This document shows positions 1-64,000 of a stretch of 64,000 bases of DNA, piece by piece (positions within the stretch are counted from its first letter, which is position 1; the number at the start of each line of letters is the position of its first letter). A model generated the notes under the pieces. The model ran no database searches and was not told where the DNA came from. It was given only the letters and a program-made list of their open reading frames with translations. Location of the stretch: assembly GCA_026003895.1 (NCBI GenBank), contig BPIC01000002.1, forward strand, positions 248,001 through 312,000. The letters run 5' to 3'. The stretch comes from Dehalococcoidia bacterium (GTDB lineage Bacteria; Chloroflexota; Dehalococcoidia; SpSt-223). Both the position numbers and the translations under genes were made by a program.

Positions 1-393
1 GGTTTCGGTGTCGCCGGCGAGAATCGCCGCCGGAATCGGCGCCGCGCCGCGCCACCGCGGCAACAGCGAGGCGTGGACGTTCAGAATTCCGTGGGGCGGG
101 ATGCTGATAACATTGGGACGCAGAATTTGGCCGAAGGCGGCGACAACGATGACGTCCGGCTGGAGCGCGGCGAGTCGGTCCACCTCCTCGGGGGGGCGCA
201 GGGTCGCCGGCTGGAACACCGGCACGCCCAGCTCGAGGGCGGCGGTCTTGACTGGGGAGGGCGCGAGGCGTCGCCCGCGTCCGGCCGGCCGGTCGGGCTG
301 GGTATACACCGCGACGAGCTCGACGCCCGACGAGGCCAGCGCCCGCAGGGAAGGTACCGCAAATTCGGGCGTTCCCATAAAAACCACGCGCAT
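1..393 (-). CDS. fmt: Methionyl-tRNA formyltransferase, N-terminal part (cut by the window edge)
   Basis: The first 131 codons read from an ATG at 393 and run off the left edge. The product formylates the methionine on initiator tRNA, using 10-formyl-tetrahydrofolate, in the cytoplasm. The start [12 protein letters not shown] is typical of Fmt. The formyl-transferase signature [16 protein letters not shown] begins at Asn105 and carries the catalytic Asn105/His107 pair. About 60% of the usual ~310 residues is missing because of the window boundary, not a mutation. The gene diverges from the MFS gene at 496, so its promoter must lie in 394-495. Confidence 0.95.
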
Positions 394-495
394 TGCTGAT
401 ACACCCGTGGGCCGACATTGCGCCGGGCCAGCCACGCTCCGGGCCCTGACTGATTGTACTGGCACTCGCGCCCACTTCCTCTCGGCCGCTCGAAC

Positions 496-1680
496 GTGAC
501 CGCTGGAGCGCCCCGCGGCTCGTTCGCCGTCCTGTTCACGATCGTCTTCCTCTCGATTGCCGGCACCGCGCTGATCGTGCCGCTCTTGCCGCTTTACGCG
601 ATCGCCTTCGGCGTGGACGGGGTAGCGATCGGAGTGGTGCTTGCGGTCTATCCGCTGATGCAACTGATCTTTTCGCCGCTTTGGGGGCGGTGGTCTGACC
701 GTTGGGGCCGTCGCCCGGTGCTGATCGCAAGCTTGATCGGCGCGACGCTGAGCTTCACCGTTGTTGGTGCCGCCGGTTCGTTTCCGGTGCTCGTCGCCGC
801 CCGAATTGTCGGAGGTATCTTCGCAGCGAACATCGCAACCGCCCAAGCCTACGCGGTAGACATCACCCCGCCCGAGCGGCGCACTCGGGTGCTCGGGTTG
901 CTCGGCGCGGCCTTCGGCCTTGGCTTCGTCGTGGGACCGGCGGTGGGTGGACTCCTCGGCCAATTCAACTTGAGCGCCCCGGCCTACGCCGCAGCGGCGC
1001 TCTCGCTGGTGAATGTCGTCGCGGCGCTCCTGTTTCTCCCCGAATCGCGGGCGGGCGCCCGTACTGCTCGGCCACGTCCCGCGCTGCGAGCAGCGCTTCG
1101 CCAGCCGGCGGGCGCACTGGCCATCGCCGTCTTCGGGCTCGTCTCGCTCGGCACGTCGGTCTCGCATCCGATTCTTCCGCTCTATGCGAAGGAGACAGTG
1201 GGCTTCGGACCGGCGGAGACCGGCCTCTTGTTCACCTCGATGGGCGCCGTGTCCGCGCTTAGTCAGGCGACCATCATCGGCCGGCTGACGCGGCGGTTTG
1301 GCGAGCACGTCGTCGTTCTCTTGGGTCTGGCGTTGCTCTTCGCGGGCGCGGCCGCCATGCCGCCGTTGACCGTCAACTTCGGTGGCGTCGGAATCGTGCT
1401 CGGTATGGCAATCATCACTGTGGCCGAGGCAATCACCGCTCCTGCCGCCACGGCGCTCGTCTCGCACGCCGCGCCACTGAGCGAGCAAGGGGCGATCCTC
1501 GGCGTGGGGCAGTCGGCAGGCGCGGGGGCGCGTGTCGTTGGGCCGCTGATCGGCGCCCAGGTGTTCGCTGCTCTTGGCGCGTACGCGGTGTTTATTGGCT
1601 GCGCGATAATCTTCGCCGTGACGCTGGGCGTCGCCGCTCGCGCGTGGCGCGCCGCCGCCGACCGACCCCGCGTGCGGTGA
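496..1680 (+). CDS. MFS transporter (drug-efflux type)
   Basis: This is a 394-residue, 12-helix major facilitator protein of the inner membrane, probably a proton-driven exporter of small molecules. Residues 64-74 ([11 protein letters not shown]) form MFS motif A between helices 2 and 3, and G-x(8)-G-P-x(3)-G-G-like motif C appears around residue 155 ([10 protein letters not shown]). The substrate cannot be read from the sequence. I chose GTG 496 because the hydrophobic first helix starts shortly after it; a TTG at 454 is in frame and would add 14 unconvincing residues. No clear Shine-Dalgarno precedes either start. Confidence 0.85.
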
Positions 1681-1694
1681 GAACGAGGTGCCGC

Positions 1695-3029
1695 ATGTCC
1701 GCCGACCGCATCCTGTCCACCGTGCGAACCGAGGGCGTCCGCTTTGTCCGCTTCGTCTGGACCGACAACGCTGGCCTCATCCGCGCCAAGGCTGTCCACA
1801 CGGTCTTTCTCGACCGCTACCTCGCCGGGGAGCGGGTGGGTATCACCGCCGCCTCGCCCGCCATGCCGGTGATGTACGACGCTGTCGCCGATGGCGCTGG
1901 CCTCTCGCCGGCCGGAGAGGCGTTTTTGCAAGCAGACTGGGACACCTTCACGGTGCTGCCGTATGCCCCCGGCTGGGCTCGCGTGCTGTGCGACGTTTGG
2001 GATGAAACCGGGCCGTGGGGTCATTGTCCGCGCAGCTTCCTACGGCGGATGGCCGGGCACGCCGCGGATGGCGGCATCGAGGTCATGGCCGCGTTCGAGA
2101 ACGAGTTTTATCTTCTGCGGCCCGACGGCGCCCCGCTCGACGCGACCGTCTTCGCCCAGTCGGCAGCGCTCGATGGGGCAAGCGATGTGCTGCTAGAAAT
2201 CGCCGAGGCGCTGGAGTCTCAGGGGGTCCGTCCCGAGCAGGTCTACGCCGAGTCCGGCGGCGGACAGTTCGAACTTCCGGTGCGCTATGCCGACGTGATC
2301 CGGGCTGCCGACCACCAAGTCATCTTTCGCGAGACGGTCCACGCCGTGGCCCGTCGGCACGGCCTGCGCGCCACCTTCCTTCCGAAGCCGTGGACCGATC
2401 GGGCGGGCAGCGGGGCGCACCTTCACCTTTCGCTTTGGCGCGACGGCCGAAACGTCGTCGCCGACCCGGACGACGGCTCGCGGTTGTCGGCGGTCGCCGA
2501 ACGGTTCTGCGCCGGTATCCTCTCCCATCTTCCGGCACTGATGGCGATCACCGCGCCCAGCCACAATTCGTTCAAGCGGTTCCAGCCGCACTCGTGGAGC
2601 GGCGCCTACACGTGCTGGGGCTACGGTAACCGCGAAGCTGCAATCCGGATCCCACCCTCAGGTCAGCCCGGGGGTCCACTCTCCAACTTCGAACTCAAAA
2701 CGAGCGATGCCACGGCGAACCCGTACCTTTCGCTCGGCGCGGTGATCGCCGCTGGGCTTGATGGCGTGCGAATGGAACGCCGCCTGCCCGAGCCGGTAGC
2801 TATCGATCCGGCCAACCTTGCTGAAGCCGAGCGCGCCAACCGCGGCATCCGGCGCCTCCCTTCGTCGCTCGGCGATGCGCTCGCCGCGCTCGACACCGAC
2901 CGTGTCTTGCTCGATGCCCTCGGCCCGGCGCTTGCCCGATCGTATCTTGCCGTCAAAAAGCTGGAGTGGAATGGGCTGCGCGACATGACGCATGAAGACG
3001 AGGTGAAGCTGCTGTTGGAGCGCTATTGA
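1695..3029 (+). CDS. Glutamine synthetase-like gamma-glutamyl ligase
   Basis: This is a 444-residue glutamine synthetase superfamily enzyme that uses ATP to join an amine to the gamma-carboxyl of glutamate or a related acid. Visible family blocks are F-E-N-E-F near residue 133 (metal-binding Glu), A-G-S-G-A-H-L-H near 236, N-S-F-K-R-F near 291 and R-I-P-P near 318. It is shorter than GlnA type I and lacks the adenylylation loop motif, so I read it as a GlnA-like or FluG-type enzyme rather than the main ammonia-assimilating one. ATG 1695 is preceded by GAGG. Its stop overlaps the next gene, an amidohydrolase, which suggests a two-step pathway. Confidence 0.85.
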
Positions 3030-4156
3030 GGGTGCTTGATCTCAGCGCGATAGCGATTGTCGATCATCACTGTCACCCCATCCGCCGGCCAGACCAGCCA
3101 GTGACCTTGCGCGAGGCGTTTAGCGAAGCGGTTGACCCGCAGGCAATCGCCGATGGAGCGGAGACATTGCTCTTTCGCCGGACGCTCCGCGAGGTAGCCG
3201 AGCTGTACCAATGTGAGCCGACCGAAGCGGCCATCGAGGAGGCGCGCCGTAGTCTTGGCGGGGACGAGTCGCTTCGCCGCTGTTTTAGCGAGGCGCGCCT
3301 CGCGGCGCTGTTCGTCGACGAGGGCATTGGCGACGGCCAACTCCTGCCAGCCGAGGCCTTTCTCTCCGTGGCACCGATCCGGCGTGTGCTGCGAGTCGAA
3401 TCGGTAGCGACCGCGCTCATCTCCGAAGAGTCAACGTGGTCGGCGTTTGTCGAGCGATTGCGTACCGCGATTGCGACGCCCGGTCCGCAGGTGGTGGCGC
3501 TCAAGACCATCGTTGCCTACCGAACCGGCCTCGATGTCGGGCCGGCGGACGACGCTGCGGCCGCGGAGGTCTTTTTTCACCTTCGCCAGCAGCTATTGCG
3601 CGGGCGAGCGATTCGCCTTGCCCACCGGCCGTTGAACGATTGGCTGGTGCACGAGGCGGCGCGGGCCGCACGCCAAACCGGACTGCCGCTCCAAGTGCAC
3701 ACCGGCTTCGGCGATCCCGATCTTGACCTCCGGCGAGCGAACCCGCTTCTCCTCCGACCCTTGCTTGACCATCCGGCCTACCGAGAGACACGGTTCGTCC
3801 TCCTGCACGCCGGCTATCCGTTCGTCCGCGAGGCCGGTTGGTTGGCCTGGGTGTTGCCCAATGTCCTCCTCGACCTCGGCTTAGCCATCCCGCTGCTTTC
3901 GGTCGGCGGGATGCGGCGAACCATCGATGCTGCGCTCGAGTTGACGCCGCTGTCGAAGCTGCTTCTCTCGACCGACGGCGCTCTCGCGCCCGAACGATTC
4001 TTTTGCGCGGCGCGCTGGGGCCGGCGGGCGCTCGGCGAATCGCTCGCAGCGGCCGTGGGGGACGGCGACCTGACGGCAGGCGAGGCCGAAGCCGCGGCTG
4101 AAGCGATTCTCGCTGAGAACGCCCGCCGTTGGTACGGCTGGCCACCGGCCGCTTAG
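3026..4156 (+). CDS. Amidohydrolase (Amidohydro_2 / FluG N-terminal type)
   Basis: This is a 376-residue metal-dependent TIM-barrel hydrolase. The N-terminal H-H-C-H-P (His15 and His17) supplies two metal ligands, Q-V-H-T-G near 223 and L-L-H-A-G-Y-P near 260 supply further histidines, and S-T-D-G near 316 supplies the late Asp. This arrangement matches the amidohydrolase half of fungal and plant FluG proteins, where it is fused to a glutamine synthetase domain. Here the two halves are separate, adjacent genes that overlap by four bases (TTG start over the TGA stop). GTG at 3032 is an alternative start. Hydrolysis of a gamma-glutamyl or amide substrate is an inference; the true substrate is unknown. 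Confidence 0.8.
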   Translation: MRVLDLSAIAIVDHHCHPIRRPDQPVTLREAFSEAVDPQAIADGAETLLFRRTLREVAELYQCEPTEAAIEEARRSLGGDESLRRCFSEARLAALFVDEGIGDGQLLPAEAFLSVAPIRRVLRVESVATALISEESTWSAFVERLRTAIATPGPQVVALKTIVAYRTGLDVGPADDAAAAEVFFHLRQQLLRGRAIRLAHRPLNDWLVHEAARAARQTGLPLQVHTGFGDPDLDLRRANPLLLRPLLDHPAYRETRFVLLHAGYPFVREAGWLAWVLPNVLLDLGLAIPLLSVGGMRRTIDAALELTPLSKLLLSTDGALAPERFFCAARWGRRALGESLAAAVGDGDLTAGEAEAAAEAILAENARRWYGWPPAA

Positions 4157-5007
4157 GCGATTCCCTTCGCGCTCAGCCAGTCGACGATCCGGCTGGCGAT
4201 GGCGTCCGCGCCCTCTTCAATCATCAGCATGTGACCATGTCCCGGCATTCCCCAGTCGCGGCCGAGCATCACCAACTCCATCCCGAGATAGTCGGCACGG
4301 CGCTGCCAGTTCGCCTCCGGGATGAAATCCTGCTCGCCGCCAACAATGAGGCTCGGGATCTGGCGATAAAGACCCTCGCCGACCGGCGGAACGCCACCTG
4401 CCTGTTGAAAGTCGTTGTAGCTCGCTGGGCTTTCTGGAACGAGGGAACGATAGTAATTCTCGAAATGGGCCTTGGGAAAGCGCTCGCTCTTGGCAAAAAG
4501 CGCGTAGGCCGTCTCGCGGTCGAATCGGACTGGCTCGGCTTCCTCGCGCAACGGGCCGCCTCCAGCAACGAGATCTGGCGGCGAGACTGGCGCGACGAGG
4601 ACAACGGCGCGAACCGCGCCGCGTTGTTCGGCCGGCAGCGACGCGACGACGCGGTCGGTGACGTGCCCGCCCATACTGTGACCAACGATGATGAGCGGAC
4701 CCGCCTCGGCAACCACCTCGGTCAGGGCTGCGACGGCGCGGTCAAGGCGCATGGCCGGGAAATCTGGCGGCATCGGGGAGCGCCCGTGACCGGGCAAATC
4801 GACGGTGATGACGGGAAACCCCCGCCGAACAAACGAATCGCGCCAGCCTTCAGTGCCGTCGGGGAGAAACTCCCAACAGACGCCGGTGTGGCCGGCGCCG
4901 TGAACGAACAGCACCGAGACGCCTCGTCCGCCGTGCATCGGCGTGCGCTGCGCGACATACATCTGGTGCGGTGGGCGCCCAACATAGACGACCCGATCGA
5001 TGGACAT
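4153..5007 (-). CDS. Alpha/beta hydrolase
   Basis: This is a 284-residue alpha/beta-hydrolase-fold enzyme. The oxyanion loop is H-G-A-G-H near residue 36, the nucleophile elbow is G-H-S-M-G-G with Ser111, and the C-terminal catalytic histidine lies in G-H-G-H near 257. The G[14 protein letters not shown] block places it among small-molecule esterases, lactonases or C-C hydrolases. The substrate is not predictable. ATG 5007 follows a good GGAGGT ribosome site. The gene converges on the amidohydrolase, overlapping its last four bases, so the two stop codons interlock. Confidence 0.85.
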   Translation of the reverse strand: MSIDRVVYVGRPPHQMYVAQRTPMHGGRGVSVLFVHGAGHTGVCWEFLPDGTEGWRDSFVRRGFPVITVDLPGHGRSPMPPDFPAMRLDRAVAALTEVVAEAGPLIIVGHSMGGHVTDRVVASLPAEQRGAVRAVVLVAPVSPPDLVAGGGPLREEAEPVRFDRETAYALFAKSERFPKAHFENYYRSLVPESPASYNDFQQAGGVPPVGEGLYRQIPSLIVGGEQDFIPEANWQRRADYLGMELVMLGRDWGMPGHGHMLMIEEGADAIASRIVDWLSAKGIA

Positions 5008-5036
5008 GCAACCTCCACCGGCGCACGCTGAGGCGC

Positions 5037-5786
5037 TCAGTCGAGAACGGTGATTGGGATCGGTGTCCCCTTCGTCACAACGTAGGTGTGCTCGAATTGA
5101 GCCGAGAGCGAGCCGTCGATTGTTCGGATCGTCCAGCCGTCGGCCGCGGTCCTCGTATGGATCGCTCTCGTCGTCAAAAAGGGCTCGATTGTGACCACGG
5201 TCCCCTCTTCGAACCGCCGCTGCTCCTTGGGGTCGAAAAAGCCAGGAATGAAGTGCGGCTCCTCATGAATGTGCCGCCCGACGCCATGGGAGCCGAGGTC
5301 GCGGATGACCTTAAAGCCGGCGCGTTTCGCCTCCGCTTCGACGGCTTTGCCAACGAGATTCATAGGACGGCCAGCGCGGACGACGGCGGCGGCGGCCTGC
5401 TGTGCCCGGCGGGCGGCCTCGACCAGCCGCAGGCGCTTCGGTTCGGCCGGCGGCACGACGAAGGTCGCCCCCATGTCGGCCCAATAACCGTCTAGCTCGG
5501 CGGAAACGTCGATGTTGACGAGGTCACCCGGCTGAATGACACGCGGGCCGGGAATGCCATGCGCCGCCTCATCGTTCACGCTGATGCACGTCCACCCTGG
5601 GAACTTATAGGCGAGGATCGGCGCGGACTGTGCGCCGTGCGATCGAAGCACCCGCTCGCCGATGCGGTCGAGCTCGCCGGTCGTGATCCCGGCACGGAGA
5701 TGTGCCGCCATCTCGTTGAGCGTGAGGGCGCAGATGCGGCCAATCCGGCGCAATCCTTCGAGCTCTTCTTCGACCGTGACCACCAT
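5037..5786 (-). CDS. map: Methionine aminopeptidase, type I
   Basis: This 249-residue enzyme removes the initiator methionine from new proteins in the cytoplasm. All metal ligands of type I MetAP are present: Asp93 (in N-I-D-V), Asp104 (in W-A-D-M), His167 (in S-H-G-V-G), Glu201 (in E-P-F) and Glu232 (in F-E-H-T). His76 in H-G-I-P-G is the conserved substrate-side histidine. The length is typical for a type Ia enzyme without N-terminal extension. The gene sits 29 bases upstream of the alpha/beta hydrolase on the same strand, so the two may be cotranscribed. Confidence 0.96.
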   Translation of the reverse strand: MVVTVEEELEGLRRIGRICALTLNEMAAHLRAGITTGELDRIGERVLRSHGAQSAPILAYKFPGWTCISVNDEAAHGIPGPRVIQPGDLVNIDVSAELDGYWADMGATFVVPPAEPKRLRLVEAARRAQQAAAAVVRAGRPMNLVGKAVEAEAKRAGFKVIRDLGSHGVGRHIHEEPHFIPGFFDPKEQRRFEEGTVVTIEPFLTTRAIHTRTAADGWTIRTIDGSLSAQFEHTYVVTKGTPIPITVLD

Positions 5787-5835
5787 AGCCGACTGTCCTT
5801 CTCGGTGATTCTACCGTGCGCCGGTAGCACGACGG

Positions 5836-6327
5836 CTAGAAGGTGCGGCCGAGCCGTTGATCCCAGGGCTGCGGCGCGGCGACGCGGATCACCTCGTCCT
5901 CGCGGTCTCGCACGTAGAGATAGAGGTGGGCGAAAAACTCTTCTTCTGGCAGGGGATACGTCGGGTTGATGCAGAGGTAGGGGAACGGCCAAGGCTCCCG
6001 CACCCCCGGTGGCGTAATCACTTCAATGCGGCGCCCGACGCGCAGCCGGTAGACGACACCTGGGAACCGCCGGGACGGAAGGTCGAGATGTCCATCGCGA
6101 TTGAGCTGCTGCCACAACTCGTCGCCGAGCGTCGCGCGGGCGATCTCCCGCGCTCGGCGGCGCGCCCGCTCGTAGTCTTCTCGGGAGAAATCCCGCCCAG
6201 CGCTCCGTTTCGGCACCCACTCCCAATGTTGCGTCCATGGCAGTTCGAGCGGAGCGCCTTCGGCATCGAGTTGCTCCTCCGACGGCCTTCGGAGGAGCCG
6301 GTTGAGGAAGGAAGGAAGCCTAGCCAC
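5836..6327 (-). CDS. Hypothetical protein, acidic/basic mixed, soluble
   Basis: I do not recognise this family. The product is about 163 residues, soluble, without signal peptide or membrane segment. It has an Arg/Glu-rich helical middle (R-A-R-R-R-A-R-E-I-A-R) and a beta-rich C-terminal half (V-V-Y-R-L-R-V-G-R-R-I-E-V-I) ending in D-Q-R-L-G-R-T-F. Possible starts are TTG 6342, TTG 6333 and GTG 6327; I chose GTG 6327 because it overlaps the stop of the preceding gene (GTGGCTAG). Coupling to the 77-residue protein upstream suggests a two-gene unit of unknown role, possibly continuing into map 49 bases downstream. Confidence 0.6.
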   Translation of the reverse strand: MARLPSFLNRLLRRPSEEQLDAEGAPLELPWTQHWEWVPKRSAGRDFSREDYERARRRAREIARATLGDELWQQLNRDGHLDLPSRRFPGVVYRLRVGRRIEVITPPGVREPWPFPYLCINPTYPLPEEEFFAHLYLYVRDREDEVIRVAAPQPWDQRLGRTF

Positions 6328-6553
6328 CGGCAATCGGGGCAAGGATCTGATACTCCTCCGCTTTCGGGTCGAAGGGGCCGTGATCGATCACGTGCTGCCC
6401 GTCCACTTTCTTCGAGACGGCGCAGCCCGCCTCGCGTGCCTCGCGCAGGATCCGCTCGGCGATGGCAATCTGCGTGCGGGCTTCTTCGGTGTCGGTGGTG
6501 CTCCACTCGATCACCTGATGGCCTCGTCGGTTGGCGATGATGATTCGGCCCAT
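6320..6553 (-). CDS. Hypothetical small protein (77 residues)
   Basis: This is a small soluble protein of unknown function. It starts M-G-R-I-I-I-A-N-R-R-G-H and has a central amphipathic helix (T-E-E-A-R-T-Q-I-A-I-A-E-R-I-L-R-E-A) followed by a short beta-like tail. ATG 6553 has a good GGGAG ribosome site. It is the first gene of a minus-strand unit that reads on into the 163-residue unknown protein and perhaps map. There is no membrane segment or metal motif; the single Cys (G-C-A-V) is not part of a pair. The good ribosome site and coupling argue that it is real. Confidence 0.6.
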   Translation of the reverse strand: MGRIIIANRRGHQVIEWSTTDTEEARTQIAIAERILREAREAGCAVSKKVDGQHVIDHGPFDPKAEEYQILAPIAGG

Positions 6554-6701
6554 CGTGCTCCCTTTCCTGGCGCGTGCAGACGCCGCTTGATCCGCTCCGT
6601 GTCCGACGGCGCGTTCCCGCCGAGTTTACCGTTCATATCGCAGACGCGCAATGCTTCCGTTGGCGCAATGTTGGCGCACTGCGCACTGGTGCGAGGTCGG
6701 G

Positions 6702-6707
6702 TACACT
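6702..6707 (+). promoter_or_regulatory. Candidate -10 box for the cyclase/antiporter operon
   Basis: GGGTACACTC contains TACACT, a good sigma-70-type -10 hexamer, 40 bases before the GTG at 6748. No convincing -35 lies 16-18 bases upstream. The same GG-x-TACACTC context recurs before accC (47863), and TACACTC before the LLM oxidoreductase (53488), which supports a promoter role. Confidence 0.35.
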
Positions 6708-6747
6708 CTCAACCCGGCCGTCCGCGTCGGCTCGTCTGGGGTGTCGA

Positions 6748-7377
6748 GTGCTGGTCATCGACATTAGTGTCCCGATCGCGCCCACGCTGCCGGTCTATCC
6801 GGGGGACCCGCCGCCGCGGATCGCGCGTATCGCCGACTGCGCGCACGGTGACCTCGCCATCGTCTCGACGATTGCTGCCGCGGTCCACGTCGGGACCCAC
6901 GTCGATGCGCCCAGTCACTTCTTGCCCGACGGCGGCGGAGTCGAAACGCTCCCGCTCGATGCCTTGATCGGCGAAGCAGTAGTCGTGGATGTGACTGCTG
7001 CCCGGGGCCACCTTGACCGCACGACCTTGGAGCGACTCGGTCTTGCACCGGGCGAGCGGCGGGTGCTCTTCAAGACCGTGGGCGAGGACGCACTCGGCCG
7101 GCCGCATCCCGCCGCCGATTGGATCGGAATTCTCCCCGATGGAGCTGCTTGGCTGGTGGAGCAGGGCGTGCGGCTGGTGGGCGTCGACACGCTCTCGTGT
7201 GCTCCGCTCGACGACCCGGCGCCGACGCATCAGGTGCTGCTCCGTGCCGGAGTTGTCATTCTCGAAGGACTCGACCTACGCAGCGTCGCGCCGGGACGCT
7301 ACCACCTCGTTTGTCTCCCGCTCCGAATCCCCGGCGCGGACGGGTCGCCGGCGCGGGCTGTGCTGCTGGTCGAGTGA
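6748..7377 (+). CDS. Cyclase family protein (kynurenine formamidase-like hydrolase)
   Basis: This is a 209-residue metal-dependent hydrolase of the cyclase/KynB family. The signature H-V-G-T-H-V-D-A-P-S-H-F spans residues 47-58, with His47, His51 and Asp53 as the expected metal ligands and His57 nearby. D-I-S-V-P-I-A-P-x-L-P-V-Y-P-G-D at the start is also typical. KynB hydrolyses N-formylkynurenine, but relatives act on other amides and lactones and no kynurenine genes are nearby, so the substrate is open. GTG 6748 gives a family-like N-terminus. Its stop overlaps the next start by one base (TGATG). Confidence 0.85.
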   Translation: MLVIDISVPIAPTLPVYPGDPPPRIARIADCAHGDLAIVSTIAAAVHVGTHVDAPSHFLPDGGGVETLPLDALIGEAVVVDVTAARGHLDRTTLERLGLAPGERRVLFKTVGEDALGRPHPAADWIGILPDGAAWLVEQGVRLVGVDTLSCAPLDDPAPTHQVLLRAGVVILEGLDLRSVAPGRYHLVCLPLRIPGADGSPARAVLLVE

Positions 7378-8639
7378 TGGACGAGCCAGTCGCCTTTCGA
7401 TCTCTCCTCATCGTCTTCGCCATCGCCTTCCTTGCCCCCTTCGTCCTCGGCCTGACGCCCCGCTTCCGGTTGCCCGCTGTCGTGCTTGAGATCTTGATGG
7501 GCATCGTGGTCGGGCCGTCCGTCCTCGGCTGGGTACAGGTCGACTTGCCGCTCGAGGTGCTGGCGACGATTGGCGTGGCACTGCTGTTTTTCTTGGCTGG
7601 CGGGGAAGTGGAGATCGATCGCATCCCGCCCGAAATCGCTCGGATAGCGTTGTTTGGGTTCGCCCTCTCGGTGGTGCTGGCCTTCGCCGTCGCGTTCGGG
7701 CTCGCCGCTGCGGGCGTGATCGCCTTTCCCGTGGCAGTCGGCATCTTGCTGGTCTCATGTGGCCTCGGCGTTGTGGTGCCGGTGCTGAAGGACAGTGGCC
7801 AGCTTGGCCGCCCGTTTGGGGAGTTCGTGCTGACCGGGGCGACGTTGCGCGAGTTTGGCGCGGTGCTCCTCTTGACGCTCTTCTTGACGGCGGGGCAGGA
7901 GCGCCCGCTCGACCGCTTGGCGCTGGTAGCGGTCTTCCTCGTCTCATGCGGCGCCCTAGCGCTGACGCTCCGGCTCTTGACGCGCTTCAAGGGGTTGTCC
8001 GAAGTGCTCTACCGGCTGGCCGACACGACCGCTCAGATCCAAGTCCGTGGCGCGATGCTGCTGCTCGTGGTGTTTGCCGCGCTGGCCGAGGCCGTGAACT
8101 TGGAGATCATTCTGGGAACCTTTTTTGCTGGAATGCTTGTGATGCTCACGGACCGGCGTGCCGTGGGGCCACACGTGGAATTCCGCCAGAAATTGGAGGC
8201 GATCGGATTCGGCGTGTTCGTCCCAGTGTTTTTCATTGTCAGCGGCGTTCGATTTGACCTGCCGGCGTTGCTCTCCAGTCCGTTGGCGATGGCGCAAGCT
8301 CCCGTCGTCTTCTTGGCGCTGCTGGTCATTCACGGACTGCCGGCGGCGGTCTACCTGCCCTTCCTCGGTGGACGTGGGACCGTCGCGGCTGGCCTGCTCC
8401 AAGCGTCGTCACTTTCGTTCCTGGTAGCCGGATCGCAGATTGCGTTGGGGCTCGGGGCTCTCGACACCGCGACGGCGAGTGGCCTCGTGGCCGGCGGGCT
8501 GCTCTCTTCAGTGGTCTATCCGTTGCTCGCGCTGACCGTGCTCGGTGGGGCGCCGGCGCTCCTTCGACCGACTGCGTCGCTGACTGTCGTTCCCCGGCGC
8601 CTGCTGACACAGCACACCAAGCCGGGCGAGCCTCGCTAA
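7377..8639 (+). CDS. Cation:proton antiporter (CPA2 / KefB-type membrane domain)
   Basis: This is a 420-residue integral membrane protein with about 12 hydrophobic helices that fits the Na+/H+ exchanger (CPA2) fold. Helix-breaking segments such as [10 protein letters not shown] and [11 protein letters not shown] match the family. There is no C-terminal TrkA-N nucleotide-binding domain, so it resembles NapA-like rather than full KefB/C proteins. It probably exchanges Na+ or K+ for protons across the inner membrane. ATG 7377 overlaps the cyclase stop, so the two are translationally coupled, although no metabolic link is obvious. Confidence 0.85.
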
Positions 8640-9226
8640 TCGCCTCTTCAGCGGCGGAAGGTCGCGAACGGCGTCACCTGGCCGCCGGTCGACGCTCGTG
8701 CTCGCCGGCTTTACCGGGGAGGTCGACCATTCACCAAGTGAGTTGGCCAGAGAAAACCTACCACGGGCAGTCGACGAAGTGCGCTTTCGGGCCACGACGA
8801 TGTTCTGCGACCATGTCCCCGCCAAGTGAGTTGGTCATCAGATCGACGAAGGTACGCGCAAGCGAGCGGCGGTGCGCCAACGGTCATCGATGGTCCACCT
8901 CGTGCTCGCAGTTCCTGCCTCACTTGGCACTGCCGGTTGTCTTGAAGCACTCCGCTCCCCGCTTCGAGGGTGGCCGGCTTCGGCGATTGCCTGATTGTCA
9001 ACGCCCGCAGATGCCAGACCGATCATCACAGGGCGCCACCGGTGCACCAGTTCGACCAACGCTGCTTCTTCGTCAGCGCGGCCTTCCGAGGAGCCCATGG
9101 TCTGCTGCGGAACCATCGCGCAGCTCCGCTGGAATATCCAATCGTCTCGTCCTTGGATGCCGAGACGATCCCACCACGCCTTGGGCTGAGCGACGCGCGA
9201 TAATCGTCACCGCGCTGTTGGGAGGG
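8640..9226. other. 587-bp region without a convincing gene
   Basis: Open frames exist on both strands, but none has a recognisable domain, good ribosome site or normal amino-acid composition. The large in-frame upstream extension of the glucosidase covers most of it but reads as Arg/Ser-rich noise. A 13-base element occurs twice (8734-8746 and 8822-8834). The region may be a decayed gene plus the glucosidase promoter; I cannot identify the remnant. Confidence 0.5.
8734..8834. repeat. Pair of 13-base near-palindromic direct repeats, 88 bp apart
   Basis: CCAAGTGAGTTGG occurs at 8734-8746 and again exactly at 8822-8834. Each copy has CCAA and TTGG arms around a five-base centre, and each is preceded within 3-7 bases by GACCAT. 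Two identical half-symmetric sites upstream of a gene look like regulator-binding sites or remnants of a small duplication. They lie about 390-480 bases before the glucosidase start. Confidence 0.5.
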
Positions 9227-11905
9227 ATGCCGGTGGACGCCGAACGAGAACGCTTGGCGGCGGCACGCGATCCTGATTCACCGTGGCGAAAATGGGGGCC
9301 GTATCTGGCGGACCGGCAGTGGGGCACGGTTCGCGAGGACTACTCCGCCGATGGCTCGGCGTGGGAGTACTTTCCGCACGACCATGCTCGCTCCCGCGCC
9401 TACCGGTGGGGCGAAGACGGGCTGCTCGGTTGGTCCGACCATCGCCAACGGCTGTGCTTCGCGATTGCCCTCTGGAACGAGCAGGATCCGATCCTAAAGG
9501 AACGCCTCTTTGGTCTGACCGGCGCGGAGGGCAACCACGGCGAAGACGTCAAAGAATGCTACTGGTATCTCGACGCAACGCCGACTGCCTCGTATCTCTA
9601 CGCGCGCTATCGCTATCCACAGGCGGAGTTTCCTTACGCCGAGCTGGTCGAGGTGAACCGCGCTCGCACGCGGCTCGAACCCGAGTACGAGCTCCTCGAT
9701 ACTGGTGTCTTCGCCGAGAACCGCTTCTTCGATGTGGATGTTGAGTATGCCAAGGCCTCGCCGGAGGCGGTCCTCATTCGCATTCGAGTCTCGAACCGCG
9801 GTCCGGTCGCCGCGCCGATTCACCTGATTCCAACTCTTTGGTTTCGCAACACCTGGTCGTGGGGACGTCGCCCCGAGCGGCCGGGTCTCGCCGCTGTGAC
9901 AGACCCCGACGGCGAGGAGTGGCGTCTGATTCATGCCCAGCACCCGCAGCTCGGCAGCTATTGGCTTGCGTGGGAAGGCGACCCTGTCCTGCTCTTCACC
10001 GAGAACGAGACCAATTTCACTCGGCTGTTCGGGGTCCCGAATCCGAAGCCTTATGTCAAGGACGCTTTCCACCGTTACCTCATCGAGGGCGATCGCCAAG
10101 CCGTGAATCCGGATCGGATCGGTACCAAGGTCGGGCTTCAGTATCGCTGGCTGCTCCAGCCGGGGGAGACGCGCACCGTCCAACTGGCGCTCGCCGATGT
10201 GCCCGCGGAACACCCTTTCGATGAGGCGGACGCGCTGTTTGCGCTGCGGCGTCGGGAGGCCGACGCGTTTTACGCGCCGCTCTATCAGGGAGACGACGAA
10301 GACGAGCGGTCCATCCAGCGACAGGCGTTCGCCGGTTTGGTGTGGACGAAGCAGACGTACATCTATTCGGTCGACCAGTGGCTCGAGGGCGATCCAGCCT
10401 ATCCGCCGCCGCCGGAGAGCCGCAAACGCGGGCGCAATGCCGAGTGGCGCACCCTCTGGACCGACGAAGTTCTGTCAATGCCGGACGGATGGGAATATCC
10501 ATGGTTCGCGGCGTGGGATCTTGCGTTCCACTGTGTCGCCTTCGCTCTCATCGACCCGGACTTTGCCAAGCAGCAGCTCGTGCTCCTGTTGCGGGAGTGG
10601 TACCAACATCCCAATGGGCAGTTGCCTGCCTACGAATGGGCGTTCGGCGACGTCAACCCGCCTGTTCACGCCTGGGCAGCGCACCGGGTCTACCAGATCG
10701 AGCACCGGCTCACCGGCGTCCACGACCGCCAGTTTCTCGAGCGCGTGTTTCATAAGCTGCTGCTGTATTTCACGTGGTGGGTTAACCGGAAAGATCCCCA
10801 AGGACGCAACGTCTTCCAAGGCGGCTTTCTTGGCCTCGACAACATCGGCGTCTTCGACCGGAGTGCGCCGCTGCCGACCGGCGGCTTTCTCGAACAGGCG
10901 GACGGCACCGCTTGGATGGGACTGTTTTGCATGTCGATGCTTGGCATCGCGCTCGAGCTGGCGCGCGAGGACCCCGTCTACGAGGACGCTGCCTCGAAGT
11001 TTTTCGAGCATTTTATGTACATCGCCGGGGCGCTCAATGGCATCGGCGGAACGGACCTCGCTATCTGGGACGAAGAAGATGAGTTCTGTTACGACGTGCT
11101 CCGCCTCCCGGGAGGTCAGTCGGTCCGCCTCAGGGTGCGTTCGCTCGTTGGGTTGATCCCGCTGCTCGCTGTCACCACGCTCGAGCCGTCCTTCCTCGCC
11201 ACGCTCCCGGGGTTCAAGAAGCGGATGGATTGGTTCCTCGAGCATCGCTCGGACCTCGCGGCGCTTGTTCCGCGCTGGGAAGAACCGGGGGTCGGCGAAC
11301 GCCGCTTGCTCGCCCTGCTGCGCGGCCACCGCTTGAAACGGATACTCGCTCGTCTGCTCGATCCAGACGAGTTCCTGAGCGACTTTGGAATCCGCTCGCT
11401 CAGTAAGGCGCACGAAGCGAGGCCGTATGTCCTGCAAATCGACGGCAGGGAGTACGTGGTCTCCTACATGCCTGCGGAGTCGCAGATCCCCCTCTTCGGC
11501 GGCAACTCGAACTGGCGCGGACCAATTTGGTTTCCCGTGAATTTCCTATTGATCGAGGCATTGCAGAAATACTGGCACTATTACGGCGACGATTTCTTGG
11601 TGGAATATCCGACGGGTTCGGGGAACACGGCGACGCTCTGGCAGGTTGCCCACGACCTGTCGGGCAGGCTCGTGCGCATCTTCGCTCGCGGCGCCGACGG
11701 TCGCCGCCCAGTTTTCGGCAACAACCCAACCCTTCAGGACGACCCGCTCTGGCGCGATCAGCTCTGGTTCTTCGAATACTTCAACGGCGACACTGGCGCC
11801 GGTCTTGGGGCAAGCCACCAGACCGGCTGGACCGCCCTCGTTGCGAAGCTCATCGAGCAGCGTTCTCGCATCGACCACACCGGCGTGAGAAGGAACGGCC
11901 GCTGA
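9227..11905 (+). CDS. Glucosidase, MGH1/GH63-like
   Basis: This is an 892-residue cytoplasmic glycoside hydrolase of the GH63/MGH1-like family with no signal peptide. The N-terminal ~380 residues are mainly beta, and the rest is an (alpha/alpha) barrel. Characteristic blocks are W-D-L-A-F-H-C near residue 430 (the catalytic acid Asp region), [15 protein letters not shown]-x-F, and the late [10 protein letters not shown]. Relatives cleave alpha-glucosides or mannosylglycerate-type compatible solutes. GGGAGGG directly abuts ATG 9227, so GTG 9233, with better spacing, may be the true start. It stands alone, convergent with the next hydrolase. Confidence 0.88.
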
Positions 11906-11933
11906 ACGGTTGCGCCCCGCCGCTTCTTGAGGG

Positions 11934-12794
11934 TCAGTCGCCCGCGCTCTCGGCCTGAAAGAAATTCGTGACGAGCGCGAAAAAGCGTCGGCACGGTCGT
12001 TGGATGTGCAGGAAGTGCCCAGCGCCAGGCAGAACCACGAGCGCCTTGTCGGGTGTGGCGAGGTTGGCGAAGAAGGTGGCGACGCGGGCAGGCTGGTAGA
12101 GCGGGTCGGCGTCGCCATAGACGAGCAGGGTCGGTCGCACGAGTTTCGTCGGGTCGACCGGCGGGCTACCGTTCGCGAGGTCGAGCAAGACGCCGTTCGG
12201 CGAGCGCGGTTCGAAGCGGGCAACGTACGCGGCGAACGCCGCCCGCACCGCGGCGTCTGTGAACACGGGCTCGAGCCGGGCGAGCACGCTCGCTTCGTCG
12301 TTCTCGCGAAACGGAAGGACAGGCCGGTCCCGCAGGCCGGCCTCGAGCAACGCTCCGGCAAAGAGCACGAGCCGGTCGACCCGATCGGGATGATCGGCCG
12401 CCCAGCGACCGGCAATCCGGCCGCCCCACGACCAGCCGAGGAGATGCGGTCGCATCACCCCGCGCGACTCGCGCAGCCACGCCGCGACGCGATCAAGGTC
12501 GTCGATTGCAGCGTCGGTTGTCACCGCCAAACCGTCTACCGGCGAGGGCGATTGCCCATAGCCCCGTATCGCGAAGGTGATCGCAGTGATGCCGTGCGCC
12601 GCCAGCCAGCTCGCGAGCGAGTGCTGGCCCGGCAGGGCGAAGCCAAACGCCGTTGGACCCGAGTAGGTGGCGCCGTGGACAAGTAGCGCCACCTCGTCGC
12701 CAGCCGCCGGCCATTCCACGACGGGAATGGGGCCAGCCGCTCCTTCCACCCAATGCTCGCGCCGCGTCGTCCCTTGATCTCCGCCGCCTATCAT
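11934..12794 (-). CDS. Alpha/beta hydrolase
   Basis: This is a roughly 286-residue alpha/beta-hydrolase. L-V-H-G-A-T-Y-S-G forms the oxyanion region, G-W-S-W-G-G holds the nucleophilic Ser, V-Y-G-D-A-D-P-L the acid and P-G-A-G-H-F-L-H the histidine, so the triad is complete. The Trp-flanked elbow G-W-S-W-G is less common than G-H-S-x-G. I used ATG 12794; further upstream starts exist, and GTG 12749 is a shorter option. With ATG 12794 only six bases separate it from the divergent PfkB start, so one of the two starts is probably misplaced or the transcripts are leaderless. Confidence 0.8.
   Translation of the reverse strand: MIGGGDQGTTRREHWVEGAAGPIPVVEWPAAGDEVALLVHGATYSGPTAFGFALPGQHSLASWLAAHGITAITFAIRGYGQSPSPVDGLAVTTDAAIDDLDRVAAWLRESRGVMRPHLLGWSWGGRIAGRWAADHPDRVDRLVLFAGALLEAGLRDRPVLPFRENDEASVLARLEPVFTDAAVRAAFAAYVARFEPRSPNGVLLDLANGSPPVDPTKLVRPTLLVYGDADPLYQPARVATFFANLATPDKALVVLPGAGHFLHIQRPCRRFFALVTNFFQAESAGD
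12789..12794 (+). promoter_or_regulatory. Candidate -10 box giving a leaderless PfkB transcript
   Basis: TATCAT lies exactly six bases before the ATG at 12801, and no Shine-Dalgarno is present. A -10 box 6-8 bases from a start codon is the usual signature of a leaderless mRNA. No good -35 was found at 16-18 bases; TTGATC at 12774 is only nine bases away. Confidence 0.35.
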
Positions 12795-12800
12795 CCTGCT

Positions 12801-13724
12801 ATGCCAGACGTTACCGTCGTAGGGTCGCTCGTCATCGATTTTGTGTTCCAAGTGCAGCGCCAGCCCAAACCGGGCGAAACGCTGACCGCTGAAGCGTTCG
12901 GGATTTTCCTGGGCGGCAAAGGATTTAACCAGGCGGTGGCGGCTCGGCGGGCCGGGGCGTCCGTGGCGATGATCGGCCGGCTCGGTGACGACGTGTTTGC
13001 GCCGCTCTTCGAACAGGCGCTCGACCGGGAAGGGATTGACCGAACAGGCATCCGCCGTAGCGGTGACGGCACCGGCGTCTCATCGCCCATCGTCGACCGA
13101 GGTGGGCAAAACACGCTGATCGTAGCGCCGCGGGCCAACCTTACGCTCACCGCCGCCGATGTCGACGCCGCCGCGCCGCTCATCGAGTCGGCACGGGTCG
13201 TCGTCGCGCAGCGTGAGACAAGCCCGCAGTCGATCCGGCGGACGGCGGAGCTGGCGCGGCACGCCGGAGTGACTGTTGTCTGGAACGCCGCGCCGGCCGG
13301 ACCAGCCGAGCCTGAGATGTTCTTGCTCACCGACATTCTCGTGGTCAATGAGCTCGAAGCCGAGGCGTTTGCCGGGTGTCGAGTTGACGACGAACTAGCG
13401 ATTCGCGAGGCCGCGCGCCGCTTACAGGAGCGCGGACCGCGCACCGTCATCGTGACGCTCGGTGAACGCGGGGCGTTTGTTCGCTCGGGTACGCGCGAGC
13501 AGCGGCTGGCCGCGTTTTCGGTCGAGGCCGTCGATGCGACGGGCGCCGGAGATGCCTTCGTAGGGGCACTGGCTGCCCGTCTTGCCGAAGGAGCGCCGCT
13601 CGAGGACGCCGCTCGATTCGCCAACGCAGCGGGTGCGCTCGCCGTGACGACGCTCGGCGCCGAGCCGTCGATGCCGCGCCGCGGCGAAATTGACCTCCTA
13701 TTCCGCACATCCGAACCGCGCTAG
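12801..13724 (+). CDS. PfkB-family carbohydrate kinase (ribokinase-like)
   Basis: This 307-residue kinase phosphorylates a sugar or nucleoside with ATP. PfkB signature 1 is present as G-G-K-G-F-N-Q-A (residues 38-45; ribokinases usually have Ala in place of Phe), and signature 2 as D-A-T-G-A-G-D-A-F, with Asp251 as the catalytic base. N-terminal G-S-L-V-I-D-F is typical. The family is right for ribokinase, but the neighbours do not include ribose transport, so I do not assign rbsK. Its TAG stop interlocks with the stop of the convergent lyase gene. Confidence 0.88.
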   Translation: MPDVTVVGSLVIDFVFQVQRQPKPGETLTAEAFGIFLGGKGFNQAVAARRAGASVAMIGRLGDDVFAPLFEQALDREGIDRTGIRRSGDGTGVSSPIVDRGGQNTLIVAPRANLTLTAADVDAAAPLIESARVVVAQRETSPQSIRRTAELARHAGVTVVWNAAPAGPAEPEMFLLTDILVVNELEAEAFAGCRVDDELAIREAARRLQERGPRTVIVTLGERGAFVRSGTREQRLAAFSVEAVDATGAGDAFVGALAARLAEGAPLEDAARFANAAGALAVTTLGAEPSMPRRGEIDLLFRTSEPR

Positions 13725-14584
13725 GAGGCATAGCGCTGCTCGAGCGCCTGCCACTCGTCCAAGCCGACGAGGCGCTGGCGCTCATCCCAGCCGAGCATCC
13801 GGTTGGCGAGGCGGTCACTTGCCCCGTCGGCGGCGAGGATGGCCAACGCCTCGCGGACGGCATACAGCGCGACCCGCAGTGTGGTGTTCGCGTAGAGCGC
13901 GATTCGAAAGCCGAGATCTTGGAGCTCGCGTGCCGGGAGGAGGGGCGTTCGACCACCCTCAACTTGGTTAACCAGCAAGGGCGCGTCGATCGCTTTGGGC
14001 AACCGGGCAAGCTGGTCGCGGTCCACCGGCGCTTCGACGAATAGGACATCCGCTCCGGCGGCGCGGTAGGCTCGGGCGCGCTCGATTGCGCCGTCGATCC
14101 CGTCGACCGCCAGCGCATCGGTACGTCCGATAATGACCGTCGCTGGATCGCGCCGGGCTTCGACGGCGGCCCGGATCTTCTGCACCATTTCCTCGCGGGA
14201 GATGACGTCTTTGCCTGCAAAGTGACCGCAGCGTTTTGGACTAACTTGGTCTTCAAGCTGGATCGCCGCAGCGCCGGCGCGCTCGAGTTCTTGCACCGTT
14301 CGTCGGACGTTCAGCGCGTTCCCGTAGCCGGTATCGGCGTCGACGATGATCGGGATGTCGACTGCTTCGGCGACACGGGCGGTTTGGGTCGCGATCTCGG
14401 CAAGGCCGATCAGGCCGAGGTCAGGCAGGCCAAACTGGGCGTTCGCTAGGCCGGCGCCAGTCAAATAGACCGCCGGAAAGCCCGCCTGCTGGACGAGCCG
14501 CGCAACCAGCGCATCGACAGCGCCTGGGACGATCAAGATCTCGGGCTCGGCAAGCCGGGCGCGCAAACGAGCTCCTCGGGTCAT
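13721..14584 (-). CDS. Isocitrate lyase / PEP mutase superfamily enzyme
   Basis: This is a 287-residue TIM-barrel enzyme of the PEP mutase/isocitrate lyase superfamily. V-D-A-D-T-G-Y-G-N (Asp82, Asp84) binds Mg2+, and K-R-C-G-H at 117-121 is the catalytic Cys loop found in lyases such as methylisocitrate lyase and 2,3-dimethylmalate lyase. E-D-Q-V just before it is also conserved. It probably splits a 2-hydroxy-dicarboxylate to pyruvate or glyoxylate plus a second acid. Methylisocitrate lyase (PrpB) is plausible, but prpC and prpD-type partners are not adjacent (the PrpD-like gene is about 16 kb away). Confidence 0.85.
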   Translation of the reverse strand: MTRGARLRARLAEPEILIVPGAVDALVARLVQQAGFPAVYLTGAGLANAQFGLPDLGLIGLAEIATQTARVAEAVDIPIIVDADTGYGNALNVRRTVQELERAGAAAIQLEDQVSPKRCGHFAGKDVISREEMVQKIRAAVEARRDPATVIIGRTDALAVDGIDGAIERARAYRAAGADVLFVEAPVDRDQLARLPKAIDAPLLVNQVEGGRTPLLPARELQDLGFRIALYANTTLRVALYAVREALAILAADGASDRLANRMLGWDERQRLVGLDEWQALEQRYAS

Positions 14585-15055
14585 CGGCTCGACCTCGGCG
14601 TCGGAAGAGGGTGTCTTTCAGAACGATCGGTGGTCGGTCGGGACAAGACCGTCGAGAACGCGGTGGCAGGATAATGGGTTCGGCTGTTCAGTGGAGTTCT
14701 CCTGTCCTTCGGCGGTGATCAGTGAGCATCCGAGCGCTCAGGCATCCCTAGGAAGCCGTTTCGCGATGAGCGATGCCCTGCCGCGGCAACGTCGAGTTCG
14801 CCGGCGGTGCCGTGCCCGAGGCGCCTCCCCGGGCGCCGATCACGGGCTCGACCTGCCGCACGGCGGGGCCGAGGCCGAGCGCTCGCTTCAACAGAGTCTG
14901 GGGCATGCCCGAAAGGGAGGTCGCGGCGGCCACTCCGACGGGGGTAAACGCTCGGCTCTTCGGAACGTCCTGCGAGATCGCCGTCACTTGGAACCAACGA
15001 TCCATTACCGCGCGTTCCGCCGCCGCGACGCGGAGCGGCGCCTCGAGCCGGTGCA
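14585..15055. other. 471-bp region without a convincing gene
   Basis: Overlapping open frames on both strands encode Arg/Ala/Ser-rich sequences without motif, ribosome site or known homologue that I recognise. The start codon of the lyase (ATG 14584) faces into this region, so its promoter should be here. I see no tRNA, hairpin terminator or repeat. Confidence 0.45.
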
Positions 15056-15916
15056 CTACGCCACCCTTGGCAACGAGCGAAGCCATTCCGCCGTCAGTTC
15101 GGCCACCTCGCGTTCTTCGTCCGGCGTGTAGCGGTGCGCCGCGCCCGGAATGACGACGGCCTTGCGGTGCGGGCTATTGACGGCGAGGCGCATCAAATCC
15201 TCAGCGACGCCGCGCTGATTGACGTTTGTCTCCCGTTCACCGGTAATGCGGAGCAACGGTACCCGGATGCGGTCGGCCCACAGCTCGAAGTTGTAGGTTT
15301 CGCCAGCGTACTTGTCGAGATAGGCCTGCCCGGAGCGGAGGAGGGGCTCGGTCGGAAAGGTCAACTCAAACAGATGGTAGGGATCGCCGGCGGCGGCAAG
15401 CTCCTGAGCACGAGCGAGGTTGCGCCGATACTCCTCGGCCCGCTCGCTCTGCGCATACCAGCGCGCGGAGAACCGCGGTCCGGAGCATGAGACGACAGCC
15501 GCCAAGTGCTCGTCCGGCGCGTGTGCGGCGTAATAAATGGCCTTCACCGCCCCGTTGCTGTGGCCAAGGAGCGCGATTCGCGAATAGCCGCGCTCGCCGA
15601 GGAACCGAATCGCGGCGTCAAAGTCGAGGCCGCAATCAGCGAGGATTTCGAATGCCGAGCCGAAATACCCATCACGGCCAAGCTGTTTCCAAACGATGTC
15701 GTGTCCCCGTGTGCTGAGCGACAGGACGGCAAATCCGGCATCGGCGAGATGAGGCGCAACGCCAAAAATCGGGCGGGAGTAGAACGATGCAGCAGTACCT
15801 CCGTTGAGGATGACGGCGTCGACGGCAGCGCTTTGCGGTGTCCCTTGGGGCGGGAGAAAGGCAGCCGGCAGGTCGAGCCCATCTGAGGTGCGAACCGAAA
15901 CCACATCGACCCACAT
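15056..15916 (-). CDS. Alpha/beta hydrolase (dienelactone hydrolase/acetyl-esterase-like)
   Basis: This is a 286-residue alpha/beta-hydrolase. The elbow is G-H-S-N-G-A with Ser120, L-S-T-R-G-H-D precedes it, and P-G-A-A-H-R-Y near the C-terminus gives the histidine. The N-terminal V-R-T-S-D-G-L-D-L-P-A-A-F-L-P-P resembles peptidase S9-like or BAAT-like hydrolases that act on small acyl substrates. I chose ATG 15916, 19 bases after the reductase stop (15936), since the longer version would overlap that gene. It is the last gene of a long minus-strand run. Confidence 0.8.
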   Translation of the reverse strand: MWVDVVSVRTSDGLDLPAAFLPPQGTPQSAAVDAVILNGGTAASFYSRPIFGVAPHLADAGFAVLSLSTRGHDIVWKQLGRDGYFGSAFEILADCGLDFDAAIRFLGERGYSRIALLGHSNGAVKAIYYAAHAPDEHLAAVVSCSGPRFSARWYAQSERAEEYRRNLARAQELAAAGDPYHLFELTFPTEPLLRSGQAYLDKYAGETYNFELWADRIRVPLLRITGERETNVNQRGVAEDLMRLAVNSPHRKAVVIPGAAHRYTPDEEREVAELTAEWLRSLPRVA

Positions 15917-15935
15917 GGCGGACGGTATACACCTT

Positions 15936-17087
15936 TCATCGGTTCGACGCAATGCCGAGCGAGAAATACCCCGCCAGCAGCCGATGTGGCGCGCGCCAAC
16001 AGTCGAGCACGAAGCGCCGATAGCTGCGGTCGCCGGTCAGCACACCGACGAACAGCGCCGCGAGGTATCGGTTGCGAAAGGCCAGCCGGTCCGCGAGCGT
16101 GGTATGACGGAAGACGATCCGTCCGAGTCGGTCGGCCCAGCGGAATTCGCGTTCGTGGAGTTCCGCGATCGCGACGCTGTAGGGCGTCAGGTCGGCTGCC
16201 TCGCCGCGCAGAAATCGATCAATCGCCTCAGCGGCCAAGCGGGCACTGCGCAGCGCGTAGGCGATACCTTCTCCAAGGAAGGGATCAACAAGCCCGGCAG
16301 CGTCTCCGACGAGCAGCACATTGCCCTGATGAACCGGCCCCACCGGCCCGCCAACCGGCAGCACATGGCCAACGAGGCTGCGAACTTGAAATGGCTCCCC
16401 GCTGAGGACCTGAGCAATGTATGCCCGGGTTCGCTCGCGCAGGCCGGGCAGCTTGTCGTGAAGGCTGCAGAGCCCGATCGAGAGGTGATCCGCCTTCGGG
16501 AAAATCCAGCCATAGCCCATTGGCGTGGCGTCAAAGTCGAAAAGCACCACATTTCGCCATTCGGCGACCCGCCGTGGATCAACCTCGACCTCCGCCTCGA
16601 TGGCGGGGGTTTGGCGCGCCGCCGGTCGGAGGCCGAGCGCTGCCGCGATGCGGCTCGGTGCGCCGTCTGCTCCAACGATGGCCCGTGCATGGATGGCGCC
16701 GTGGTCGGTTTGGAGGAGACCATCGCGGATGCCGATGGCACGGCAGCCGTCCATCAGCCGTGCGCCCGCGCGAACCGCCTCCTCCGCGATCCGAGCGTCG
16801 AACCGGTCGCGCATGACCGTCCACGCCGCGACCTCTCCGACGTCAATTTCGATCGGGGTGCCACTCCGCACCGAAACCCGGGCGCGTGTTGGCGCGCATT
16901 CCAATACGTCGGCTGGATCAAACGGAAGCTCGGCGAGCGCCTTGCGCGTCACGCCGCCGCCGCACACTTTGTAGCGTGGCACGCGCTCGCGCTCCAGCAG
17001 CAGCACGTCCCAGCCGGCGCGGGCGAGGCGCAACGCGGTTGCGCTTCCGGCGGGGCCGGCCCCGACGACGACGACGTCTGCCTTCAT
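15936..17087 (-). CDS. Geranylgeranyl reductase family FAD-dependent oxidoreductase
   Basis: This is a 383-residue flavoprotein. The N-terminal dinucleotide motif G-A-G-P-A-G-S (residues 9-15), R-x-P-R-Y-K-V-C-G-G-G, and the second FAD motif G-D-A-A-G-L-V-D-P-F-x-G-E-G identify the geranylgeranyl reductase (GGR) family. Members reduce isoprenoid double bonds in chlorophyll, archaeal lipids or menaquinone side chains, or act as epoxidase-like enzymes. With a menaquinone operon in the same window and no sign of photosynthesis here, quinone side-chain saturation is a reasonable but unproven guess. ATG 17087 overlaps the MFS stop (ATGA), so translation is coupled. Confidence 0.88.
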   Translation of the reverse strand: MKADVVVVGAGPAGSATALRLARAGWDVLLLERERVPRYKVCGGGVTRKALAELPFDPADVLECAPTRARVSVRSGTPIEIDVGEVAAWTVMRDRFDARIAEEAVRAGARLMDGCRAIGIRDGLLQTDHGAIHARAIVGADGAPSRIAAALGLRPAARQTPAIEAEVEVDPRRVAEWRNVVLFDFDATPMGYGWIFPKADHLSIGLCSLHDKLPGLRERTRAYIAQVLSGEPFQVRSLVGHVLPVGGPVGPVHQGNVLLVGDAAGLVDPFLGEGIAYALRSARLAAEAIDRFLRGEAADLTPYSVAIAELHEREFRWADRLGRIVFRHTTLADRLAFRNRYLAALFVGVLTGDRSYRRFVLDCWRAPHRLLAGYFSLGIASNR

Positions 17088-18334
17088 AGCCGACGAAGAC
17101 CCGGCGCGAGCACGAGAATCAGCAGGCAGCAGAGAAGAGAAAGACCACCGACCAGCGTGACGGCGAACGGGGCTCCCCCGAGGTCGGCGAGCAAGCCGAC
17201 GAGCACAATACCGATCGGCGTGACGCCCCACGTGAGTAGCGTCACGCTCATCACCCGGCCCTGTAGGTGGTCTGGTGCTTCACGTTGCAGAAGGCTGGTG
17301 CATAACGTCTGCGTACCCGCGCCGAAGATGGTGGCGACAAGGAGCAGTCCAAGGGAGGCAAGAAATCCGGTGGCGGAGGCCCAAACGGGCAGCAGGACTC
17401 CGCTCGCGATCGCAAGGCCAGCGAGCGTCCACCCTTGACGGTGCGACGGCAGCCACGTCGCGACCAGCAGCGCTCCGGCGAGGGCACCGACACCGCTCGC
17501 CGCTGAGAGCAGGCCATAGCCAGATGCACCGGCAACCAGCACGTCGCGGGCGAAGACGGGCAGCAGGACAATGTGCGACTGCCAGAAGACGGCAATCGTC
17601 GCCGAGAGCAGCACGAGGGCGAGGATCGTCGGATTCGCGCCGACGTAGCGCAACCCGGCGAGGAGTTCGCGTGCCACATCGCGCTGCTTGGCGGGCGCGG
17701 CCGGCAACGGGCGGATGCGCGTCGCGAGGCCAGCCATCACGAGAAAGCCGAGCCCGCTGACAAAGATGCAGCCGGCGGCACCGATAATGCCGAGGAGCAT
17801 GCCGCCGAGAGCTGGACCAAGGATTCGCCCACCGTTCATGGCCGTTGACAGCCAAGCGATGGCAGCGGCGCGTGCGGTTGGTACGACAAGCTGAGGTGCC
17901 ATTGCCTGCCGCGCCGGCAGATCGAACGCCCAGACAATACCGGTGACGCCCGCGATGAGCACCATCACCCAGATCGGCGCAAGGCCAGCCCACATGAGGG
18001 CGCTCAGGAGGATCGACAAGCCGGCGATGGTGGTGCGGGTGAGGACGACGAGTCGCGTCCGGTCGACACGGTCGGCGATCACGCCGCCAAGCAACCCAAA
18101 CACCAACATCGGGAACGCCGAGGCGGCCTGAACGAGCGACACATCGAACGCTGAGCCGGTTGTCTGAAGGACGTACCAGCCTTGGCCGATCTGCTGAATC
18201 CAATTTCCGAGCACAGCGGCGAGTGTGCCCATCAGCAACAAGCGATAGTCTCTCGACTGCCAAGGACTTGCTCGTCGGATTGGGCGGCTGGTCGTTGGCG
18301 GGCGAAGCGCCGCGAGATCGCCGATAGAGGACAT
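17084..18334 (-). CDS. MFS transporter (MFS_3 / EntS-like)
   Basis: This is a 416-residue, 12-helix exporter of the DHA3/EntS branch. It shows a soluble ~30-residue N-terminus ending in F/Y-R-L-L-L-x-G, then G-N-W-I-Q-Q-I-G-Q-G-W-Y-V-L, and the motif-A variant G-G-V-I-A-D-R-V-D-R after helix 2. Family members export siderophores or macrolides; the substrate here is unknown. It sits 29 bases downstream of the Pro/Gly-rich sigma partner and overlaps the flavoprotein gene, so all may be cotranscribed. Confidence 0.87.
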   Translation of the reverse strand: MSSIGDLAALRPPTTSRPIRRASPWQSRDYRLLLMGTLAAVLGNWIQQIGQGWYVLQTTGSAFDVSLVQAASAFPMLVFGLLGGVIADRVDRTRLVVLTRTTIAGLSILLSALMWAGLAPIWVMVLIAGVTGIVWAFDLPARQAMAPQLVVPTARAAAIAWLSTAMNGGRILGPALGGMLLGIIGAAGCIFVSGLGFLVMAGLATRIRPLPAAPAKQRDVARELLAGLRYVGANPTILALVLLSATIAVFWQSHIVLLPVFARDVLVAGASGYGLLSAASGVGALAGALLVATWLPSHRQGWTLAGLAIASGVLLPVWASATGFLASLGLLLVATIFGAGTQTLCTSLLQREAPDHLQGRVMSVTLLTWGVTPIGIVLVGLLADLGGAPFAVTLVGGLSLLCCLLILVLAPGLRRL

Positions 18335-18363
18335 TGGCGGCTATTGTAGGCGCTTAACGCCGA

Positions 18364-19626
18364 CTAGCGCCGTCCGCCCGCGGGACCCCCGCTGCCGGGT
18401 GCAGACGGAGTGTCGCCGCGCCCGGGATTTCCGCTGCTCGGGCTCCCGCCGCCGGGATTTGCGGGGTTGGGGTTGGTGGGGCTACCGCTTCCCGGACCCC
18501 CGCCGGCGGGTGGCGGTGGGGTGTCGGCCCTCCCTGGGTTGCCGCTGCCCGGGTTGCCGGCCCCCGGATTGGCGGGGCCGGGTTTCGCTGGACCGCCGCT
18601 GCCGGGGTTGCCACTTCCGGGCGGAGGCGGGCTGTCGCCGCGCCCCGGATTGCCGTCGGGATCGCCGCGGCCCGGACCATCGCTCCCTGAGCCGGGGTTG
18701 TCAGTCGGGCCGCCTTGCCTCGGTCCGCCGCCGGGGTTCGGATTGCCGCCGGAGGGAGGTGGTTCGTTCCCACGAGCGGGGCCGCCGGGCTGGGGCCCAC
18801 CGGGTCGTGGCGAGTCCGGTGGTCGGTCGTCAGGGTTTCGATCGCCCGGCGAACGATCATCCGGAGTGCGATTGTCGGGAGGCCGGCTGTCGGGCGGTCG
18901 GTTCACCGGCGGGCGATCCGGTCCCGGCCCACTCGGGTTGGCGGTCGGTACTTGCGGAATCGGGAATGGGAAGGCCGGCCGGTTTCCTCCGGGCGTCCCT
19001 CCGCGCGGGCTACCCTCCGGTCCATCGGGCGGGGTGGCTGGCCGATCAGGAGGCGGCTGTGCATCAGGCGAACGGTCGGCTCGCGGCCGTTCGTCGTGCG
19101 GCCGGTCCTCGGGTGGACGGGTCTCGGGAGAAGCAGTCGGGCTCGCCGCTGGCGGCACATTGACCGCGGGTCTGACAGTGGGGCGGGCCGGCGGTGGCTC
19201 GCGCGGGGGAGGCGGGCCGGCGGGCGGCGGCGCGGCCGGTGGCGGATCGGCGGGCGGCGGCGCTGGTGGCACGGACGCGGCAGGCGCCGGCTCAACCGTC
19301 GGCGCAGGTGGAACTGCGGCTGGCAGGGTGGGAGCCGGCGTCGGGCTCGAGATCGGACCGATTGGCGCGACTGGGGGTTCCGCTGGGCGGTCGCCGGCGA
19401 GGCGTTGCTGGGCAGCGCGCGCCGCGTCGATCAGCCGGGCCCGCGTCGCCGACTTCCACGCAGGGCGCGGCGTGATGGCGGCGAGGGACCGCAGCTCCGC
19501 GGCGAGGGCCAGCAACTCGCTCAATTCGCCGCGGTTACCGTTGGCGGAGGCGAGGATGTCCGACACCGGCCGTCCTGCGGCGAGGGCGTCGAGGCCGTCA
19601 GCCAAAAGGTCGTCAAACCGGCTCAT
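18364..19626 (-). CDS. Sigma-factor partner with DUF5667-like head and collagen-like Pro/Gly tail
   Basis: This is a 420-residue protein in two parts. Residues 1-75 (F-D-D-L-L-A-D-G-L-D-A-L...A-S-A-N-G-N-R-G-E-L-S-E-L-L-A-L-A-A-E-L-R) look like the DUF5667-type head found next to ECF sigma factors in Chloroflexota. Residues 80-420 are low-complexity: Pro/Ala runs, seven R-x-P-x-x pentads (about residues 245-280), then Gly/Pro/Asn-rich tandem repeats. No transmembrane helix or signal peptide is visible, unlike many family members. Its ATG overlaps the sigma factor stop (ATGA), so it likely modulates that factor; whether it is an anti-sigma factor is inference. Confidence 0.7.
   Translation of the reverse strand: MSRFDDLLADGLDALAAGRPVSDILASANGNRGELSELLALAAELRSLAAITPRPAWKSATRARLIDAARAAQQRLAGDRPAEPPVAPIGPISSPTPAPTLPAAVPPAPTVEPAPAASVPPAPPPADPPPAAPPPAGPPPPREPPPARPTVRPAVNVPPAASPTASPETRPPEDRPHDERPRADRSPDAQPPPDRPATPPDGPEGSPRGGTPGGNRPAFPFPIPQVPTANPSGPGPDRPPVNRPPDSRPPDNRTPDDRSPGDRNPDDRPPDSPRPGGPQPGGPARGNEPPPSGGNPNPGGGPRQGGPTDNPGSGSDGPGRGDPDGNPGRGDSPPPPGSGNPGSGGPAKPGPANPGAGNPGSGNPGRADTPPPPAGGGPGSGSPTNPNPANPGGGSPSSGNPGRGDTPSAPGSGGPAGGRR
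18367..18651 (-). repeat. 111-bp tandem repeat, about 2.5 copies, inside the Pro/Gly-rich tail
   Basis: Residues 326-362 and 363-399 are two 37-residue units, each beginning N-P-G-R-(G/A)-D-(S/T)-P-P-P-P and running through P-A-N-P-G; a third partial unit (N-P-G-R-G-D-T-P) starts at 400 and ends the protein. Conservation is at protein and DNA level, so this looks like recent unit duplication. Copy number may vary between strains and assemblies. Confidence 0.8.
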
Positions 19627-20186
19627 GTCACCACCTCGGCGGCGAGCAGCGATCGGAGGGCGGCGAGGGCGCGATGCTGGATGACGCGCACCGTTCCTTC
19701 GCGCTTGCCGATGGTAGCGGCAACCTCTGCCGGCGAGAGGCCCTCGATGAAGCGCAAGATGATCACCTGTTGCTGATCCGGTGTCAGCTTTCGGATGGCG
19801 TTCTCGAGTGCGGCGCGGTGGGCACCACGCTCCGCCGCAGCGACGGGATCCCGATCAGTCGCGCGATCGACGAGGACCGGGTCAAGGGCGGCGCGCCGAC
19901 GTTGGCTCCGGAAATAGTCCGACACGACGTTCCCGGCGATGGTGTAGAGCCAGGCGGTGAACGGCCGCCCGCGGTCCTGATAGCGGCCGATGGCCTGCCA
20001 CGCCCGAAGGAAGACGTGTTCCGTCAGGTCCTCACTCTCCACGTCATCGCCGACGCGAATCCGAACATACCGAAAGATACGATCGACGTAGGCATCGTAG
20101 AGCGTGCCGAACGCCTCGGGGTCGCCCGCTTGCGCCCGCCGCACCGCCTCGCCGAGATCGGTCGCCTCGGTTGGCTGCCCGGTCAC
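19623..20186 (-). CDS. ECF-type RNA polymerase sigma factor
   Basis: This is a 187-residue sigma-70 family factor with only regions 2 and 4. Region 2 spans roughly residues 25-90 (Y-V-D-R-I-F-R-Y-V-R-I-R-V, D-L-T-E-H-V-F-L-R-A-W, W-L-Y-T-I-A-G-N-V-V-S-D-Y-F-R), and region 4 spans about 125-183 (L-T-P-D-Q-Q-Q-V-I-I-L-R-F, L-S-P-A-E-V-A-A-T-I-G-K-R-E-G-T-V-R-V). It redirects RNA polymerase to an unknown regulon. GTG 20186 gives a standard-length protein. The stop overlaps the start of its Pro/Gly-rich partner, the usual arrangement for a sigma factor and regulator. Confidence 0.92.
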   Translation of the reverse strand: MTGQPTEATDLGEAVRRAQAGDPEAFGTLYDAYVDRIFRYVRIRVGDDVESEDLTEHVFLRAWQAIGRYQDRGRPFTAWLYTIAGNVVSDYFRSQRRRAALDPVLVDRATDRDPVAAAERGAHRAALENAIRKLTPDQQQVIILRFIEGLSPAEVAATIGKREGTVRVIQHRALAALRSLLAAEVVT

Positions 20187-20268
20187 CGCACCGTCCAGAG
20201 TCCATAACGGAATCGCTTCATAGCTGTTACTTCGTCTCGCCGCCCTGGCGGCGATATCCCCCGATTGG

Positions 20269-21237
20269 TCAGTCGAGGACCTCCGGGTTGACGCAGGCGC
20301 GCGGGCGTCTTCCCTCGAGCACCGCGAGCAGGTTGTCGACCGCCAAATCGGCCATCCCGATCCTCGCCGTCGTCTCGGCGCTGCCAATGTGCGGGAGAAG
20401 CACGCAGTTGTCGAGTTCGCGCAGCGGATCGTCCGCTGGGAGCGGCTCTCGTTCGTACACGTCCAATCCCGCTGCAAAGATCCATCGCTCGCGCAGGGCC
20501 ACAGCCAACGCCGCTTGGTCGACCACCGCGCCCCGGCTCGTGTTGACGAGGACAGCGGTTGGTTTCATCAGCCGCAACTCGCGTGCCCCGATAAGCCCGC
20601 GGGTCGTTTCGGTCAGTGGAACGTGAAGGCTGACGATGTCGCTGTCGCGCAGGAGTTCTTCCAACGAGCTGCACCAAGTCAGGCCGAGTTGCTTTTCCGT
20701 TTCGGGTCGCCGCCGGCCCGAGTAGAGGATCTCCATCCCGAAGCCGCGCGCTCGCTGGGCCACCGCCTGACCGATCTTGCCGAGGCCGACGATCCCGAGT
20801 GTCTGCCGGGAGAACGGTTGACCGATCAACAGCGTCGGGCTCCATGAACCCCAGCGATTCTCGCGCAGCAACTGCTCTGCTTCCCACCAACGGCGGCAAG
20901 CGGCGATCATCAGCCCGATGGCGATATCCGCTGTCGCGTTGGTCAGGACGTCCGGAGTGTTGCAGACTGCGATCCGACGCGCCGTGGCGGCCGCCACGTC
21001 GATGTTGTCATAGCCGACACCGTAGTTTGAGATGACGCGGAGCCGTCGCGCAACCGCCAGAAGGTCCCGATCGATCGGGTCAACGACCGTGCACAGCAGC
21101 CCGTCGGCCTGCGCCGCTTGGGCGCGCAGCTCCTCTGTTGGCACTGGCCGGTCCTCTGGCCAGAGCTGAACGTCGGCGACCGAACGCAGGCGATCGAGGG
21201 CGTCGCCGGGAAGGAAACGGGTGACAAAGACACGCAT
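20269..21237 (-). CDS. D-isomer-specific 2-hydroxyacid dehydrogenase (glyoxylate/hydroxypyruvate reductase-like)
   Basis: This 322-residue NAD(P)-dependent dehydrogenase has the nucleotide fold motif G-L-G-K-I-G near residue 155 and the catalytic trio in N-T-S-R-G-A-V-V-D (Arg), D-V-Y-E-R-E-P (Glu) and L-P-H-I-G-S-A-E (His). N-terminal V-F-V-T-R and the spacing fit D-glycerate dehydrogenase/glyoxylate reductase (GyaR) rather than SerA, since there is no ACT domain. A separate true serA lies at 61.1-62.7 kb. ATG 21237 overlaps the transporter stop by one base, so the two are translationally coupled. Confidence 0.88.
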   Translation of the reverse strand: MRVFVTRFLPGDALDRLRSVADVQLWPEDRPVPTEELRAQAAQADGLLCTVVDPIDRDLLAVARRLRVISNYGVGYDNIDVAAATARRIAVCNTPDVLTNATADIAIGLMIAACRRWWEAEQLLRENRWGSWSPTLLIGQPFSRQTLGIVGLGKIGQAVAQRARGFGMEILYSGRRRPETEKQLGLTWCSSLEELLRDSDIVSLHVPLTETTRGLIGARELRLMKPTAVLVNTSRGAVVDQAALAVALRERWIFAAGLDVYEREPLPADDPLRELDNCVLLPHIGSAETTARIGMADLAVDNLLAVLEGRRPRACVNPEVLD

Positions 21238-22085
21238 CAACCACCTCGCGGGCGTACAAGGAGCGCGCCGAGCACAATGAGCATTCCGCCGACCACGGTC
21301 GTTGAGCTCGCCGGCTCGCCCAACACCAGCCACGCCAAAAAGGCGGCGCTGACGGGCTCCAGCAGGCCGAGCACCCCAGCGGTCTGGACAGGGATGCGCT
21401 GTAGGGCTCGATAGTACAAGCTCAGGGCGAGTCCGGTGTGGACGACCCCGAGCACGGCCAACAGCGCTAAATCGCTTGGAGACACCGCTATGCCGCTCGC
21501 GAGCGCAACGGGGAGCAGAATGCCAGTCGCGACCGCCGTCTGCACCCCTACGATCACGGCCGGGGCGCTGGTCCGTCCGAGGAACTTGCCGGCGATTGGG
21601 ATGAAGGCGCCGAGCACGGCGGCAGTGAGACCGAGGGCGACGCCGAGCGGCCGCACCTCGCCGGGATCGCCGAGACCAGTCATGACGGCTACGCCGGCAA
21701 GCCCGAGCGCGGTCGCGAACAACGCGGTGGCGTGTAGCCGCTCGCCGAGCAGGAGGGGTCCCAGCACGGCGAGGAAGATCGGCGTGCTCGTCGTGGCGAA
21801 GACGGCGCTCGCGATCGAGGTCTCGCGCACCGCCCCGAAGAAGCAAAGCCAGTGGACGGCGAGGCACCCACCCATCGCAATCGCCCATGGCCGTCGCGCG
21901 ACTTGCCACCACGCTCCGGCGTGACCGCTTAATCCCAGCCCCGCCCCGAGTGCCGCACTCGCGAATAGCACGCGATAAAAGACGGCAACGAGGTTCGGGG
22001 CGCTCACCCACCGGATGATGAGCGCGACCGTTCCCCAGCCGACGGCGATCGCCGCGATTTGGAGATACGCCGCGCGCCTGCTCAC
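21237..22085 (-). CDS. EamA/DMT family transporter
   Basis: This is a 282-residue membrane protein with ten predicted helices formed by two EamA repeats; the second repeat starts near residue 150 (P-L-G-V-A-L-G-L-T-A-A-V-L-G-A). The repeat ends P-V-Q-T-A-G-V-L-G-L-L-E-P-V and L-G-E-P are diagnostic of drug/metabolite transporters. It probably exports small metabolites such as amino acids. GTG 22085 overlaps the stop of the small membrane protein (GTGA), and its own stop overlaps the dehydrogenase start, fixing both ends well. Confidence 0.88.
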   Translation of the reverse strand: MSRRAAYLQIAAIAVGWGTVALIIRWVSAPNLVAVFYRVLFASAALGAGLGLSGHAGAWWQVARRPWAIAMGGCLAVHWLCFFGAVRETSIASAVFATTSTPIFLAVLGPLLLGERLHATALFATALGLAGVAVMTGLGDPGEVRPLGVALGLTAAVLGAFIPIAGKFLGRTSAPAVIVGVQTAVATGILLPVALASGIAVSPSDLALLAVLGVVHTGLALSLYYRALQRIPVQTAGVLGLLEPVSAAFLAWLVLGEPASSTTVVGGMLIVLGALLVRPRGG

Positions 22086-22375
22086 GGGGCGCTGAGCGTC
22101 TGCAAAGCCCAGTCGGCGATCGGACGCAGCCCGAGCGTGTCGAGTTGGCCGTTGGCAAACTGTGCCCAGCCCCAAACTATGGCGGCGCAGCCGGCAATCA
22201 GCAACAGCACGACAAGGAGCCGGGCAGCCCGCCGGCCGCTGATCTCCGTCTCCCACGGGTCTCCGGCTGGGACGCGCTGGAGGAAGCGGCTACAGAGCGC
22301 CGCCCACCAGAGGGACAGAATGATCGCCGGTAAGGCAAACAGGAGCAGTGTCAGACCGGCGAGGATTTTCGGCAC
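22082..22375 (-). CDS. Small two-helix membrane protein
   Basis: This is a 97-residue protein with two strongly hydrophobic segments, residues 4-27 (I-L-A-G-L-T-L-L-L-F-A-L-P) and about 50-72 (A-A-R-L-L-V-V-L-L-L-I-A-G-C), linked by a polar loop with G-D-P-W-E-T-E-I-S-G-R-R. I do not recognise the family. Translational coupling with the transporter (GTGA) and a 38-base gap after the S41 protease support it as a real gene. Start is GTG 22375; an alternative ATG nearby is in another frame. Confidence 0.65.
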   Translation of the reverse strand: MPKILAGLTLLLFALPAIILSLWWAALCSRFLQRVPAGDPWETEISGRRAARLLVVLLLIAGCAAIVWGWAQFANGQLDTLGLRPIADWALQTLSAP

Positions 22376-22413
22376 GCCATGATGCTGCCAGACCCCGACG
22401 TGCCGAGCAAGGC

Positions 22414-23625
22414 CTACTTGCCAGTCTGCAAGAACTCGATCGCCCGCCGGAGTTGGATGTCGTTACCGGTGCGCCAATCTTCCTCGGTCATCGGCACGAC
22501 GATATCCGGCGAGATTCCTTGGCGTTCGATCTGCCGTCCACTCGGTGTGTACCAATGCGAGATCGAGACGTAGATTGCGCCGCCGTTCGAGAGTTCTTTC
22601 CAAGTGTTTACGGTGCCCTTGCCAAAGGTCGTCTCGCCGATGATGGTGGCGCGCTTGGCGTCCTGAAACGCGCCCGAGATTACCTCTGACGCCGAGGCCG
22701 ACCCCTTATTCACCAGCACGACGAGTGGGAGATCGGTCAGTTGGCCGCCGGGTTTGACGCGGAAGGTATGGCGCTCGCCATCGCCATTCACGTCTTCTAG
22801 GACGACGCCATCCTTGAGAAACTGACTCGCTATGTCAATCGTCGCGTTCAGCGACCCACCCGGGTTGTAGCGGAGGTCGAGGATGATGCCTTTCGGGTTG
22901 TTCTTCTTGACGTCGGGAATGATGTTGATCAGTTCCTCGCCGGTGCGCTGGGTGACTTGCGTGATCTGGATGTACGCGAATCCTTCCGGCAGCATGCGGT
23001 GGTAAACCGTCACTTCCGGGATGGGACCGCGGGTGATCTCGATGTCGAACGGGTTTTCGCCTTCGCGCTTGACCGTCAGCCGAACCTTGGTGCCGCGCGG
23101 GCCGCGGATCTTCTGGACTGCCTCGTTCACGGTCATCTTGGTCGTGTCTTCGCCGTTGGCGGCCATGATCCAGTCGCCCGGCCGAAGCCCCGCCTGCGCG
23201 GCGGGAGAACCAGCGATCGGCGAGACGATGAGAAGCCGGTTGTTCTCGTCCATGTTGACGGTCGCCCCGATCCCGTCGAACGCTACCCCTTGGTTCGTCC
23301 GCCGTGCTTCCTGATACTGCTCAGGGGTGAGGTAGCTCTGGTTCGGGTCGCCGGCCGCCTCGATCATTCCGCGGATCGCGCCTTCGGAGAGCTTGGCGGT
23401 GTCGAGCTTGTCGCGATCGACGAAGTCGGTCCGAAGGATCCGCAGCACTTCGTTCAGGATGCCGAAGCCGTCCGTCGTGGGGACCGGTCCGGCGGCAAGG
23501 GCGGGCGGAATCCCGCTGACCACGGTCGGGGAGTAGCGACCGACCCCGACGCCGGCGCCGAACGAGACGATGACCAGCATCGCCACCAAGAACGTAATGA
23601 CCGAAAGCCGAACGAAGCGCCCCAT
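22414..23625 (-). CDS. ctpA: C-terminal processing peptidase, S41 family
   Basis: This is a 403-residue membrane-anchored serine protease. One N-terminal helix (about residues 7-28) anchors it, followed by a linker, a PDZ domain around residues 110-190 (G-I-G-A-T-V, P-A-A-Q-A-G-L-R-P-G-D-W-I) and the S41 domain. The catalytic dyad is Ser in G-S-A-S-A-S-E near 308 and Lys in G-E-T-T-F-G-K-G near 333. Such proteases trim C-termini of secreted or envelope proteins outside the membrane. ATG 23625 follows GAGAAAG; GTG 23640 is an alternative start. It leads the minus-strand run. Confidence 0.92.
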   Translation of the reverse strand: MGRFVRLSVITFLVAMLVIVSFGAGVGVGRYSPTVVSGIPPALAAGPVPTTDGFGILNEVLRILRTDFVDRDKLDTAKLSEGAIRGMIEAAGDPNQSYLTPEQYQEARRTNQGVAFDGIGATVNMDENNRLLIVSPIAGSPAAQAGLRPGDWIMAANGEDTTKMTVNEAVQKIRGPRGTKVRLTVKREGENPFDIEITRGPIPEVTVYHRMLPEGFAYIQITQVTQRTGEELINIIPDVKKNNPKGIILDLRYNPGGSLNATIDIASQFLKDGVVLEDVNGDGERHTFRVKPGGQLTDLPLVVLVNKGSASASEVISGAFQDAKRATIIGETTFGKGTVNTWKELSNGGAIYVSISHWYTPSGRQIERQGISPDIVVPMTEEDWRTGNDIQLRRAIEFLQTGK

Positions 23626-24010
23626 TGGGTCTTTCTCCACGCGCTCAGGCCGGCCCGCACCGGCGTCGCTTGATTCTACCACCGGGCATCCGCCGCAGAG
23701 CTAAGCCGATGGTAAGAGTCATCACCTGCCAACGGAGGCCACCGTCCGCTGTTCCGATTGCGCTGCCCCCTTCTCGGCTGTGGGTGACTGGGGAGCCTTC
23801 GCACCGCCGCGTGAACGCCGCAAACGGACGAGCGCTTCGCTTCGCCGGTCGAGCCGCCCGCGACGTATCACCCTCGCTTCGACCCGTCGTTGGCGCCGAC
23901 CAAGAGTTTTCTCTCAGGCGGCTGGCAAGCGCGTGCTCGTCCACTTCGTGGCCAGAGCGTGTCGTTTGGCGAGGAGAGGGGGTGGGTCATCGGTCAACTA
24001 CAATCTGACC
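23626..24010. other. 385-bp divergent intergenic region
   Basis: This separates the S41 protease (minus) from the O-antigen-ligase-like gene (plus) and should carry both promoters. On the minus strand TAGAAT (23678-23673) is a possible -10 for the protease, about 47 bases before its ATG. On the plus strand TACAAT at 23999 abuts the ligase start. The open frames inside it look non-coding. Confidence 0.5.
23999..24004 (+). promoter_or_regulatory. Candidate -10 box for a leaderless O-antigen-ligase-like transcript
   Basis: TACAAT ends exactly six bases before the GTG at 24011. There is no Shine-Dalgarno in the six intervening bases. The layout matches that of the PfkB gene at 12801, pointing to leaderless mRNAs in this genome. 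Confidence 0.4.
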
Positions 24011-25483
24011 GTGACCGTTTCGGCGCTTTCTCCGGTGGCGACGCGCACGCTCATCATTACGGCCGGGCTGCTGGCGGCGATTGCTGGCGCGGCGCTCGGT
24101 GTGCGGATCCACCCGCTCGCTGGTTTTGCGCTCGTCCTCGGCGTCGCCGCCGGTGTTGGCATCCTCGTCCAGCCGCTGGTCGGTTTTGTTGCCTTCATCC
24201 TGACGGTGACGCTCCTTCCCTTCGGCGTCATTCCCATCGCGATCGGGGGCGTGCGGCTAACCTTCGTCGATGCCATTCTTGGCAGCCTCTTGCTGCTCTG
24301 GATCATTCGACTGCTGCTGCGCCGGCAGGAGACGCTGCACACCACACCGCTCGGCGGCCCCATCCTCGTCTTTATCGGATTGGCGATCGCTTCCTTCGTC
24401 CTCGGCATTCAGTCCACGACGGCTGAACTAACGCGCTTCTTCCTAAAGACGATCAATGGCATCCTCTTCTTTTTTACGGTCGTCAATCTCGTCGAAGACC
24501 GGCCAGCCCTGCGGCTTCTCACCCGAACGATCATCATTGGGTCGACTGGCGCATCGCTCCTCGGCATCGGGCTTTACGTTCTCGATCAAGACCTCGCGAC
24601 GCGCATCTTGGTCAGCCTCCGGGCCATCGGCTACTACCCCTCCGGTTCGATCGTGACGCGGACCATCGCCGAGTCGCAAATGTTGCGCGCCGTGGGCACA
24701 AGCGTCGATCCGAACGTGCTTGCCGGAACGCTCCTACTCACCGTTCCATACACTGCAACCCAATTGTTCAGCGCGAAGCCCGTCCTGCCGCGAAGCTGGC
24801 TAGCTTCCGCCCTTGTGGCAATGCTGCTCTGCCTGATACTCACCTTTAGCCGGAGCTCGTGGGCCGGAGCAATGGCTGCCGGGTTGCTGCTGGCGACCCT
24901 CCGGTACCGGCGGATCTGGCTGCTCGCCCTCCTCATCGCCGCCACGATTGCCGTGACCCCGTGGGGGGATCTCGTTGTCGATCGTGTCCAATCGGGGATC
25001 GAATTCGAGGACCGCGCTGCTCAAATGCGCCTTGGCGAATATCGTGACGCCTTGCGGCTGATCCAGGCCTATCCGTGGTTCGGCGTCGGGTTCGGCGCGG
25101 CGCCGGACCTCGAGCTCTACATCGCCGCGAGCTCGGTCTATCTGCTCATCGCCGAGCAGATGGGGCTCGTCGGGTTGACCGCGTTCCTCGTCGTCATCAT
25201 CACGTTTGTTGTCGTGTCGCTTCGCGCGTGGCGGCGCATCACCGACCCGGAGTACGAGGCTGTACTGCTCGGGGCGTTGGCAGCGATTACCGCGGCGCTC
25301 GTCGCGGGAATCTTCGACCATTATTTCTTCAACTTGCATTTTCCGCAGACGATCGCTCTCTTTTGGATGAACGTCGGGATCGCGATGGTCGCCCGGCGGC
25401 TTGGCCGCCAAGCAGCGGCCAAGCCGTTGCCCGCGCCAACCGAGCTGCCGGCGGCCGCGACCGCGCCGGCAGCGAACGGGTGA
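24011..25483 (+). CDS. O-antigen ligase/polymerase-like membrane protein (Wzy_C family)
   Basis: This is a 490-residue polytopic membrane protein with roughly 12 helices and one large extracytoplasmic loop (about residues 310-370). The conserved core P-W-F-G-V-G-F-G in that loop and the preceding T-F-S-R-S-S-W region are hallmarks of the Wzy_C/O-antigen ligase superfamily. Relatives polymerise or ligate glycans on undecaprenyl lipid carriers, or glycosylate proteins, outside the membrane. No glycosyltransferase cluster surrounds it here, so its exact glycan role is unknown. The C-terminus is Ala/Pro-rich. GTG 24011 was chosen for the nearby -10 and sensible N-terminus. Confidence 0.82.
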   Translation: MTVSALSPVATRTLIITAGLLAAIAGAALGVRIHPLAGFALVLGVAAGVGILVQPLVGFVAFILTVTLLPFGVIPIAIGGVRLTFVDAILGSLLLLWIIRLLLRRQETLHTTPLGGPILVFIGLAIASFVLGIQSTTAELTRFFLKTINGILFFFTVVNLVEDRPALRLLTRTIIIGSTGASLLGIGLYVLDQDLATRILVSLRAIGYYPSGSIVTRTIAESQMLRAVGTSVDPNVLAGTLLLTVPYTATQLFSAKPVLPRSWLASALVAMLLCLILTFSRSSWAGAMAAGLLLATLRYRRIWLLALLIAATIAVTPWGDLVVDRVQSGIEFEDRAAQMRLGEYRDALRLIQAYPWFGVGFGAAPDLELYIAASSVYLLIAEQMGLVGLTAFLVVIITFVVVSLRAWRRITDPEYEAVLLGALAAITAALVAGIFDHYFFNLHFPQTIALFWMNVGIAMVARRLGRQAAAKPLPAPTELPAAATAPAANG

Positions 25484-25855
25484 CGGTGCTGCCGGAAGCC
25501 GGTTTTCCCGGCGCCCAACGTGACCTCGAACCCGACGGCCAAAGCGCGATCAAGCGGGACGACTCTCCTGCCCCTATCGGTGCTGCGTTCGCCGCGCCAT
25601 ACCTCGCAGTTGCCTGACGCTGTCGTCTCGCCCAGTCGCGGCGAGGCGGCCGCGTTCGCGCGATCCTTGCGATCCCGTCACCCACCGCTCGGCAACCAGA
25701 AGATGCGACGCACCGCATTGGCGCGACACGCTGCCGCGAGGCGACTCCCGGGTAGCAACGTCGGTCACGTCATCCGCGATGACCGGAGAGCACGATGGCG
25801 TCCGCTCTCGGCGCGGCGTGCCCGCGAGCCTAGCGATGTGGGGCGCAGGCGTCGA
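25484..25855. other. 372-bp convergent intergenic region
   Basis: It lies between the stops of the ligase-like gene (plus) and the HATPase-GNAT gene (minus). The open frames here are Arg/Ser/Ala-rich and unconvincing. I found no strong hairpin with a T-tract and no repeat. Confidence 0.45.
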
Positions 25856-27364
25856 TCAGGATTGGGGAGCCGCAGCGAGGGCACGGACCCGGCGCCAGTC
25901 TTCAACGATGTAGTCGCGCAGCTCTTTGCCGAACTCGCTGAAGATTTCGAGCTGGGCAGGGTCGAGCGGAACGGCGAGATATTGGAGCCGCAGCGCGTCG
26001 CCGAGCTTGGCGAAATGGGGGCCGACGCCGCTGAAGAAGAACCCAGCTTGCCCAACCTGATCGACGAGTGCTGGCGTGCTGGGATGGGCAAGCGGTACCT
26101 CGAGGTAGATGACCTCGGCGCTTCCGGTTTCCAACAGAACCCGCTGCGCTTGTCGGATTTCAGCTGGCGTGTCGGCCCCGATGGCGTGGACGCTAATCAC
26201 GCCGCGGCGCAGCCCGCGGTGATAGTCGACATCCACTTGGCCAAAGCCGAACAGCGCCATGCCCCGTGAAAAGGCCGGTTCGACGCCAAACTGCCGGTAG
26301 ATTCGCCGTAGCATCGCGTGGTGGCGCGCCGGGGCGTAGCAGTCGGTCGTCCCGAGTGGTTGGATCGGCGTGAAGTAGAGCATGGTCGAGATGCGCTGAC
26401 TTGGCGCGTCGTCGATGGCCTTGAACTGAATTGAAGCCGGGCCAAGGCCGAGGGAGATGCCGCACAGTTTCGCGCCGAACCTCTCGTTGACGCGTTGGCT
26501 AAAGGTGTGATTGGTCACTGGCTGGCTGTAGATCCCGGCGAGCCCCAGCCGGCCGGCCTCCTCGACGAGGAAGGCGCGCATCTGCTCCATCAAGTTGCGG
26601 CCGCGATGGGCGGGCGCCACGACCGCCTGACCGCTTTCGGCGATCGGGCCGAGCCCCGGCCGCTCGAGCGCATAATGCCCCACCAATTCGCCGCTCGTAG
26701 TGACCGCGACCGCCGAAATCAGCTCGCCACTCTCATTCTGTTCGACGATCCGCTCTGGGTAATAGAGGTCTTCGTTGGGGTAGGTATAGCCGTAGGTCCG
26801 GAAGATACACTGCGCAACGCCGATCGCCTCCTCCGGCCGCATCCGGCGAATCTGATACTCCTGTGGCGGCGCGAGCGGTGCCTCGGCTGTCCAAGGCGCG
26901 AGCGCTGCTGCCGGCAGCCGCTGTGTGATGTCGCTCGCCGGGAGCCGCTTGCTCAACCGGAGTTCCATCCCCCGTGGTCCCAAGTTGACCCAGCGCGCTT
27001 CGTCGAAAAACTGGCGAATCAAGCGCGATGCCTGCCGGCGATCCGGGTTCTCTTCTGCCAGTCCCAGACGTGGTGGGGTGAGGGTCGCGTTCTTGACCGG
27101 ATCGAAGGGCAAGCCGAGATCCGCGATCGTCAGCCGGATCGTCGTCGAGGAAAGTTCGCTCGTCAGCTTGATCGAGCCGGGCTGCGCGGGATCGAGCCGG
27201 TCGAGCACAAGCGAGAGCGCGGCAGCGCCGACGTCGCCGGCCTGCTCGGCCTCGGCGGCGGAATACCCCGCGCCGCTGAAGACAAGCTGGACATAGGCGC
27301 GGGCGAGCGGCAGCGAGGCAGCCTGGCCAGGAATCGTCAATTCGGTACGGTTGGGAGCAGCCAT
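25856..27364 (-). CDS. Anti-sigma-type ATPase (HATPase) fused to GNAT acetyltransferase
   Basis: This is a 502-residue soluble protein. Residues 8-150 look like an RsbW/HATPase_c_2 ATP-binding domain: I-A-D-L-G-L-P-F-D-P carries the D-x-G-x-P/F box, and R-Q-A-S-R-L-I-R-Q-F-F-D-E with G-P-R-G-M-E-L-R-L-S-K matches the end of that domain. Residues 165-315 form a GNAT domain (Y-Q-I-R-R-M-R-P-E-E-A, and acetyl-CoA loop P-A-H-R-G-R-N-L). Residues 320-502 form a third, unrecognised region. The architecture suggests a signalling switch that also acetylates. It sits 54 bases downstream of an RskA-like anti-sigma gene. ATG 27364 is used. Confidence 0.72.
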   Translation of the reverse strand: MAAPNRTELTIPGQAASLPLARAYVQLVFSGAGYSAAEAEQAGDVGAAALSLVLDRLDPAQPGSIKLTSELSSTTIRLTIADLGLPFDPVKNATLTPPRLGLAEENPDRRQASRLIRQFFDEARWVNLGPRGMELRLSKRLPASDITQRLPAAALAPWTAEAPLAPPQEYQIRRMRPEEAIGVAQCIFRTYGYTYPNEDLYYPERIVEQNESGELISAVAVTTSGELVGHYALERPGLGPIAESGQAVVAPAHRGRNLMEQMRAFLVEEAGRLGLAGIYSQPVTNHTFSQRVNERFGAKLCGISLGLGPASIQFKAIDDAPSQRISTMLYFTPIQPLGTTDCYAPARHHAMLRRIYRQFGVEPAFSRGMALFGFGQVDVDYHRGLRRGVISVHAIGADTPAEIRQAQRVLLETGSAEVIYLEVPLAHPSTPALVDQVGQAGFFFSGVGPHFAKLGDALRLQYLAVPLDPAQLEIFSEFGKELRDYIVEDWRRVRALAAAPQS

Positions 27365-27418
27365 CGGCGAACCTCGAGGCAAGGCGCGAATCCTCGGGCA
27401 GAGTATAGACGGCAGCAC

Positions 27419-28159
27419 TCAGGCGCGGGCGATGGCCAATGGCGGCGTCGTCGGCCCCGGCGACCCGTTCGGTCCCGGCTCGATCGTGATCGCCACGGCA
27501 TCACCCGGCTGGAGCATGCCAGCGATCGGCACCGGCTGCGATGGGTCGCGAAAGATCCCCGCGCTCAGCGGCTGATTGCCGCGGACGATCCAGATTTGGT
27601 AGACCTGCTCCGGCCCGATCGGAGGCAGCTCTCCCACGAGGAGCAACGGCTGTGCGCCGCTTGGCACCACAACGCTCCCCGAGGCACGGCTGCCGGCGCT
27701 GGGGGCAAGCGCCACGACTCGATCGCCTTGGCGAATAGCCTGCACGAGGCGGTCGCGCGCGGCGAGCTCGCTGGCTTGCTGTTCGAGGAGGTGCGCCTGC
27801 GCGGCGAGCTGCCGTTGCAGCTGGACGTTCCAGGCGCCGAGCATGAGGATAATCGCGGCGGCCGCCGCGAGCGCCCACGTCGCGGGGCGGCGGAACCAAG
27901 CCGGCCGAGCCGGACGGAGCCCGGCGCGTGCCGCGCCCAGCACACGGTTGCGAAGCGCCGGCGGAGCAGGGACCGGCTCGACCGATTCTGCGAGCAGGTC
28001 AAGGGTGCGAAGGGCGTCGGCAAACGCCCGCTGGGCAATCGGGTCGGTTTCGAGTCGCGCTTCGAATGCTGCAGCCTCGGCTGTTTCCAATGCGCCGAGG
28101 GCGTAGGCAATCGCTTCGCTCTCGGTCTGCTCTGGTGGCGGTGTGCTCCGTTCGGTCAC
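27419..28159 (-). CDS. Anti-sigma factor, RskA-like
   Basis: This is a 246-residue single-pass membrane protein. The cytoplasmic part (residues 1-90) has A-Y-A-L-G-A-L-E-T-A-E-A-A-A-F-E typical of anti-sigma-K domains; there is one membrane helix at about 93-110 (W-A-L-A-A-A-A-A-I-I-L-M-L-G), a short coiled coil (Q-L-Q-R-Q-L-A-A-Q-A-H-L-L-E-Q-Q), and an extracytoplasmic RskA domain with Y-Q-I-W-I-V-R. It should hold an ECF sigma factor inactive at the membrane. No sigma gene is adjacent; the nearest one (19.6 kb) already has its own partner. Start is GTG 28159. Confidence 0.8.
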   Translation of the reverse strand: MTERSTPPPEQTESEAIAYALGALETAEAAAFEARLETDPIAQRAFADALRTLDLLAESVEPVPAPPALRNRVLGAARAGLRPARPAWFRRPATWALAAAAAIILMLGAWNVQLQRQLAAQAHLLEQQASELAARDRLVQAIRQGDRVVALAPSAGSRASGSVVVPSGAQPLLLVGELPPIGPEQVYQIWIVRGNQPLSAGIFRDPSQPVPIAGMLQPGDAVAITIEPGPNGSPGPTTPPLAIARA

Positions 28160-28292
28160 ATGCGGCCATTCCGCGGGAAGTCTGCCCTACTGCAGGGGTA
28201 CGATACCGGTTCGAAGGCGGATCACCGCGCTCCGCGGCGGGAATGGTACGCGCTCGCGGCGCCGGATCGACGAGCGAGCGCCCGCTCTCGGA

Positions 28293-29861
28293 CTACACGG
28301 CCGCGGGAAGCTCGGTGCCAATTCGCGTTGGGGCGCCTTGCTTCAATTCGCCCCGCTCAGCCTTCCGCTTAATCATGCGGTAGATTCGGGCGTAGAGCGA
28401 GTCGACCGGGCGCAGTCGTTCGGTGTACTTGCGGTAGATCTCGCGCGATTCCTGCATCGACCACCGCTCATCGTAGTGGACGAACTGGCGGCCCGTGTAG
28501 AGGATGTATGGGCGGAGCTTCCCCGGAGGCAGGATGCTTCCGTCCTCGTCGAGGGGGATCAGCCCCGGCCAGCCTTTCTCGGGATTCGGCCAATTGATCG
28601 TCGCGGGCAGCGGAGTCAGCAGGTTTGCTGTCTGGTAGCGGCTGACGCTGCGGACCCAGTCGGCCATCTCCATGATCGACTGCTCGGTGTCGCCCGGCAA
28701 GCCGATGATGGTCATCGCGACCACGATGAAGCCACGCCGGTTCAATTCCGTCAGGTCGCGGTGCACCTGCCCCGGTTCCTGCCGCTTCCGGATCAGCTTC
28801 AACGCCTCGGCATTGGATGACTCGACCCCGAGGTAGAGCATCTCCATCCCGGCTTCGAGATACGCTTCCATCATCTCGGGGCTCTGGCCGAGCTCGGCCC
28901 GGTTCTGGCTGATCAGGAACATGCCCTTGGTGTGGTCTTTCCACGTCCGGATCCGCGCCAAGCGTTCCTGATAAAACTTGGTGGCGCGCAACGGCGGGGC
29001 GTGGAGGTCGTCTGAGACGAAAACCGAAAACCGCCCGTCGAGCGGGGAGCGGAAGATGAGGCCGCGGTCGGCGAGGTCCTGAAGTTGGGCGATACGCGCC
29101 AACTCAACCTCGCGACTGACCATGCGATAGCCCTTGAACTGCTGAATAACTTCGCAGAACGAGCAGTTCTCGGTGCAGCCGCGAACCGTCTCCAGCACTC
29201 CCGCTGCCATCGGATTCTGCGGCGTCAGGTGGAGGATGGAGTCGTAGTCCGGCAGCTTCACGTAGTCTGCCGCAACAGCAGGTCGGTGGGGCCGCGTCTC
29301 GACAACCTTGCCGTCCTCGAGAAAGGCGATCCCGCCGATCTTCTTGAGTTCGCGGATCAGGTCTGCGCCCCGGTAGGTGAGCACCAAATCGCAGATGGGA
29401 CCGATGACGTCTTCGCCCTCGCGCTGAACGACGACGTCGACCTTCCCGTATTCGATGGCCTCGGCGGGAAGCGGGCCCATCTGCGGCCCTCCGCCAAGGA
29501 TCTTGATTTCCGGGTGATACTGCTTGGCGAGCCGCCCGATCTCGTAGGCGCGAGGCGCTTCGTTGATCAGGCAGGTCAGACAGAGAATATCGACCCCTTC
29601 GAGATCCTTGTCTGGATCGATCGGACCGCTTCGGTCCTCCATCCAGATCGACCGCTCGTAGTGATAGGCGCCTTGATAGTCGCGAAGCGCTCCAGAGAGA
29701 AAGAGCGTTCCCTGACGAAAGATCGCCACATACTCGAAGTTGCCACCAGTCGAGCGCGGCTGTACGAACATCACGCGCCGCGTCGGCTTGTTTTCCAGAT
29801 TGAGGTTCGGGATTACCGGCGAGTCTTTCGACGAATACATCGGGAGGAGCGTTGACGCCAT
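28293..29861 (-). CDS. B12-binding radical SAM protein
   Basis: This is a 522-residue enzyme. Residues 50-190 resemble a cobalamin-binding domain (I-L-C-L-T-C-L-I-N-E-A-P-R, I-L-G-G-G-P-Q-M-G-P), followed by a radical SAM core whose [4Fe-4S] motif is C-T-E-N-C-S-F-C. The C-terminal part ends with Lys/Arg-rich Y-R-M-I-K-R-K-A-E-R-G-E. Such enzymes perform methyl transfer, ring contraction or cyclisation on unreactive carbon, often on lipids, hopanoids or tetrapyrroles. Neighbours do not reveal the substrate. ATG 29861 has a good GAGGTGG ribosome site. Confidence 0.85.
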   Translation of the reverse strand: MASTLLPMYSSKDSPVIPNLNLENKPTRRVMFVQPRSTGGNFEYVAIFRQGTLFLSGALRDYQGAYHYERSIWMEDRSGPIDPDKDLEGVDILCLTCLINEAPRAYEIGRLAKQYHPEIKILGGGPQMGPLPAEAIEYGKVDVVVQREGEDVIGPICDLVLTYRGADLIRELKKIGGIAFLEDGKVVETRPHRPAVAADYVKLPDYDSILHLTPQNPMAAGVLETVRGCTENCSFCEVIQQFKGYRMVSREVELARIAQLQDLADRGLIFRSPLDGRFSVFVSDDLHAPPLRATKFYQERLARIRTWKDHTKGMFLISQNRAELGQSPEMMEAYLEAGMEMLYLGVESSNAEALKLIRKRQEPGQVHRDLTELNRRGFIVVAMTIIGLPGDTEQSIMEMADWVRSVSRYQTANLLTPLPATINWPNPEKGWPGLIPLDEDGSILPPGKLRPYILYTGRQFVHYDERWSMQESREIYRKYTERLRPVDSLYARIYRMIKRKAERGELKQGAPTRIGTELPAAV

Positions 29862-29962
29862 ACCACCTCTTAGTCGGTGAGCAGAGTGACGATTCCGATC
29901 GAATCTAGAACACCGTTCTCTGTGAAACGATACGGGAGGGCGCTGCGCCGCGCCAGCCGCTG

Positions 29963-31300
29963 CTAAGCGCGAAGGAGGTTCGCCAACTCGGCGATGTCAC
30001 TCATCGTCTCGAGATTCCAGGCTCGTTCCAGCAGCCGGTCCGCCCGCTCGCCGATCACCGGCCGCGCCAGTTCAAGGAACTTAGCACTCAGCGCATCGTC
30101 GCTCACCGGGTTGTCCGCCGTGCCCGAGGCGCGAGGGACGTGGCGCTCCTCGACTGTCCCATCGCGTCGCCGCACGACTACCCGACATTCGTCCTTCCGC
30201 AGCGACTCGTCTGGCGTGAGGACGACCCGCCGGCGCAGCGCGATCACCTCAGGGTCTCGAACGCGCTCGTCGGTGAACTGGCGCTTGCCGGCCGCGCCAT
30301 CGAGCAGGCCGACCGCTGCACAATGGTAGGCGCTGAACTTCCCTTCGAGCCCCGTCTGCGGTTCGCGTTGGCCCGTCACTTGGAGGACAAAAGGATTGAC
30401 GAATGCCTCGACCTGCTCGATCGACCTCGGGTCGAGTCCGGCGGCGCGGAACGCGACCATCGCGTCGATGATCGGATGCGTGACCACGCCGCTCGCGTAG
30501 GGTTTGTAGCCGTTCTCGAGGAGGAACCAGCGCTCGCCGAGCCGCGCGGTCAGGTGATGAGCGGCACGATCACTTGCCGCGACGTGGAGGTAGCCCTGCG
30601 GGTGGGTGAGCGGCTCGGGGGCGCTGTCGAAGCCCGCTTCCGCTAGGAGCGCGGATCGCACGCCTGCCTCTGCTGCCTTCCCACAGTGATAGGCCTTGGA
30701 CATCGAACCGAGCATGGCTGTGACCCCCCCACTGTGGGTGAGGGCGATACCAATCGCATCAACCAAGCGGTTCGCCGGCAGGCCGATCAACGTTCCGACC
30801 GCGACCGCGCCGCCAACGGGGCCAGTCGTTGCGGTGACGTGCCAGCCGGCGAGGTAATGCGCTCGCCCTAGCGCCAACGCGAGCCTCGCTTCGGCGTCGA
30901 AGCCGAGCACAAAGGCGCGCAGCACGTCCGTCCCACCGAGATGACGCACCTCGGCGACAGCCAAGATTGCCGGCAAGATCGGCACCGTCCCGTGGAGGAC
31001 CGTTTCGTCCGGAAGGTAGGTGTCGTCGAAGTCGAGGACATGCTCCTGATGGCCATTGACGAGGGCAGCAAGCTCGGCAGGCAGCCGATCTGGCCGGCCC
31101 CACACTTGGGCCTCGGGGCGATCACCTACGCTACGGGCATACCCGAGGAGGAGGTCGGCGGACGGGTGGTCGGCGCCGCCGAGCCCGACGCCAAGCCCGT
31201 CGAGGATGGCGCGCTTCGCCTCGTGCAGCGCCGCGGGTGGGATGGCCTCCGCCCTCGCTTCGGCGTAGAAGCGCGCGAGCGTGCTGGTGACGCTGTCCAT
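29963..31300 (-). CDS. MmgE/PrpD family protein (2-methylcitrate dehydratase-like)
   Basis: This is a 445-residue protein of the MmgE/PrpD family, which includes 2-methylcitrate dehydratase, cis-aconitate decarboxylase and related lyases. Typical blocks are H-V-L-D-F-D-D-T (near residue 85), G-S-M-S-K-A-Y-H-C-G-K-A-A, E-N-G-Y-K-P-Y-A-S-G and G-K-F-S-A-Y-H-C. Methylcitrate-cycle function is possible given the lyase at 13.7 kb, but no citrate synthase is nearby. ATG 31300 has an excellent AAAGGAGC site seven bases upstream, overriding longer in-frame options. Confidence 0.85.
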   Translation of the reverse strand: MDSVTSTLARFYAEARAEAIPPAALHEAKRAILDGLGVGLGGADHPSADLLLGYARSVGDRPEAQVWGRPDRLPAELAALVNGHQEHVLDFDDTYLPDETVLHGTVPILPAILAVAEVRHLGGTDVLRAFVLGFDAEARLALALGRAHYLAGWHVTATTGPVGGAVAVGTLIGLPANRLVDAIGIALTHSGGVTAMLGSMSKAYHCGKAAEAGVRSALLAEAGFDSAPEPLTHPQGYLHVAASDRAAHHLTARLGERWFLLENGYKPYASGVVTHPIIDAMVAFRAAGLDPRSIEQVEAFVNPFVLQVTGQREPQTGLEGKFSAYHCAAVGLLDGAAGKRQFTDERVRDPEVIALRRRVVLTPDESLRKDECRVVVRRRDGTVEERHVPRASGTADNPVSDDALSAKFLELARPVIGERADRLLERAWNLETMSDIAELANLLRA

Positions 31301-31707
31301 GCCGATTGCTCCTTTGAAGAAGGATCGTGGCGCTGGCCGCGAGACGGAGAGGTAACCATCAATCCGAGTAAGATGGCAGCCGAGACGCCGACTCCCGGTG
31401 TTAGGTCCCATCGCGCAGCGGCTTCGAAGAGCATCGAGCCGGCTGCCCAGGCCATCACCAGCCAGAGTGCCGCGCGGTGTTGCCGCGGCTGCCAAGCGGC
31501 CAGCAGCGCCGCGCCGATCACCAGCGCACGATAGAGCACCAGTGGATCGCTCGGCGGCCGCCCGACGGCCGCAGCGGCCCGCAGCGCGGGAACGATTTCA
31601 ATCGCGACCAGTCCGGCCGCGATCAACACCAAAAACGCCCGCAGCGCGAGAAAGCGAGGAGATGCTCCCGGTGCTGGGCCGTGACCGCTGCTCACCTGCC
31701 GGATCAT
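31126..31707 (-). CDS. Small membrane protein overlapping the PrpD-like gene (doubtful 3' end)
   Basis: Residues ~20-125 contain four hydrophobic stretches (e.g. A-F-L-V-L-I-A-A-G-L-V-A, A-L-V-I-G-A-A-L-L-A-A-W and V-S-A-A-I-L-L-G-L-M-V), so the first part resembles a real four-helix membrane protein. The last ~60 residues lie antiphase inside the first 175 bases of the PrpD-like gene and are Arg/Ser-rich noise, so the native stop has probably been lost or the frame is open by chance. I do not recognise the family. ATG 31707 is chosen; it follows the CPBP-like gene by 42 bases. Confidence 0.45.
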   Translation of the reverse strand: MIRQVSSGHGPAPGASPRFLALRAFLVLIAAGLVAIEIVPALRAAAAVGRPPSDPLVLYRALVIGAALLAAWQPRQHRAALWLVMAWAAGSMLFEAAARWDLTPGVGVSAAILLGLMVTSPSRGQRHDPSSKEQSAWTASPARSRASTPKRGRRPSHPRRCTRRSAPSSTGLASGSAAPTTRPPTSSSGMPVA

Positions 31708-31749
31708 AGAATGGCTCGGGTGCCAGAGCAACTGAGCCGGCCCGGCGAG

Positions 31750-32727
31750 CTATCCCACGAGCAGGCGGAAAACAACGACTGCTGGTCCGTTGCGAGTGCG
31801 GCGGGCGAGGAGCCCGGCTGCAAGCGCCGCGGCAGCCGCCGCGGCCGCCGCGGCCGCCGGCGACCATCCAGCCGGCCGGACGGCAGCAGCGACAGCTGCG
31901 CTGCAGCCCGCGGTCAGCACGAGTGCCAACGCTGCGCCGAGCCGACGCTCCAAGCTGGGCAAGAGCCACAGCCGCAGGAAGACCTCTTCCGCGACGAGGC
32001 GTGTTGCCGCCAGCCCAGCGACCGGTACGAGGAGTCGCCCCAGTGCCGCGGTCTGCCCACCGATCATCAACGACAGGACGATGCTCGCTGCCGCCGCCCC
32101 AATCAAGGCCGGGAGAAGACCGCGCAGCGCTGCGAGATGCCCTGCCAATTCGTCCAGCGGGGCGAACCGGCGCGGCAGAATTACCCAGCGTAGAACGATC
32201 AGGAAAGCGAGCGCGACAACCGACAGGAGCGCGGCAGCGGGAACCGACCAAGGGGCTGGAAGCAGCAAAAACGCGGTCGCCGCCATGGCAAGCTGAACGA
32301 CGACCACAAGGGCAACCCCCCACCCGCCTGGCTGCCGGCGAAGCACGGCGGCACCAAACAACGACAAGTAGCTGGCGGCCGCAATCGCCACCACACCCCA
32401 CGGTTGGCCACTCGACTGGCTGGCGATGAAGATTGCCGCGCCGGCCGAGAGCAGCAGCCCGCCGGCTGCGGGCCAGCTCGGACGGCCTGACTCAACAAGC
32501 ACTGTTGTGGGACGGAGAGTCTGGAACAGCGCGGTCCAAACCACCAGCGCGGCGGCTGGTAAGGCGAACCGCTGAATAACGGCAAATCCATCGCGGCTTG
32601 CCATCCCGTCGACAGCGGCGAGCGCCCCTATGACGAGCAGTCCGGCGACGACGGCCCCAAGCGCCGGATCGAGCGCCGTGGGCAATGGCACCACGACTCG
32701 CTGAAGGGCGCGGTGAAGCACGACCAT
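31750..32727 (-). CDS. Polytopic membrane protein with CPBP-protease-like motif
   Basis: This is a 325-residue protein made almost entirely of hydrophobic helices (about nine). L-V-A-E-E-V-F-L-R-L-W-L-L-P in the C-terminal third resembles motif 1 (E-E-x-x-x-R) of CPBP/CAAX intramembrane proteases, but the later F-x-x-x-H and H-x-x-x-N/B motifs are not visible, so protease activity is doubtful. Near the C-terminus is an Ala homopolymer (A x11) encoded by a GCN-rich tract. Function unknown; the small membrane protein downstream may belong with it. Confidence 0.6.
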   Translation of the reverse strand: MVVLHRALQRVVVPLPTALDPALGAVVAGLLVIGALAAVDGMASRDGFAVIQRFALPAAALVVWTALFQTLRPTTVLVESGRPSWPAAGGLLLSAGAAIFIASQSSGQPWGVVAIAAASYLSLFGAAVLRRQPGGWGVALVVVVQLAMAATAFLLLPAPWSVPAAALLSVVALAFLIVLRWVILPRRFAPLDELAGHLAALRGLLPALIGAAAASIVLSLMIGGQTAALGRLLVPVAGLAATRLVAEEVFLRLWLLPSLERRLGAALALVLTAGCSAAVAAAVRPAGWSPAAAAAAAAAAALAAGLLARRTRNGPAVVVFRLLVG

Positions 32728-33030
32728 GAAACCTCGCTGGAAGGCGCGATGCCCCGCACTCGCCTGCCTGGCTGCATTGGAGGGCTGTCGCCGAATCTAT
32801 CGAGCAGCCGAGCTGTCTTCTAGCAGATAGCAGGCAAGCAGCGGCAATGCCACGCGATGCTCCCGCGATGGCTCGAGGTCGCCGCCGTCGTCATGCCCTG
32901 CCTCGGGTCGCGAATGTCACCCGGCACGTTCCTCAGGCGGGAGAACCTGTGACTGTCGGTGCGCCGCCGCGCCTGCCGGCGGCGGTCGCTGCAGCGTGCG
33001 AGCGTTGGTTTGCGTCCGTACGCGACGCCG
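32728..33030. other. 303-bp intergenic region downstream of pnp
   Basis: It lies between the PNPase 3' end and the start of the CPBP-like gene. Both-strand open frames look non-coding (Arg/Ser/Cys-rich, no motif). I do not see a T-tailed hairpin that would terminate pnp. It should carry the promoter for the membrane-protein genes. Confidence 0.4.
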
Positions 33031-33672
33031 TTAGAAGCGACGGTAGCGCCCGCCACTGCTTCCGGGACCGGCGCCCGGGCCGCTTCGTCCGCGCTCAGGC
33101 CGCCGCTCTGGGCGTGGTGGCGGCATGGTCTCGCCCTCGTCAGTGCCGATCCTTCCGTCGACGGTTGGCTGGCTCGCCGACTCGAGCACCGCTCGCCGCG
33201 AGAGGTTGATTCGACCCATCCGGTCAATTTCGGTCACCTTCACCGTTACCTCGTCGCCTTCCTTGACGACTTCGTCGACGGTGTTTACCCGGTAGGGCGC
33301 AAGTTCGCTGATGTGGACGAGGCCTTCCTTGCCGGGAAGAATCTCGACGAAGGCGCCGAAACTCGTCAACCGAGTGACCTTTCCGTGGTAGATGTCGCCA
33401 ACGACGACATCCCGCGTTAAAGCCTCGATCTCGCGAATTGCCGCGAGCGCGTTCTCCTCATTGGTCGAGCCGACGACCACCTTGCCCTCGTCGTCGACGT
33501 CGATCGTCACCTTGTACTTTTCGGTCAGGCTGCGGATGGTTTTGCCGCCGGGGCCGATGACGAAGCGAATCTTCTCTGGGTTGATCTGGATGGTCGTCAT
33601 CCGCGGGGCGAAGGGGCTCACTTCCTCGCGGGGCGCGGCAATGGCCTCGCGCAACTTGCCGAGAATGAACAT
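33031..33672 (-). CDS. pnp: Polynucleotide phosphorylase, C-terminal KH-S1 part (frameshifted off the core)
   Basis: This frame encodes the missing end of PNPase: [10 protein letters not shown], then a KH domain (about residues 25-90; I-G-P-G-G-K-T-I is the G-x-x-G loop), an S1 RNA-binding domain (about 95-165; [21 protein letters not shown]) and an Arg/Gly/Pro-rich tail. It is in the -1 frame relative to the catalytic core and begins at an internal ATG with no clear ribosome site. Either the genome has a frameshift or assembly error here, or the KH-S1 module is made separately. Confidence 0.85.
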
Positions 33673-35252
33673 TCGCGCCGTCGCGCGCTTTGGGCAAGGG
33701 CGCGCTCCATGATTTCGAGCGTAATGCCCTTCACCTTGATGTCCATTTGCAGAGCGGTGATGCCTTTTTCAGTGCCGGCGACCTTGAAGTCCATGTCGCC
33801 GAACGCGTCTTCCACCCCTTGGATGTCGGTCAGAATGGCGTACTTGCCGTCGTCGCCCATGATGAGGCCCATCGCGACCCCAGCGACATGACGTTTGATC
33901 GGGACGCCGGCGTCGAGCAGCGCCAGCGTTCCAGCGCAGACACTGGCCATCGAGGTCGATCCGTTGGAGCTCAGCACCTCGCTGACGACTCGGATCGTGT
34001 AGGGAAACGCCTCTTGGTCGGGGATGACCGGTTCGAGCGCGCGTTCAGCAAGCGCACCGTGGCCGATTTCGCGCCGTCGCGGTGCACCTACCCGCCCGGT
34101 CTCGCCGGTGGAGTAAGGCGGGAAATTGTAGTGGTGCATGAAGCGGCGGTAATCCTCAAGCCCGAAACCCTCGATCTCTTGTTGCTCGCTCATGGAGCCG
34201 AGGGTCACGGTCGAGAGCACTTGGGTCTGCCCGCGGGTGAAGACGCCCGATCCGTGGACTCGCGGCAGGAGCCGTACGTCGCAGCTGATCGGGCGGATCT
34301 GCGTGGTGGTCCGGCCGTCGGGGCGCCGACCTTCCTCGAGGATGTCCCGCGTCAGCTGCGCCTCGATTGCGGCGTCGAAGGCACTGTGAATGTGCTTGGG
34401 TTCGAACCGCTCGGAGAGCGCCTCGATGACTTCTTGACGGAGGGCGTTGGTCGCCTCCTCGCGCTCGGCCTTGACGGGGTGATGCAGCGCGTTCGCGAGG
34501 CGGCCGCCGATCACCCGCTGAACCTCAGCAGCGAGTTCCTCCGGCTCGTCGGCTAAGGTGACTGGCGTCTTCGGCTTGCCGGCGGCGCGAATCAGCTCTT
34601 CCTGCAGTTCGAGAATCGCTTGATTCGCTTCTTGCCCAAAGCGAATTGCCTCGAGCATTGCCCGCTCCGGCACTTCGGCTGCGCCGCACTCGACCATCAG
34701 GACGGCGGAGCGCGTGCCGGCGACAGTGAGATCGAGCTTGGAGCGCTGCAGTTCGCTACTCGTCGGGTTCAGGACAAGGATGCCGTCGACCAACCCGACG
34801 CGAACGCCGGCGACCGGCCCGTCGAAGGGGATGTCCGAGATGCTCAGCGCGGCCGACGCGCCGATGATCGACAGGATGTCGGGCTGGTTCTCTCGGTCGG
34901 CAGACAGGACGGTCGTCACGATCTGCACCTCATTGCGCATCTTCTTGTTGAAGAGCGGACGCAATGGGCGGTCGGTCAGCCGCGCGGCGAGGATCGCTTC
35001 CTGACTGGGACGGCCTTCGCGGCGGAGAAACCCGCCTGGGATGCGGCCAGCGGCGTATTGGCGCTCTTCGTAATCGACCGTCAGCGGGAAAAAGTCGATC
35101 CCTTCCCGTACATTCCTACTCATGACCGCCGTGACGAGGACGACCGTGTCTCCGTATTGAACGGTCACGGCGCCGTTCGCCTGCTCTGCGTAGCGGCCGG
35201 TTTCGATAACGAGGGTCCGGCCCCCGATCTCACGTTCGACGCGATGGATCAT
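33618..35252 (-). CDS. pnp: Polynucleotide phosphorylase, catalytic core (frameshifted at 3' end)
   Basis: PNPase degrades RNA 3' to 5' with phosphate, as a trimer in the cytoplasm. Residues 1-516 hold both RNase PH domains; [16 protein letters not shown] near 420 is the phosphate-binding catalytic block and [10 protein letters not shown] precedes E-I-M-E-R-A-L-A-Q. After A-Q the frame leaves the family consensus and ends 28 nonsense codons later. Core plus KH-S1 part together give the normal ~730 residues. rpsO lies 149 bases upstream, the usual rpsO-pnp order. ATG 35252. Confidence 0.93.
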
Positions 35253-35401
35253 CTCCCACTCCTCGGTCCGGCGCGGTCTCGCGCCGAACGTGCATGACTT
35301 CGTGAAGGAAGTGAGAGCAGGCGAAAATGGCCCAGGTCAGCGCGACCGAGCTGGGAAGCGGCCCGGAAAGGAAAGGGGGCGCGACCGTTGCGGGCGCAAG
35401 C

Positions 35402-35668
35402 CTATTTGCGCAGCCCAAGCCGCGCGATCAACGTGCGATAGCGGCCAACGTCTTCTCGGGCGAGGTAGGCCAATAGGCGGCGGCGTTGGCCCACCATCAT
35501 CAGCAAGCCGCGGCGCGAATGATGGTCGTGCTTGTGCTCGCGCAGGTGCTGGGTCAGCGCGTTGATCCGCTCGGTGAGCAGGGCAACCTGCACTTCCGGC
35601 GAGCCGGTATCGGTCGGATGCGTTCGATACTCGCTAATGATCTGTTGGGTTCGCTCTTTGGTCAGCAC
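35402..35668 (-). CDS. rpsO: 30S ribosomal protein S15 (uS15)
   Basis: This 88-residue protein binds 16S rRNA in the central domain. Conserved blocks [17 protein letters not shown][21 protein letters not shown] and R-Y-x-x-L-I-x-x-L-G-L-R-K are all present. Start is GTG 35668 (second residue Leu). In E. coli S15 represses its own mRNA; whether that occurs here cannot be seen. Confidence 0.97.
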
Positions 35669-35768
35669 GCCCGGCTTTCCCCTTTCTCGCTGCGCCGCGC
35701 GTCGGGCGTCCTCGCGGCGTCCCGATTGGGCACTTCTTCTTGCTTCCTACTTCTTCCTTCGACCGTGA

Positions 35769-35774
35769 AGTATA
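35769..35774 (-). promoter_or_regulatory. Candidate -10 box for rpsO-pnp
   Basis: On the minus strand TATACT (complement of AGTATA) lies about 100 bases before the rpsO start, leaving a purine-rich leader. It is a near-consensus -10. No good -35 is seen 17 bases upstream, so the assignment is tentative. Confidence 0.4.
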
Positions 35775-35815
35775 GCAGCACCGGTCAGCGCCCCTCCAGG
35801 TCATTGGCGCAGAGG

Positions 35816-35845
35816 TTGCCGTGGCTGAACCGTGCGTGATACGAT
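35816..35845 (+). promoter_or_regulatory. Promoter of the tetR-men operon
   Basis: TTGCCG at 35816-35821 (-35) and TACGAT at 35840-35845 (-10) are 18 bases apart; TG at 35838-35839 directly precedes the -10. Transcription would start near 35852, right at the palindrome 35854-35869. Confidence 0.55.
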
Positions 35846-35853
35846 CTGCTCCG

Positions 35854-35869
35854 CCGACTCGTCAGTCGG
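35854..35869. promoter_or_regulatory. Perfect inverted repeat, likely operator of the TetR regulator
   Basis: CCGACT-CGTC-AGTCGG is a perfect 6+6 palindrome with a four-base centre, placed just after the -10 box and 18 bases before the tetR start. Size, symmetry and position at the transcription start are those of a TetR-family autoregulatory operator that would block the whole men operon. Confidence 0.6.
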
Positions 35870-35887
35870 TTTAGAAACGAGTGAAAC

Positions 35888-36499
35888 ATGCAGCAGGTAC
35901 GGGCGCGCGCGCGGCGCGATAGCATCCTCGAGGCGGCGCTTCGAGTCTTCGCACGAGCCGGGTATCACCTTGCGAGCGTCGACGCGATCGCTCGGGAGGC
36001 CAATACCTCGAAAGGGGGAGTGTACTTCCATTTCCCCAGCAAAGAAACGATTTTCCTCCTGCTACTCGATCGCGCCGCCAGCCAGTTGCGCGCCCGTGCC
36101 GAAGCCGCCATTGCCGCCGAACGAGACCCGGTTGCCAAGGTGGAAGCTGCGCTGTGGACGGTGCTGGACGCGTTCTCCGCGCACCGGGATCTCGCCCGTT
36201 TATTTCTTGTCGAAGGCGCCGCCGCTGGACAGCGCATTCGGGAGCGAATCGACGCGCTCCACGCCGAGTTCACGCAACTGATCCGCGACCAGCTGGACGC
36301 GGCCGTTGCCGCCGGCGCGATTCCTCCGATCGACACGGCGCTCGTCGCCCAAGCGTGGTTCGGCGCGCTCAACGAAGTGGTGACGGGTTGGGCGCACGCC
36401 GATCAGCCATCCTCGCTCCCCGAGGCCTTCTGGACTTTGCGTCGGCTGTTCCTGCGCGGCGTCGGCATTGATCCGGATTTCGGCGTGGAACCAGCGTGA
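35888..36499 (+). CDS. TetR/AcrR family transcriptional regulator
   Basis: This is a 203-residue repressor. Residues 8-56 form the TetR helix-turn-helix (R-D-S-I-L-E-A-A-L-R-V-F-A-R-A-G-Y, then A-N-T-S-K-G-G-V-Y-F-H-F-P-S-K). The rest is an all-helical ligand-binding dimerisation domain (residues 70-195) that resembles fatty-acid-responsive members but has no diagnostic residue. Its stop overlaps menF (GTGA), so regulator and pathway are made together and can form a feedback loop through the palindrome at 35854. The ligand is unknown; acyl-CoA, a quinone or a precursor are candidates. Confidence 0.9.
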   Translation: MQQVRARARRDSILEAALRVFARAGYHLASVDAIAREANTSKGGVYFHFPSKETIFLLLLDRAASQLRARAEAAIAAERDPVAKVEAALWTVLDAFSAHRDLARLFLVEGAAAGQRIRERIDALHAEFTQLIRDQLDAAVAAGAIPPIDTALVAQAWFGALNEVVTGWAHADQPSSLPEAFWTLRRLFLRGVGIDPDFGVEPA

Positions 36500-37812
36500 C
36501 TACCGCAGTTCACCGGTCTGACCTTATCGTTGCACCCGCCCTTCAGGTGACGGTGTCACGCATTCCTGCGGCCGACCCGTTGGCACTCTTCGCGCGCCGC
36601 GGCGGACAGGACGGCGTGTTCTGGGCTCAGCCGTCGGAAGGTCGGGCGTTCGCTGGCATCGGGGCGGCGGCGGTGTTCTCCGCCGACGGACCAGACGGGG
36701 TGCAGCGTGCCGCGCATTGGTGGCATGCCGTGCTCGACGGGGCGGATGTCCAAGCGGAGGCCGGCGCTCCGGCCGCGCCATTCTGCCTCGGAGGGGTGGC
36801 GTTCGACCCGCTCCGGCCGGTCGATGCCCATTGGCGCCCGTTCGGCGGGGCGCGTTTCGTCGTTCCGGCAATCGCCATCGTCGTTGAAGGCGAGACGGCA
36901 TGGCTCGTCATCAGCCGCGCTGGACAATCCGTCTCGGCGTCGGCTGACCTCTGGACGCAGCAACTGGCGAAGTCCGGCAACGCGACGGCGGCCGAGTGCG
37001 TCGCCGACGATGCCGCCGAGTTTCGTGCTGGTGTGCGTCAGGCGGTCGAGGAAATCGAGCGCGGCTGCTTCGACAAACTGGTGTTGGCCCGCCAGGTCGT
37101 CTATGCCCGTCGGAGTGGGTTTGATCCCGTGTCGGCGCTGTCGCGGCTTCGCGCTGACTACCCGAGCTGTACGAGCTTTGCTCTCGCCGTGGGAACCACC
37201 GTTTTCCTCGGAGCGACGCCGGAGCGCTTGGTTCGGCTCACCGGCCGCACGTTGTGGACAATGTGCCTCGCTGGTTCTGCGCCGCGGGGCCGCGATCCAG
37301 AATCGGACCGGCGTCACGCGGCGGCGCTGCTGGCAGACAGCAAGGAACGCCGCGAACATGGCTTCGTAGTCGCCGCGATGCGCAATGCTCTCGCGCCGCT
37401 CTGTCGCGAGCTCGAGATTCCCGAGTCGCCGGTGGTGGCAACCCTGCCGAATGTTCACCACCTGAAGACGCCGATTACCGGCTGGCTGCGACCGGGCGAA
37501 ACGATCTTGTCGGTCGTCGAACAGCTTCATCCGAGCCCGGCTGTGGGCGCGTCGCCGCCCGAGGCCGCGTTGCCGGCGCTCCGTCGCTACGAGGCCTTCA
37601 ATCGTGGCTGGTTCGCCGCTCCTGTCGGCTGGTTGGACCGCGACGGTGGCGAATTTGTTGTTGCCTTGCGCTCAGCGCTGATCAGTGGGAACGAGGCGCG
37701 GCTATTTGCCGGCTGTGGGATCGTCGCTGAATCCGACCCGGATCGCGAACTGCGCGAGACGGAATTGAAGCTCATGCCGATGCGTTCCGCGCTCGAGGTC
37801 GCTGGTCCGTGA
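36496..37812 (+). CDS. menF: Isochorismate synthase
   Basis: This 438-residue enzyme isomerises chorismate to isochorismate, the first committed step of classical menaquinone synthesis. The chorismate-binding domain covers about residues 170-430. It includes F-D-K-L-V-L-A-R, F-L-G-A-T-P-E-R-L, A-G-S-A-P-R-G, H-L-K-T-P-I-T-G and L-H-P-S-P-A-V-G, matching MenF/EntC-type enzymes. GTG 36496 overlaps the tetR stop, and its own stop overlaps menD (GTGA). Six men genes follow without gaps, which fixes the assignment as MenF rather than a siderophore EntC or salicylate synthase. Confidence 0.92.
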   Translation: MTTAVHRSDLIVAPALQVTVSRIPAADPLALFARRGGQDGVFWAQPSEGRAFAGIGAAAVFSADGPDGVQRAAHWWHAVLDGADVQAEAGAPAAPFCLGGVAFDPLRPVDAHWRPFGGARFVVPAIAIVVEGETAWLVISRAGQSVSASADLWTQQLAKSGNATAAECVADDAAEFRAGVRQAVEEIERGCFDKLVLARQVVYARRSGFDPVSALSRLRADYPSCTSFALAVGTTVFLGATPERLVRLTGRTLWTMCLAGSAPRGRDPESDRRHAAALLADSKERREHGFVVAAMRNALAPLCRELEIPESPVVATLPNVHHLKTPITGWLRPGETILSVVEQLHPSPAVGASPPEAALPALRRYEAFNRGWFAAPVGWLDRDGGEFVVALRSALISGNEARLFAGCGIVAESDPDRELRETELKLMPMRSALEVAGP

Positions 37813-39557
37813 ACCCGTCTGAGGCGCTCCTGAACTCTGTCGGCGCGTTCGTCGATGCGCTTGCGGCGTCAGGCGTCCGGGAGGCGGTGATTTGCCCGGG
37901 TTCGCGCTCGACGCCACTCGCGCTGCTGTTGCGCCGGCATCCGGGCATTCGCACGTGGCTGCACCTTGACGAGCGATCGGCGGCCTTCTTCGCCCTCGGG
38001 ATGGCGAAGGCGCGTCAGGAGCCGGTTGCGGTGCTCGCCACCTCTGGGACGGCAACGGCGAACTTTTTTCCGGCGGTCGTAGAGGCGTATCACGGCCGTG
38101 TTCCCCTCATCGTCCTTACGGCCGATCGTCCTCCCGAGCTACGCGAGGTCGGCGCCCTGCAGACGATCGATCAAGTGCGGCTCTACGGCAGTCAGGTGAA
38201 ATGGTTTCAGGAGATGCTTCTCCCCGAGGTTGGTCCGGCGGCGGCGCGGCAGGCGCGAGCTGTCGCTGCCCGTGCGGTCGCGATCGCCGGCGGCGAGCCG
38301 CGAGGGCCGGTTCATCTCAACTTCCCCCTTCGCGAGCCGCTCGTGCCTGCTCGGGGTTCGCCGCACTCGCTCGCGGCGGATCAGTCCGCCATGACGCCGG
38401 CTGTCATCGACGGTGTGCGAACGCTCCCGACCGAGACTGTCGAGGTGCTCGCGCGGTCCCTCGCCGAAGCGCGGCGCGGGGTGATCGTTTGCGGTCCGCA
38501 GGATGACCCGGCGTTTCCGGTGGCTGCCGTTCGGCTTGCCTCAGCGCTCGGCTGGCCGATCCTCGCCGACGTGCTGTCGCAAGTGCGCTGCGGGCCGCAT
38601 GTCAACCAAAACGTCATCGCGGCCTACGATCTGTTCCTCCGCGACCCGGCGGTCGTCGGCTCGCTCGAGGCCGAGTGCATCATTCGCTTTGGCGCAACCC
38701 CGGTCTCAAAGCCGCTTCAGGCGTACCTGGAAGGATCGGCAGCTCGCCAGATCGTCGTGGATGCCGGCGGCTGGCCGGACCAGGCGCGTGTCGCTGCCGA
38801 GGTGGTGTGGGCGAACGCGGCTGCCCTGTGTCGGTCGCTCGCGGCAGCAATCACGGCATCCGCGGTGGAACCAGATTGGCTCGCGCGTTGGCGAGCGCTC
38901 GAGATCGGGTCACGTCACGCCGTTGATAGCATGCTCACTGGTGAGGCGGCGCTCTCGGAGCCGGGCGTGTTCGCCGCGTTGGCGCACGTCCTACCGGATG
39001 ATGCGCTGCTTGTCCTCGGCAACAGCATGCCGGTCCGTGATGCTGACACGGTGCTGCCAGCCGCGGAGCGACGCGTTCGAGTGCTTGCTAACCGCGGCGC
39101 GAGCGGGATCGACGGTGTCGTCTCAACCGCGCTCGGCATCGCTGCGCTCGAACGGCCGGTCTTGCTCGTGCTGGGCGACATTTCGTTCTACCACGATCTG
39201 AACGGCCTGCTTGCTGCCAAGCTCCACGGGCTGACGGCGACGATCGTTCTCCTCAACAACGACGGTGGTGGGATCTTCTCGTTCCTGCCGCAGGCGGAGC
39301 AAGCCGAGCATTTCGAAGAGTTGTTCGGTACACCGCATGGGCTGGACTTTGCGCCGGCAGCGGATCTCTACGGATTGGAATACGGTGTAGTCGAGACGGC
39401 GGACGAACTGATAGGCGCCGTTCGGCGATCGCTGGCTGCGCCGAGCGTCAGTGTGATCGAAGTGCGCACGCGGCGTGATGAGAACGTCACCGTGCACCGC
39501 CGCCTCGTCGCGGCGGTGGTCGACTCATTGCGCACAGGAGGGCTGCTGCCGCGGTGA
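37809..39557 (+). CDS. menD: SEPHCHC synthase (MenD)
   Basis: This 582-residue thiamine-diphosphate enzyme adds the succinyl unit from 2-oxoglutarate to isochorismate. N-terminal I-C-P-G-S-R-S-T-P-L-A-L and L-D-E-R-S-A-A-F-F-A-L-G-M-A-K (catalytic Glu) are MenD signatures; C-terminal N-R-G-A-S-G-I-D-G and G-D-I-S-F-Y-H-D-L-N-G-L with L-N-N-D-G-G-G-I-F-S-F-L form the ThDP/Mg2+ site. Length is normal. GTG start overlaps the menF stop. Confidence 0.96.
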   Translation: MNPSEALLNSVGAFVDALAASGVREAVICPGSRSTPLALLLRRHPGIRTWLHLDERSAAFFALGMAKARQEPVAVLATSGTATANFFPAVVEAYHGRVPLIVLTADRPPELREVGALQTIDQVRLYGSQVKWFQEMLLPEVGPAAARQARAVAARAVAIAGGEPRGPVHLNFPLREPLVPARGSPHSLAADQSAMTPAVIDGVRTLPTETVEVLARSLAEARRGVIVCGPQDDPAFPVAAVRLASALGWPILADVLSQVRCGPHVNQNVIAAYDLFLRDPAVVGSLEAECIIRFGATPVSKPLQAYLEGSAARQIVVDAGGWPDQARVAAEVVWANAAALCRSLAAAITASAVEPDWLARWRALEIGSRHAVDSMLTGEAALSEPGVFAALAHVLPDDALLVLGNSMPVRDADTVLPAAERRVRVLANRGASGIDGVVSTALGIAALERPVLLVLGDISFYHDLNGLLAAKLHGLTATIVLLNNDGGGIFSFLPQAEQAEHFEELFGTPHGLDFAPAADLYGLEYGVVETADELIGAVRRSLAAPSVSVIEVRTRRDENVTVHRRLVAAVVDSLRTGGLLPR

Positions 39558-40396
39558 CCGACGTATCCGTCCGTGGGCTCCGCTACCACGTCGAACGGTG
39601 GGGCACTGGGGCGCCGCTGGTTCTGCTGCACGGCTTTACCGGAAGCGCCGAAATGTGGCGTCCGTTTCGCTTTGCCTGGCCGGGCAGGGAGCTGATTGCC
39701 GTCGATCTGCCTGGTCATGGACGCACCGAGTTTCCCTCTGATGTGGCCCGCGCTCGGATGGCGGCCTGCGTCGATGACCTCGCTTCGCTCATGGACGCGC
39801 TGGCGATCGAACGGACTGCGCTCCTCGGCTACTCTCTGGGCGGCCGAGTCGCTCTTCGGTTCGCACTCGCCTATCCGCAGCGCGTTGACACCCTGATCCT
39901 CGAAAGCGCCTCGCCCGGCATTGTTTCGTTGGCCGAGCGGCAAGCGCGTGTCGCTGCTGACGAACGGTTAGCAGAGCTCCTCGAGCGGGAAGGCGTGGCC
40001 GCCTTCGTCGACGTCTGGGAGGCGTTGCCGCTCTGGGCGAGTCAAGCTCGGCTGCCAAGCGAGGTGCGCAATCGGCTGCGCGAGGCGCGGCTTGGCTGCT
40101 CGCCGCTGGGCCTCGCATGCAGTCTGCGGGCAATGGGCGCCGGTGTTGAGGAGCCGGTGATTGACCGGCTCGGCGAGTTGACGATGCCGGTTCACCTCGT
40201 GGTTGGCGCTGACGATGCAAAATACGTTGCGCTCGCTCGGACGATGGCCGACCGGCTTCCCAACGCGACCGTCGTGATTGTTCCGGACGCGGGCCACGCG
40301 GTGCATCTTGAGCAGCCGGCCCGCTTCGCAGCGATCATCGGCGACGTTCTCGGCACGATGACTCGCCCGACGGTGGGCAGTCGCTGCCGTTCCTGA
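39554..40396 (+). CDS. menH: SHCHC synthase (MenH), alpha/beta hydrolase
   Basis: This 280-residue alpha/beta-hydrolase-fold lyase removes pyruvate from SEPHCHC to give [17 protein letters not shown] is the typical MenH opening, G-Y-S-L-G-G-R holds the Ser, and [11 protein letters not shown] holds the His. MenH assignment rests on both these motifs and position between menD and menB. GTG 39554 overlaps the menD stop (GTGA). A 13-base gap with a strong AAGGAGG site follows before menB. Confidence 0.9.
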
Positions 40397-40409
40397 AGGA
40401 GGAGTTCCT

Positions 40410-41228
40410 ATGCCAGTAGCCTGGCAACCGCAAGCGCAGTACGAGGACATCCTGTACGAGACCGCTGAGGGGATGGCCAAGATCACGATCAACCGTCCTC
40501 ATGTGCGCAACGCCTTCCGGCCAAAGACGATCACCGAGCTGCAGGACGCCTTCCGGCGTGCCCATGCCGATGACAGCGTAGGGGTGGTCATCCTAACTGG
40601 CGCGGGGAAGGAAGCGTTTTGCTCCGGCGGCGATCAGAAGGTACGCGGCCACGGCGGGTATGTCGGCGACGACGGTGTGCCGCGGCTCAATGTGCTGGAG
40701 CTCCAGCGCCAGATTCGCCTGTTGCCGAAGCCGGTCATCGCGATGGTAGCGGGGTACGCGATTGGCGGCGGGCACGTGCTGCACGTCGTCTGTGATTTGA
40801 CGATCGCGGCTGACAATGCCCGCTTCGGGCAGACCGGGCCAAAGGTCGGCAGCTTCGACGGCGGCTACGGCGCCACGTTGCTGGCGCGCATCGTTGGCCA
40901 CAAAAAGGCGCGGGAAATTTGGTACCTCTGCCGGCAGTACGACGCCCAGCAAGCGCTCGAAATGGGCTTGGTGAACGCGGTCGTCCCGCTGGATCGCTTA
41001 GAAGAGGAGACCGTCGCGTGGGCGAAAGAGATCCTCGAGAAGAGCCCGACGGCCATCCGGCTGCTCAAGGCCTCGTTCAATGCCGACACCGACGGGCTGG
41101 CCGGCATCCAGCAGCTCGCGGGCGATGCGACTCTGCTCTACTACCTGACTGACGAAGCAAAGGAAGGACGCAACGCGTTCGTGGAGAAGCGCAAGCCCGA
41201 CTTCTCGAAGTTCCCGCGCTTCCCGTGA
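40410..41228 (+). CDS. menB: 1,4-dihydroxy-2-naphthoyl-CoA synthase
   Basis: This 272-residue crotonase-fold enzyme closes the naphthoquinone ring of o-succinylbenzoyl-CoA. Signatures are [33 protein letters not shown] and V-G-S-F-D-G-G-Y-G (catalytic Asp), followed by [11 protein letters not shown]. These separate MenB from ordinary enoyl-CoA hydratases. ATG 40410 has the best ribosome site in the operon (AAGGAGGAG), suggesting MenB is made at a higher level. Confidence 0.97.
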
Positions 41229-42319
41229 TTATCCAAGGCCTGCGTTGGACGCACGTTCGCATCCCGCTGGCCCGCGGATTTGCGACGGCGCACGGCGCTC
41301 TTGCCTCCCGCGAGGGATGGATCGTCCGCTTGGTCGGCGAAGATGGACACGTCGGGATCGGCGAAGCTTCGCCTCTGCACGGACACGCGCTGCCGCCAGG
41401 GCCGCCGGTCGAGTCGCTGCTGGAGAAGGTTCAGACCTCGCTCCCCCGGCCGTTCGAGCAGCTCCCCGTCCCGGTCGGCGCAAGCGCGAGCGAAGCGGCC
41501 GTCCGCTTCGCCATCGAAACGGCTGGCCTCGACCTCATCGGCCAAGCAACGGGGCGACCGATCGCTGCCTTGCTCGGTGTGGCAAGGGGGCAGGTGGCGG
41601 TCAACGCCGTGATCGGCGCGGCCGACGACCGCGAGGCGGCGGCTGAGGCGGCGACGGCGGTCGCGGCAGGCTACCGCACTGTCAAGCTGAAGGTCGGCGG
41701 TCGACCGATCGCTGCAGACGTGCGGCGCGTCGAACGGGTTCGCTCGGCGATCGGGCCGGCAGCGCGGCTGCGGCTCGATGCGAACGGGGCGTGGACCGTG
41801 AAAGAAGCGATCGAAGCGCTGGAGGCCATGCGGCCGTTCGAACTCGAGCTGATCGAGCAACCGGCGCCAGCGGGTCGGCTTGATGCGTTGCGGCGCGTGC
41901 GGGAAGCAAGTGGCCTACCGATTGCGGCAGACGAGTCCGTCACCTCGCCGGCAGCCGCAGCGGCACTGCTTGCCTCCAAGGCGGTTGATGTACTGGTGCT
42001 GAAGCCGATGGTGCTGGGCGGGCTCCGCGTATCGTTGGCCATCGCCCAGCGCGCCGCCCGCGAGGGGGTGAGCTGCATCGTCACGACGACAATTGACACC
42101 GGGGTGGCGACCGCTGCCGCGCTGCACCTCGCCGCAGCGATCCCGGGAGCGCCGCTGGCCAACGGGCTAGCGACGGCGGCATTCCTTGCCTCCGACCTGC
42201 TCGTCGCACCGCTGCCGATCGAGGCGGGCAGCATGGCGGTCCCGGCAGCGCCGGGCCTCGGAGTGAGCGTGGACGACGCGGCGCTCCTGCGCTTTGCGGC
42301 TCAAGAGCAACCGGTGTGA
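41225..42319 (+). CDS. menC: o-Succinylbenzoate synthase
   Basis: This 364-residue enolase-superfamily enzyme dehydrates SHCHC to o-succinylbenzoate. V-K-L-K-V-G supplies the K-x-K catalytic lysine near residue 157; metal ligands fall in R-L-D-A-N-G-A-W (Asp), I-E-Q-P (Glu) and A-A-D-E-S-V (Asp/Glu); and [10 protein letters not shown] carries the second lysine. Sequence alone would not exclude a dipeptide epimerase, but the operon position decides. GTG 41225 overlaps menB. Confidence 0.93.
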
Positions 42320-43785
42320 TCGGCGACCGCTTTCCGGAGTGGCTCGACCAGCGGGCGCGGCTGACACCCGACCGGATGGCAATCCGGTGCCGCGAGACCA
42401 TCTGGAGCTACCGCGACCTTGACTCGCGTGTTCGCCTTGCCGCAGGGCGCCTTGTCGAAGCAGGGATCGAGGCAGGAGCGCGCGTCGCGGTTCTCGCCGA
42501 AAACAGCGCCGATCTCGCGGTCGTCATTCATGCGGTGCCGCGCGCCGGAGCAATCCTTGTCCCGCTCAACACGCGCTTGACCATCGACGAGCTCGTTTGG
42601 CAACTCGGGGATTGCGAGGCCTCACTGCTAATCGCGGATGAGTGGCAGCGCACGCGCGCGGCCAACGCCGCAGCGCAGGCGGGTCTGCCGGCTCCCCTCG
42701 ATTTGGCGGCGCTTGTCGCGCCGGGGGCGTCGTCGACTGCGGGCGACCTCCGCTGGGTCGCCGCCGACGACGTCCATACCATCATCTACACGTCCGGGAC
42801 GACTGGCCGACCGAAGGGCGCGATCCTGACCTACGGCAACCACACCTGGAGCGCGATCGGTTCCGCGCTCAACCTCGGGCTGCACGCGGGAGACCTCTGG
42901 ATCGCCGCGCTGCCGCTGTTCCACGTTGGTGGACTGTCTATTCTCATTCGTGCGGCGCTCTACGGGATCGGAGTCGAGATTCAGCGTGGGTTCGACCCGG
43001 CGGCCGTCAACGAAGCCATCGACCGTGGGGGAACCATCGTCTCAGTCGTGGCGCCAATGCTCGAACGCATGTTGGACGTTCGCGGTCACCGCGGCTGGCC
43101 GCCAACGCTCCGGTGTGTCTTGCTCGGGGGTGGGCCGGCTCCGGCGGACCTGCTGCGCCGCGCTGTCGCGGCAGGGCTCCCGGTTGTCCAAACCTATGGG
43201 CTGACCGAGGCCGCCTCGCAGGTGACGACGCTCGCGCCCGAGGACGCGATCCGGCGGCTTGGCACCGTGGGCAAGGCGCTCTTTCCCACCGAAGTGCGGA
43301 TCATCGGACCCGACGGCGCTCCAGTTCCGCCGGGGGTCGAAGGCGAGATTGCTGTTCGCGGGCGCACGGTGAGCCCTGGCTATTTCCGACGCTCCGTTGA
43401 GCGGCCGGACGGTTGGCTCCGGACGGGTGACGTTGGCCGACTGGACGTCGACGGCTACCTCACCGTCCTCGACCGCCGGGATGACCTGATCGTGAGTGGG
43501 GGCGAGAATATCTATCCTGCGGAGGTCGAAGCGGTGCTGCGGCAGCACCCCGCGGTTCTCGACGCCGGTGTTGTCGGGGCGCCGGACCCCCACTGGGGGC
43601 AGCGAGTCGTCGCCTTCGTGGTTGTCGCCGGGGAGGAATTACCGGATCTCGAAGCCTTCTGCCGCGCTCGGCTCGCCGGCTACAAGACGCCCCGTACCTT
43701 CGTGCAGGTCGAGGAACTGCCGCGCAATGCTGCTGGAAAATTGCTTCGGAGTGAGCTTCGCCGCCGGCTGGCGCAGGGTGGCTAA
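42316..43785 (+). CDS. menE: o-Succinylbenzoate-CoA ligase
   Basis: This 489-residue acyl-adenylating enzyme activates o-succinylbenzoate with ATP and CoA. The P-loop is I-Y-T-S-G-T-T-G-R-P-K-G (near residue 158), followed by Y-G-L-T-E-A-A-S-Q, L-R-T-G-D-V-G and the C-terminal lysine in A-A-G-K-L-L-R. Gene order is C then E, whereas MenE acts before MenB; all steps to DHNA-CoA are now covered. The DHNA-CoA thioesterase, MenA and MenG/UbiE are not in the window. GTG 42316 overlaps menC. Confidence 0.94.
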   Translation: MIGDRFPEWLDQRARLTPDRMAIRCRETIWSYRDLDSRVRLAAGRLVEAGIEAGARVAVLAENSADLAVVIHAVPRAGAILVPLNTRLTIDELVWQLGDCEASLLIADEWQRTRAANAAAQAGLPAPLDLAALVAPGASSTAGDLRWVAADDVHTIIYTSGTTGRPKGAILTYGNHTWSAIGSALNLGLHAGDLWIAALPLFHVGGLSILIRAALYGIGVEIQRGFDPAAVNEAIDRGGTIVSVVAPMLERMLDVRGHRGWPPTLRCVLLGGGPAPADLLRRAVAAGLPVVQTYGLTEAASQVTTLAPEDAIRRLGTVGKALFPTEVRIIGPDGAPVPPGVEGEIAVRGRTVSPGYFRRSVERPDGWLRTGDVGRLDVDGYLTVLDRRDDLIVSGGENIYPAEVEAVLRQHPAVLDAGVVGAPDPHWGQRVVAFVVVAGEELPDLEAFCRARLAGYKTPRTFVQVEELPRNAAGKLLRSELRRRLAQGG

Positions 43786-43848
43786 CGCCACAGCCGGGCG
43801 GCGGCGTGTCGGTTATCATCCTCGCCATCACCACCCGACCGGATCTTG

Positions 43849-45117
43849 ATGTACCACAAAAGCGTCTTGCCCAATCGTCTGCGCGTCGTGACCGCGCCGA
43901 TGCCGCACACGCGATCGGCAACGGTCGCCATTTTCGTTGGCGCCGGCGCCCGCTATGAAGTGGATGAACTTGCCGGCATCTCCCATTTTGTCGAGCACAT
44001 GCTCTTCAAAGGCACCGAGCGCCGCCCGACGCCGCGCGAGGTGACCGAGGAGGTCGAGCGAGTCGGCGGCATCCTGAACGCCGCCACCGATCGCGAGTTG
44101 ACCGTCTACTGGGCGAAGGTGCCGCGGCCGGCTTTCGAGGCGACCTTCGACTGTCTCGTTGACATGGTGCGGCACTCTCTCTTCGACCCAACCGAGCTCG
44201 AGAAGGAACGAAAGGTCATTATCGAAGAGCTGAATATGGTGCACGATTCGCCGCAACAGCTCGTAGACCTCTTGATTGATGAGGTGGTCTGGCCAAATCA
44301 GCCGCTCGGGCGCGACATCGCCGGGACGAAAGAGACGGTGTCTCGCATCACGCGTGACGAGCAGCTCGCCTACGTCGATCGCCAATACCGTCCGAACAAT
44401 GTTGTCGTCTCGGTTGCTGGCAATGTTGAGCATGATGAAGTCGTGGCGCTGGCAGACCGCTTCTTCAGCGACTGGGAATCTCACGATGTTGCACCGATGA
44501 TCCCGGTGGTCGATGGACAGACCTCGCCCCGCGCGAAGGTGCTGACGCGAAAGACTGAGCAGGCGCACCTGTCGATCGCGGTCCGGGCGCTCGATGCCCG
44601 TCACCCCGACCGCTATGCGCTCGACCTGATCAACATCATCCTCGGCGAGGGGATGAGCAGCCGGCTTTTTCTCGAAATCCGGGAAAACCTCGGTCTCGCT
44701 TATGACGTTCACAGCTACACGAGCCGATTTCAAGATACCGGCGCCCTCACGGTGTATGCCGGCGTCGACCCGAAACGGGTGGACGCGGCGATTGTGGCGA
44801 TCCTGAAAGAACTCGCACGCTTCAAGCACGAGCTGGTCGACGAGGCCGAGCTCAACAAGGCCAAGGATCTCGTCAAAGGACGGCTGTTGCTGCGTCTCGA
44901 AGACACGCGCGCCGTGGCGAGTTCCTATGGTAATCAGGAGCTGCTGCTCGGCGAGATTCTGACGGCCGACGATATGGTTCGGATCATCGACCGCGTCACG
45001 CCTGAGGACCTTCATCGCGTCGCGAACGACCTGTTCCGTGAGGATCGACTGAACTTGGCGGTTGTGGGCAACTATCGTAGCGAGGAGCGATTTCGGTCGC
45101 TTCTCGCCTTGAGCTGA
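43849..45117 (+). CDS. M16 family zinc metallopeptidase (processing-peptidase-like)
   Basis: This 422-residue peptidase is close in form to mitochondrial processing peptidase beta and Bacillus YmxG. The inverted zinc motif H-F-V-E-H (His46, Glu49, His50) lies in S-H-F-V-E-H-M-L-F-K-G-T and a third ligand Glu is expected near residue 126 (E-K-E-R-K-V-I-I-E-E-L). The second half (from about 200) is the inactive M16_C repeat. It probably degrades or trims peptides in the cytoplasm. In Bacillus and others it is linked to pnp-rpsO, which are 8-10 kb away here. ATG 43849 is preferred over TTG 43846. Confidence 0.92.
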   Translation: MYHKSVLPNRLRVVTAPMPHTRSATVAIFVGAGARYEVDELAGISHFVEHMLFKGTERRPTPREVTEEVERVGGILNAATDRELTVYWAKVPRPAFEATFDCLVDMVRHSLFDPTELEKERKVIIEELNMVHDSPQQLVDLLIDEVVWPNQPLGRDIAGTKETVSRITRDEQLAYVDRQYRPNNVVVSVAGNVEHDEVVALADRFFSDWESHDVAPMIPVVDGQTSPRAKVLTRKTEQAHLSIAVRALDARHPDRYALDLINIILGEGMSSRLFLEIRENLGLAYDVHSYTSRFQDTGALTVYAGVDPKRVDAAIVAILKELARFKHELVDEAELNKAKDLVKGRLLLRLEDTRAVASSYGNQELLLGEILTADDMVRIIDRVTPEDLHRVANDLFREDRLNLAVVGNYRSEERFRSLLALS

Positions 45118-45156
45118 CCCTTCGCGCCCGACACGCAACGAATCGAAGGCGGCGTC

Positions 45157-46074
45157 ATGACGATTGCCTATGTCTTTCCCGGCCAAGGCTCGCAGACCGT
45201 CGGGATGGGCGCAAAGCTCGCCGCGGCTTCCCCAGCCGCTCGGCGCACGTTCCTCGAGGCCGACGAGGTCCTCGGTTTCCCACTGTCGCGTCTCTGTTGG
45301 GAAGGCCCGGAAGAAGAGTTAACGGCGACAGCGAACGCCCAGCCCGCGCTGCTGGTTAGCAGCGTCGCGGCGTGGCGCGCTGGCGTCGAGGACGGACTGT
45401 GGCGTGCCGTGCCGCCGAGCTTCGTCGCCGGCCATTCACTCGGCGAGTATTCGGCGCTGGTCGTCGCCGGGGCGCTGACCTTCCCTGATGCGCTCCGCCT
45501 CGTCCGTCGGCGCGGGGAGCTGATGCACGCCTGCGGCTTAGCAGCGCCATCCACGATGGCGGCCGTGCTCGGCCTCGATGAAGAGGCGGTGGCGACAATT
45601 TGCGCGGAGACCGGGGCGGAGATCGCGAATGTGAACGCGCCCGGCCAAATCGGGATTAGCGGTCCGCTGGCAGCCGTGGAGCGAGCGAGCGCCCTTGCCC
45701 GCGAGCGCGGCGCCCGGCGCGTTCTGCCGCTCAATGTCTCGGCGGCCTTTCACTCGTCGGTGATGCTGCCGGCGGCCGAAGGATTGGCGGAGGCAATCGC
45801 GGCGACACCAGTGGCGGATGCTCAGGCGCCGCTTATTGGGAACGTCGATGCCGTGCCGATCACTCGCGCTGCCGATATCCGTCGCGAGCTGGTCGATCAG
45901 TTGACCCGGCCAGTGCGCTGGCAGCGAACGATCGAGGTGCTCGCCGAGCATGGTGTCACCGCGCTCTACGAAGTGGGGACGGGCACGGTGTTGTGCGGGC
46001 TTGCGAAACGAATCGCGCCTCAACTTTCGGTCGAGAACCCGGTTGAAGCCGTGCTCGGCAAGGGGAGCTCATGA
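45157..46074 (+). CDS. fabD: Malonyl-CoA:ACP transacylase
   Basis: This 305-residue enzyme loads malonyl groups onto ACP for fatty acid synthesis. F-P-G-Q-G-S-Q is the opening signature, Ser94 in G-H-S-L-G-E-Y-S-A-L is the acyl nucleophile and A-F-H-S-S supplies the catalytic His. Length is normal. It starts a lipid cluster (fabD-fabG-glk-accC-asp23-nusB-acpP) and its stop overlaps fabG (ATGA). Confidence 0.96.
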   Translation: MTIAYVFPGQGSQTVGMGAKLAAASPAARRTFLEADEVLGFPLSRLCWEGPEEELTATANAQPALLVSSVAAWRAGVEDGLWRAVPPSFVAGHSLGEYSALVVAGALTFPDALRLVRRRGELMHACGLAAPSTMAAVLGLDEEAVATICAETGAEIANVNAPGQIGISGPLAAVERASALARERGARRVLPLNVSAAFHSSVMLPAAEGLAEAIAATPVADAQAPLIGNVDAVPITRAADIRRELVDQLTRPVRWQRTIEVLAEHGVTALYEVGTGTVLCGLAKRIAPQLSVENPVEAVLGKGSS

Positions 46075-46820
46075 CGAAGCCACTTGCAGGAAAAGCGGCG
46101 CTTGTCACGGGCGCGTCGCGAGGCCTCGGGCGCGCCATTGCCATTGCACTCGGCGAGGCAGGCGCGTCGGTCGCTGTCAACTTTGCTGGGAGCGCGGCCC
46201 TCGCGGCGGAGACGGCCGAGCGAGTGCGCGCCGCCGGCGCCAATGCGATCGTGGTGCAGGGCGACGTCGCCCAGCCCGCGGAAGCCGAGCGGTTGGTACA
46301 GGAGACGGTAGCCGCCTTCGGCGCGATCGACATCCTCGTGAACAATGCCGGCGTCAATCGCGACACGCTGGCCCTTCGGCTGTCCGAAGCCGATTGGGAC
46401 GCCGTGGTCGATACCAATCTGAAAGGCGCATTCTTCTGCGCCAAGGCGGCGCTGCGAACGATGATCCGTCGCCGCAGCGGCCGCATCATCAATATTTCGA
46501 GCGTGGTTGGATTGATGGGCAATGCCGGTCAGGCGAATTATGCGGCCGCCAAGGCAGGGATGATCGGGCTGACGAAGGCGCTCGCCCGCGAAGTCGGCTC
46601 GCGTGGGATCACGGTCAATGCCATTGCGCCAGGGTTCATCGACGTGGGAATGACCGAAGCGCTGAGCGAGCAACAGCGGGCCGCTGCGCTTGAACAGATC
46701 CCACTTGGTCGCTTCGGGACGGCTAACGACGTTGCGGCGCTGGTCGTCTACCTCGCTGGAGATGCGGCAGGATATCTTACCGGCGTGACCATTCCGGTCG
46801 ATGGCGGTCTCGCCATGTAG
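46071..46820 (+). CDS. fabG: 3-Oxoacyl-ACP reductase
   Basis: This 249-residue short-chain dehydrogenase reduces 3-oxoacyl-ACP with NADPH. T-G-A-S-R-G-L-G-R-A-I binds cofactor, N-N-A-G-V-N-R-D is typical FabG, and the catalytic triad lies in I-S-S-V-V-G (Ser) and Y-A-A-A-K-A-G (Tyr/Lys). C-terminal Y-L-T-G-V-T-I-P-V-D-G-G is also diagnostic. Being coupled to fabD and in the same run as acpP, it is the true FabG rather than a generic SDR. Confidence 0.95.
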   Translation: MTKPLAGKAALVTGASRGLGRAIAIALGEAGASVAVNFAGSAALAAETAERVRAAGANAIVVQGDVAQPAEAERLVQETVAAFGAIDILVNNAGVNRDTLALRLSEADWDAVVDTNLKGAFFCAKAALRTMIRRRSGRIINISSVVGLMGNAGQANYAAAKAGMIGLTKALAREVGSRGITVNAIAPGFIDVGMTEALSEQQRAAALEQIPLGRFGTANDVAALVVYLAGDAAGYLTGVTIPVDGGLAM

Positions 46821-46838
46821 GGAGTCGAGGGACAGACG

Positions 46839-47816
46839 ATGCTCTTGGCGGGCGATCTCGGTGGCACGAAGACCAACCTCGCAATCATCGATCCGGCGAA
46901 GGGGCCGCGGACGCCGCTCGCCGAGGCAACGTTCGCAAGCGCCCAGTTCCCGAGCCTCGAGGCGATGGTACGCCAGTTCCTCGCGGATCATCCTGTCAAG
47001 CTGCGCAGCGCGTCGTTCGGCGTCGCCGGTCCTGTCGTGGCGGGCACGGCGACGATCACCAACCTCCCGTGGGTGTTGCGCGAGAGCGAGCTTGCGGCAG
47101 CGCTCAAACTCCGCGAGGTCCGGCTAATCAACGATCTCGAAGCGATCGCCAGCGCTGTCCCGCATCTCACGAACGATGACGTGGAGCCGCTCGCGCCGGG
47201 CCGCCCCGAGAAAGGTGGGGCGATCGCCGTCATCGCCCCTGGCACAGGCCTCGGCGAAGCGTTTCTCGTCTGGGATGGTGAGCGTTATGTTCCGCATCCG
47301 TCCGAGGGTGGGCATTGCGACTTCGCGCCCACCAACGCGCTCCAGCTGGAGCTCTTGGGGTGGCTCGGCCGCGACGGATCCCATGTCTCGTACGAGCGAG
47401 TGTGCTCCGGGCTCGGCATCCCAAACTTGTATGCCTTCTTGCGTCAGCGCGGCACGCCAGAGCCAGACTGGCTTCGCGGTCGGATCGCTGCTGCTCACGA
47501 CCCGACGCCGATCATCCTGAATGTCGCGCTACAAGAGGACCCGCCGCAGATTTGTCTGGAGACGCTCAATCTGTTCGTCGACATTCTGGCGGCGGAGGCG
47601 GGCAATCTGGCGCTAAAAGTGCTGGCAACGGGCGGCTTGTTCTTTGGCGGCGGCATTCCCCCGCGCTTGCTCTCGATCCTGACCGCCGACCGCGTTCTCC
47701 CGGTTTTGCGCGATAAGGGCCGACTTGCGGCCGTTATGGAACGCATTCCCGTCAGCATTATTACGAACCCGAAGACGGGGCTCCTTGGAGCGGCCTACGC
47801 CGCTCTCAGCCGGTAG
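46839..47816 (+). CDS. glk: Glucokinase (Glk family)
   Basis: This 325-residue enzyme phosphorylates glucose with ATP. G-D-L-G-G-T-K-T-N-L-A is the phosphate-1 loop, F-G-V-A-G-P-V and N-D-L-E-A-I-A (catalytic Asp) follow, and A-P-G-T-G-L-G-E-A and S-E-G-G-H-C-D-F-A-P are typical of the proteobacterial/cyanobacterial Glk type, not the ROK type with its zinc cluster. It lies between fabG and accC with only 18 bases after fabG, an unusual spot for a sugar kinase that may tie glycolytic entry to lipid synthesis. Confidence 0.92.
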   Translation: MLLAGDLGGTKTNLAIIDPAKGPRTPLAEATFASAQFPSLEAMVRQFLADHPVKLRSASFGVAGPVVAGTATITNLPWVLRESELAAALKLREVRLINDLEAIASAVPHLTNDDVEPLAPGRPEKGGAIAVIAPGTGLGEAFLVWDGERYVPHPSEGGHCDFAPTNALQLELLGWLGRDGSHVSYERVCSGLGIPNLYAFLRQRGTPEPDWLRGRIAAAHDPTPIILNVALQEDPPQICLETLNLFVDILAAEAGNLALKVLATGGLFFGGGIPPRLLSILTADRVLPVLRDKGRLAAVMERIPVSIITNPKTGLLGAAYAALSR

Positions 47817-47822
47817 TTCGAA

Positions 47823-47868
47823 TCCCGCGCGGGTGCCTGCCGCCGAGCGGCGCGGGAACGGCTACACT
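47823..47868 (+). promoter_or_regulatory. Hairpin plus candidate -10 box between glk and accC
   Basis: TCCCGCGC (47823-47830) pairs perfectly with GCGCGGGA (47850-47857), forming an 8-bp stem with a 19-base loop but no T-tract. TACACT at 47863-47868 follows in the context GGCTACACTC, the same as before the cyclase gene at 6702. Together they may end or pause glk transcripts and start an accC promoter. Confidence 0.35.
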
Positions 47869-47896
47869 CAAGGCAGCGCACGGGGTGAGGGCGTCG

Positions 47897-49240
47897 GTGT
47901 TCAGCAAGCTGTTCATTGCCAATCGGGGTGAGATCGCCGTCCGGATTGTGCGGGCGTGTCGCGATCTTGGAATTCGCTCGGTGGTCGGCTATTCGGAAGC
48001 CGACCGTGATAGTTTGGCCGTCCAACTGGCCGACGAGTCGATCTGTATCGGTCCGGGCCCGAGCGCGAAGAGTTACTTGAACATTCCGAACATCATTACG
48101 GCGGCGCTGCTCACCGGCTGCGAGGCGGTTCATCCGGGCTACGGATTCCTTTCCGAGAATCCCTATCTCCCAGAAATTTGCGAACATTGCGGGATTGTGT
48201 TCGTCGGCCCGCCGGCGGAGAGCCTGCGCGAGATGGGCGACAAGGCGCGCGCCCGCGAGCGCATGGCGTCGGTGGGCGTTCCCACCGTGCCGGGTACGAA
48301 TCGGGCGCTGCGGAACCTCGCGGAAGCGCGCGAGATCGCGGCGAGCATCGGCTATCCGGTCATCCTCAAAGCAGCGATGGGTGGTGGTGGGCGAGGCATG
48401 CGGGTCGCGCGCAACGAAGCCGAGCTCAGTCATTATTACCCCTTGGCGGAGGCCGAGGCGGAAACCGCCTTTGCCCGTGCCGACCTCTATCTCGAAAAGT
48501 ACATCGAGCGGCCACGTCACGTTGAAGTGCAGGTGCTCGCCGACCGCCACGGAACGACGCTCGACCTCGGTACGCGCGACTGCTCCACGCAGCGGCGGTA
48601 TCAAAAGGTCATCGAAGAAGCACCGGCGCCAGCGTTGCCAGCCGCCACCCTCCAGTCGATAGCCGAGGATGCCGTGCGCGGCGCAGCGGCGATCGGCTAT
48701 GTCAACGCGGGGACGGTCGAGTTCTTGGTCGATGGGGAAGGCCGCTACTACTTCATCGAGATGAATACCCGGCTGCAGGTGGAGCACCCCGTGACCGAGG
48801 AGCTGACCGGCGTTGATCTCGTCCGACAACAAATTCGCATTGCAGCCGGGGAGCCGATCGAGCTGCCGGACCGCGAGCCGTCGGGACACGTCATTGAATG
48901 CCGTGTCACGGCAGAGGACCCCGAGCGCGACTTTCGACCCGTCGTGGGGACGGTGACCGCCTACCGCCCGCCGGGCGGACCCGGCATCCGCGTTGACAGT
49001 CACCTTTGGGCGGGCTACACGATCCCGCCGTACTATGATTCGTTGCTCGCCAAAATTATCGCCCGTGGACGAAATCGCGACGAAGCGATCGCTCGACTGG
49101 ACCGAGCGCTCGCCGAAACAGTGATCGAAGGGGTCGTGACGACGGTGCCATTTCTGCGCCGGCTCTTGGCAAGTCCCGACTTTCGTGATCGCAACCTGCA
49201 CACCGAGGCAGTCCGTTCGCTTTTGGCGGAGGCGCGATGA
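47897..49240 (+). CDS. accC: Acetyl-CoA carboxylase, biotin carboxylase subunit
   Basis: This ~447-residue ATP-grasp enzyme carboxylates the biotin on BCCP. F-S-K-L-F-I-A-N-R-G-E-I-A-V-R-I is the textbook start; K-A-A-M-G-G-G-G-R-G-M is the glycine-rich ATP loop, and E-M-N-T-R-L-Q-V-E-H holds the catalytic region. GTG 47897 is preferred because GTGAGG lies six bases upstream; GTG 47885 is in frame but would add four residues. accB (BCCP) is absent from the window. The stop overlaps the Asp23-like gene (ATGA). Confidence 0.96.
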   Translation: MFSKLFIANRGEIAVRIVRACRDLGIRSVVGYSEADRDSLAVQLADESICIGPGPSAKSYLNIPNIITAALLTGCEAVHPGYGFLSENPYLPEICEHCGIVFVGPPAESLREMGDKARARERMASVGVPTVPGTNRALRNLAEAREIAASIGYPVILKAAMGGGGRGMRVARNEAELSHYYPLAEAEAETAFARADLYLEKYIERPRHVEVQVLADRHGTTLDLGTRDCSTQRRYQKVIEEAPAPALPAATLQSIAEDAVRGAAAIGYVNAGTVEFLVDGEGRYYFIEMNTRLQVEHPVTEELTGVDLVRQQIRIAAGEPIELPDREPSGHVIECRVTAEDPERDFRPVVGTVTAYRPPGGPGIRVDSHLWAGYTIPPYYDSLLAKIIARGRNRDEAIARLDRALAETVIEGVVTTVPFLRRLLASPDFRDRNLHTEAVRSLLAEAR

Positions 49241-49581
49241 CACCTCCCTCCCGCTTTCCCGTCGCCGGGTCGGTGCGGGTCAGCCCGGCGGTTGTTCGCT
49301 CCGTTGCCGCGCTCACAGCGATGCAGGTGCCGGGGGTGGTGGCGGTTGGCAAACGGCGGCTGCCGCCGCGAGGCAAGCCGCTTCCCGCAGGCTACCACGA
49401 TGGGGTGCGGGCGCAAGTCGATAACGACACCGCATACCTGGACCTCGACCTGACCGTCGACGCGAGCGCCAATTTGGTCGAGGTCGGACGACGGGTCCAG
49501 CAGGAAGTTGCGACCGCGATCGAGACGATGATCGGCTTTCGCGTGCCGGTGGTCAACGTGCGGATACAAGATGTCGCCTGA
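49237..49581 (+). CDS. Asp23/Gls24 family envelope-stress protein
   Basis: This 114-residue small protein belongs to the Asp23/Gls24 (YqhY) family. V-R-V-S-P-A-V-V-R-S-V-A-A-L-T-A-M-Q-V-P-G-V and the C-terminal V-Q-Q-E-V-A-T-A-I-E-x-M-I-G-F-x-V-P-V-V-N-V-R-I are the family's two blocks. In Firmicutes yqhY sits between accBC and nusB and affects acetyl-CoA carboxylase homeostasis; the same order accC-asp23-nusB is kept here. It overlaps accC by four bases and nusB by eleven. Confidence 0.9.
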   Translation: MTPPSRFPVAGSVRVSPAVVRSVAALTAMQVPGVVAVGKRRLPPRGKPLPAGYHDGVRAQVDNDTAYLDLDLTVDASANLVEVGRRVQQEVATAIETMIGFRVPVVNVRIQDVA

Positions 49582-50050
49582 CCGGCGGGCGCAGGCTGCG
49601 GCGCGCCGGCGGGCGCGTGTGGCGGCCTTCGAAGCGCTCTACGAGTACGACACGTCGGGGCATGATCCAGAGGCGGCGCTCCGCCGCCGGCTGGCGAGCG
49701 TCGCGGCGTTGCCGTCCGAGGATGACGCCGGAGTGGCTGCGGAGGCGCACCCAGTGCCGATCGACTCCGACTATGCCTTTCGACTCGTCCGCGGCGTCGA
49801 AGCACATCGCCCGGCCATCGACAGCGCACTCGCCGAGGCGGCAAGCGCTTGGCCGCTTGAGCAAATGGCGAAGGTGGACAAGGCGATCTTGCGGCTTGCA
49901 ATTTATGAGATCCTCTTTGATAATGGCGTGCCGATTCGAGCCGCGATCAACGAAGCCGTCGAGCTCGCGAAGCTGTACGGTGGCGAAAGTTCCCCCCGGT
50001 TCGTCAATGGCGTGTTGGGGACGATCGCTGCACAGGCAACCCGCGAGTAG
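49571..50050 (+). CDS. nusB: Transcription antitermination protein NusB
   Basis: This 159-residue all-helical protein binds boxA RNA with NusE (S10) and promotes rRNA antitermination. R-R-R-A-R-V-A-A-F-E-A-L-Y-E-Y-D at the N-terminus and D-K-A-I-L-R-L-A-I-Y-E-I-L-x-x-x-x-V-P-x-x-x-x-I-N-E-A-V-E-L-A-K in the C-terminal half are classic. The start lies within the end of the Asp23-like gene. Confidence 0.95.
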   Translation: MSPDRRAQAAARRRARVAAFEALYEYDTSGHDPEAALRRRLASVAALPSEDDAGVAAEAHPVPIDSDYAFRLVRGVEAHRPAIDSALAEAASAWPLEQMAKVDKAILRLAIYEILFDNGVPIRAAINEAVELAKLYGGESSPRFVNGVLGTIAAQATRE

Positions 50051-50071
50051 CCGAACAACCTGGAGATTAGG

Positions 50072-50335
50072 ATGGCCACCGTTTTTGAGCGCATCCGGAA
50101 GATCACCGTCGAGCAGCTTGGTGTTGATGAGGACAAGGTGACACCAAGCGCCCACTTTGTTGACGATCTCAACGCCGATTCGCTGGATCTCGTCGAGCTC
50201 ATTATGAGCATCGAGGAAGAGTTCAAGAAGGACGGGGTCGAGATCGAGATCTCGGACGAAGATGCCGAGAAAATCCAAACCGTGCAGGATGCCGTGGATT
50301 ATCTGAAAGATCTCGGCATCGAGGACGAAGAGTAG
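50072..50335 (+). CDS. acpP: Acyl carrier protein
   Basis: This 87-residue acidic four-helix protein carries fatty acyl chains on 4'-phosphopantetheine. The attachment site is Ser37 in [11 protein letters not shown]. The N-terminus [10 protein letters not shown] and acidic tail G-I-E-D-E-E are standard. It is the last gene of the lipid cluster, 21 bases after nusB, and is followed by an intrinsic terminator at 50358. Confidence 0.97.
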
Positions 50336-50357
50336 CGCCGTCCGCCTGAACACACCG

Positions 50358-50387
50358 CCCGCTCTGCCGCCGGTGGAGCGGGTTTTT
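50358..50387 (+). terminator. Rho-independent terminator after acpP
   Basis: CCCGCTC (50358-50364) pairs perfectly with GAGCGGG (50376-50382) across an 11-base loop, followed at once by TTTTT. It sits 23 bases after the acpP stop and ends the fabD-acpP unit. It is the clearest intrinsic terminator in the window. Confidence 0.88.
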
Positions 50388-50494
50388 CTGTTCTGGGTTC
50401 CGTGCTCAGTGGACCGGCCCCGTCGTCAACCGGCGGTGCGGCCCGCCGAATGGCTCGCCTGCCGCTGTAGAATCCACCGGGAGAGCGTGGCCGC

Positions 50495-51268
50495 ATGGTG
50501 GTCCTGAATCGAGTGGACGACAATCCCGAACGCCGCATGACGATTGTGGAGCACCTCGCGGAGCTCCGCACGCGCATCCTGTGGTCCCTCGGCTCGTTGG
50601 TGCTGGCGACGGCGTTGGCGGCGGTGTTCGTCAGCCAGATCCTCGAGGTCTTGCGGCGGCCTCTGGGCGACTTGTTGGCTGCCCAGACGGCGAACGGCCA
50701 ACCCGCCGTTGTCCTGATCACGACAGAGCCGACCGAGGCGTTTGGCGTCTTTATCAAAGTCGCGCTCCTCAGCGGCCTCATTCTCTCGTTTCCGATGCAC
50801 ATCTACCAAACTGTGATGTTCGTCGCGCCGGGGCTGCTGCCGCACGAAAAGCGGCTGCTCTATACGTTCCTACCGTTTGCAACGGCGAGCTTTCTCGCTG
50901 GAGTGATCTTCGGCTACTTCATCCTCCTTCCGCCGGCGATTCAGTTTCTCCTCACCTTCGGAGTGGATTACCAGATCGCTCAGCCGTACATCAAGGTATC
51001 CAGCTATATCGATTTGGTGGTCCGCCTCCTCCTCTGGATTGGCGTCGCTTTTGAAACACCAATCTTTATGTTGATCCTTGGAAGGCTCGGCATCCTGCGC
51101 TACGCGCAGATCAGCCGGTTCCGGAAATACGCCATCGTGGGCGCGTGGGTGGCAGCGGCGCTGATCACGCCAACCTTCGACCCCGTGAATCAGACGCTCG
51201 TCGCCCTGCCGCTCATGGTGCTGTTCGAGATTGGCGCACAGCTCGTTCGGCTGTTCGGCAAACGGTAA
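50495..51268 (+). CDS. tatC: Sec-independent protein translocase TatC
   Basis: This 257-residue six-helix inner-membrane protein is the twin-arginine signal receptor. M-T-I-V-E-H-L-A-E-L-R-T-R-I, F-x-x-F-I-K-V-A-L-like F-G-V-F-I-K-V-A-L, P-G-L-L-P-H-E-K-R and F-R-K-Y-A-I-V are TatC family blocks. ATG 50495 has GGGAGAG upstream, so I prefer it to the internal ATG 50537, which would give the more usual start M-T-I-V-E-H. tatA/tatB are not adjacent. Confidence 0.95.
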   Translation: MVVLNRVDDNPERRMTIVEHLAELRTRILWSLGSLVLATALAAVFVSQILEVLRRPLGDLLAAQTANGQPAVVLITTEPTEAFGVFIKVALLSGLILSFPMHIYQTVMFVAPGLLPHEKRLLYTFLPFATASFLAGVIFGYFILLPPAIQFLLTFGVDYQIAQPYIKVSSYIDLVVRLLLWIGVAFETPIFMLILGRLGILRYAQISRFRKYAIVGAWVAAALITPTFDPVNQTLVALPLMVLFEIGAQLVRLFGKR

Positions 51269-51287
51269 CTCGGCCGCAATTCCTGCC

Positions 51288-51313
51288 TTGACGGGCGGCT
51301 TGCATGCTATTCT
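51288..51313 (+). promoter_or_regulatory. Candidate promoter of accDA
   Basis: TGCTATTCT is an extended -10 (TATTCT at 51308-51313). TTGACG at 51288-51293 resembles a -35, but the 14-base spacer is short, so the extended -10 may act alone. The accDA start is 32 bases further on. Confidence 0.4.
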
Positions 51314-51345
51314 GAATTGAGGGCGGTCGAGGGAGAACACCGACG

Positions 51346-53088
51346 ATGCTGCGGTTCCCAGAGTTCTTGACGCGTTTGGGCCCCCAGCGGCGTGAGGACG
51401 AGCCGCCGGTCGACGAGCCCGTTGTCGAGTCGTTGGAATCGTGTCCGACGTGCGGGGCTGACCTCACCGCTGACCCGGAGTATCGCCGGTTGCGCGTCTG
51501 CGGCGCGTGCCGGCGCCATTTCGCCCTTTCGGCGCGCGAGCGGGTGGAGCTACTCGCCGATCCAGCGACGTTTCGCGAGATCAATCGGAGCGTGCGGAGC
51601 GGAGATCCGCTTGCCTTCGCCGATAAGCTGCCCTACCGCGAGCGGCTCGTCGCCGCACAGCGCCGGACGGGGCTGGCCGAAGCCGTGCTGACGGGCATCT
51701 GTCGGATCGACGGCCGCACCGTCGTGCTGGGCGCCCTCGACTTCGAGTTTCTCGGCGGCTCGATGGGAGCGGCGACCGGCGAGAAGATTGCCCGCGCGTT
51801 CGAACAGGCAACCCGGGACAAGCTGCCCATCGTCTGGATCGTTACCAGCGGCGGAGCGCGGATGCAGGAAGGCATCCTCTCCTTGATGCAGATGGCGAAA
51901 ACGGTCGCGGCCGCCAAGCGTCACCATAGCGCCGGGCTGCCGTTCATTAGTGTGCTTACCAACCCGACCACGGGCGGAATTTACGCATCGTTTGCGAGCC
52001 TCGGCGACGTGACCCTTGCCGAGCCGGGTGCGCTTATCGGGTTCGCCGGCCCCCGCGTCATCGAGGGGACTCTCGGGCATCGTCTCCCGCCAGACGCCCA
52101 GCGACCGGAATTCCTGCTCCGCCACGGCCAGCTCGACCAAATCGTGGACCGGGCGAAGCTGCGGGGAATGCTGGCCCAATTGCTCACCTTGGTTGATTCT
52201 CCGTATCGGCTGACCGCGACGGAAGCGGCAGAAGTGTCGACCGTCGCGTCGCAGGCGGGAGAGACGGCGTGGGAGACCGTCCAACTGGCCCGGCACACGG
52301 GGCGGCCGACGACCTTGGACTACATCCGATTGATGACCACTGGCTTTGTGGAATTGCATGGCGATCGCGTGTTTGGTGACGACCCGGCGATTGTCGGCGG
52401 GCTTGCCGAGCTCGCCGGCCAGCCGGTCGTCATTCTCGGCCATGAACGCGGACACCCCGGTGATCCCATCGATCGGAACGAAGGCCGGGCGCGTCCCGAG
52501 GGGTACCGGAAAGCTCGCCGACTCATGCTGCTCGCCGCCAAGCTCCGGCTGCCGCTGGTGACGCTGATCGACACGCCCGGCGCGTATCCCGGCCTCGAGT
52601 CGGAAGAGCGCGGGCTGGCTGGCGCACTCGCGCTCTGCCTCGCGACGATGGTCGAGTTGCCGACGCCGATCGTCTCGGCGATCATCGGCGAAGGCGGAAG
52701 CGGTGGGGCGCTCGCGATCGGCGTTGCCGACCGCGTGTTGATGCAAGAGAACGCCATCTACTCAGTGATTGCGCCCGAAGGGGCGGCGGCAATCCTCTAT
52801 CACGACCCGTCGCGCGCGCAAGAGCTGGCGAGCGCACTTCGCATCACGGCGCGTGACTGCAAAGCGCTCGGTGTCGTCGACGGGCTTGTCTCCGAACCGG
52901 CGGGCGGTGCCCACCACGATCCTAACGCCGCGGCGCATCTCCTGAAGAGCGCGCTCGTTCACGAACTCGTCGACCTGCAGCGGCAATCCCTCGACAAGCT
53001 CCTCGCGCGCCGCTACAAGAAGTTTCGCAGCATGGGCGAGACGGTTTCGGCCGGCGGTCGGCACGAGGGTGCTTCTCGGTCCACCTGA
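51346..53088 (+). CDS. accDA: Acetyl-CoA carboxylase carboxyltransferase, AccD-AccA fusion
   Basis: This 580-residue protein joins both carboxyltransferase subunits in one chain. Residues 33-55 carry the AccD zinc finger (Cys33, Cys36, Cys52, Cys55), followed by the beta domain (S-G-G-A-R-M-Q-E-G, G-A-L-I-G-F-A-G-P-R). From about 310 the alpha domain runs: R-P-T-T-L-D-Y-I, G-D-R-x-F-G-D-D, D-T-P-G-A-Y-P-G-x-x-x-E-E-R-G and G-E-G-G-S-G-G-A-L-A-I. It moves CO2 from carboxybiotin to acetyl-CoA. The fusion enforces 1:1 stoichiometry. A tRNA gene follows 39 bases later. Confidence 0.95.
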   Translation: MLRFPEFLTRLGPQRREDEPPVDEPVVESLESCPTCGADLTADPEYRRLRVCGACRRHFALSARERVELLADPATFREINRSVRSGDPLAFADKLPYRERLVAAQRRTGLAEAVLTGICRIDGRTVVLGALDFEFLGGSMGAATGEKIARAFEQATRDKLPIVWIVTSGGARMQEGILSLMQMAKTVAAAKRHHSAGLPFISVLTNPTTGGIYASFASLGDVTLAEPGALIGFAGPRVIEGTLGHRLPPDAQRPEFLLRHGQLDQIVDRAKLRGMLAQLLTLVDSPYRLTATEAAEVSTVASQAGETAWETVQLARHTGRPTTLDYIRLMTTGFVELHGDRVFGDDPAIVGGLAELAGQPVVILGHERGHPGDPIDRNEGRARPEGYRKARRLMLLAAKLRLPLVTLIDTPGAYPGLESEERGLAGALALCLATMVELPTPIVSAIIGEGGSGGALAIGVADRVLMQENAIYSVIAPEGAAAILYHDPSRAQELASALRITARDCKALGVVDGLVSEPAGGAHHDPNAAAHLLKSALVHELVDLQRQSLDKLLARRYKKFRSMGETVSAGGRHEGASRST

Positions 53089-53115
53089 CTCCCCCGTCGT
53101 CGCTGCGTGTTCTGA

Positions 53116-53121
53116 TAGGAT
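53116..53121 (+). promoter_or_regulatory. Candidate -10 box for tRNA-Sec
   Basis: TAGGAT ends six bases before the mature tRNA 5' end at 53128, so a transcript could begin at or very near the mature end. No strong -35 lies 17 bases upstream. Read-through from accDA is also possible. Confidence 0.35.
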
Positions 53122-53127
53122 CTCCAC

Positions 53128-53225
53128 GGGAGCGGATGGGGCCCGGTGGCCCTCGCGGTCTTCAAAACCGTTGCCCGGCGGCCCGCGTCGTCGGGGGAGG
53201 GTTCGACTCCCTTGCGCTCTCGCCA
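53128..53225 (+). tRNA. selC: tRNA-Sec (anticodon TCA)
   Basis: This 98-base gene folds as a bacterial selenocysteine tRNA. The 8-bp-type acceptor GGGAGCGG pairs with GCGCTCTC (7 of 8 positions, one G-T wobble, a G/G mismatch at the inner pair). The six-bp D stem GGGGCC/GGCCCT has a four-base CGGT loop, as in E. coli tRNA-Sec. The anticodon arm is GCGGT-CTTCAAA-ACCGT, with TCA at 53162-53164. The variable arm pairs CCCGGCGG with the TCGTCGGG side. The T arm is GAGGG-TTCGACT-CCCTT, and G-CCA is encoded at the 3' end. Long variable arm, six-bp D stem and TCA anticodon together exclude tRNA-Ser or a suppressor. Confidence 0.93.
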
Positions 53226-53533
53226 GCTTGGTCCCTAGGGGACTCGTGCAACCCGGCTCTGAGTTCGGGTGATCTGCCACTCCTTCGTGCGCGTTTCCAC
53301 TCTTCCGGCCGCCGACCTCGTGAAGCAGCCGCGTGACCGAACACCGGTCGATCCACGGTGCTTCTCCTCGTGATCTCCGGAAATTCAGCGGGCACCGATC
53401 GGGGCGGACGACAATACGGGGCGAACGCTCGGTTCGCGTTGTCAGCCGGGCCTGCGACGGCGGGTGTTCGTGCCGTGAATCGGGCGGTACACTCGCCCGG
53501 GACAGTCGGTCGGTGGGCAGGGAGGGAGAGGCC
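53226..53533. other. 308-bp region between tRNA-Sec and the LLM oxidoreductase
   Basis: No gene is convincing here. Just after the tRNA, GTCCC-TAG-GGGAC (starting near 53231) makes a small hairpin without T-tract. TACACT at 53488-53493 is a -10-like box 40 bases before the LLM start, in the same spacing as the TACACT before the cyclase at 6748. Confidence 0.45.
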
Positions 53534-54736
53534 ATGCAGCTCGGAATACAGCTCGGCGCGTCGGCAGCGGGGGGCCAGAGTTCGCACGAATCGATCGATC
53601 TCGCGATGTGGGCCGCTCGCTTTGCGGACGAAGCGGGGTTTGATCACATTTGGACGACCGAGCATCACTTCACAGAGAACATCCATACCGGAGCCCCGGG
53701 GGCCATCCTCGCCTACGTTGCCGGGGTGACTGAGCGCGCCAAGCTTGGCTATGCCGTCTCGATTGTCCCGCTCCACCATCCGCTCTTGCTCGCTGAGGAA
53801 TTCGCCTGGGTCGATAACCTTTCCAAAGGGCGGTTGATTGCCGGCATTAGCCCGGGCTGGGCCGCCTATGAGTTCAAGCTGCTCGGCGTTCCGCACGAGG
53901 AGCGGCGCGAACGGCTCGCCGAGTCGTTCGAGATTATCACGCGTGCGCTCACCAACGAGCCGTTCAGCTACCAAGGGAGGTACTTTCAGATCCCTGAGAT
54001 GCGGCTTTTCCCGCCGCCGCGTCAGAAGCGCATTCCCTTTGCGATGTCCTGCAACCAGAACGAATCGGTCCGTCGAGCGGCACGGTGGCGCGTCAGTCCA
54101 CTCCTCGGGTTTCCCCCGGCTCCGGAGCTTTTCCAGCAGCGCCAAGTGTTCATCGATACCTGCCGCGAGGAAGGCGTGCCCGAAGATGAGATCGCCGAAC
54201 TGGTATCGTACGTCGGCGTCCGCAAGTTCATCACCATTGCCAAGACCGATGAGGAAGCCGAGGCGATTGCGCTCGCCGGCACGCAGCAGCTTCAGGGGAC
54301 GCTAAAACGGTTGCTGACCACGGCCGGTGCCCACGACGCGCTGGAAAGCACTGTCCGGACGCCGAGCGGCGCGATGGTGACGCTCGATCACGAGGACGTC
54401 CGCGAATCGCCAATCTTCGGCAACCATCTGTATGGCAGCGTCGACACGGTGATCGAAAAGCTGCTCGATCTCGAGCGCGTGGGCGGAATGGCGCACTGCA
54501 TCTGCGTCTTCGGGGGCGGCGAGAATGGCGTCGCCGGATCGAAACAGGCGATCGAATTGTTTGCCAAAGAGGTCATCCCGGCGGTGAAACAGCATTCGAC
54601 GTCGAGAGGGCCCCGCGGCGCTAGCGGAGAGGAAGCTGCTTCGCTGCGAACGCCGCCGCTTGCGAGCGGCGCGTCAAGCCGAGCTTGCTCAAAATCGACG
54701 AGACGTAGTTCTTCACCGTCTTGTCGGAAAGAATGA
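53534..54736 (+). CDS. LLM class flavin-dependent oxidoreductase
   Basis: This ~400-residue bacterial luciferase-like monooxygenase uses reduced flavin (FMNH2 or F420H2). T-T-E-H-H-F and H-P-L-L-L-A-E-E-F-A-W-V-D-N-L-S-x-G-R are family blocks, and G-G-M-A-H-C-I-C-V-F-G-G-G occurs late. The substrate is unknown. ATG 53534 follows GGGAGGGAGAG. The natural end is probably near A-V-K-Q-H (about residue 356): the last ~44 codons are Ser/Arg-rich and run antisense through the response regulator's 3' end, so the original stop seems to have been lost. Confidence 0.82.
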   Translation: MQLGIQLGASAAGGQSSHESIDLAMWAARFADEAGFDHIWTTEHHFTENIHTGAPGAILAYVAGVTERAKLGYAVSIVPLHHPLLLAEEFAWVDNLSKGRLIAGISPGWAAYEFKLLGVPHEERRERLAESFEIITRALTNEPFSYQGRYFQIPEMRLFPPPRQKRIPFAMSCNQNESVRRAARWRVSPLLGFPPAPELFQQRQVFIDTCREEGVPEDEIAELVSYVGVRKFITIAKTDEEAEAIALAGTQQLQGTLKRLLTTAGAHDALESTVRTPSGAMVTLDHEDVRESPIFGNHLYGSVDTVIEKLLDLERVGGMAHCICVFGGGENGVAGSKQAIELFAKEVIPAVKQHSTSRGPRGASGEEAASLRTPPLASGASSRACSKSTRRSSSPSCRKE

Positions 54737-55289
54737 GCTCGTTGGCAATCTCCTTGTTGGTCTTACCCTCGGCGATAAGCGGCAGGATCCGACGCTCCTG
54801 CTCGGTCAGCGATTCGAGTTGACGCTCCTCGGGCGTTCGCTCACCAGCAGCGACGGCACGGATCCGCTGAAGCGCCCGCTCCGCGACGGCCGGGTCGAGA
54901 AGCGAGCCGCCGGTTGCGACAGTCTCGATGGCATTGACGAGCTCGCGCGCCCGCGTCTGTTTGAGAAGGTAACCAGACGCGCCGGCCATCAGCGAAGCAA
55001 AGACGGCCTCTTCGTCCGCATAGGAGGTGAGCATCAGCACTTTGGTGGTTGGCCGCTCGGCGCGGATCTCTCGGCACGCCTCGACCCCGGTGCCATCGGG
55101 CAGGCGAACATCCATGACGATGACATCGGGCTCGGTGCGGAGCGCTTCGCGCACCGCCTCTTCGACGGTGCCCGCTTCGCCAACAACCGCGAGCCGCTCT
55201 CGCCGCTCGAGCAAGGTCTTCAGTCCCTGGCGAACGACTTCGTGATCGTCGACCAACATGATCCGGATAGGGGCGGCGCTCTCAGTCAT
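54621..55289 (-). CDS. LuxR/NarL-type response regulator
   Basis: This 222-residue two-component regulator has a receiver domain (residues 7-125) with phospho-acceptor Asp60 in V-I-V-M-D-V-R-L-P-D-G, acidic pair D-D-H-E near 14, Ser/Thr in M-L-T-S-Y and Lys in L-L-K-Q. The C-terminal LuxR helix-turn-helix (about 155-215) includes L-T-E-Q-E-R-R-I-L-P-L-I-A-E-G-K-T-N-K-E-I-A. ATG 55289 overlaps the kinase stop (ATGA). It resembles DevR/NreC-type redox or hypoxia regulators. Its 3' end is overlapped antisense by the LLM frame. Confidence 0.94.
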   Translation of the reverse strand: MTESAAPIRIMLVDDHEVVRQGLKTLLERRERLAVVGEAGTVEEAVREALRTEPDVIVMDVRLPDGTGVEACREIRAERPTTKVLMLTSYADEEAVFASLMAGASGYLLKQTRARELVNAIETVATGGSLLDPAVAERALQRIRAVAAGERTPEERQLESLTEQERRILPLIAEGKTNKEIANELILSDKTVKNYVSSILSKLGLTRRSQAAAFAAKQLPLR

Positions 55290-56689
55290 GTTCGTACTCC
55301 TTGCGAGGCCGGAATAGTCGCTACGAGCCGCGTTCCCACCCCCGGCGCGCTGTCGATTTGCAAATCGCCACCCAATGACGCGACGCGCTCCCGCATGTTG
55401 CGCAATCCATTCCCGAGCCGGTTCGGAGCGGCGGGATCGAAGCCTCGTCCATTGTCCTCGATTTCGATCGTTACGTCATCATCCCGGCTGATCAACCGAA
55501 TCGTCACTCGGTTCGCCGCAGCATGACGAGCAATGTTGGAGAGCGCCTCGCGGACGAACTGCAGGACCTGCCAGGTGGCTTCTGGGTCGAACGCGAGCTG
55601 TCCCTCAGCGGAAAATTGGATATCCACCCCAGTTGCCCGCCGATGAGCGGCCACGAGGTCGGCAATCATCTCGGTCAGGCTGCCGGGCTCGAGCTGGGAG
55701 CGCAGATTGTGGATGTACCCACGGATTTCGACGATCACTTCGTTCAGGGAATCGATCGCCTCATCAATCCGCGCCGACGCAGCCGCTGGATTCTCGGCAA
55801 GCAGAAGCTGCGCGTCTTCGAGAACGAGATTCACGCCGTAAATCGACTGGATGGTCCCGTCGTGCAGTTCCCGGGCGATTCGGTTGCGCTCCTCATACGC
55901 GGCGAGGCGCTGGACCTGCTGGTGCAGCCGGGCGTTCTCGATTGCGACCGCTGCGTGGGAGGCAAGCAAGACGATCAACCGCTCGTCGTCGTCCGTAAAC
56001 TCCCCGCCGCCAATCTTGTCCGCGAGGTACAAGTTGCCGATGATCGTGCTGCCGCTGACAATCGGCACGCCCATGAGCTTTGTCATCTTCGGGTGATTCG
56101 GCGGGAACCCCAAACGTGCCGGCTCGGCCGCCACGTTCGGTACCCGGACTGGCTGTCCGTCGCGCAGCATCGTGCCCAGAATGCCGTGGTTGCGTGGGAG
56201 CGCCCCGATTGCGGCGCGCTCCGCCGCTGTCAAGCCGGAGGTAATCAGGTCCGTCAAATACCCGTCTGGGCCGAGGATCCCAAGCGCAGCATAGCGTGCG
56301 CCCGACAACTCGCGCACGATATCGACAATTCGCTGCAAGACGCGTTCAAGCGATAGCTCGGAGGCGATGACGATGCTCGCCTCATCGAGGGCGGCAAGCT
56401 GCCGATTTTGGCGGATGATCCGCTCTTGGGAGGCGTTCAACCGGCGCGTAATCCAAACGTTGAAGAGGATAATCCCGACAGTCGCGATCGCGACCGTCAG
56501 CAGCATGGACACGGGAATGGGGAGCAACTGCTCCACGACGAACCGCTCGGCCACAATCAGGCCGACGAAGAAGGCGATCGGCGCGAACACGGTGAGGAGG
56601 CGCTGCGGGCGCGAGCCCACGACCGAGATCTCCCCTCGAGAGATACGCTGGATTGTACGCCGCAAAAGCCGGGACACGCCGGGTGTCAC
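55286..56689 (-). CDS. GAF-domain sensor histidine kinase (NarL/DevS type)
   Basis: This 467-residue kinase has two N-terminal membrane helices (about residues 35-75), a short coiled coil (Q-E-R-I-I-R-Q-N-R-Q-L-A-A-L-D-E), a GAF domain (about 100-245), HisKA_3 with the phosphorylated His in R-I-A-R-E-L-H-D-G, and a HATPase domain ending D-N-G-R-G-F-D, G-N-G-L-R-N-M-R-E-R. It phosphorylates the coupled regulator. GTG 56689 overlaps the stop of the upstream gene (GTGA), which fixes the start; longer in-frame readings lie inside that gene. No haem or Cys motif in GAF is evident. Confidence 0.92.
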   Translation of the reverse strand: MTPGVSRLLRRTIQRISRGEISVVGSRPQRLLTVFAPIAFFVGLIVAERFVVEQLLPIPVSMLLTVAIATVGIILFNVWITRRLNASQERIIRQNRQLAALDEASIVIASELSLERVLQRIVDIVRELSGARYAALGILGPDGYLTDLITSGLTAAERAAIGALPRNHGILGTMLRDGQPVRVPNVAAEPARLGFPPNHPKMTKLMGVPIVSGSTIIGNLYLADKIGGGEFTDDDERLIVLLASHAAVAIENARLHQQVQRLAAYEERNRIARELHDGTIQSIYGVNLVLEDAQLLLAENPAAASARIDEAIDSLNEVIVEIRGYIHNLRSQLEPGSLTEMIADLVAAHRRATGVDIQFSAEGQLAFDPEATWQVLQFVREALSNIARHAAANRVTIRLISRDDDVTIEIEDNGRGFDPAAPNRLGNGLRNMRERVASLGGDLQIDSAPGVGTRLVATIPASQGVRT

Positions 56690-57072
56690 GGATCGCGGTT
56701 CAGCAAGGAGCGGGCTGTCACTTGAAGAACAGCGGGCGCGGCGGGAAAGACCGTTACCACCCGGCGATCGCGCGCGACGAGCCGGGCGGCCCATTCCGGT
56801 GGTTGGTCGCCGTAGCCGGTCACCACGAGCCAACCGTCTGGGACGGTACGGCGGATCGCCTCCACCTGCTCGTGGTCGCGGCCGTGGTCGCGACTGAGGA
56901 CCAAGACAGTGAGGGGCGCGCTGGGATCAACCGCCCTCACGACCCGATACTCTCGGCTTAGCCACCAGCCGACCCGGTCGCCAAGCTCCCCGGCAAGCGA
57001 CACGACGGCAACGCTGGTCGCTCGCTTCACGTGACCCTCGTAGCGCTCAGATTGGGATGGAAGCTGTACCAT
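56686..57072 (-). CDS. Unknown receiver-like protein coupled to the histidine kinase
   Basis: This ~128-residue soluble protein alternates short hydrophobic strands with helices (S-V-A-V-V-S-L, L-T-V-L-V-L-S, G-W-L-V-V-T-G-Y-G-D-Q, R-R-V-V-T-V-F-P-A-A-P), a pattern like a CheY-like receiver fold. The expected phospho-acceptor Asp after strand 3 is replaced by Ser-Arg-Asp-His, so it cannot be called a true receiver. Its stop overlaps the kinase start (GTGA), so it is the first gene of a three-gene signalling unit. ATG 57072 is the likely start; longer options (ATG 57129, 57195) exist. Confidence 0.6.
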   Translation of the reverse strand: MVQLPSQSERYEGHVKRATSVAVVSLAGELGDRVGWWLSREYRVVRAVDPSAPLTVLVLSRDHGRDHEQVEAIRRTVPDGWLVVTGYGDQPPEWAARLVARDRRVVTVFPAAPAVLQVTARSLLNRDP

Positions 57073-57262
57073 TGTGGGGCGAGTGTAGCCAGCGTCAGGC
57101 AACATCGCTGGAGCCGAACCGACTACCATCGCGGGGCCAATCGGCCCATTTCTTGGTTCGTCGCTCGTCGGAAAAGGATCCCTTGACCGGCGCATCGGCC
57201 GTCGCGAATTCGAAGCGGCGCCGGTTACCCTCGTCGTCGACGAATTTCCTTTGGAGGGCGTG

Positions 57263-58384
57263 ATGGCCGACGACCGCGCCGCACGCTATCGAACGAACCT
57301 ACTTGAAGAGCGAGAAGCCGCGGCGCTCTACCGTCAACTGGCCGAGGCTGAGCCCGATCCGAACCTTGCTGCGATCTATCGCCAGCTCGCTGAGATGGAA
57401 GAACGCCACGCCGCGGTGTGGGAGGCTCGCCTGCGCGAGCTTGGCGAGCCGCTACCGCCGACCAAACTGCGCTGGCGGGCCCGGCTCATCGCTTGGCTGG
57501 CGAAGCGCTTCGGCGCGAACGCAGTGCTGCCGATGCTGATGGCCGCGGAGGAGGACGCGGGTAGCGGCTACCTCAGCCAGCCCGAGGCGCGCGCCGCTGG
57601 AATGCCCGCCCAGGAGCGCACCCATTTCCGCGTCTTTCGGACTCTCTCGCTCCCGAGCGGACTGGGTGGACCGGTTGTCGCCCAGTTGGAGGGCCGGCAT
57701 CGCACCGCCGGCGGGAACGCGCTGCGCGCAGCGGTCCTTGGCGCAAACGACGGGCTCGTCTCGAACCTCAGCCTCGTGATGGGCGTGGCCGGCGCGACAC
57801 TGGAGTCATCGTCGGTCCTCGTTGCCGGTTTCGCCGGGCTGCTCGCCGGGGCGCTCTCCATGGCGCTCGGCGAGTGGCTGTCCGTCCAGAGCGCCCGTGA
57901 ATTGTACGCCCGTCAGATTGCGATCGAGCGGGAAGAGATTGAGGCGTCCCCGGAGGACGAAGCCGCTGAGTTGGCCCTCATCTACCAAGCCAAAGGCCTT
58001 CCGCGCGATCAGGCGGAGCGGCTCGCCGCCTCGATCGTCGCCTCGCCCGAATCGGCGCTCGAAACGCTCTCCCGCGAAGAACTGGGGATCGATCCGGAAG
58101 AACTCGGCGGCTCGGCCTGGGTCGCGGCCGGAACTTCGTTTTTGCTCTTTGCCATTGGGGCGATCATCCCGCTCTTTGGTTTTCTGTTCGCCAGCGGGAC
58201 GTCAGCGGTGGTCCTGAGCGCAGCCGCCAGCGCGGTTGGCCTTTTTGCCATTGGTGCGGGAATTACGCTGTTCACGGGTCGCAGCGTCTGGTTTTCTGGG
58301 GTGCGGCAGGTGCTGTTTGGACTGGCCGCCGCGGCGATCACTTTTGGATTGGGCAAGGCCGTCGGAGTCGGGCTCGGACTCTAG
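57263..58384 (+). CDS. Membrane-bound ferritin-like/VIT1 family protein (MbfA-like)
   Basis: This 373-residue protein has a ferritin-like helical domain (residues 1-140) fused to a VIT1/CCC1 membrane domain. The N-terminal part repeats E-x-x-x-L-Y-R-Q-L-A and has E-E-R-H-A-A-V-W, typical of the di-iron fold. The C-terminal part (about 155-373) has L-G-A-N-D-G-L-V-S-N-L, G-A-L-S-M-A-L-G-E-W-L-S-V-Q-S and five helices. MbfA-type proteins export ferrous iron or manganese under stress. ATG 57263 has GGAGG spaced properly; TTG 57251 would extend it by four residues. Its stop directly abuts the convergent hydrolase stop. Confidence 0.88.
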   Translation: MADDRAARYRTNLLEEREAAALYRQLAEAEPDPNLAAIYRQLAEMEERHAAVWEARLRELGEPLPPTKLRWRARLIAWLAKRFGANAVLPMLMAAEEDAGSGYLSQPEARAAGMPAQERTHFRVFRTLSLPSGLGGPVVAQLEGRHRTAGGNALRAAVLGANDGLVSNLSLVMGVAGATLESSSVLVAGFAGLLAGALSMALGEWLSVQSARELYARQIAIEREEIEASPEDEAAELALIYQAKGLPRDQAERLAASIVASPESALETLSREELGIDPEELGGSAWVAAGTSFLLFAIGAIIPLFGFLFASGTSAVVLSAAASAVGLFAIGAGITLFTGRSVWFSGVRQVLFGLAAAAITFGLGKAVGVGLGL

Positions 58385-59170
58385 TCACACGACCGGACGT
58401 TCGAGAAACGAGAGCACGGCGTGGACGAACCCCGTGGGGTTTTCCAGCACCAACTGCTGCCCGCCGGGGATTCGCTCGACCCGCGCCCGGCGAAACAGCG
58501 GCCGGACGATTTCGATCCGGTCGAGAAAGTAGTCGTGCTCGCCGTACAGAAGCAACGTTGGCGCCTGAATAGCCGGAATGCGCGTCTTCGGGTCGTAGCG
58601 AAAGATAGCGCGATGCCCCTCTTCATTGCGGGGACCAGGCCGCAGCATGGCGAGGTGCATCATGTGAATCGTCGCGGTCGGCAGGCTCGGGTTCGTCGAG
58701 CGCAGAAAGCGCCACACGTCGAGAGCTTGGGAGCCGTCCGGCTTCATCGGCGTCCACCGGAGCGTCTCCAGCTTGCTCTTGCGAACCTCGTCGTCGTAAT
58801 CGGGCAGCCCAGAGAGGACGAGCGTTTCGATGCGTTCCGGCGCGGCGGCGGCGACTTCCACCGCAACGGCGCAGCCCGTCAGCCTGCCGACGAGGTGGGC
58901 ACGCTCCCAGCCGAGCGCATCAAGCGCTTGCAGGGCCGCGCGACCGTAGTCGGGAATCTCCCAAACACCCGGCGGCGGCGGATCCGATTCGCCGTATCCC
59001 GGCGTGTCGATGGCGACGACACGGTAGTGCTCTGCCAAGCGCGGTAGGATCGCCTCGTAGACCGCGCTCGAGAGCGGAGTTTGGTGAAGCAGCAGCACGT
59101 TCGGGCCGGCATCGCCAGCGGCGCGGAAATGAAGTAGACCACTCGGTGTCGCGAGATAGCCGCGACGCAC
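58385..59170 (-). CDS. Alpha/beta-hydrolase-fold protein lacking the catalytic Ser and His
   Basis: This is a 261-residue alpha/beta-hydrolase. The elbow, normally G-x-S-x-G, reads G-R-L-T-G (95-99) with Leu97 at the nucleophile position, and the C-terminal His position reads G-G-Q-Q (about 236-239). The D-x-P-G-Y-G-x-S-D block and Y-G-E-H-D are intact, so the fold is kept while both key residues are missing. It is likely a pseudoenzyme with a binding role, or it uses other chemistry. GTG 59170 immediately follows the stop of a 40-residue basic protein. Confidence 0.75.
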   Translation of the reverse strand: MRRGYLATPSGLLHFRAAGDAGPNVLLLHQTPLSSAVYEAILPRLAEHYRVVAIDTPGYGESDPPPPGVWEIPDYGRAALQALDALGWERAHLVGRLTGCAVAVEVAAAAPERIETLVLSGLPDYDDEVRKSKLETLRWTPMKPDGSQALDVWRFLRSTNPSLPTATIHMMHLAMLRPGPRNEEGHRAIFRYDPKTRIPAIQAPTLLLYGEHDYFLDRIEIVRPLFRRARVERIPGGQQLVLENPTGFVHAVLSFLERPVV

Positions 59171-59293
59171 CTATTTCTTGCCGAGCCGGCGCGCCAATCG
59201 GCGCGTCTTGTGGGGCTGCATCGCGATCCGGCGGCGTCGCTTAATCTTGGCGGCCAACAAATTGCGGCCGCGGTTCTTCGGAAGGCCAGGCAT
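59171..59293 (-). CDS. Very basic 40-residue protein
   Basis: This short gene starts at ATG 59293 with GAGAGG upstream and encodes 40 residues, of which 17 are Arg or Lys: M-P-G-L-P-K-N-R-G-R-N-L-L then R-R-R-R-I-A-M-Q-P-H-K-T-R-R-L-A and G-K-K at the end. Charge and length fit a nucleic-acid-binding or ribosome-associated peptide, but I cannot name a family. Its stop TAG touches the GTG of the hydrolase-fold protein with no gap, so the two are translationally coupled. Confidence 0.6.
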   Translation of the reverse strand: MPGLPKNRGRNLLAAKIKRRRRIAMQPHKTRRLARRLGKK

Positions 59294-59411
59294 CTCATCC
59301 TCTCGGTTGGCCGACGCATTCCAGCTTGGGAAGCGGGGCGAGGTCAGCACGGCAGCGCCGTGTCGGGGTGGCTTGTTCCCGGAGTATACCGAATCATTGG
59401 CGCAGGCGTCG

Positions 59412-60128
59412 CTATTCGAACTGCGGAATCAGGTACTCGTCGATGCGATCTTGATGGCGTGATTCCAGCACCACCCCGTTGATCGCGAGGCAAAGCGTGC
59501 ACTGCAGGAACTCGGCGGCGACTCGGCTGAGCACCATCCGGTCGAGAAAGATCTCGAAGAAATCCATGATTGAGACGAGAGTCGTGTCGACCGTCAAATC
59601 GAGCCGGATGATTCGCTGCGCCGGGTCGACGTCCAGCGCGTTGCTGGTGACGGCATAGTTGACCCGATCGTGAATGTCGAAAGTGCGCGGATCAAGATTG
59701 CGGACGCGCGACCGATGAACGTCAGCCTTGTCGGCAATGATCACCGCCGCCGACACTTCACTAACGGGCCGGCTATCGTCTTCGTGGTGCCCGACTGCCG
59801 TCATCACCTCGACGACCTCGTCGATCGGCATCCCGAGGCGACGCAGCACGTCATAGGTGATCAGCCCACTGCTGTGGCCGTGATCAAGCCGGTTCACGAC
59901 GTTCCCGATATCGTGCAAATAGCCGGCGATTGCGGCCAATTCCGCCGTTCGTTCGGGGTAGCCGAGCCGGAGCAGCAGATTCTGGGCGCTTGCGCCGACC
60001 GTCGACGCGTGCCGCTGACCGTGCTCGGTGTACCCAAGCACCCCAAGCGCACGGTTCGCGCCGGTGATGAGCGCATCGACTTCGGGCGAAGCCGCGACAT
60101 CGCGAAGCGTGAGGCGGGGGCGCTCCAT
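59412..60128 (-). CDS. HD domain phosphohydrolase
   Basis: This 238-residue protein has an HD metal site: His in G-Q-R-H-A, the pair in G-Y-L-H-D-I-G-N, later V-G-H-H-E-D-D, and Asp in I-I-A-D-K-A-D. HD proteins hydrolyse phosphate mono- or diesters such as nucleotides or second messengers. The C-terminal half (from about 150; R-V-N-Y-A-V-T-S-N-A-L, R-L-D-L-T-V-D-T) is unassigned. ATG 60128 gives a clean domain start; longer in-frame reading upstream is Arg/Pro-rich noise. It follows the Thr/Pro-rich membrane protein by eight bases. Confidence 0.82.
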   Translation of the reverse strand: MERPRLTLRDVAASPEVDALITGANRALGVLGYTEHGQRHASTVGASAQNLLLRLGYPERTAELAAIAGYLHDIGNVVNRLDHGHSSGLITYDVLRRLGMPIDEVVEVMTAVGHHEDDSRPVSEVSAAVIIADKADVHRSRVRNLDPRTFDIHDRVNYAVTSNALDVDPAQRIIRLDLTVDTTLVSIMDFFEIFLDRMVLSRVAAEFLQCTLCLAINGVVLESRHQDRIDEYLIPQFE

Positions 60129-60136
60129 TGCACCTC

Positions 60137-61135
60137 CTAGGGGCGCGGCGTCGGAGACGCCGGGAATGGGGGAACTGGAATTTGGGTCGTGGCGGTCGGC
60201 GCCGGCCCGGCGAGGGTCGGGCTCGCCGCTGCCGCGGGCGTCGAAGTCGGGATCGCTCCGCTGGTGGTTGGCGTCGCCGGCGGCCGAGTTCCTGATGCCA
60301 CGGGAGTGAATGTCGCGTTGGCGGGTGGCACGGTCGGTGTCGTCGCTGGCCCGCTGGGCGTGGCGGTGCGGCTGGCGGCGGCCGGCGTTGTCGTCCGCGC
60401 GATCTGGGTCGGCGTCGCGAACACCGGCCCCATGGGGGTCGATGTGCGGATTGGCGTCGCTGTCGCCACCACCACCGGCGTGCTCGTCGGATCGGGCTCG
60501 TCGGGGATGACCCGCGGCGTAGCCGTCGGAAGCAGCACCGGCAACCCAAAGGTCGGCGTCGGCCCTGCCGTCTCGTCCGGACTCGGGGTGAGTCCCACCA
60601 CGAAGGGCGTCTGGGTCGGAGTGGGCGTGCTGGTTGGCGCGATCGCCAGCGCGGGCGGCTGGAGCGCCGGCGTGAGCGAGAGGGCCGTGAACCCAAGACA
60701 GTAGAGGAACGTGCTCACCAGAAACACGAGCATCGAGCCAAAGTAAAACCGGCGATCGTTCTGACCAAGGCCGTTCCACCAGCGAGTGAGAGCGCCCTCG
60801 CGAGCGATTTCCAGCACCTCACCGCTCTCGTCGATCACGTAGCGTTCGGAGATTTGGTAGGGCGGCTCGATCAATTCAATGGGCTCGTCGCTGGCGGGCG
60901 CGGGGTCGACCAATAACGGGTCGAAGTAGGTCCATTCGGCCGCCGCGGGCTCGCTGAGTGGAGCGGACATGGGCGGCGGCGGAAGCAGCAACGTCGCCTC
61001 GGCTGGGCGGGGCACAGTCACCGGGATGGTGGGATGATCGGGCGCGAGCGGGCTGGTGGCTTCGCCGTCGGCCGCTGCAGCAGACGGTTCGGCGGGCGCC
61101 GGAGACTCCTCCGGCGGGAGGTCTGGGTCCGTCAC
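60137..61135 (-). CDS. Thr/Pro-rich single-pass membrane protein
   Basis: This 332-residue protein is unknown but well structured: a Pro/Ala/Glu-rich cytoplasmic part (1-130), one membrane helix near 133-155 (Y-F-G-S-M-L-V-F-L-V-S-T-F-L-Y-C-L-G-F), and a ~175-residue extracytoplasmic tail of (T-P-x) repeats such as T-S-T-P-T-P-T-Q-T-P. Such tails are often O-glycosylated stalks or wall spacers. Orientation (N-in) is inferred from the R-R before the helix. GTG 61135 overlaps serA (GTGA); the HD gene is eight bases downstream, so it may be a membrane element of that HD system. Confidence 0.68.
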   Translation of the reverse strand: MTDPDLPPEESPAPAEPSAAAADGEATSPLAPDHPTIPVTVPRPAEATLLLPPPPMSAPLSEPAAAEWTYFDPLLVDPAPASDEPIELIEPPYQISERYVIDESGEVLEIAREGALTRWWNGLGQNDRRFYFGSMLVFLVSTFLYCLGFTALSLTPALQPPALAIAPTSTPTPTQTPFVVGLTPSPDETAGPTPTFGLPVLLPTATPRVIPDEPDPTSTPVVVATATPIRTSTPMGPVFATPTQIARTTTPAAASRTATPSGPATTPTVPPANATFTPVASGTRPPATPTTSGAIPTSTPAAAASPTLAGPAPTATTQIPVPPFPASPTPRP

Positions 61136-62706
61136 AGGCTCACAACGACCGCGTCGTCGATGCCATCCAGGGCGCGCACTTCGTTGAGGACGGCGTCGGA
61201 GATTGGCTCGTCGACGCCAACAATCATCAAGGCGCGGCCGCGCGGATGGTCACGGGCGACGCTCATGAACGCAATGTTGATGTCCCGTTGCCCGAGCAGG
61301 GTGCCGACCCGGCCGATCACACCCGGCCGATCGGTGTTGTGGCAGAGGAGCAATGTTCCGACCGGCGCGATGTCCATCTCATCGTAGTCGTTGATCTGAA
61401 CGACCCGAGGCTCGCCGCGCAGCACCGTCCCGGCGACGACCGTCTTTTCCCCTTGCCGATCGATTGCGACGCGGATCAGGCTCGTGTAGTTCTCGGAATT
61501 GGTGGATTTTTCCTCGGTCAGCCGCAGCCCACGCTCACGGGCGACGAAGGTCGCGTTGACAAGGTTGATCTGGTCTTCGCTGGAAGCGTGGAACAACCCT
61601 TTGATGACGGCCGCCTTGAGCAGCGCGGTGTCGTGCTCGGCCACCTCTCCCCGATAGGTCACGGTCACTCCGCTCACCTGGCCGTGGGCGAGCTGCGCAG
61701 CCATCGCGCCGAGCGCCTCAGCGAGTGGAAGATAGGGCTGGAGCGCCTTCATCGTTTCGGCCGGAACGAGCGGCAGATTCACGGCATAGCGCGCCGGCCT
61801 GCCGTTCAGGATCTCGACGATCTGCTCGGCAACATCGACCGCGACCTGCACTTGGGCTTCTTCGGTCGAGGCGCCGAGATGGGGGGTGACAATGATCTTG
61901 TCGCTCTTGATCAAGATATTGTCGGTCGTCGGCTCCTGCGAGAAGACGTCGATCGCTGCGCCAGCGATACGGCCCTCCTCGACGGCGCGGTAGAGCGCCT
62001 CTTCGTCGATGATGCCTCCCCTCGCTACATTGATGATCCGGGCGGTCGGCTTCATCATGGCGAGTTGCTTTTCGCCGATCAGTGAGCGCGTTTCGCTGGA
62101 GAGCGGAATGTGAACGGTCAGGAAGTCGGCCATGCGCAGAACGGTGTCGAAGTCGGCGACCTCGACGCCCAGATTCCGCGCGTGGTCCTCGCTGACGAAG
62201 GGGTCGTAGCCGATCACGCGCATTTCGAGGCCGATCGCGCGCCGCGCGACCTCGCTCCCGATCTTGCCCAGCCCGATCACGCCGAGCACCTTGTTGCGCA
62301 GCTCGACACCGGTGAACTTCGCGCGGTCCCACCGCCCTTGCTTCAGCGCCATGTGGGCCTGCGGTACATTCCGGGCGAGCGCCAGCAAGAGCGCAATGGT
62401 GTGTTCGGTAGCCGCGATGGTGTTGCCAGTTGGGGCGTTGACGACGGTAATCCCTTTGCGAGTAGCCGCCTCGACGTCGATGTTGTCGACTCCAACCCCC
62501 GCGCGACCGATCGCGCGCAGCCGGGTCCCAGCCTCGATCACGGGCGCGGTCACCTTCGTCTCGCTGCGCACAACGAGGGCGTCGTAGGCCGGGATTCGTT
62601 GGATCAATTGCTCTGGCGTCTGTTTGGTGATGACATCGACGTCAGCGACGCCGCGCAGGATCTGAACACCCTCTTCGGCGACGGGATCGGCAACGAGAAT
62701 TCGCAC
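61132..62706 (-). CDS. serA: D-3-phosphoglycerate dehydrogenase
   Basis: This 524-residue enzyme oxidises 3-phosphoglycerate, the first step of serine synthesis. G-L-G-K-I-G in the NAD domain, N-V-A-R-G-G-I-I-D (Arg), Q-E-P (Glu) and T-P-H-L-G-A-S-T (His) form the active site; residues 320-440 form the ASB domain and the C-terminal ~75 residues form the ACT domain (N-T-D-R-P-G-V-I-G-R-V-G) for serine feedback. The long three-domain form is as in Mycobacterium/Bacillus. GTG 62706 has GGAGTAG. It is 85 bases downstream of the aminotransferase gene. Confidence 0.96.
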   Translation of the reverse strand: MRILVADPVAEEGVQILRGVADVDVITKQTPEQLIQRIPAYDALVVRSETKVTAPVIEAGTRLRAIGRAGVGVDNIDVEAATRKGITVVNAPTGNTIAATEHTIALLLALARNVPQAHMALKQGRWDRAKFTGVELRNKVLGVIGLGKIGSEVARRAIGLEMRVIGYDPFVSEDHARNLGVEVADFDTVLRMADFLTVHIPLSSETRSLIGEKQLAMMKPTARIINVARGGIIDEEALYRAVEEGRIAGAAIDVFSQEPTTDNILIKSDKIIVTPHLGASTEEAQVQVAVDVAEQIVEILNGRPARYAVNLPLVPAETMKALQPYLPLAEALGAMAAQLAHGQVSGVTVTYRGEVAEHDTALLKAAVIKGLFHASSEDQINLVNATFVARERGLRLTEEKSTNSENYTSLIRVAIDRQGEKTVVAGTVLRGEPRVVQINDYDEMDIAPVGTLLLCHNTDRPGVIGRVGTLLGQRDINIAFMSVARDHPRGRALMIVGVDEPISDAVLNEVRALDGIDDAVVVSL

Positions 62707-62754
62707 GCTCTACTCCAACAGGAAGACGGTCGATCGTGGCGGGCGCCCCGCTCA

Positions 62755-62779
62755 CGAAGAAGGCCGCCTTGCGGCGGCC
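62755..62779 (-). terminator. Hairpin after the aminotransferase gene (weak intrinsic terminator)
   Basis: On the minus strand GGCCGCC-GCAA-GGCGGCC (62779-62762) makes a 7-bp GC-only stem with a tetraloop, followed by TTCTTCG. The T-tract is poor, so it may attenuate rather than end transcription before serA. Confidence 0.55.
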
Positions 62780-62791
62780 CCGGTTGTTCGC

Positions 62792-63892
62792 TCAGGCGGT
62801 CGCCGCCGCAGCGTGGTAGCCAACCTTGGGCAACACATCGTGCAACACGCTGAGCGTTTCCTCGATGTCGGCATCGGTGACGTAGCCCAAGTGGCCGATC
62901 CGGAAAATCTTGCCGTCGAGCGCTCCTTGGCCGCCCGCGACGACGACGTTCCGCTCACGCAGCGCCGCTCGCAGAGCCTTCACCTCAACGCCTTCCGGCG
63001 CCCAGACCGCTGTCACGGTGTTTGAGGCGTAGCGCTCGTCCCTCACCAGCGGCTTGAGCCCCATTTCCTTCACGCCCTCGCGCGTCCGCTGCGCGATCCG
63101 GCGGTGCCGCTCGAAGATGTTCGCCATCCCCTCGGCGAGCATCATGTCAAGCGCGACGTCAAGGGCGTAGAAGATCGACACCGCCGGCGTCCACGGCGTC
63201 TGCCCCTTATCGAGGGACTTCTTTGCCTCGCGGACGTCCAAGTAGAACCGGGGCATCGTCGCCTTGGCATTCGCCTCCCAGCCGCGCGGACTGACGGAGA
63301 TGAAGCTCAGGCCGGGCGGCACCATCCAGCCCTTCTGCGAGCCAGACACGACGACGTCGAGTTCCAGCGCGTCGACCGGGAGGTCGATCGCGCTCAGGCT
63401 TGAAACCGCATCGACCAAGATCAGCTTGTCGGCGGCCTTCACCACCTTCGCGATTGCGGCGAGGTCGTTGGTCACGCCGGTCGACGTCTCGTTGTGGGTC
63501 ACCGTCACCGCGCTGATGCTGGGGTCATCGGCAAGGGCGGCGGCGATCCGCTCGGGGTCAGCCGCCGAGCCGTCCTCGAAGCGCAGGCGCGTGACGCTCG
63601 CTCCATAGGTCTCGGCGATCTTGGCGAAGCGGTCGCCAAACACCCCAATCGAGACGGCGAGTACGCGTTCACCGGGCGAGAGGAAATTCACAATTGCCGC
63701 TTCAAGACCGCCAGTTCCCGCTGCTGTGAGGGTGACGACATCGTTCTTGGTCTGGAAAAACGTCTTCAGCCGCTCGGTCACCCGCAGGAGCACGTCCTTG
63801 AACTCCGGGCCGCGATGGTCGACCATCTGCTTAGTCATGGCCGCCAGCACTTCTTCCGGACAAGGTGTTGGCCCAGGGATTCGGAGATTCAC
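62792..63892 (-). CDS. Alanine-glyoxylate / serine-pyruvate family aminotransferase
   Basis: This 366-residue PLP enzyme is of aminotransferase class V. P-G-P-T-P-C-P-E-E-V opens the protein, the PLP lysine lies in S-G-S-Q-K-G-W, and T-V-T-H-N-E-T-S-T-G and V-D-A-V-S-S-L are family blocks. With serA 85 bases downstream it may transaminate 3-phosphohydroxypyruvate, replacing SerC, as in several archaea and actinobacteria-like lineages; serine:pyruvate or alanine:glyoxylate exchange is the alternative. GTG 63892 has GGAGGA eight bases upstream. The ~108 bases to the window edge hold no recognisable gene. Confidence 0.88.
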   Translation of the reverse strand: MNLRIPGPTPCPEEVLAAMTKQMVDHRGPEFKDVLLRVTERLKTFFQTKNDVVTLTAAGTGGLEAAIVNFLSPGERVLAVSIGVFGDRFAKIAETYGASVTRLRFEDGSAADPERIAAALADDPSISAVTVTHNETSTGVTNDLAAIAKVVKAADKLILVDAVSSLSAIDLPVDALELDVVVSGSQKGWMVPPGLSFISVSPRGWEANAKATMPRFYLDVREAKKSLDKGQTPWTPAVSIFYALDVALDMMLAEGMANIFERHRRIAQRTREGVKEMGLKPLVRDERYASNTVTAVWAPEGVEVKALRAALRERNVVVAGGQGALDGKIFRIGHLGYVTDADIEETLSVLHDVLPKVGYHAAAATA

Positions 63893-64000
63893 GGAACGGT
63901 CCTCCAGTTCATCAAGCGGGGATCGACGATTTCGGGGTGGTTTTTCCGCACGACGGCAGTTGGCCGGTGGCATCAGAAGTCTACCCTCGGCTCGCGGTTC

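Follow-up and report, generated by a model that had tools for sequence, protein, structure and literature searches.

In bacteria, the closest described counterpart of the tRNA-Sec reported here is E. coli SelC (RF01852), for which the pairs C7-G66, G49-U65 and C50-G64 are known to be recognised by SelB and to have EF-Tu rejected (PMC9976931). Deviating acceptor branches have been described before: the authors of Secmarker report 12-pair branches for several groups including Dehalogenimonas, and Dehalogenimonas lykanthroporepellens carries a 7/5 tRNA-Sec (PMC5330540). Within the Dehalococcoidia, a Sec-containing FdhA has been described for the SAG An-B22 (PMC5736913).

Here, we analysed a 64-kb stretch of Dehalococcoidia DNA (in the following the window) and the genome it belongs to, i.e., an assembly of 10 contigs with 80.5% completeness (G000). 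Given the sequence comparisons below, the element under study is almost certainly selC, i.e., the gene of a functional tRNA-Sec of a Sec system that would serve at least five genes (selD, Prx, SelL-like redoxin, AhpD-like and UGSC). We take it for an ordinary selenocysteine system of the bacterial type, in a new lineage of uncultured Chloroflexota. It has the phylum and the Sec decoding with tRNA-Sec in common with the earlier Dehalococcoidia systems. In contrast to SAG An-B22, no Sec-type formate dehydrogenase is found; the selenoproteome recovered consists of SelD and thiol-redox-type proteins. The acceptor strand comprises 8 nt with a mismatch compared to 7 nt in Dehalogenimonas lykanthroporepellens.

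With regard to E. coli SelC, the tRNA shares the UCA anticodon, the CUUCAAA loop, the six-pair D stem with its 4-nt D loop, the long variable arm, the 13-position acceptor and T branch, G73 and an encoded CCA. Differences concern the acceptor branch and the location. That is, the eighth acceptor pair is G-G instead of C7-G66 and the tenth is A-U instead of C50-G64, such that the lineage retains the G-U step at the ninth position next to a mismatch; the gene is found after accDA and not in a selAB operon.

Table 1. Features of the tRNA-Sec locus (window positions) and further genes with in-frame TGA (contig:position).
Feature	Position	Strand	Details
selC, tRNA-Sec gene	53128..53225	+	95-nt body + encoded CCA; ARAGORN, Rfam RF01852, 23-sequence covariation
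Anticodon TCA	53162..53164	+	reads UGA; loop CTTCAAA
Discriminator G73 + encoded CCA	53222..53225	+	CCA = 53223-53225
Eighth acceptor pair, 5' base G	53135	+	faces G at 53214 (G-G mismatch)
Eighth acceptor pair, 3' base G	53214	+	
accDA, fused acetyl-CoA carboxylase carboxyltransferase beta + alpha	51346..53088	+	39 bases upstream of tRNA-Sec
Peroxiredoxin (Prx)	C2:612397		one in-frame TGA, FTGGUTNEL
SelL-like redoxin	C3:211889		one in-frame TGA, YRGWWUPKC
AhpD-like CMD protein	C1:180306		one in-frame TGA, HGCASUNRSN
UGSC-family protein	C1:902715		one in-frame TGA, AVGDUATCTS

The tRNA-Sec and its acceptor branch

ARAGORN predicts a single tRNA within the whole window, namely the tRNA-Sec listed in Table 1. 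RF01852 matches positions 53128-53221 with 69.9 bits (E-value 1.5e-13 in a 3-kb search), far above 47, the gathering score of this family. Across the window, all other Rfam families stay below theirs. We thus observe a UCA anticodon together with an above-threshold covariance score. The initial annotation had proposed a 98-base tRNA-Sec at this place, with a six-bp D stem, a four-base loop, the anticodon loop of E. coli, a long variable arm and an encoded CCA, i.e., a combination found in no other tRNA class. Both the call and this anatomy are confirmed, where the variable arm comprises about nine pairs, and the statement about other tRNA classes holds. Two details have to be amended: the eighth acceptor pair is mismatched, and CCA is encoded in this genome but in neither of the two congeners (L044, L045). 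The tRNA-Sec of congener G002 is nearly identical to that of the window. Neither a sigma-70-like promoter nor an intrinsic terminator was found around the gene.

We also assessed the structure on an alignment of 23 sequences, i.e., the window's tRNA-Sec, those of the two congeners and 20 others of the same class. Using an 8/5 cloverleaf, standard pairs are present in 94.1% of the cells (D stem 100%, variable arm 98%). Changes on both sides occur in 20/34 cloverleaf pairs, compared to a mean of 11.9 for shuffled data, and none of 500 shuffles shows a value as high. When pairing partners are slid by 1-3 bases, the fraction of paired cells drops to 44-60%. The pairing signal is that of a conserved RNA and not a product of chance. 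Sequence conservation is also pronounced: all 23 sequences show the discriminator G73 and an invariant CTTCAA in the anticodon loop, which is extended to CTTCAAA in 22/23. The outermost possible pair of the anticodon stem (53154/53172; alignment columns 27 and 45) is C-U in 21/23 sequences and standard in only one.

The acceptor/T branch combines an 8-nt acceptor 3' strand with five T pairs. Its eighth pair is non-standard in 15/23 sequences, and G-G in 12/23 including the window. At the ninth pair, the window has G-U, which is found in 15/23 sequences. An alternative 9/4 fold with an A9-U86 pair was rejected, as G70 pairs with U/C86 in 23/23 sequences and A9 often faces C86. Departures of the acceptor branch as observed here are already known in kind. 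The G-G step at pair 8 is mildly unusual, and it is the one such feature of this tRNA-Sec. The mismatch in place of C-G might be the lineage's own means to keep EF-Tu out, SelA and SelB having adapted accordingly, which we consider possible but rather unlikely.

Genomic context and Sec machinery

The upstream neighbor accDA is identified by TIGR00515 (just below its cut-off) and TIGR00513 as well as by PF01039 and PF03255. Among named records, the closest accDA (80%) is that of a Chloroflexi MAG, HOT.Cluster.3, and some of the more distant matches carry the label Dehalococcoidia, in line with the class of the window. The tRNA-Sec is located 3' of accDA in all three members of the genus (congener loci L044 and L045). 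Within 1.5 kb, accDA is absent from all 20 further tRNA-Sec loci examined in the class; likewise, all of the 49 further accDA loci are without a tRNA-Sec. We therefore rejected a functional link between the two genes and regard the position 3' of accDA as neutral and specific to the genus. This agrees with the earlier statement that it is not a familiar sel locus. The location is also uninformative since the tRNA-Sec is found apart from selA/B/D in 18/20 other loci of the class and beside selB in only two; sel genes are generally scattered in the class. One relative (G020:C68; L031, L034) carries a pair of tRNA-Sec genes at a distance of about 4.4 kb, where selD and selB form a tandem and one of the two tRNA-Sec genes, on the opposite strand, immediately follows selB.

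A genome-wide search for selA, selB and selD, as suggested by the initial annotation, recovered two of the three genes. selA is found with 557 bits and selD with 403 bits, the latter of Sec type with one in-frame TGA in the context MDAHEQVRLTSLSHGAGUACKLG (HGAGUACK at the TGA), which we take to be the catalytic Cys/Sec position of SelD. No selB was found in the 80.5% complete assembly, i.e., all matches stay below the family cut-off and the best four candidates turned out on reading to be EF-Tu, IF-2, LepA and TypA. Both congeners encode selB with the SelB winged-helix domains, and proB is close by in each of them. Using the ProB of a congener as query, we obtained no match in G000, in a search run without positive control. 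ProB is a housekeeping enzyme; with the neighboring proB also unmatched, a missing stretch of the assembly is a better explanation than loss of selB. The absence of selB from G000 is thus likely an assembly gap, and the organism would possess SelB. Near selD (L049:3810-4800, G000:C3), a one-base shift at a G run interrupts a pdhB-like gene for an E1-beta dehydrogenase. This has the appearance of an indel from sequencing or assembly, and we rejected the break as a Sec codon given the frameshift.

To put these genes into context, we counted them in a sample of 60 genomes of the class, where a tRNA-Sec was considered present for RF01852 scores above 60 bits. tRNA-Sec, selB and selD are all present in 29/60 genomes and all absent from 22/60. 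The three tend to occur together (Fisher p-values from 2e-11 to 2e-9), with p-values of 2e-10 for tRNA-Sec with selD and 1e-9 for tRNA-Sec with selB.

Genes with in-frame TGA

Candidate selenoprotein genes were collected by family searches in which stops inside matches were counted, such that the resulting list is a lower bound (at least five genes). Beside selD, it contains the four genes from Table 1. The TGA position is conserved to the codon in all three genus genomes for the redoxin, the AhpD-like and the UGSC gene, and in two genomes (G000 and G002; FTGGUTNEL/FTSGUTNEL) for Prx. All stay open past the TGA with conserved protein sequence (e.g., Prx shows 87% identity to G002). Among the matches listed for the family searches and selD, interruptions are always TGA and never TAA or TAG. 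This is also reflected in the 60 class genomes, for which 36/37 SelD matches show exactly one in-frame TGA and none shows TAA or TAG. The sole TGA-free SelD (G032:C75:20468-21388) comes from a genome that lacks selB and any strong tRNA-Sec, and may serve another use of selenium, e.g., selenouridine.

The proteins correspond to known selenoprotein families, i.e., SelD, PrxU, SelL-related redoxin (NF040769), YciW-related/AhpD-like (NF053654) and UGSC (PF24696, NF041046), with the same domains and Sec at the redox-active position. When U is read as C, PF00578, PF02627 and PF24696 are matched above their cut-offs (87 bits for PF24696, UGSC). All but SelD score below the curated cut-offs of NCBIfam. 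The four genes are therefore likely truncated or missed in databases, and their products may go unrecognised as selenoproteins in automatic annotation.

The initial annotation had expected that some apparent stops of this genome may be Sec codons and that gene calls may be truncated, which holds given five genes with in-frame TGA; ordinary gene callers will truncate several genes of this organism. Its search list for UGA-containing genes fared less uniformly: SelD and Prx show the in-frame TGA, but formate dehydrogenase, its first candidate, does not, i.e., the molybdopterin matches in the three genus members are all open without TGA. SelW (Rdx) is found in 2/3 genus genomes, likewise without TGA. 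Within the window, no convincing read-through extension of the called genes was found; a short gene with UGA near its start could escape this search.

Hairpins resembling SECIS elements are predicted 3' of the TGA in most copies. For SelD, redoxin, AhpD and UGSC, they comprise 7-8 pairs with 3-nt loops and start about 10-27 nt after the UGA, while Prx shows a hairpin of different shape. Single-sequence z-scores are uneven (-2.9 to +1.1) and weak for several genes. Among the congeners, the seven-pair hairpins of AhpD and redoxin each show one compensatory pair, i.e., a change on both sides. Going by these predictions, the hairpins after UGA look like bacterial SECIS elements and may act as such.

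Alternative readings and implications

As in other bacteria, SerRS would charge the tRNA-Sec with serine, SelA would turn the Ser-tRNA into Sec-tRNA using selenophosphate from SelD, and SelB would bring the latter to UGA codons with a SECIS hairpin downstream. That Sec is inserted at UGA, as put forward by the initial annotation, is supported at the level of sequence by selA, the Sec-type selD and four more redox genes with conserved UGA.

With selB not found in the G000 assembly, one could instead picture a relic, i.e., a species that lost selB and no longer reads UGA as Sec, with selA, selC and the TGA genes decaying. We consider this very unlikely: the incompleteness of the assembly and the likewise unmatched proB point to a missing stretch, the genes are open and conserved beyond their TGA, and a decaying tRNA is at odds with near identity to that of G002. 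Even less credible, to the point of being negligible, is a UGA suppressor or a type-2 tRNA-Ser variant that carries UCA by chance. Such confusion is conceivable in principle since RF01852 gives 40-53 bits for many other, weaker tRNA-like matches in the same genomes, such that this model alone draws no sharp line between the classes near its threshold. The gene studied here scores 69.9 bits and combines an intact 8-nt 3' acceptor strand, the six-pair D stem with four-base loop and UCA; furthermore, its tRNA type is common to genomes with selB and Sec-type selD. A tRNA-Sec within a working Sec system hence remains our reading of the locus.

The accDA neighbor itself carries no message. The acceptor-branch mismatch offers a naturally occurring variant with which to test the discrimination of tRNA-Sec by SelB and EF-Tu. 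The Sec trait is found in about half of the 60 sampled genomes of the class, and the genes reported here would add at least five selenoprotein genes for an uncultured lineage of the Chloroflexota.
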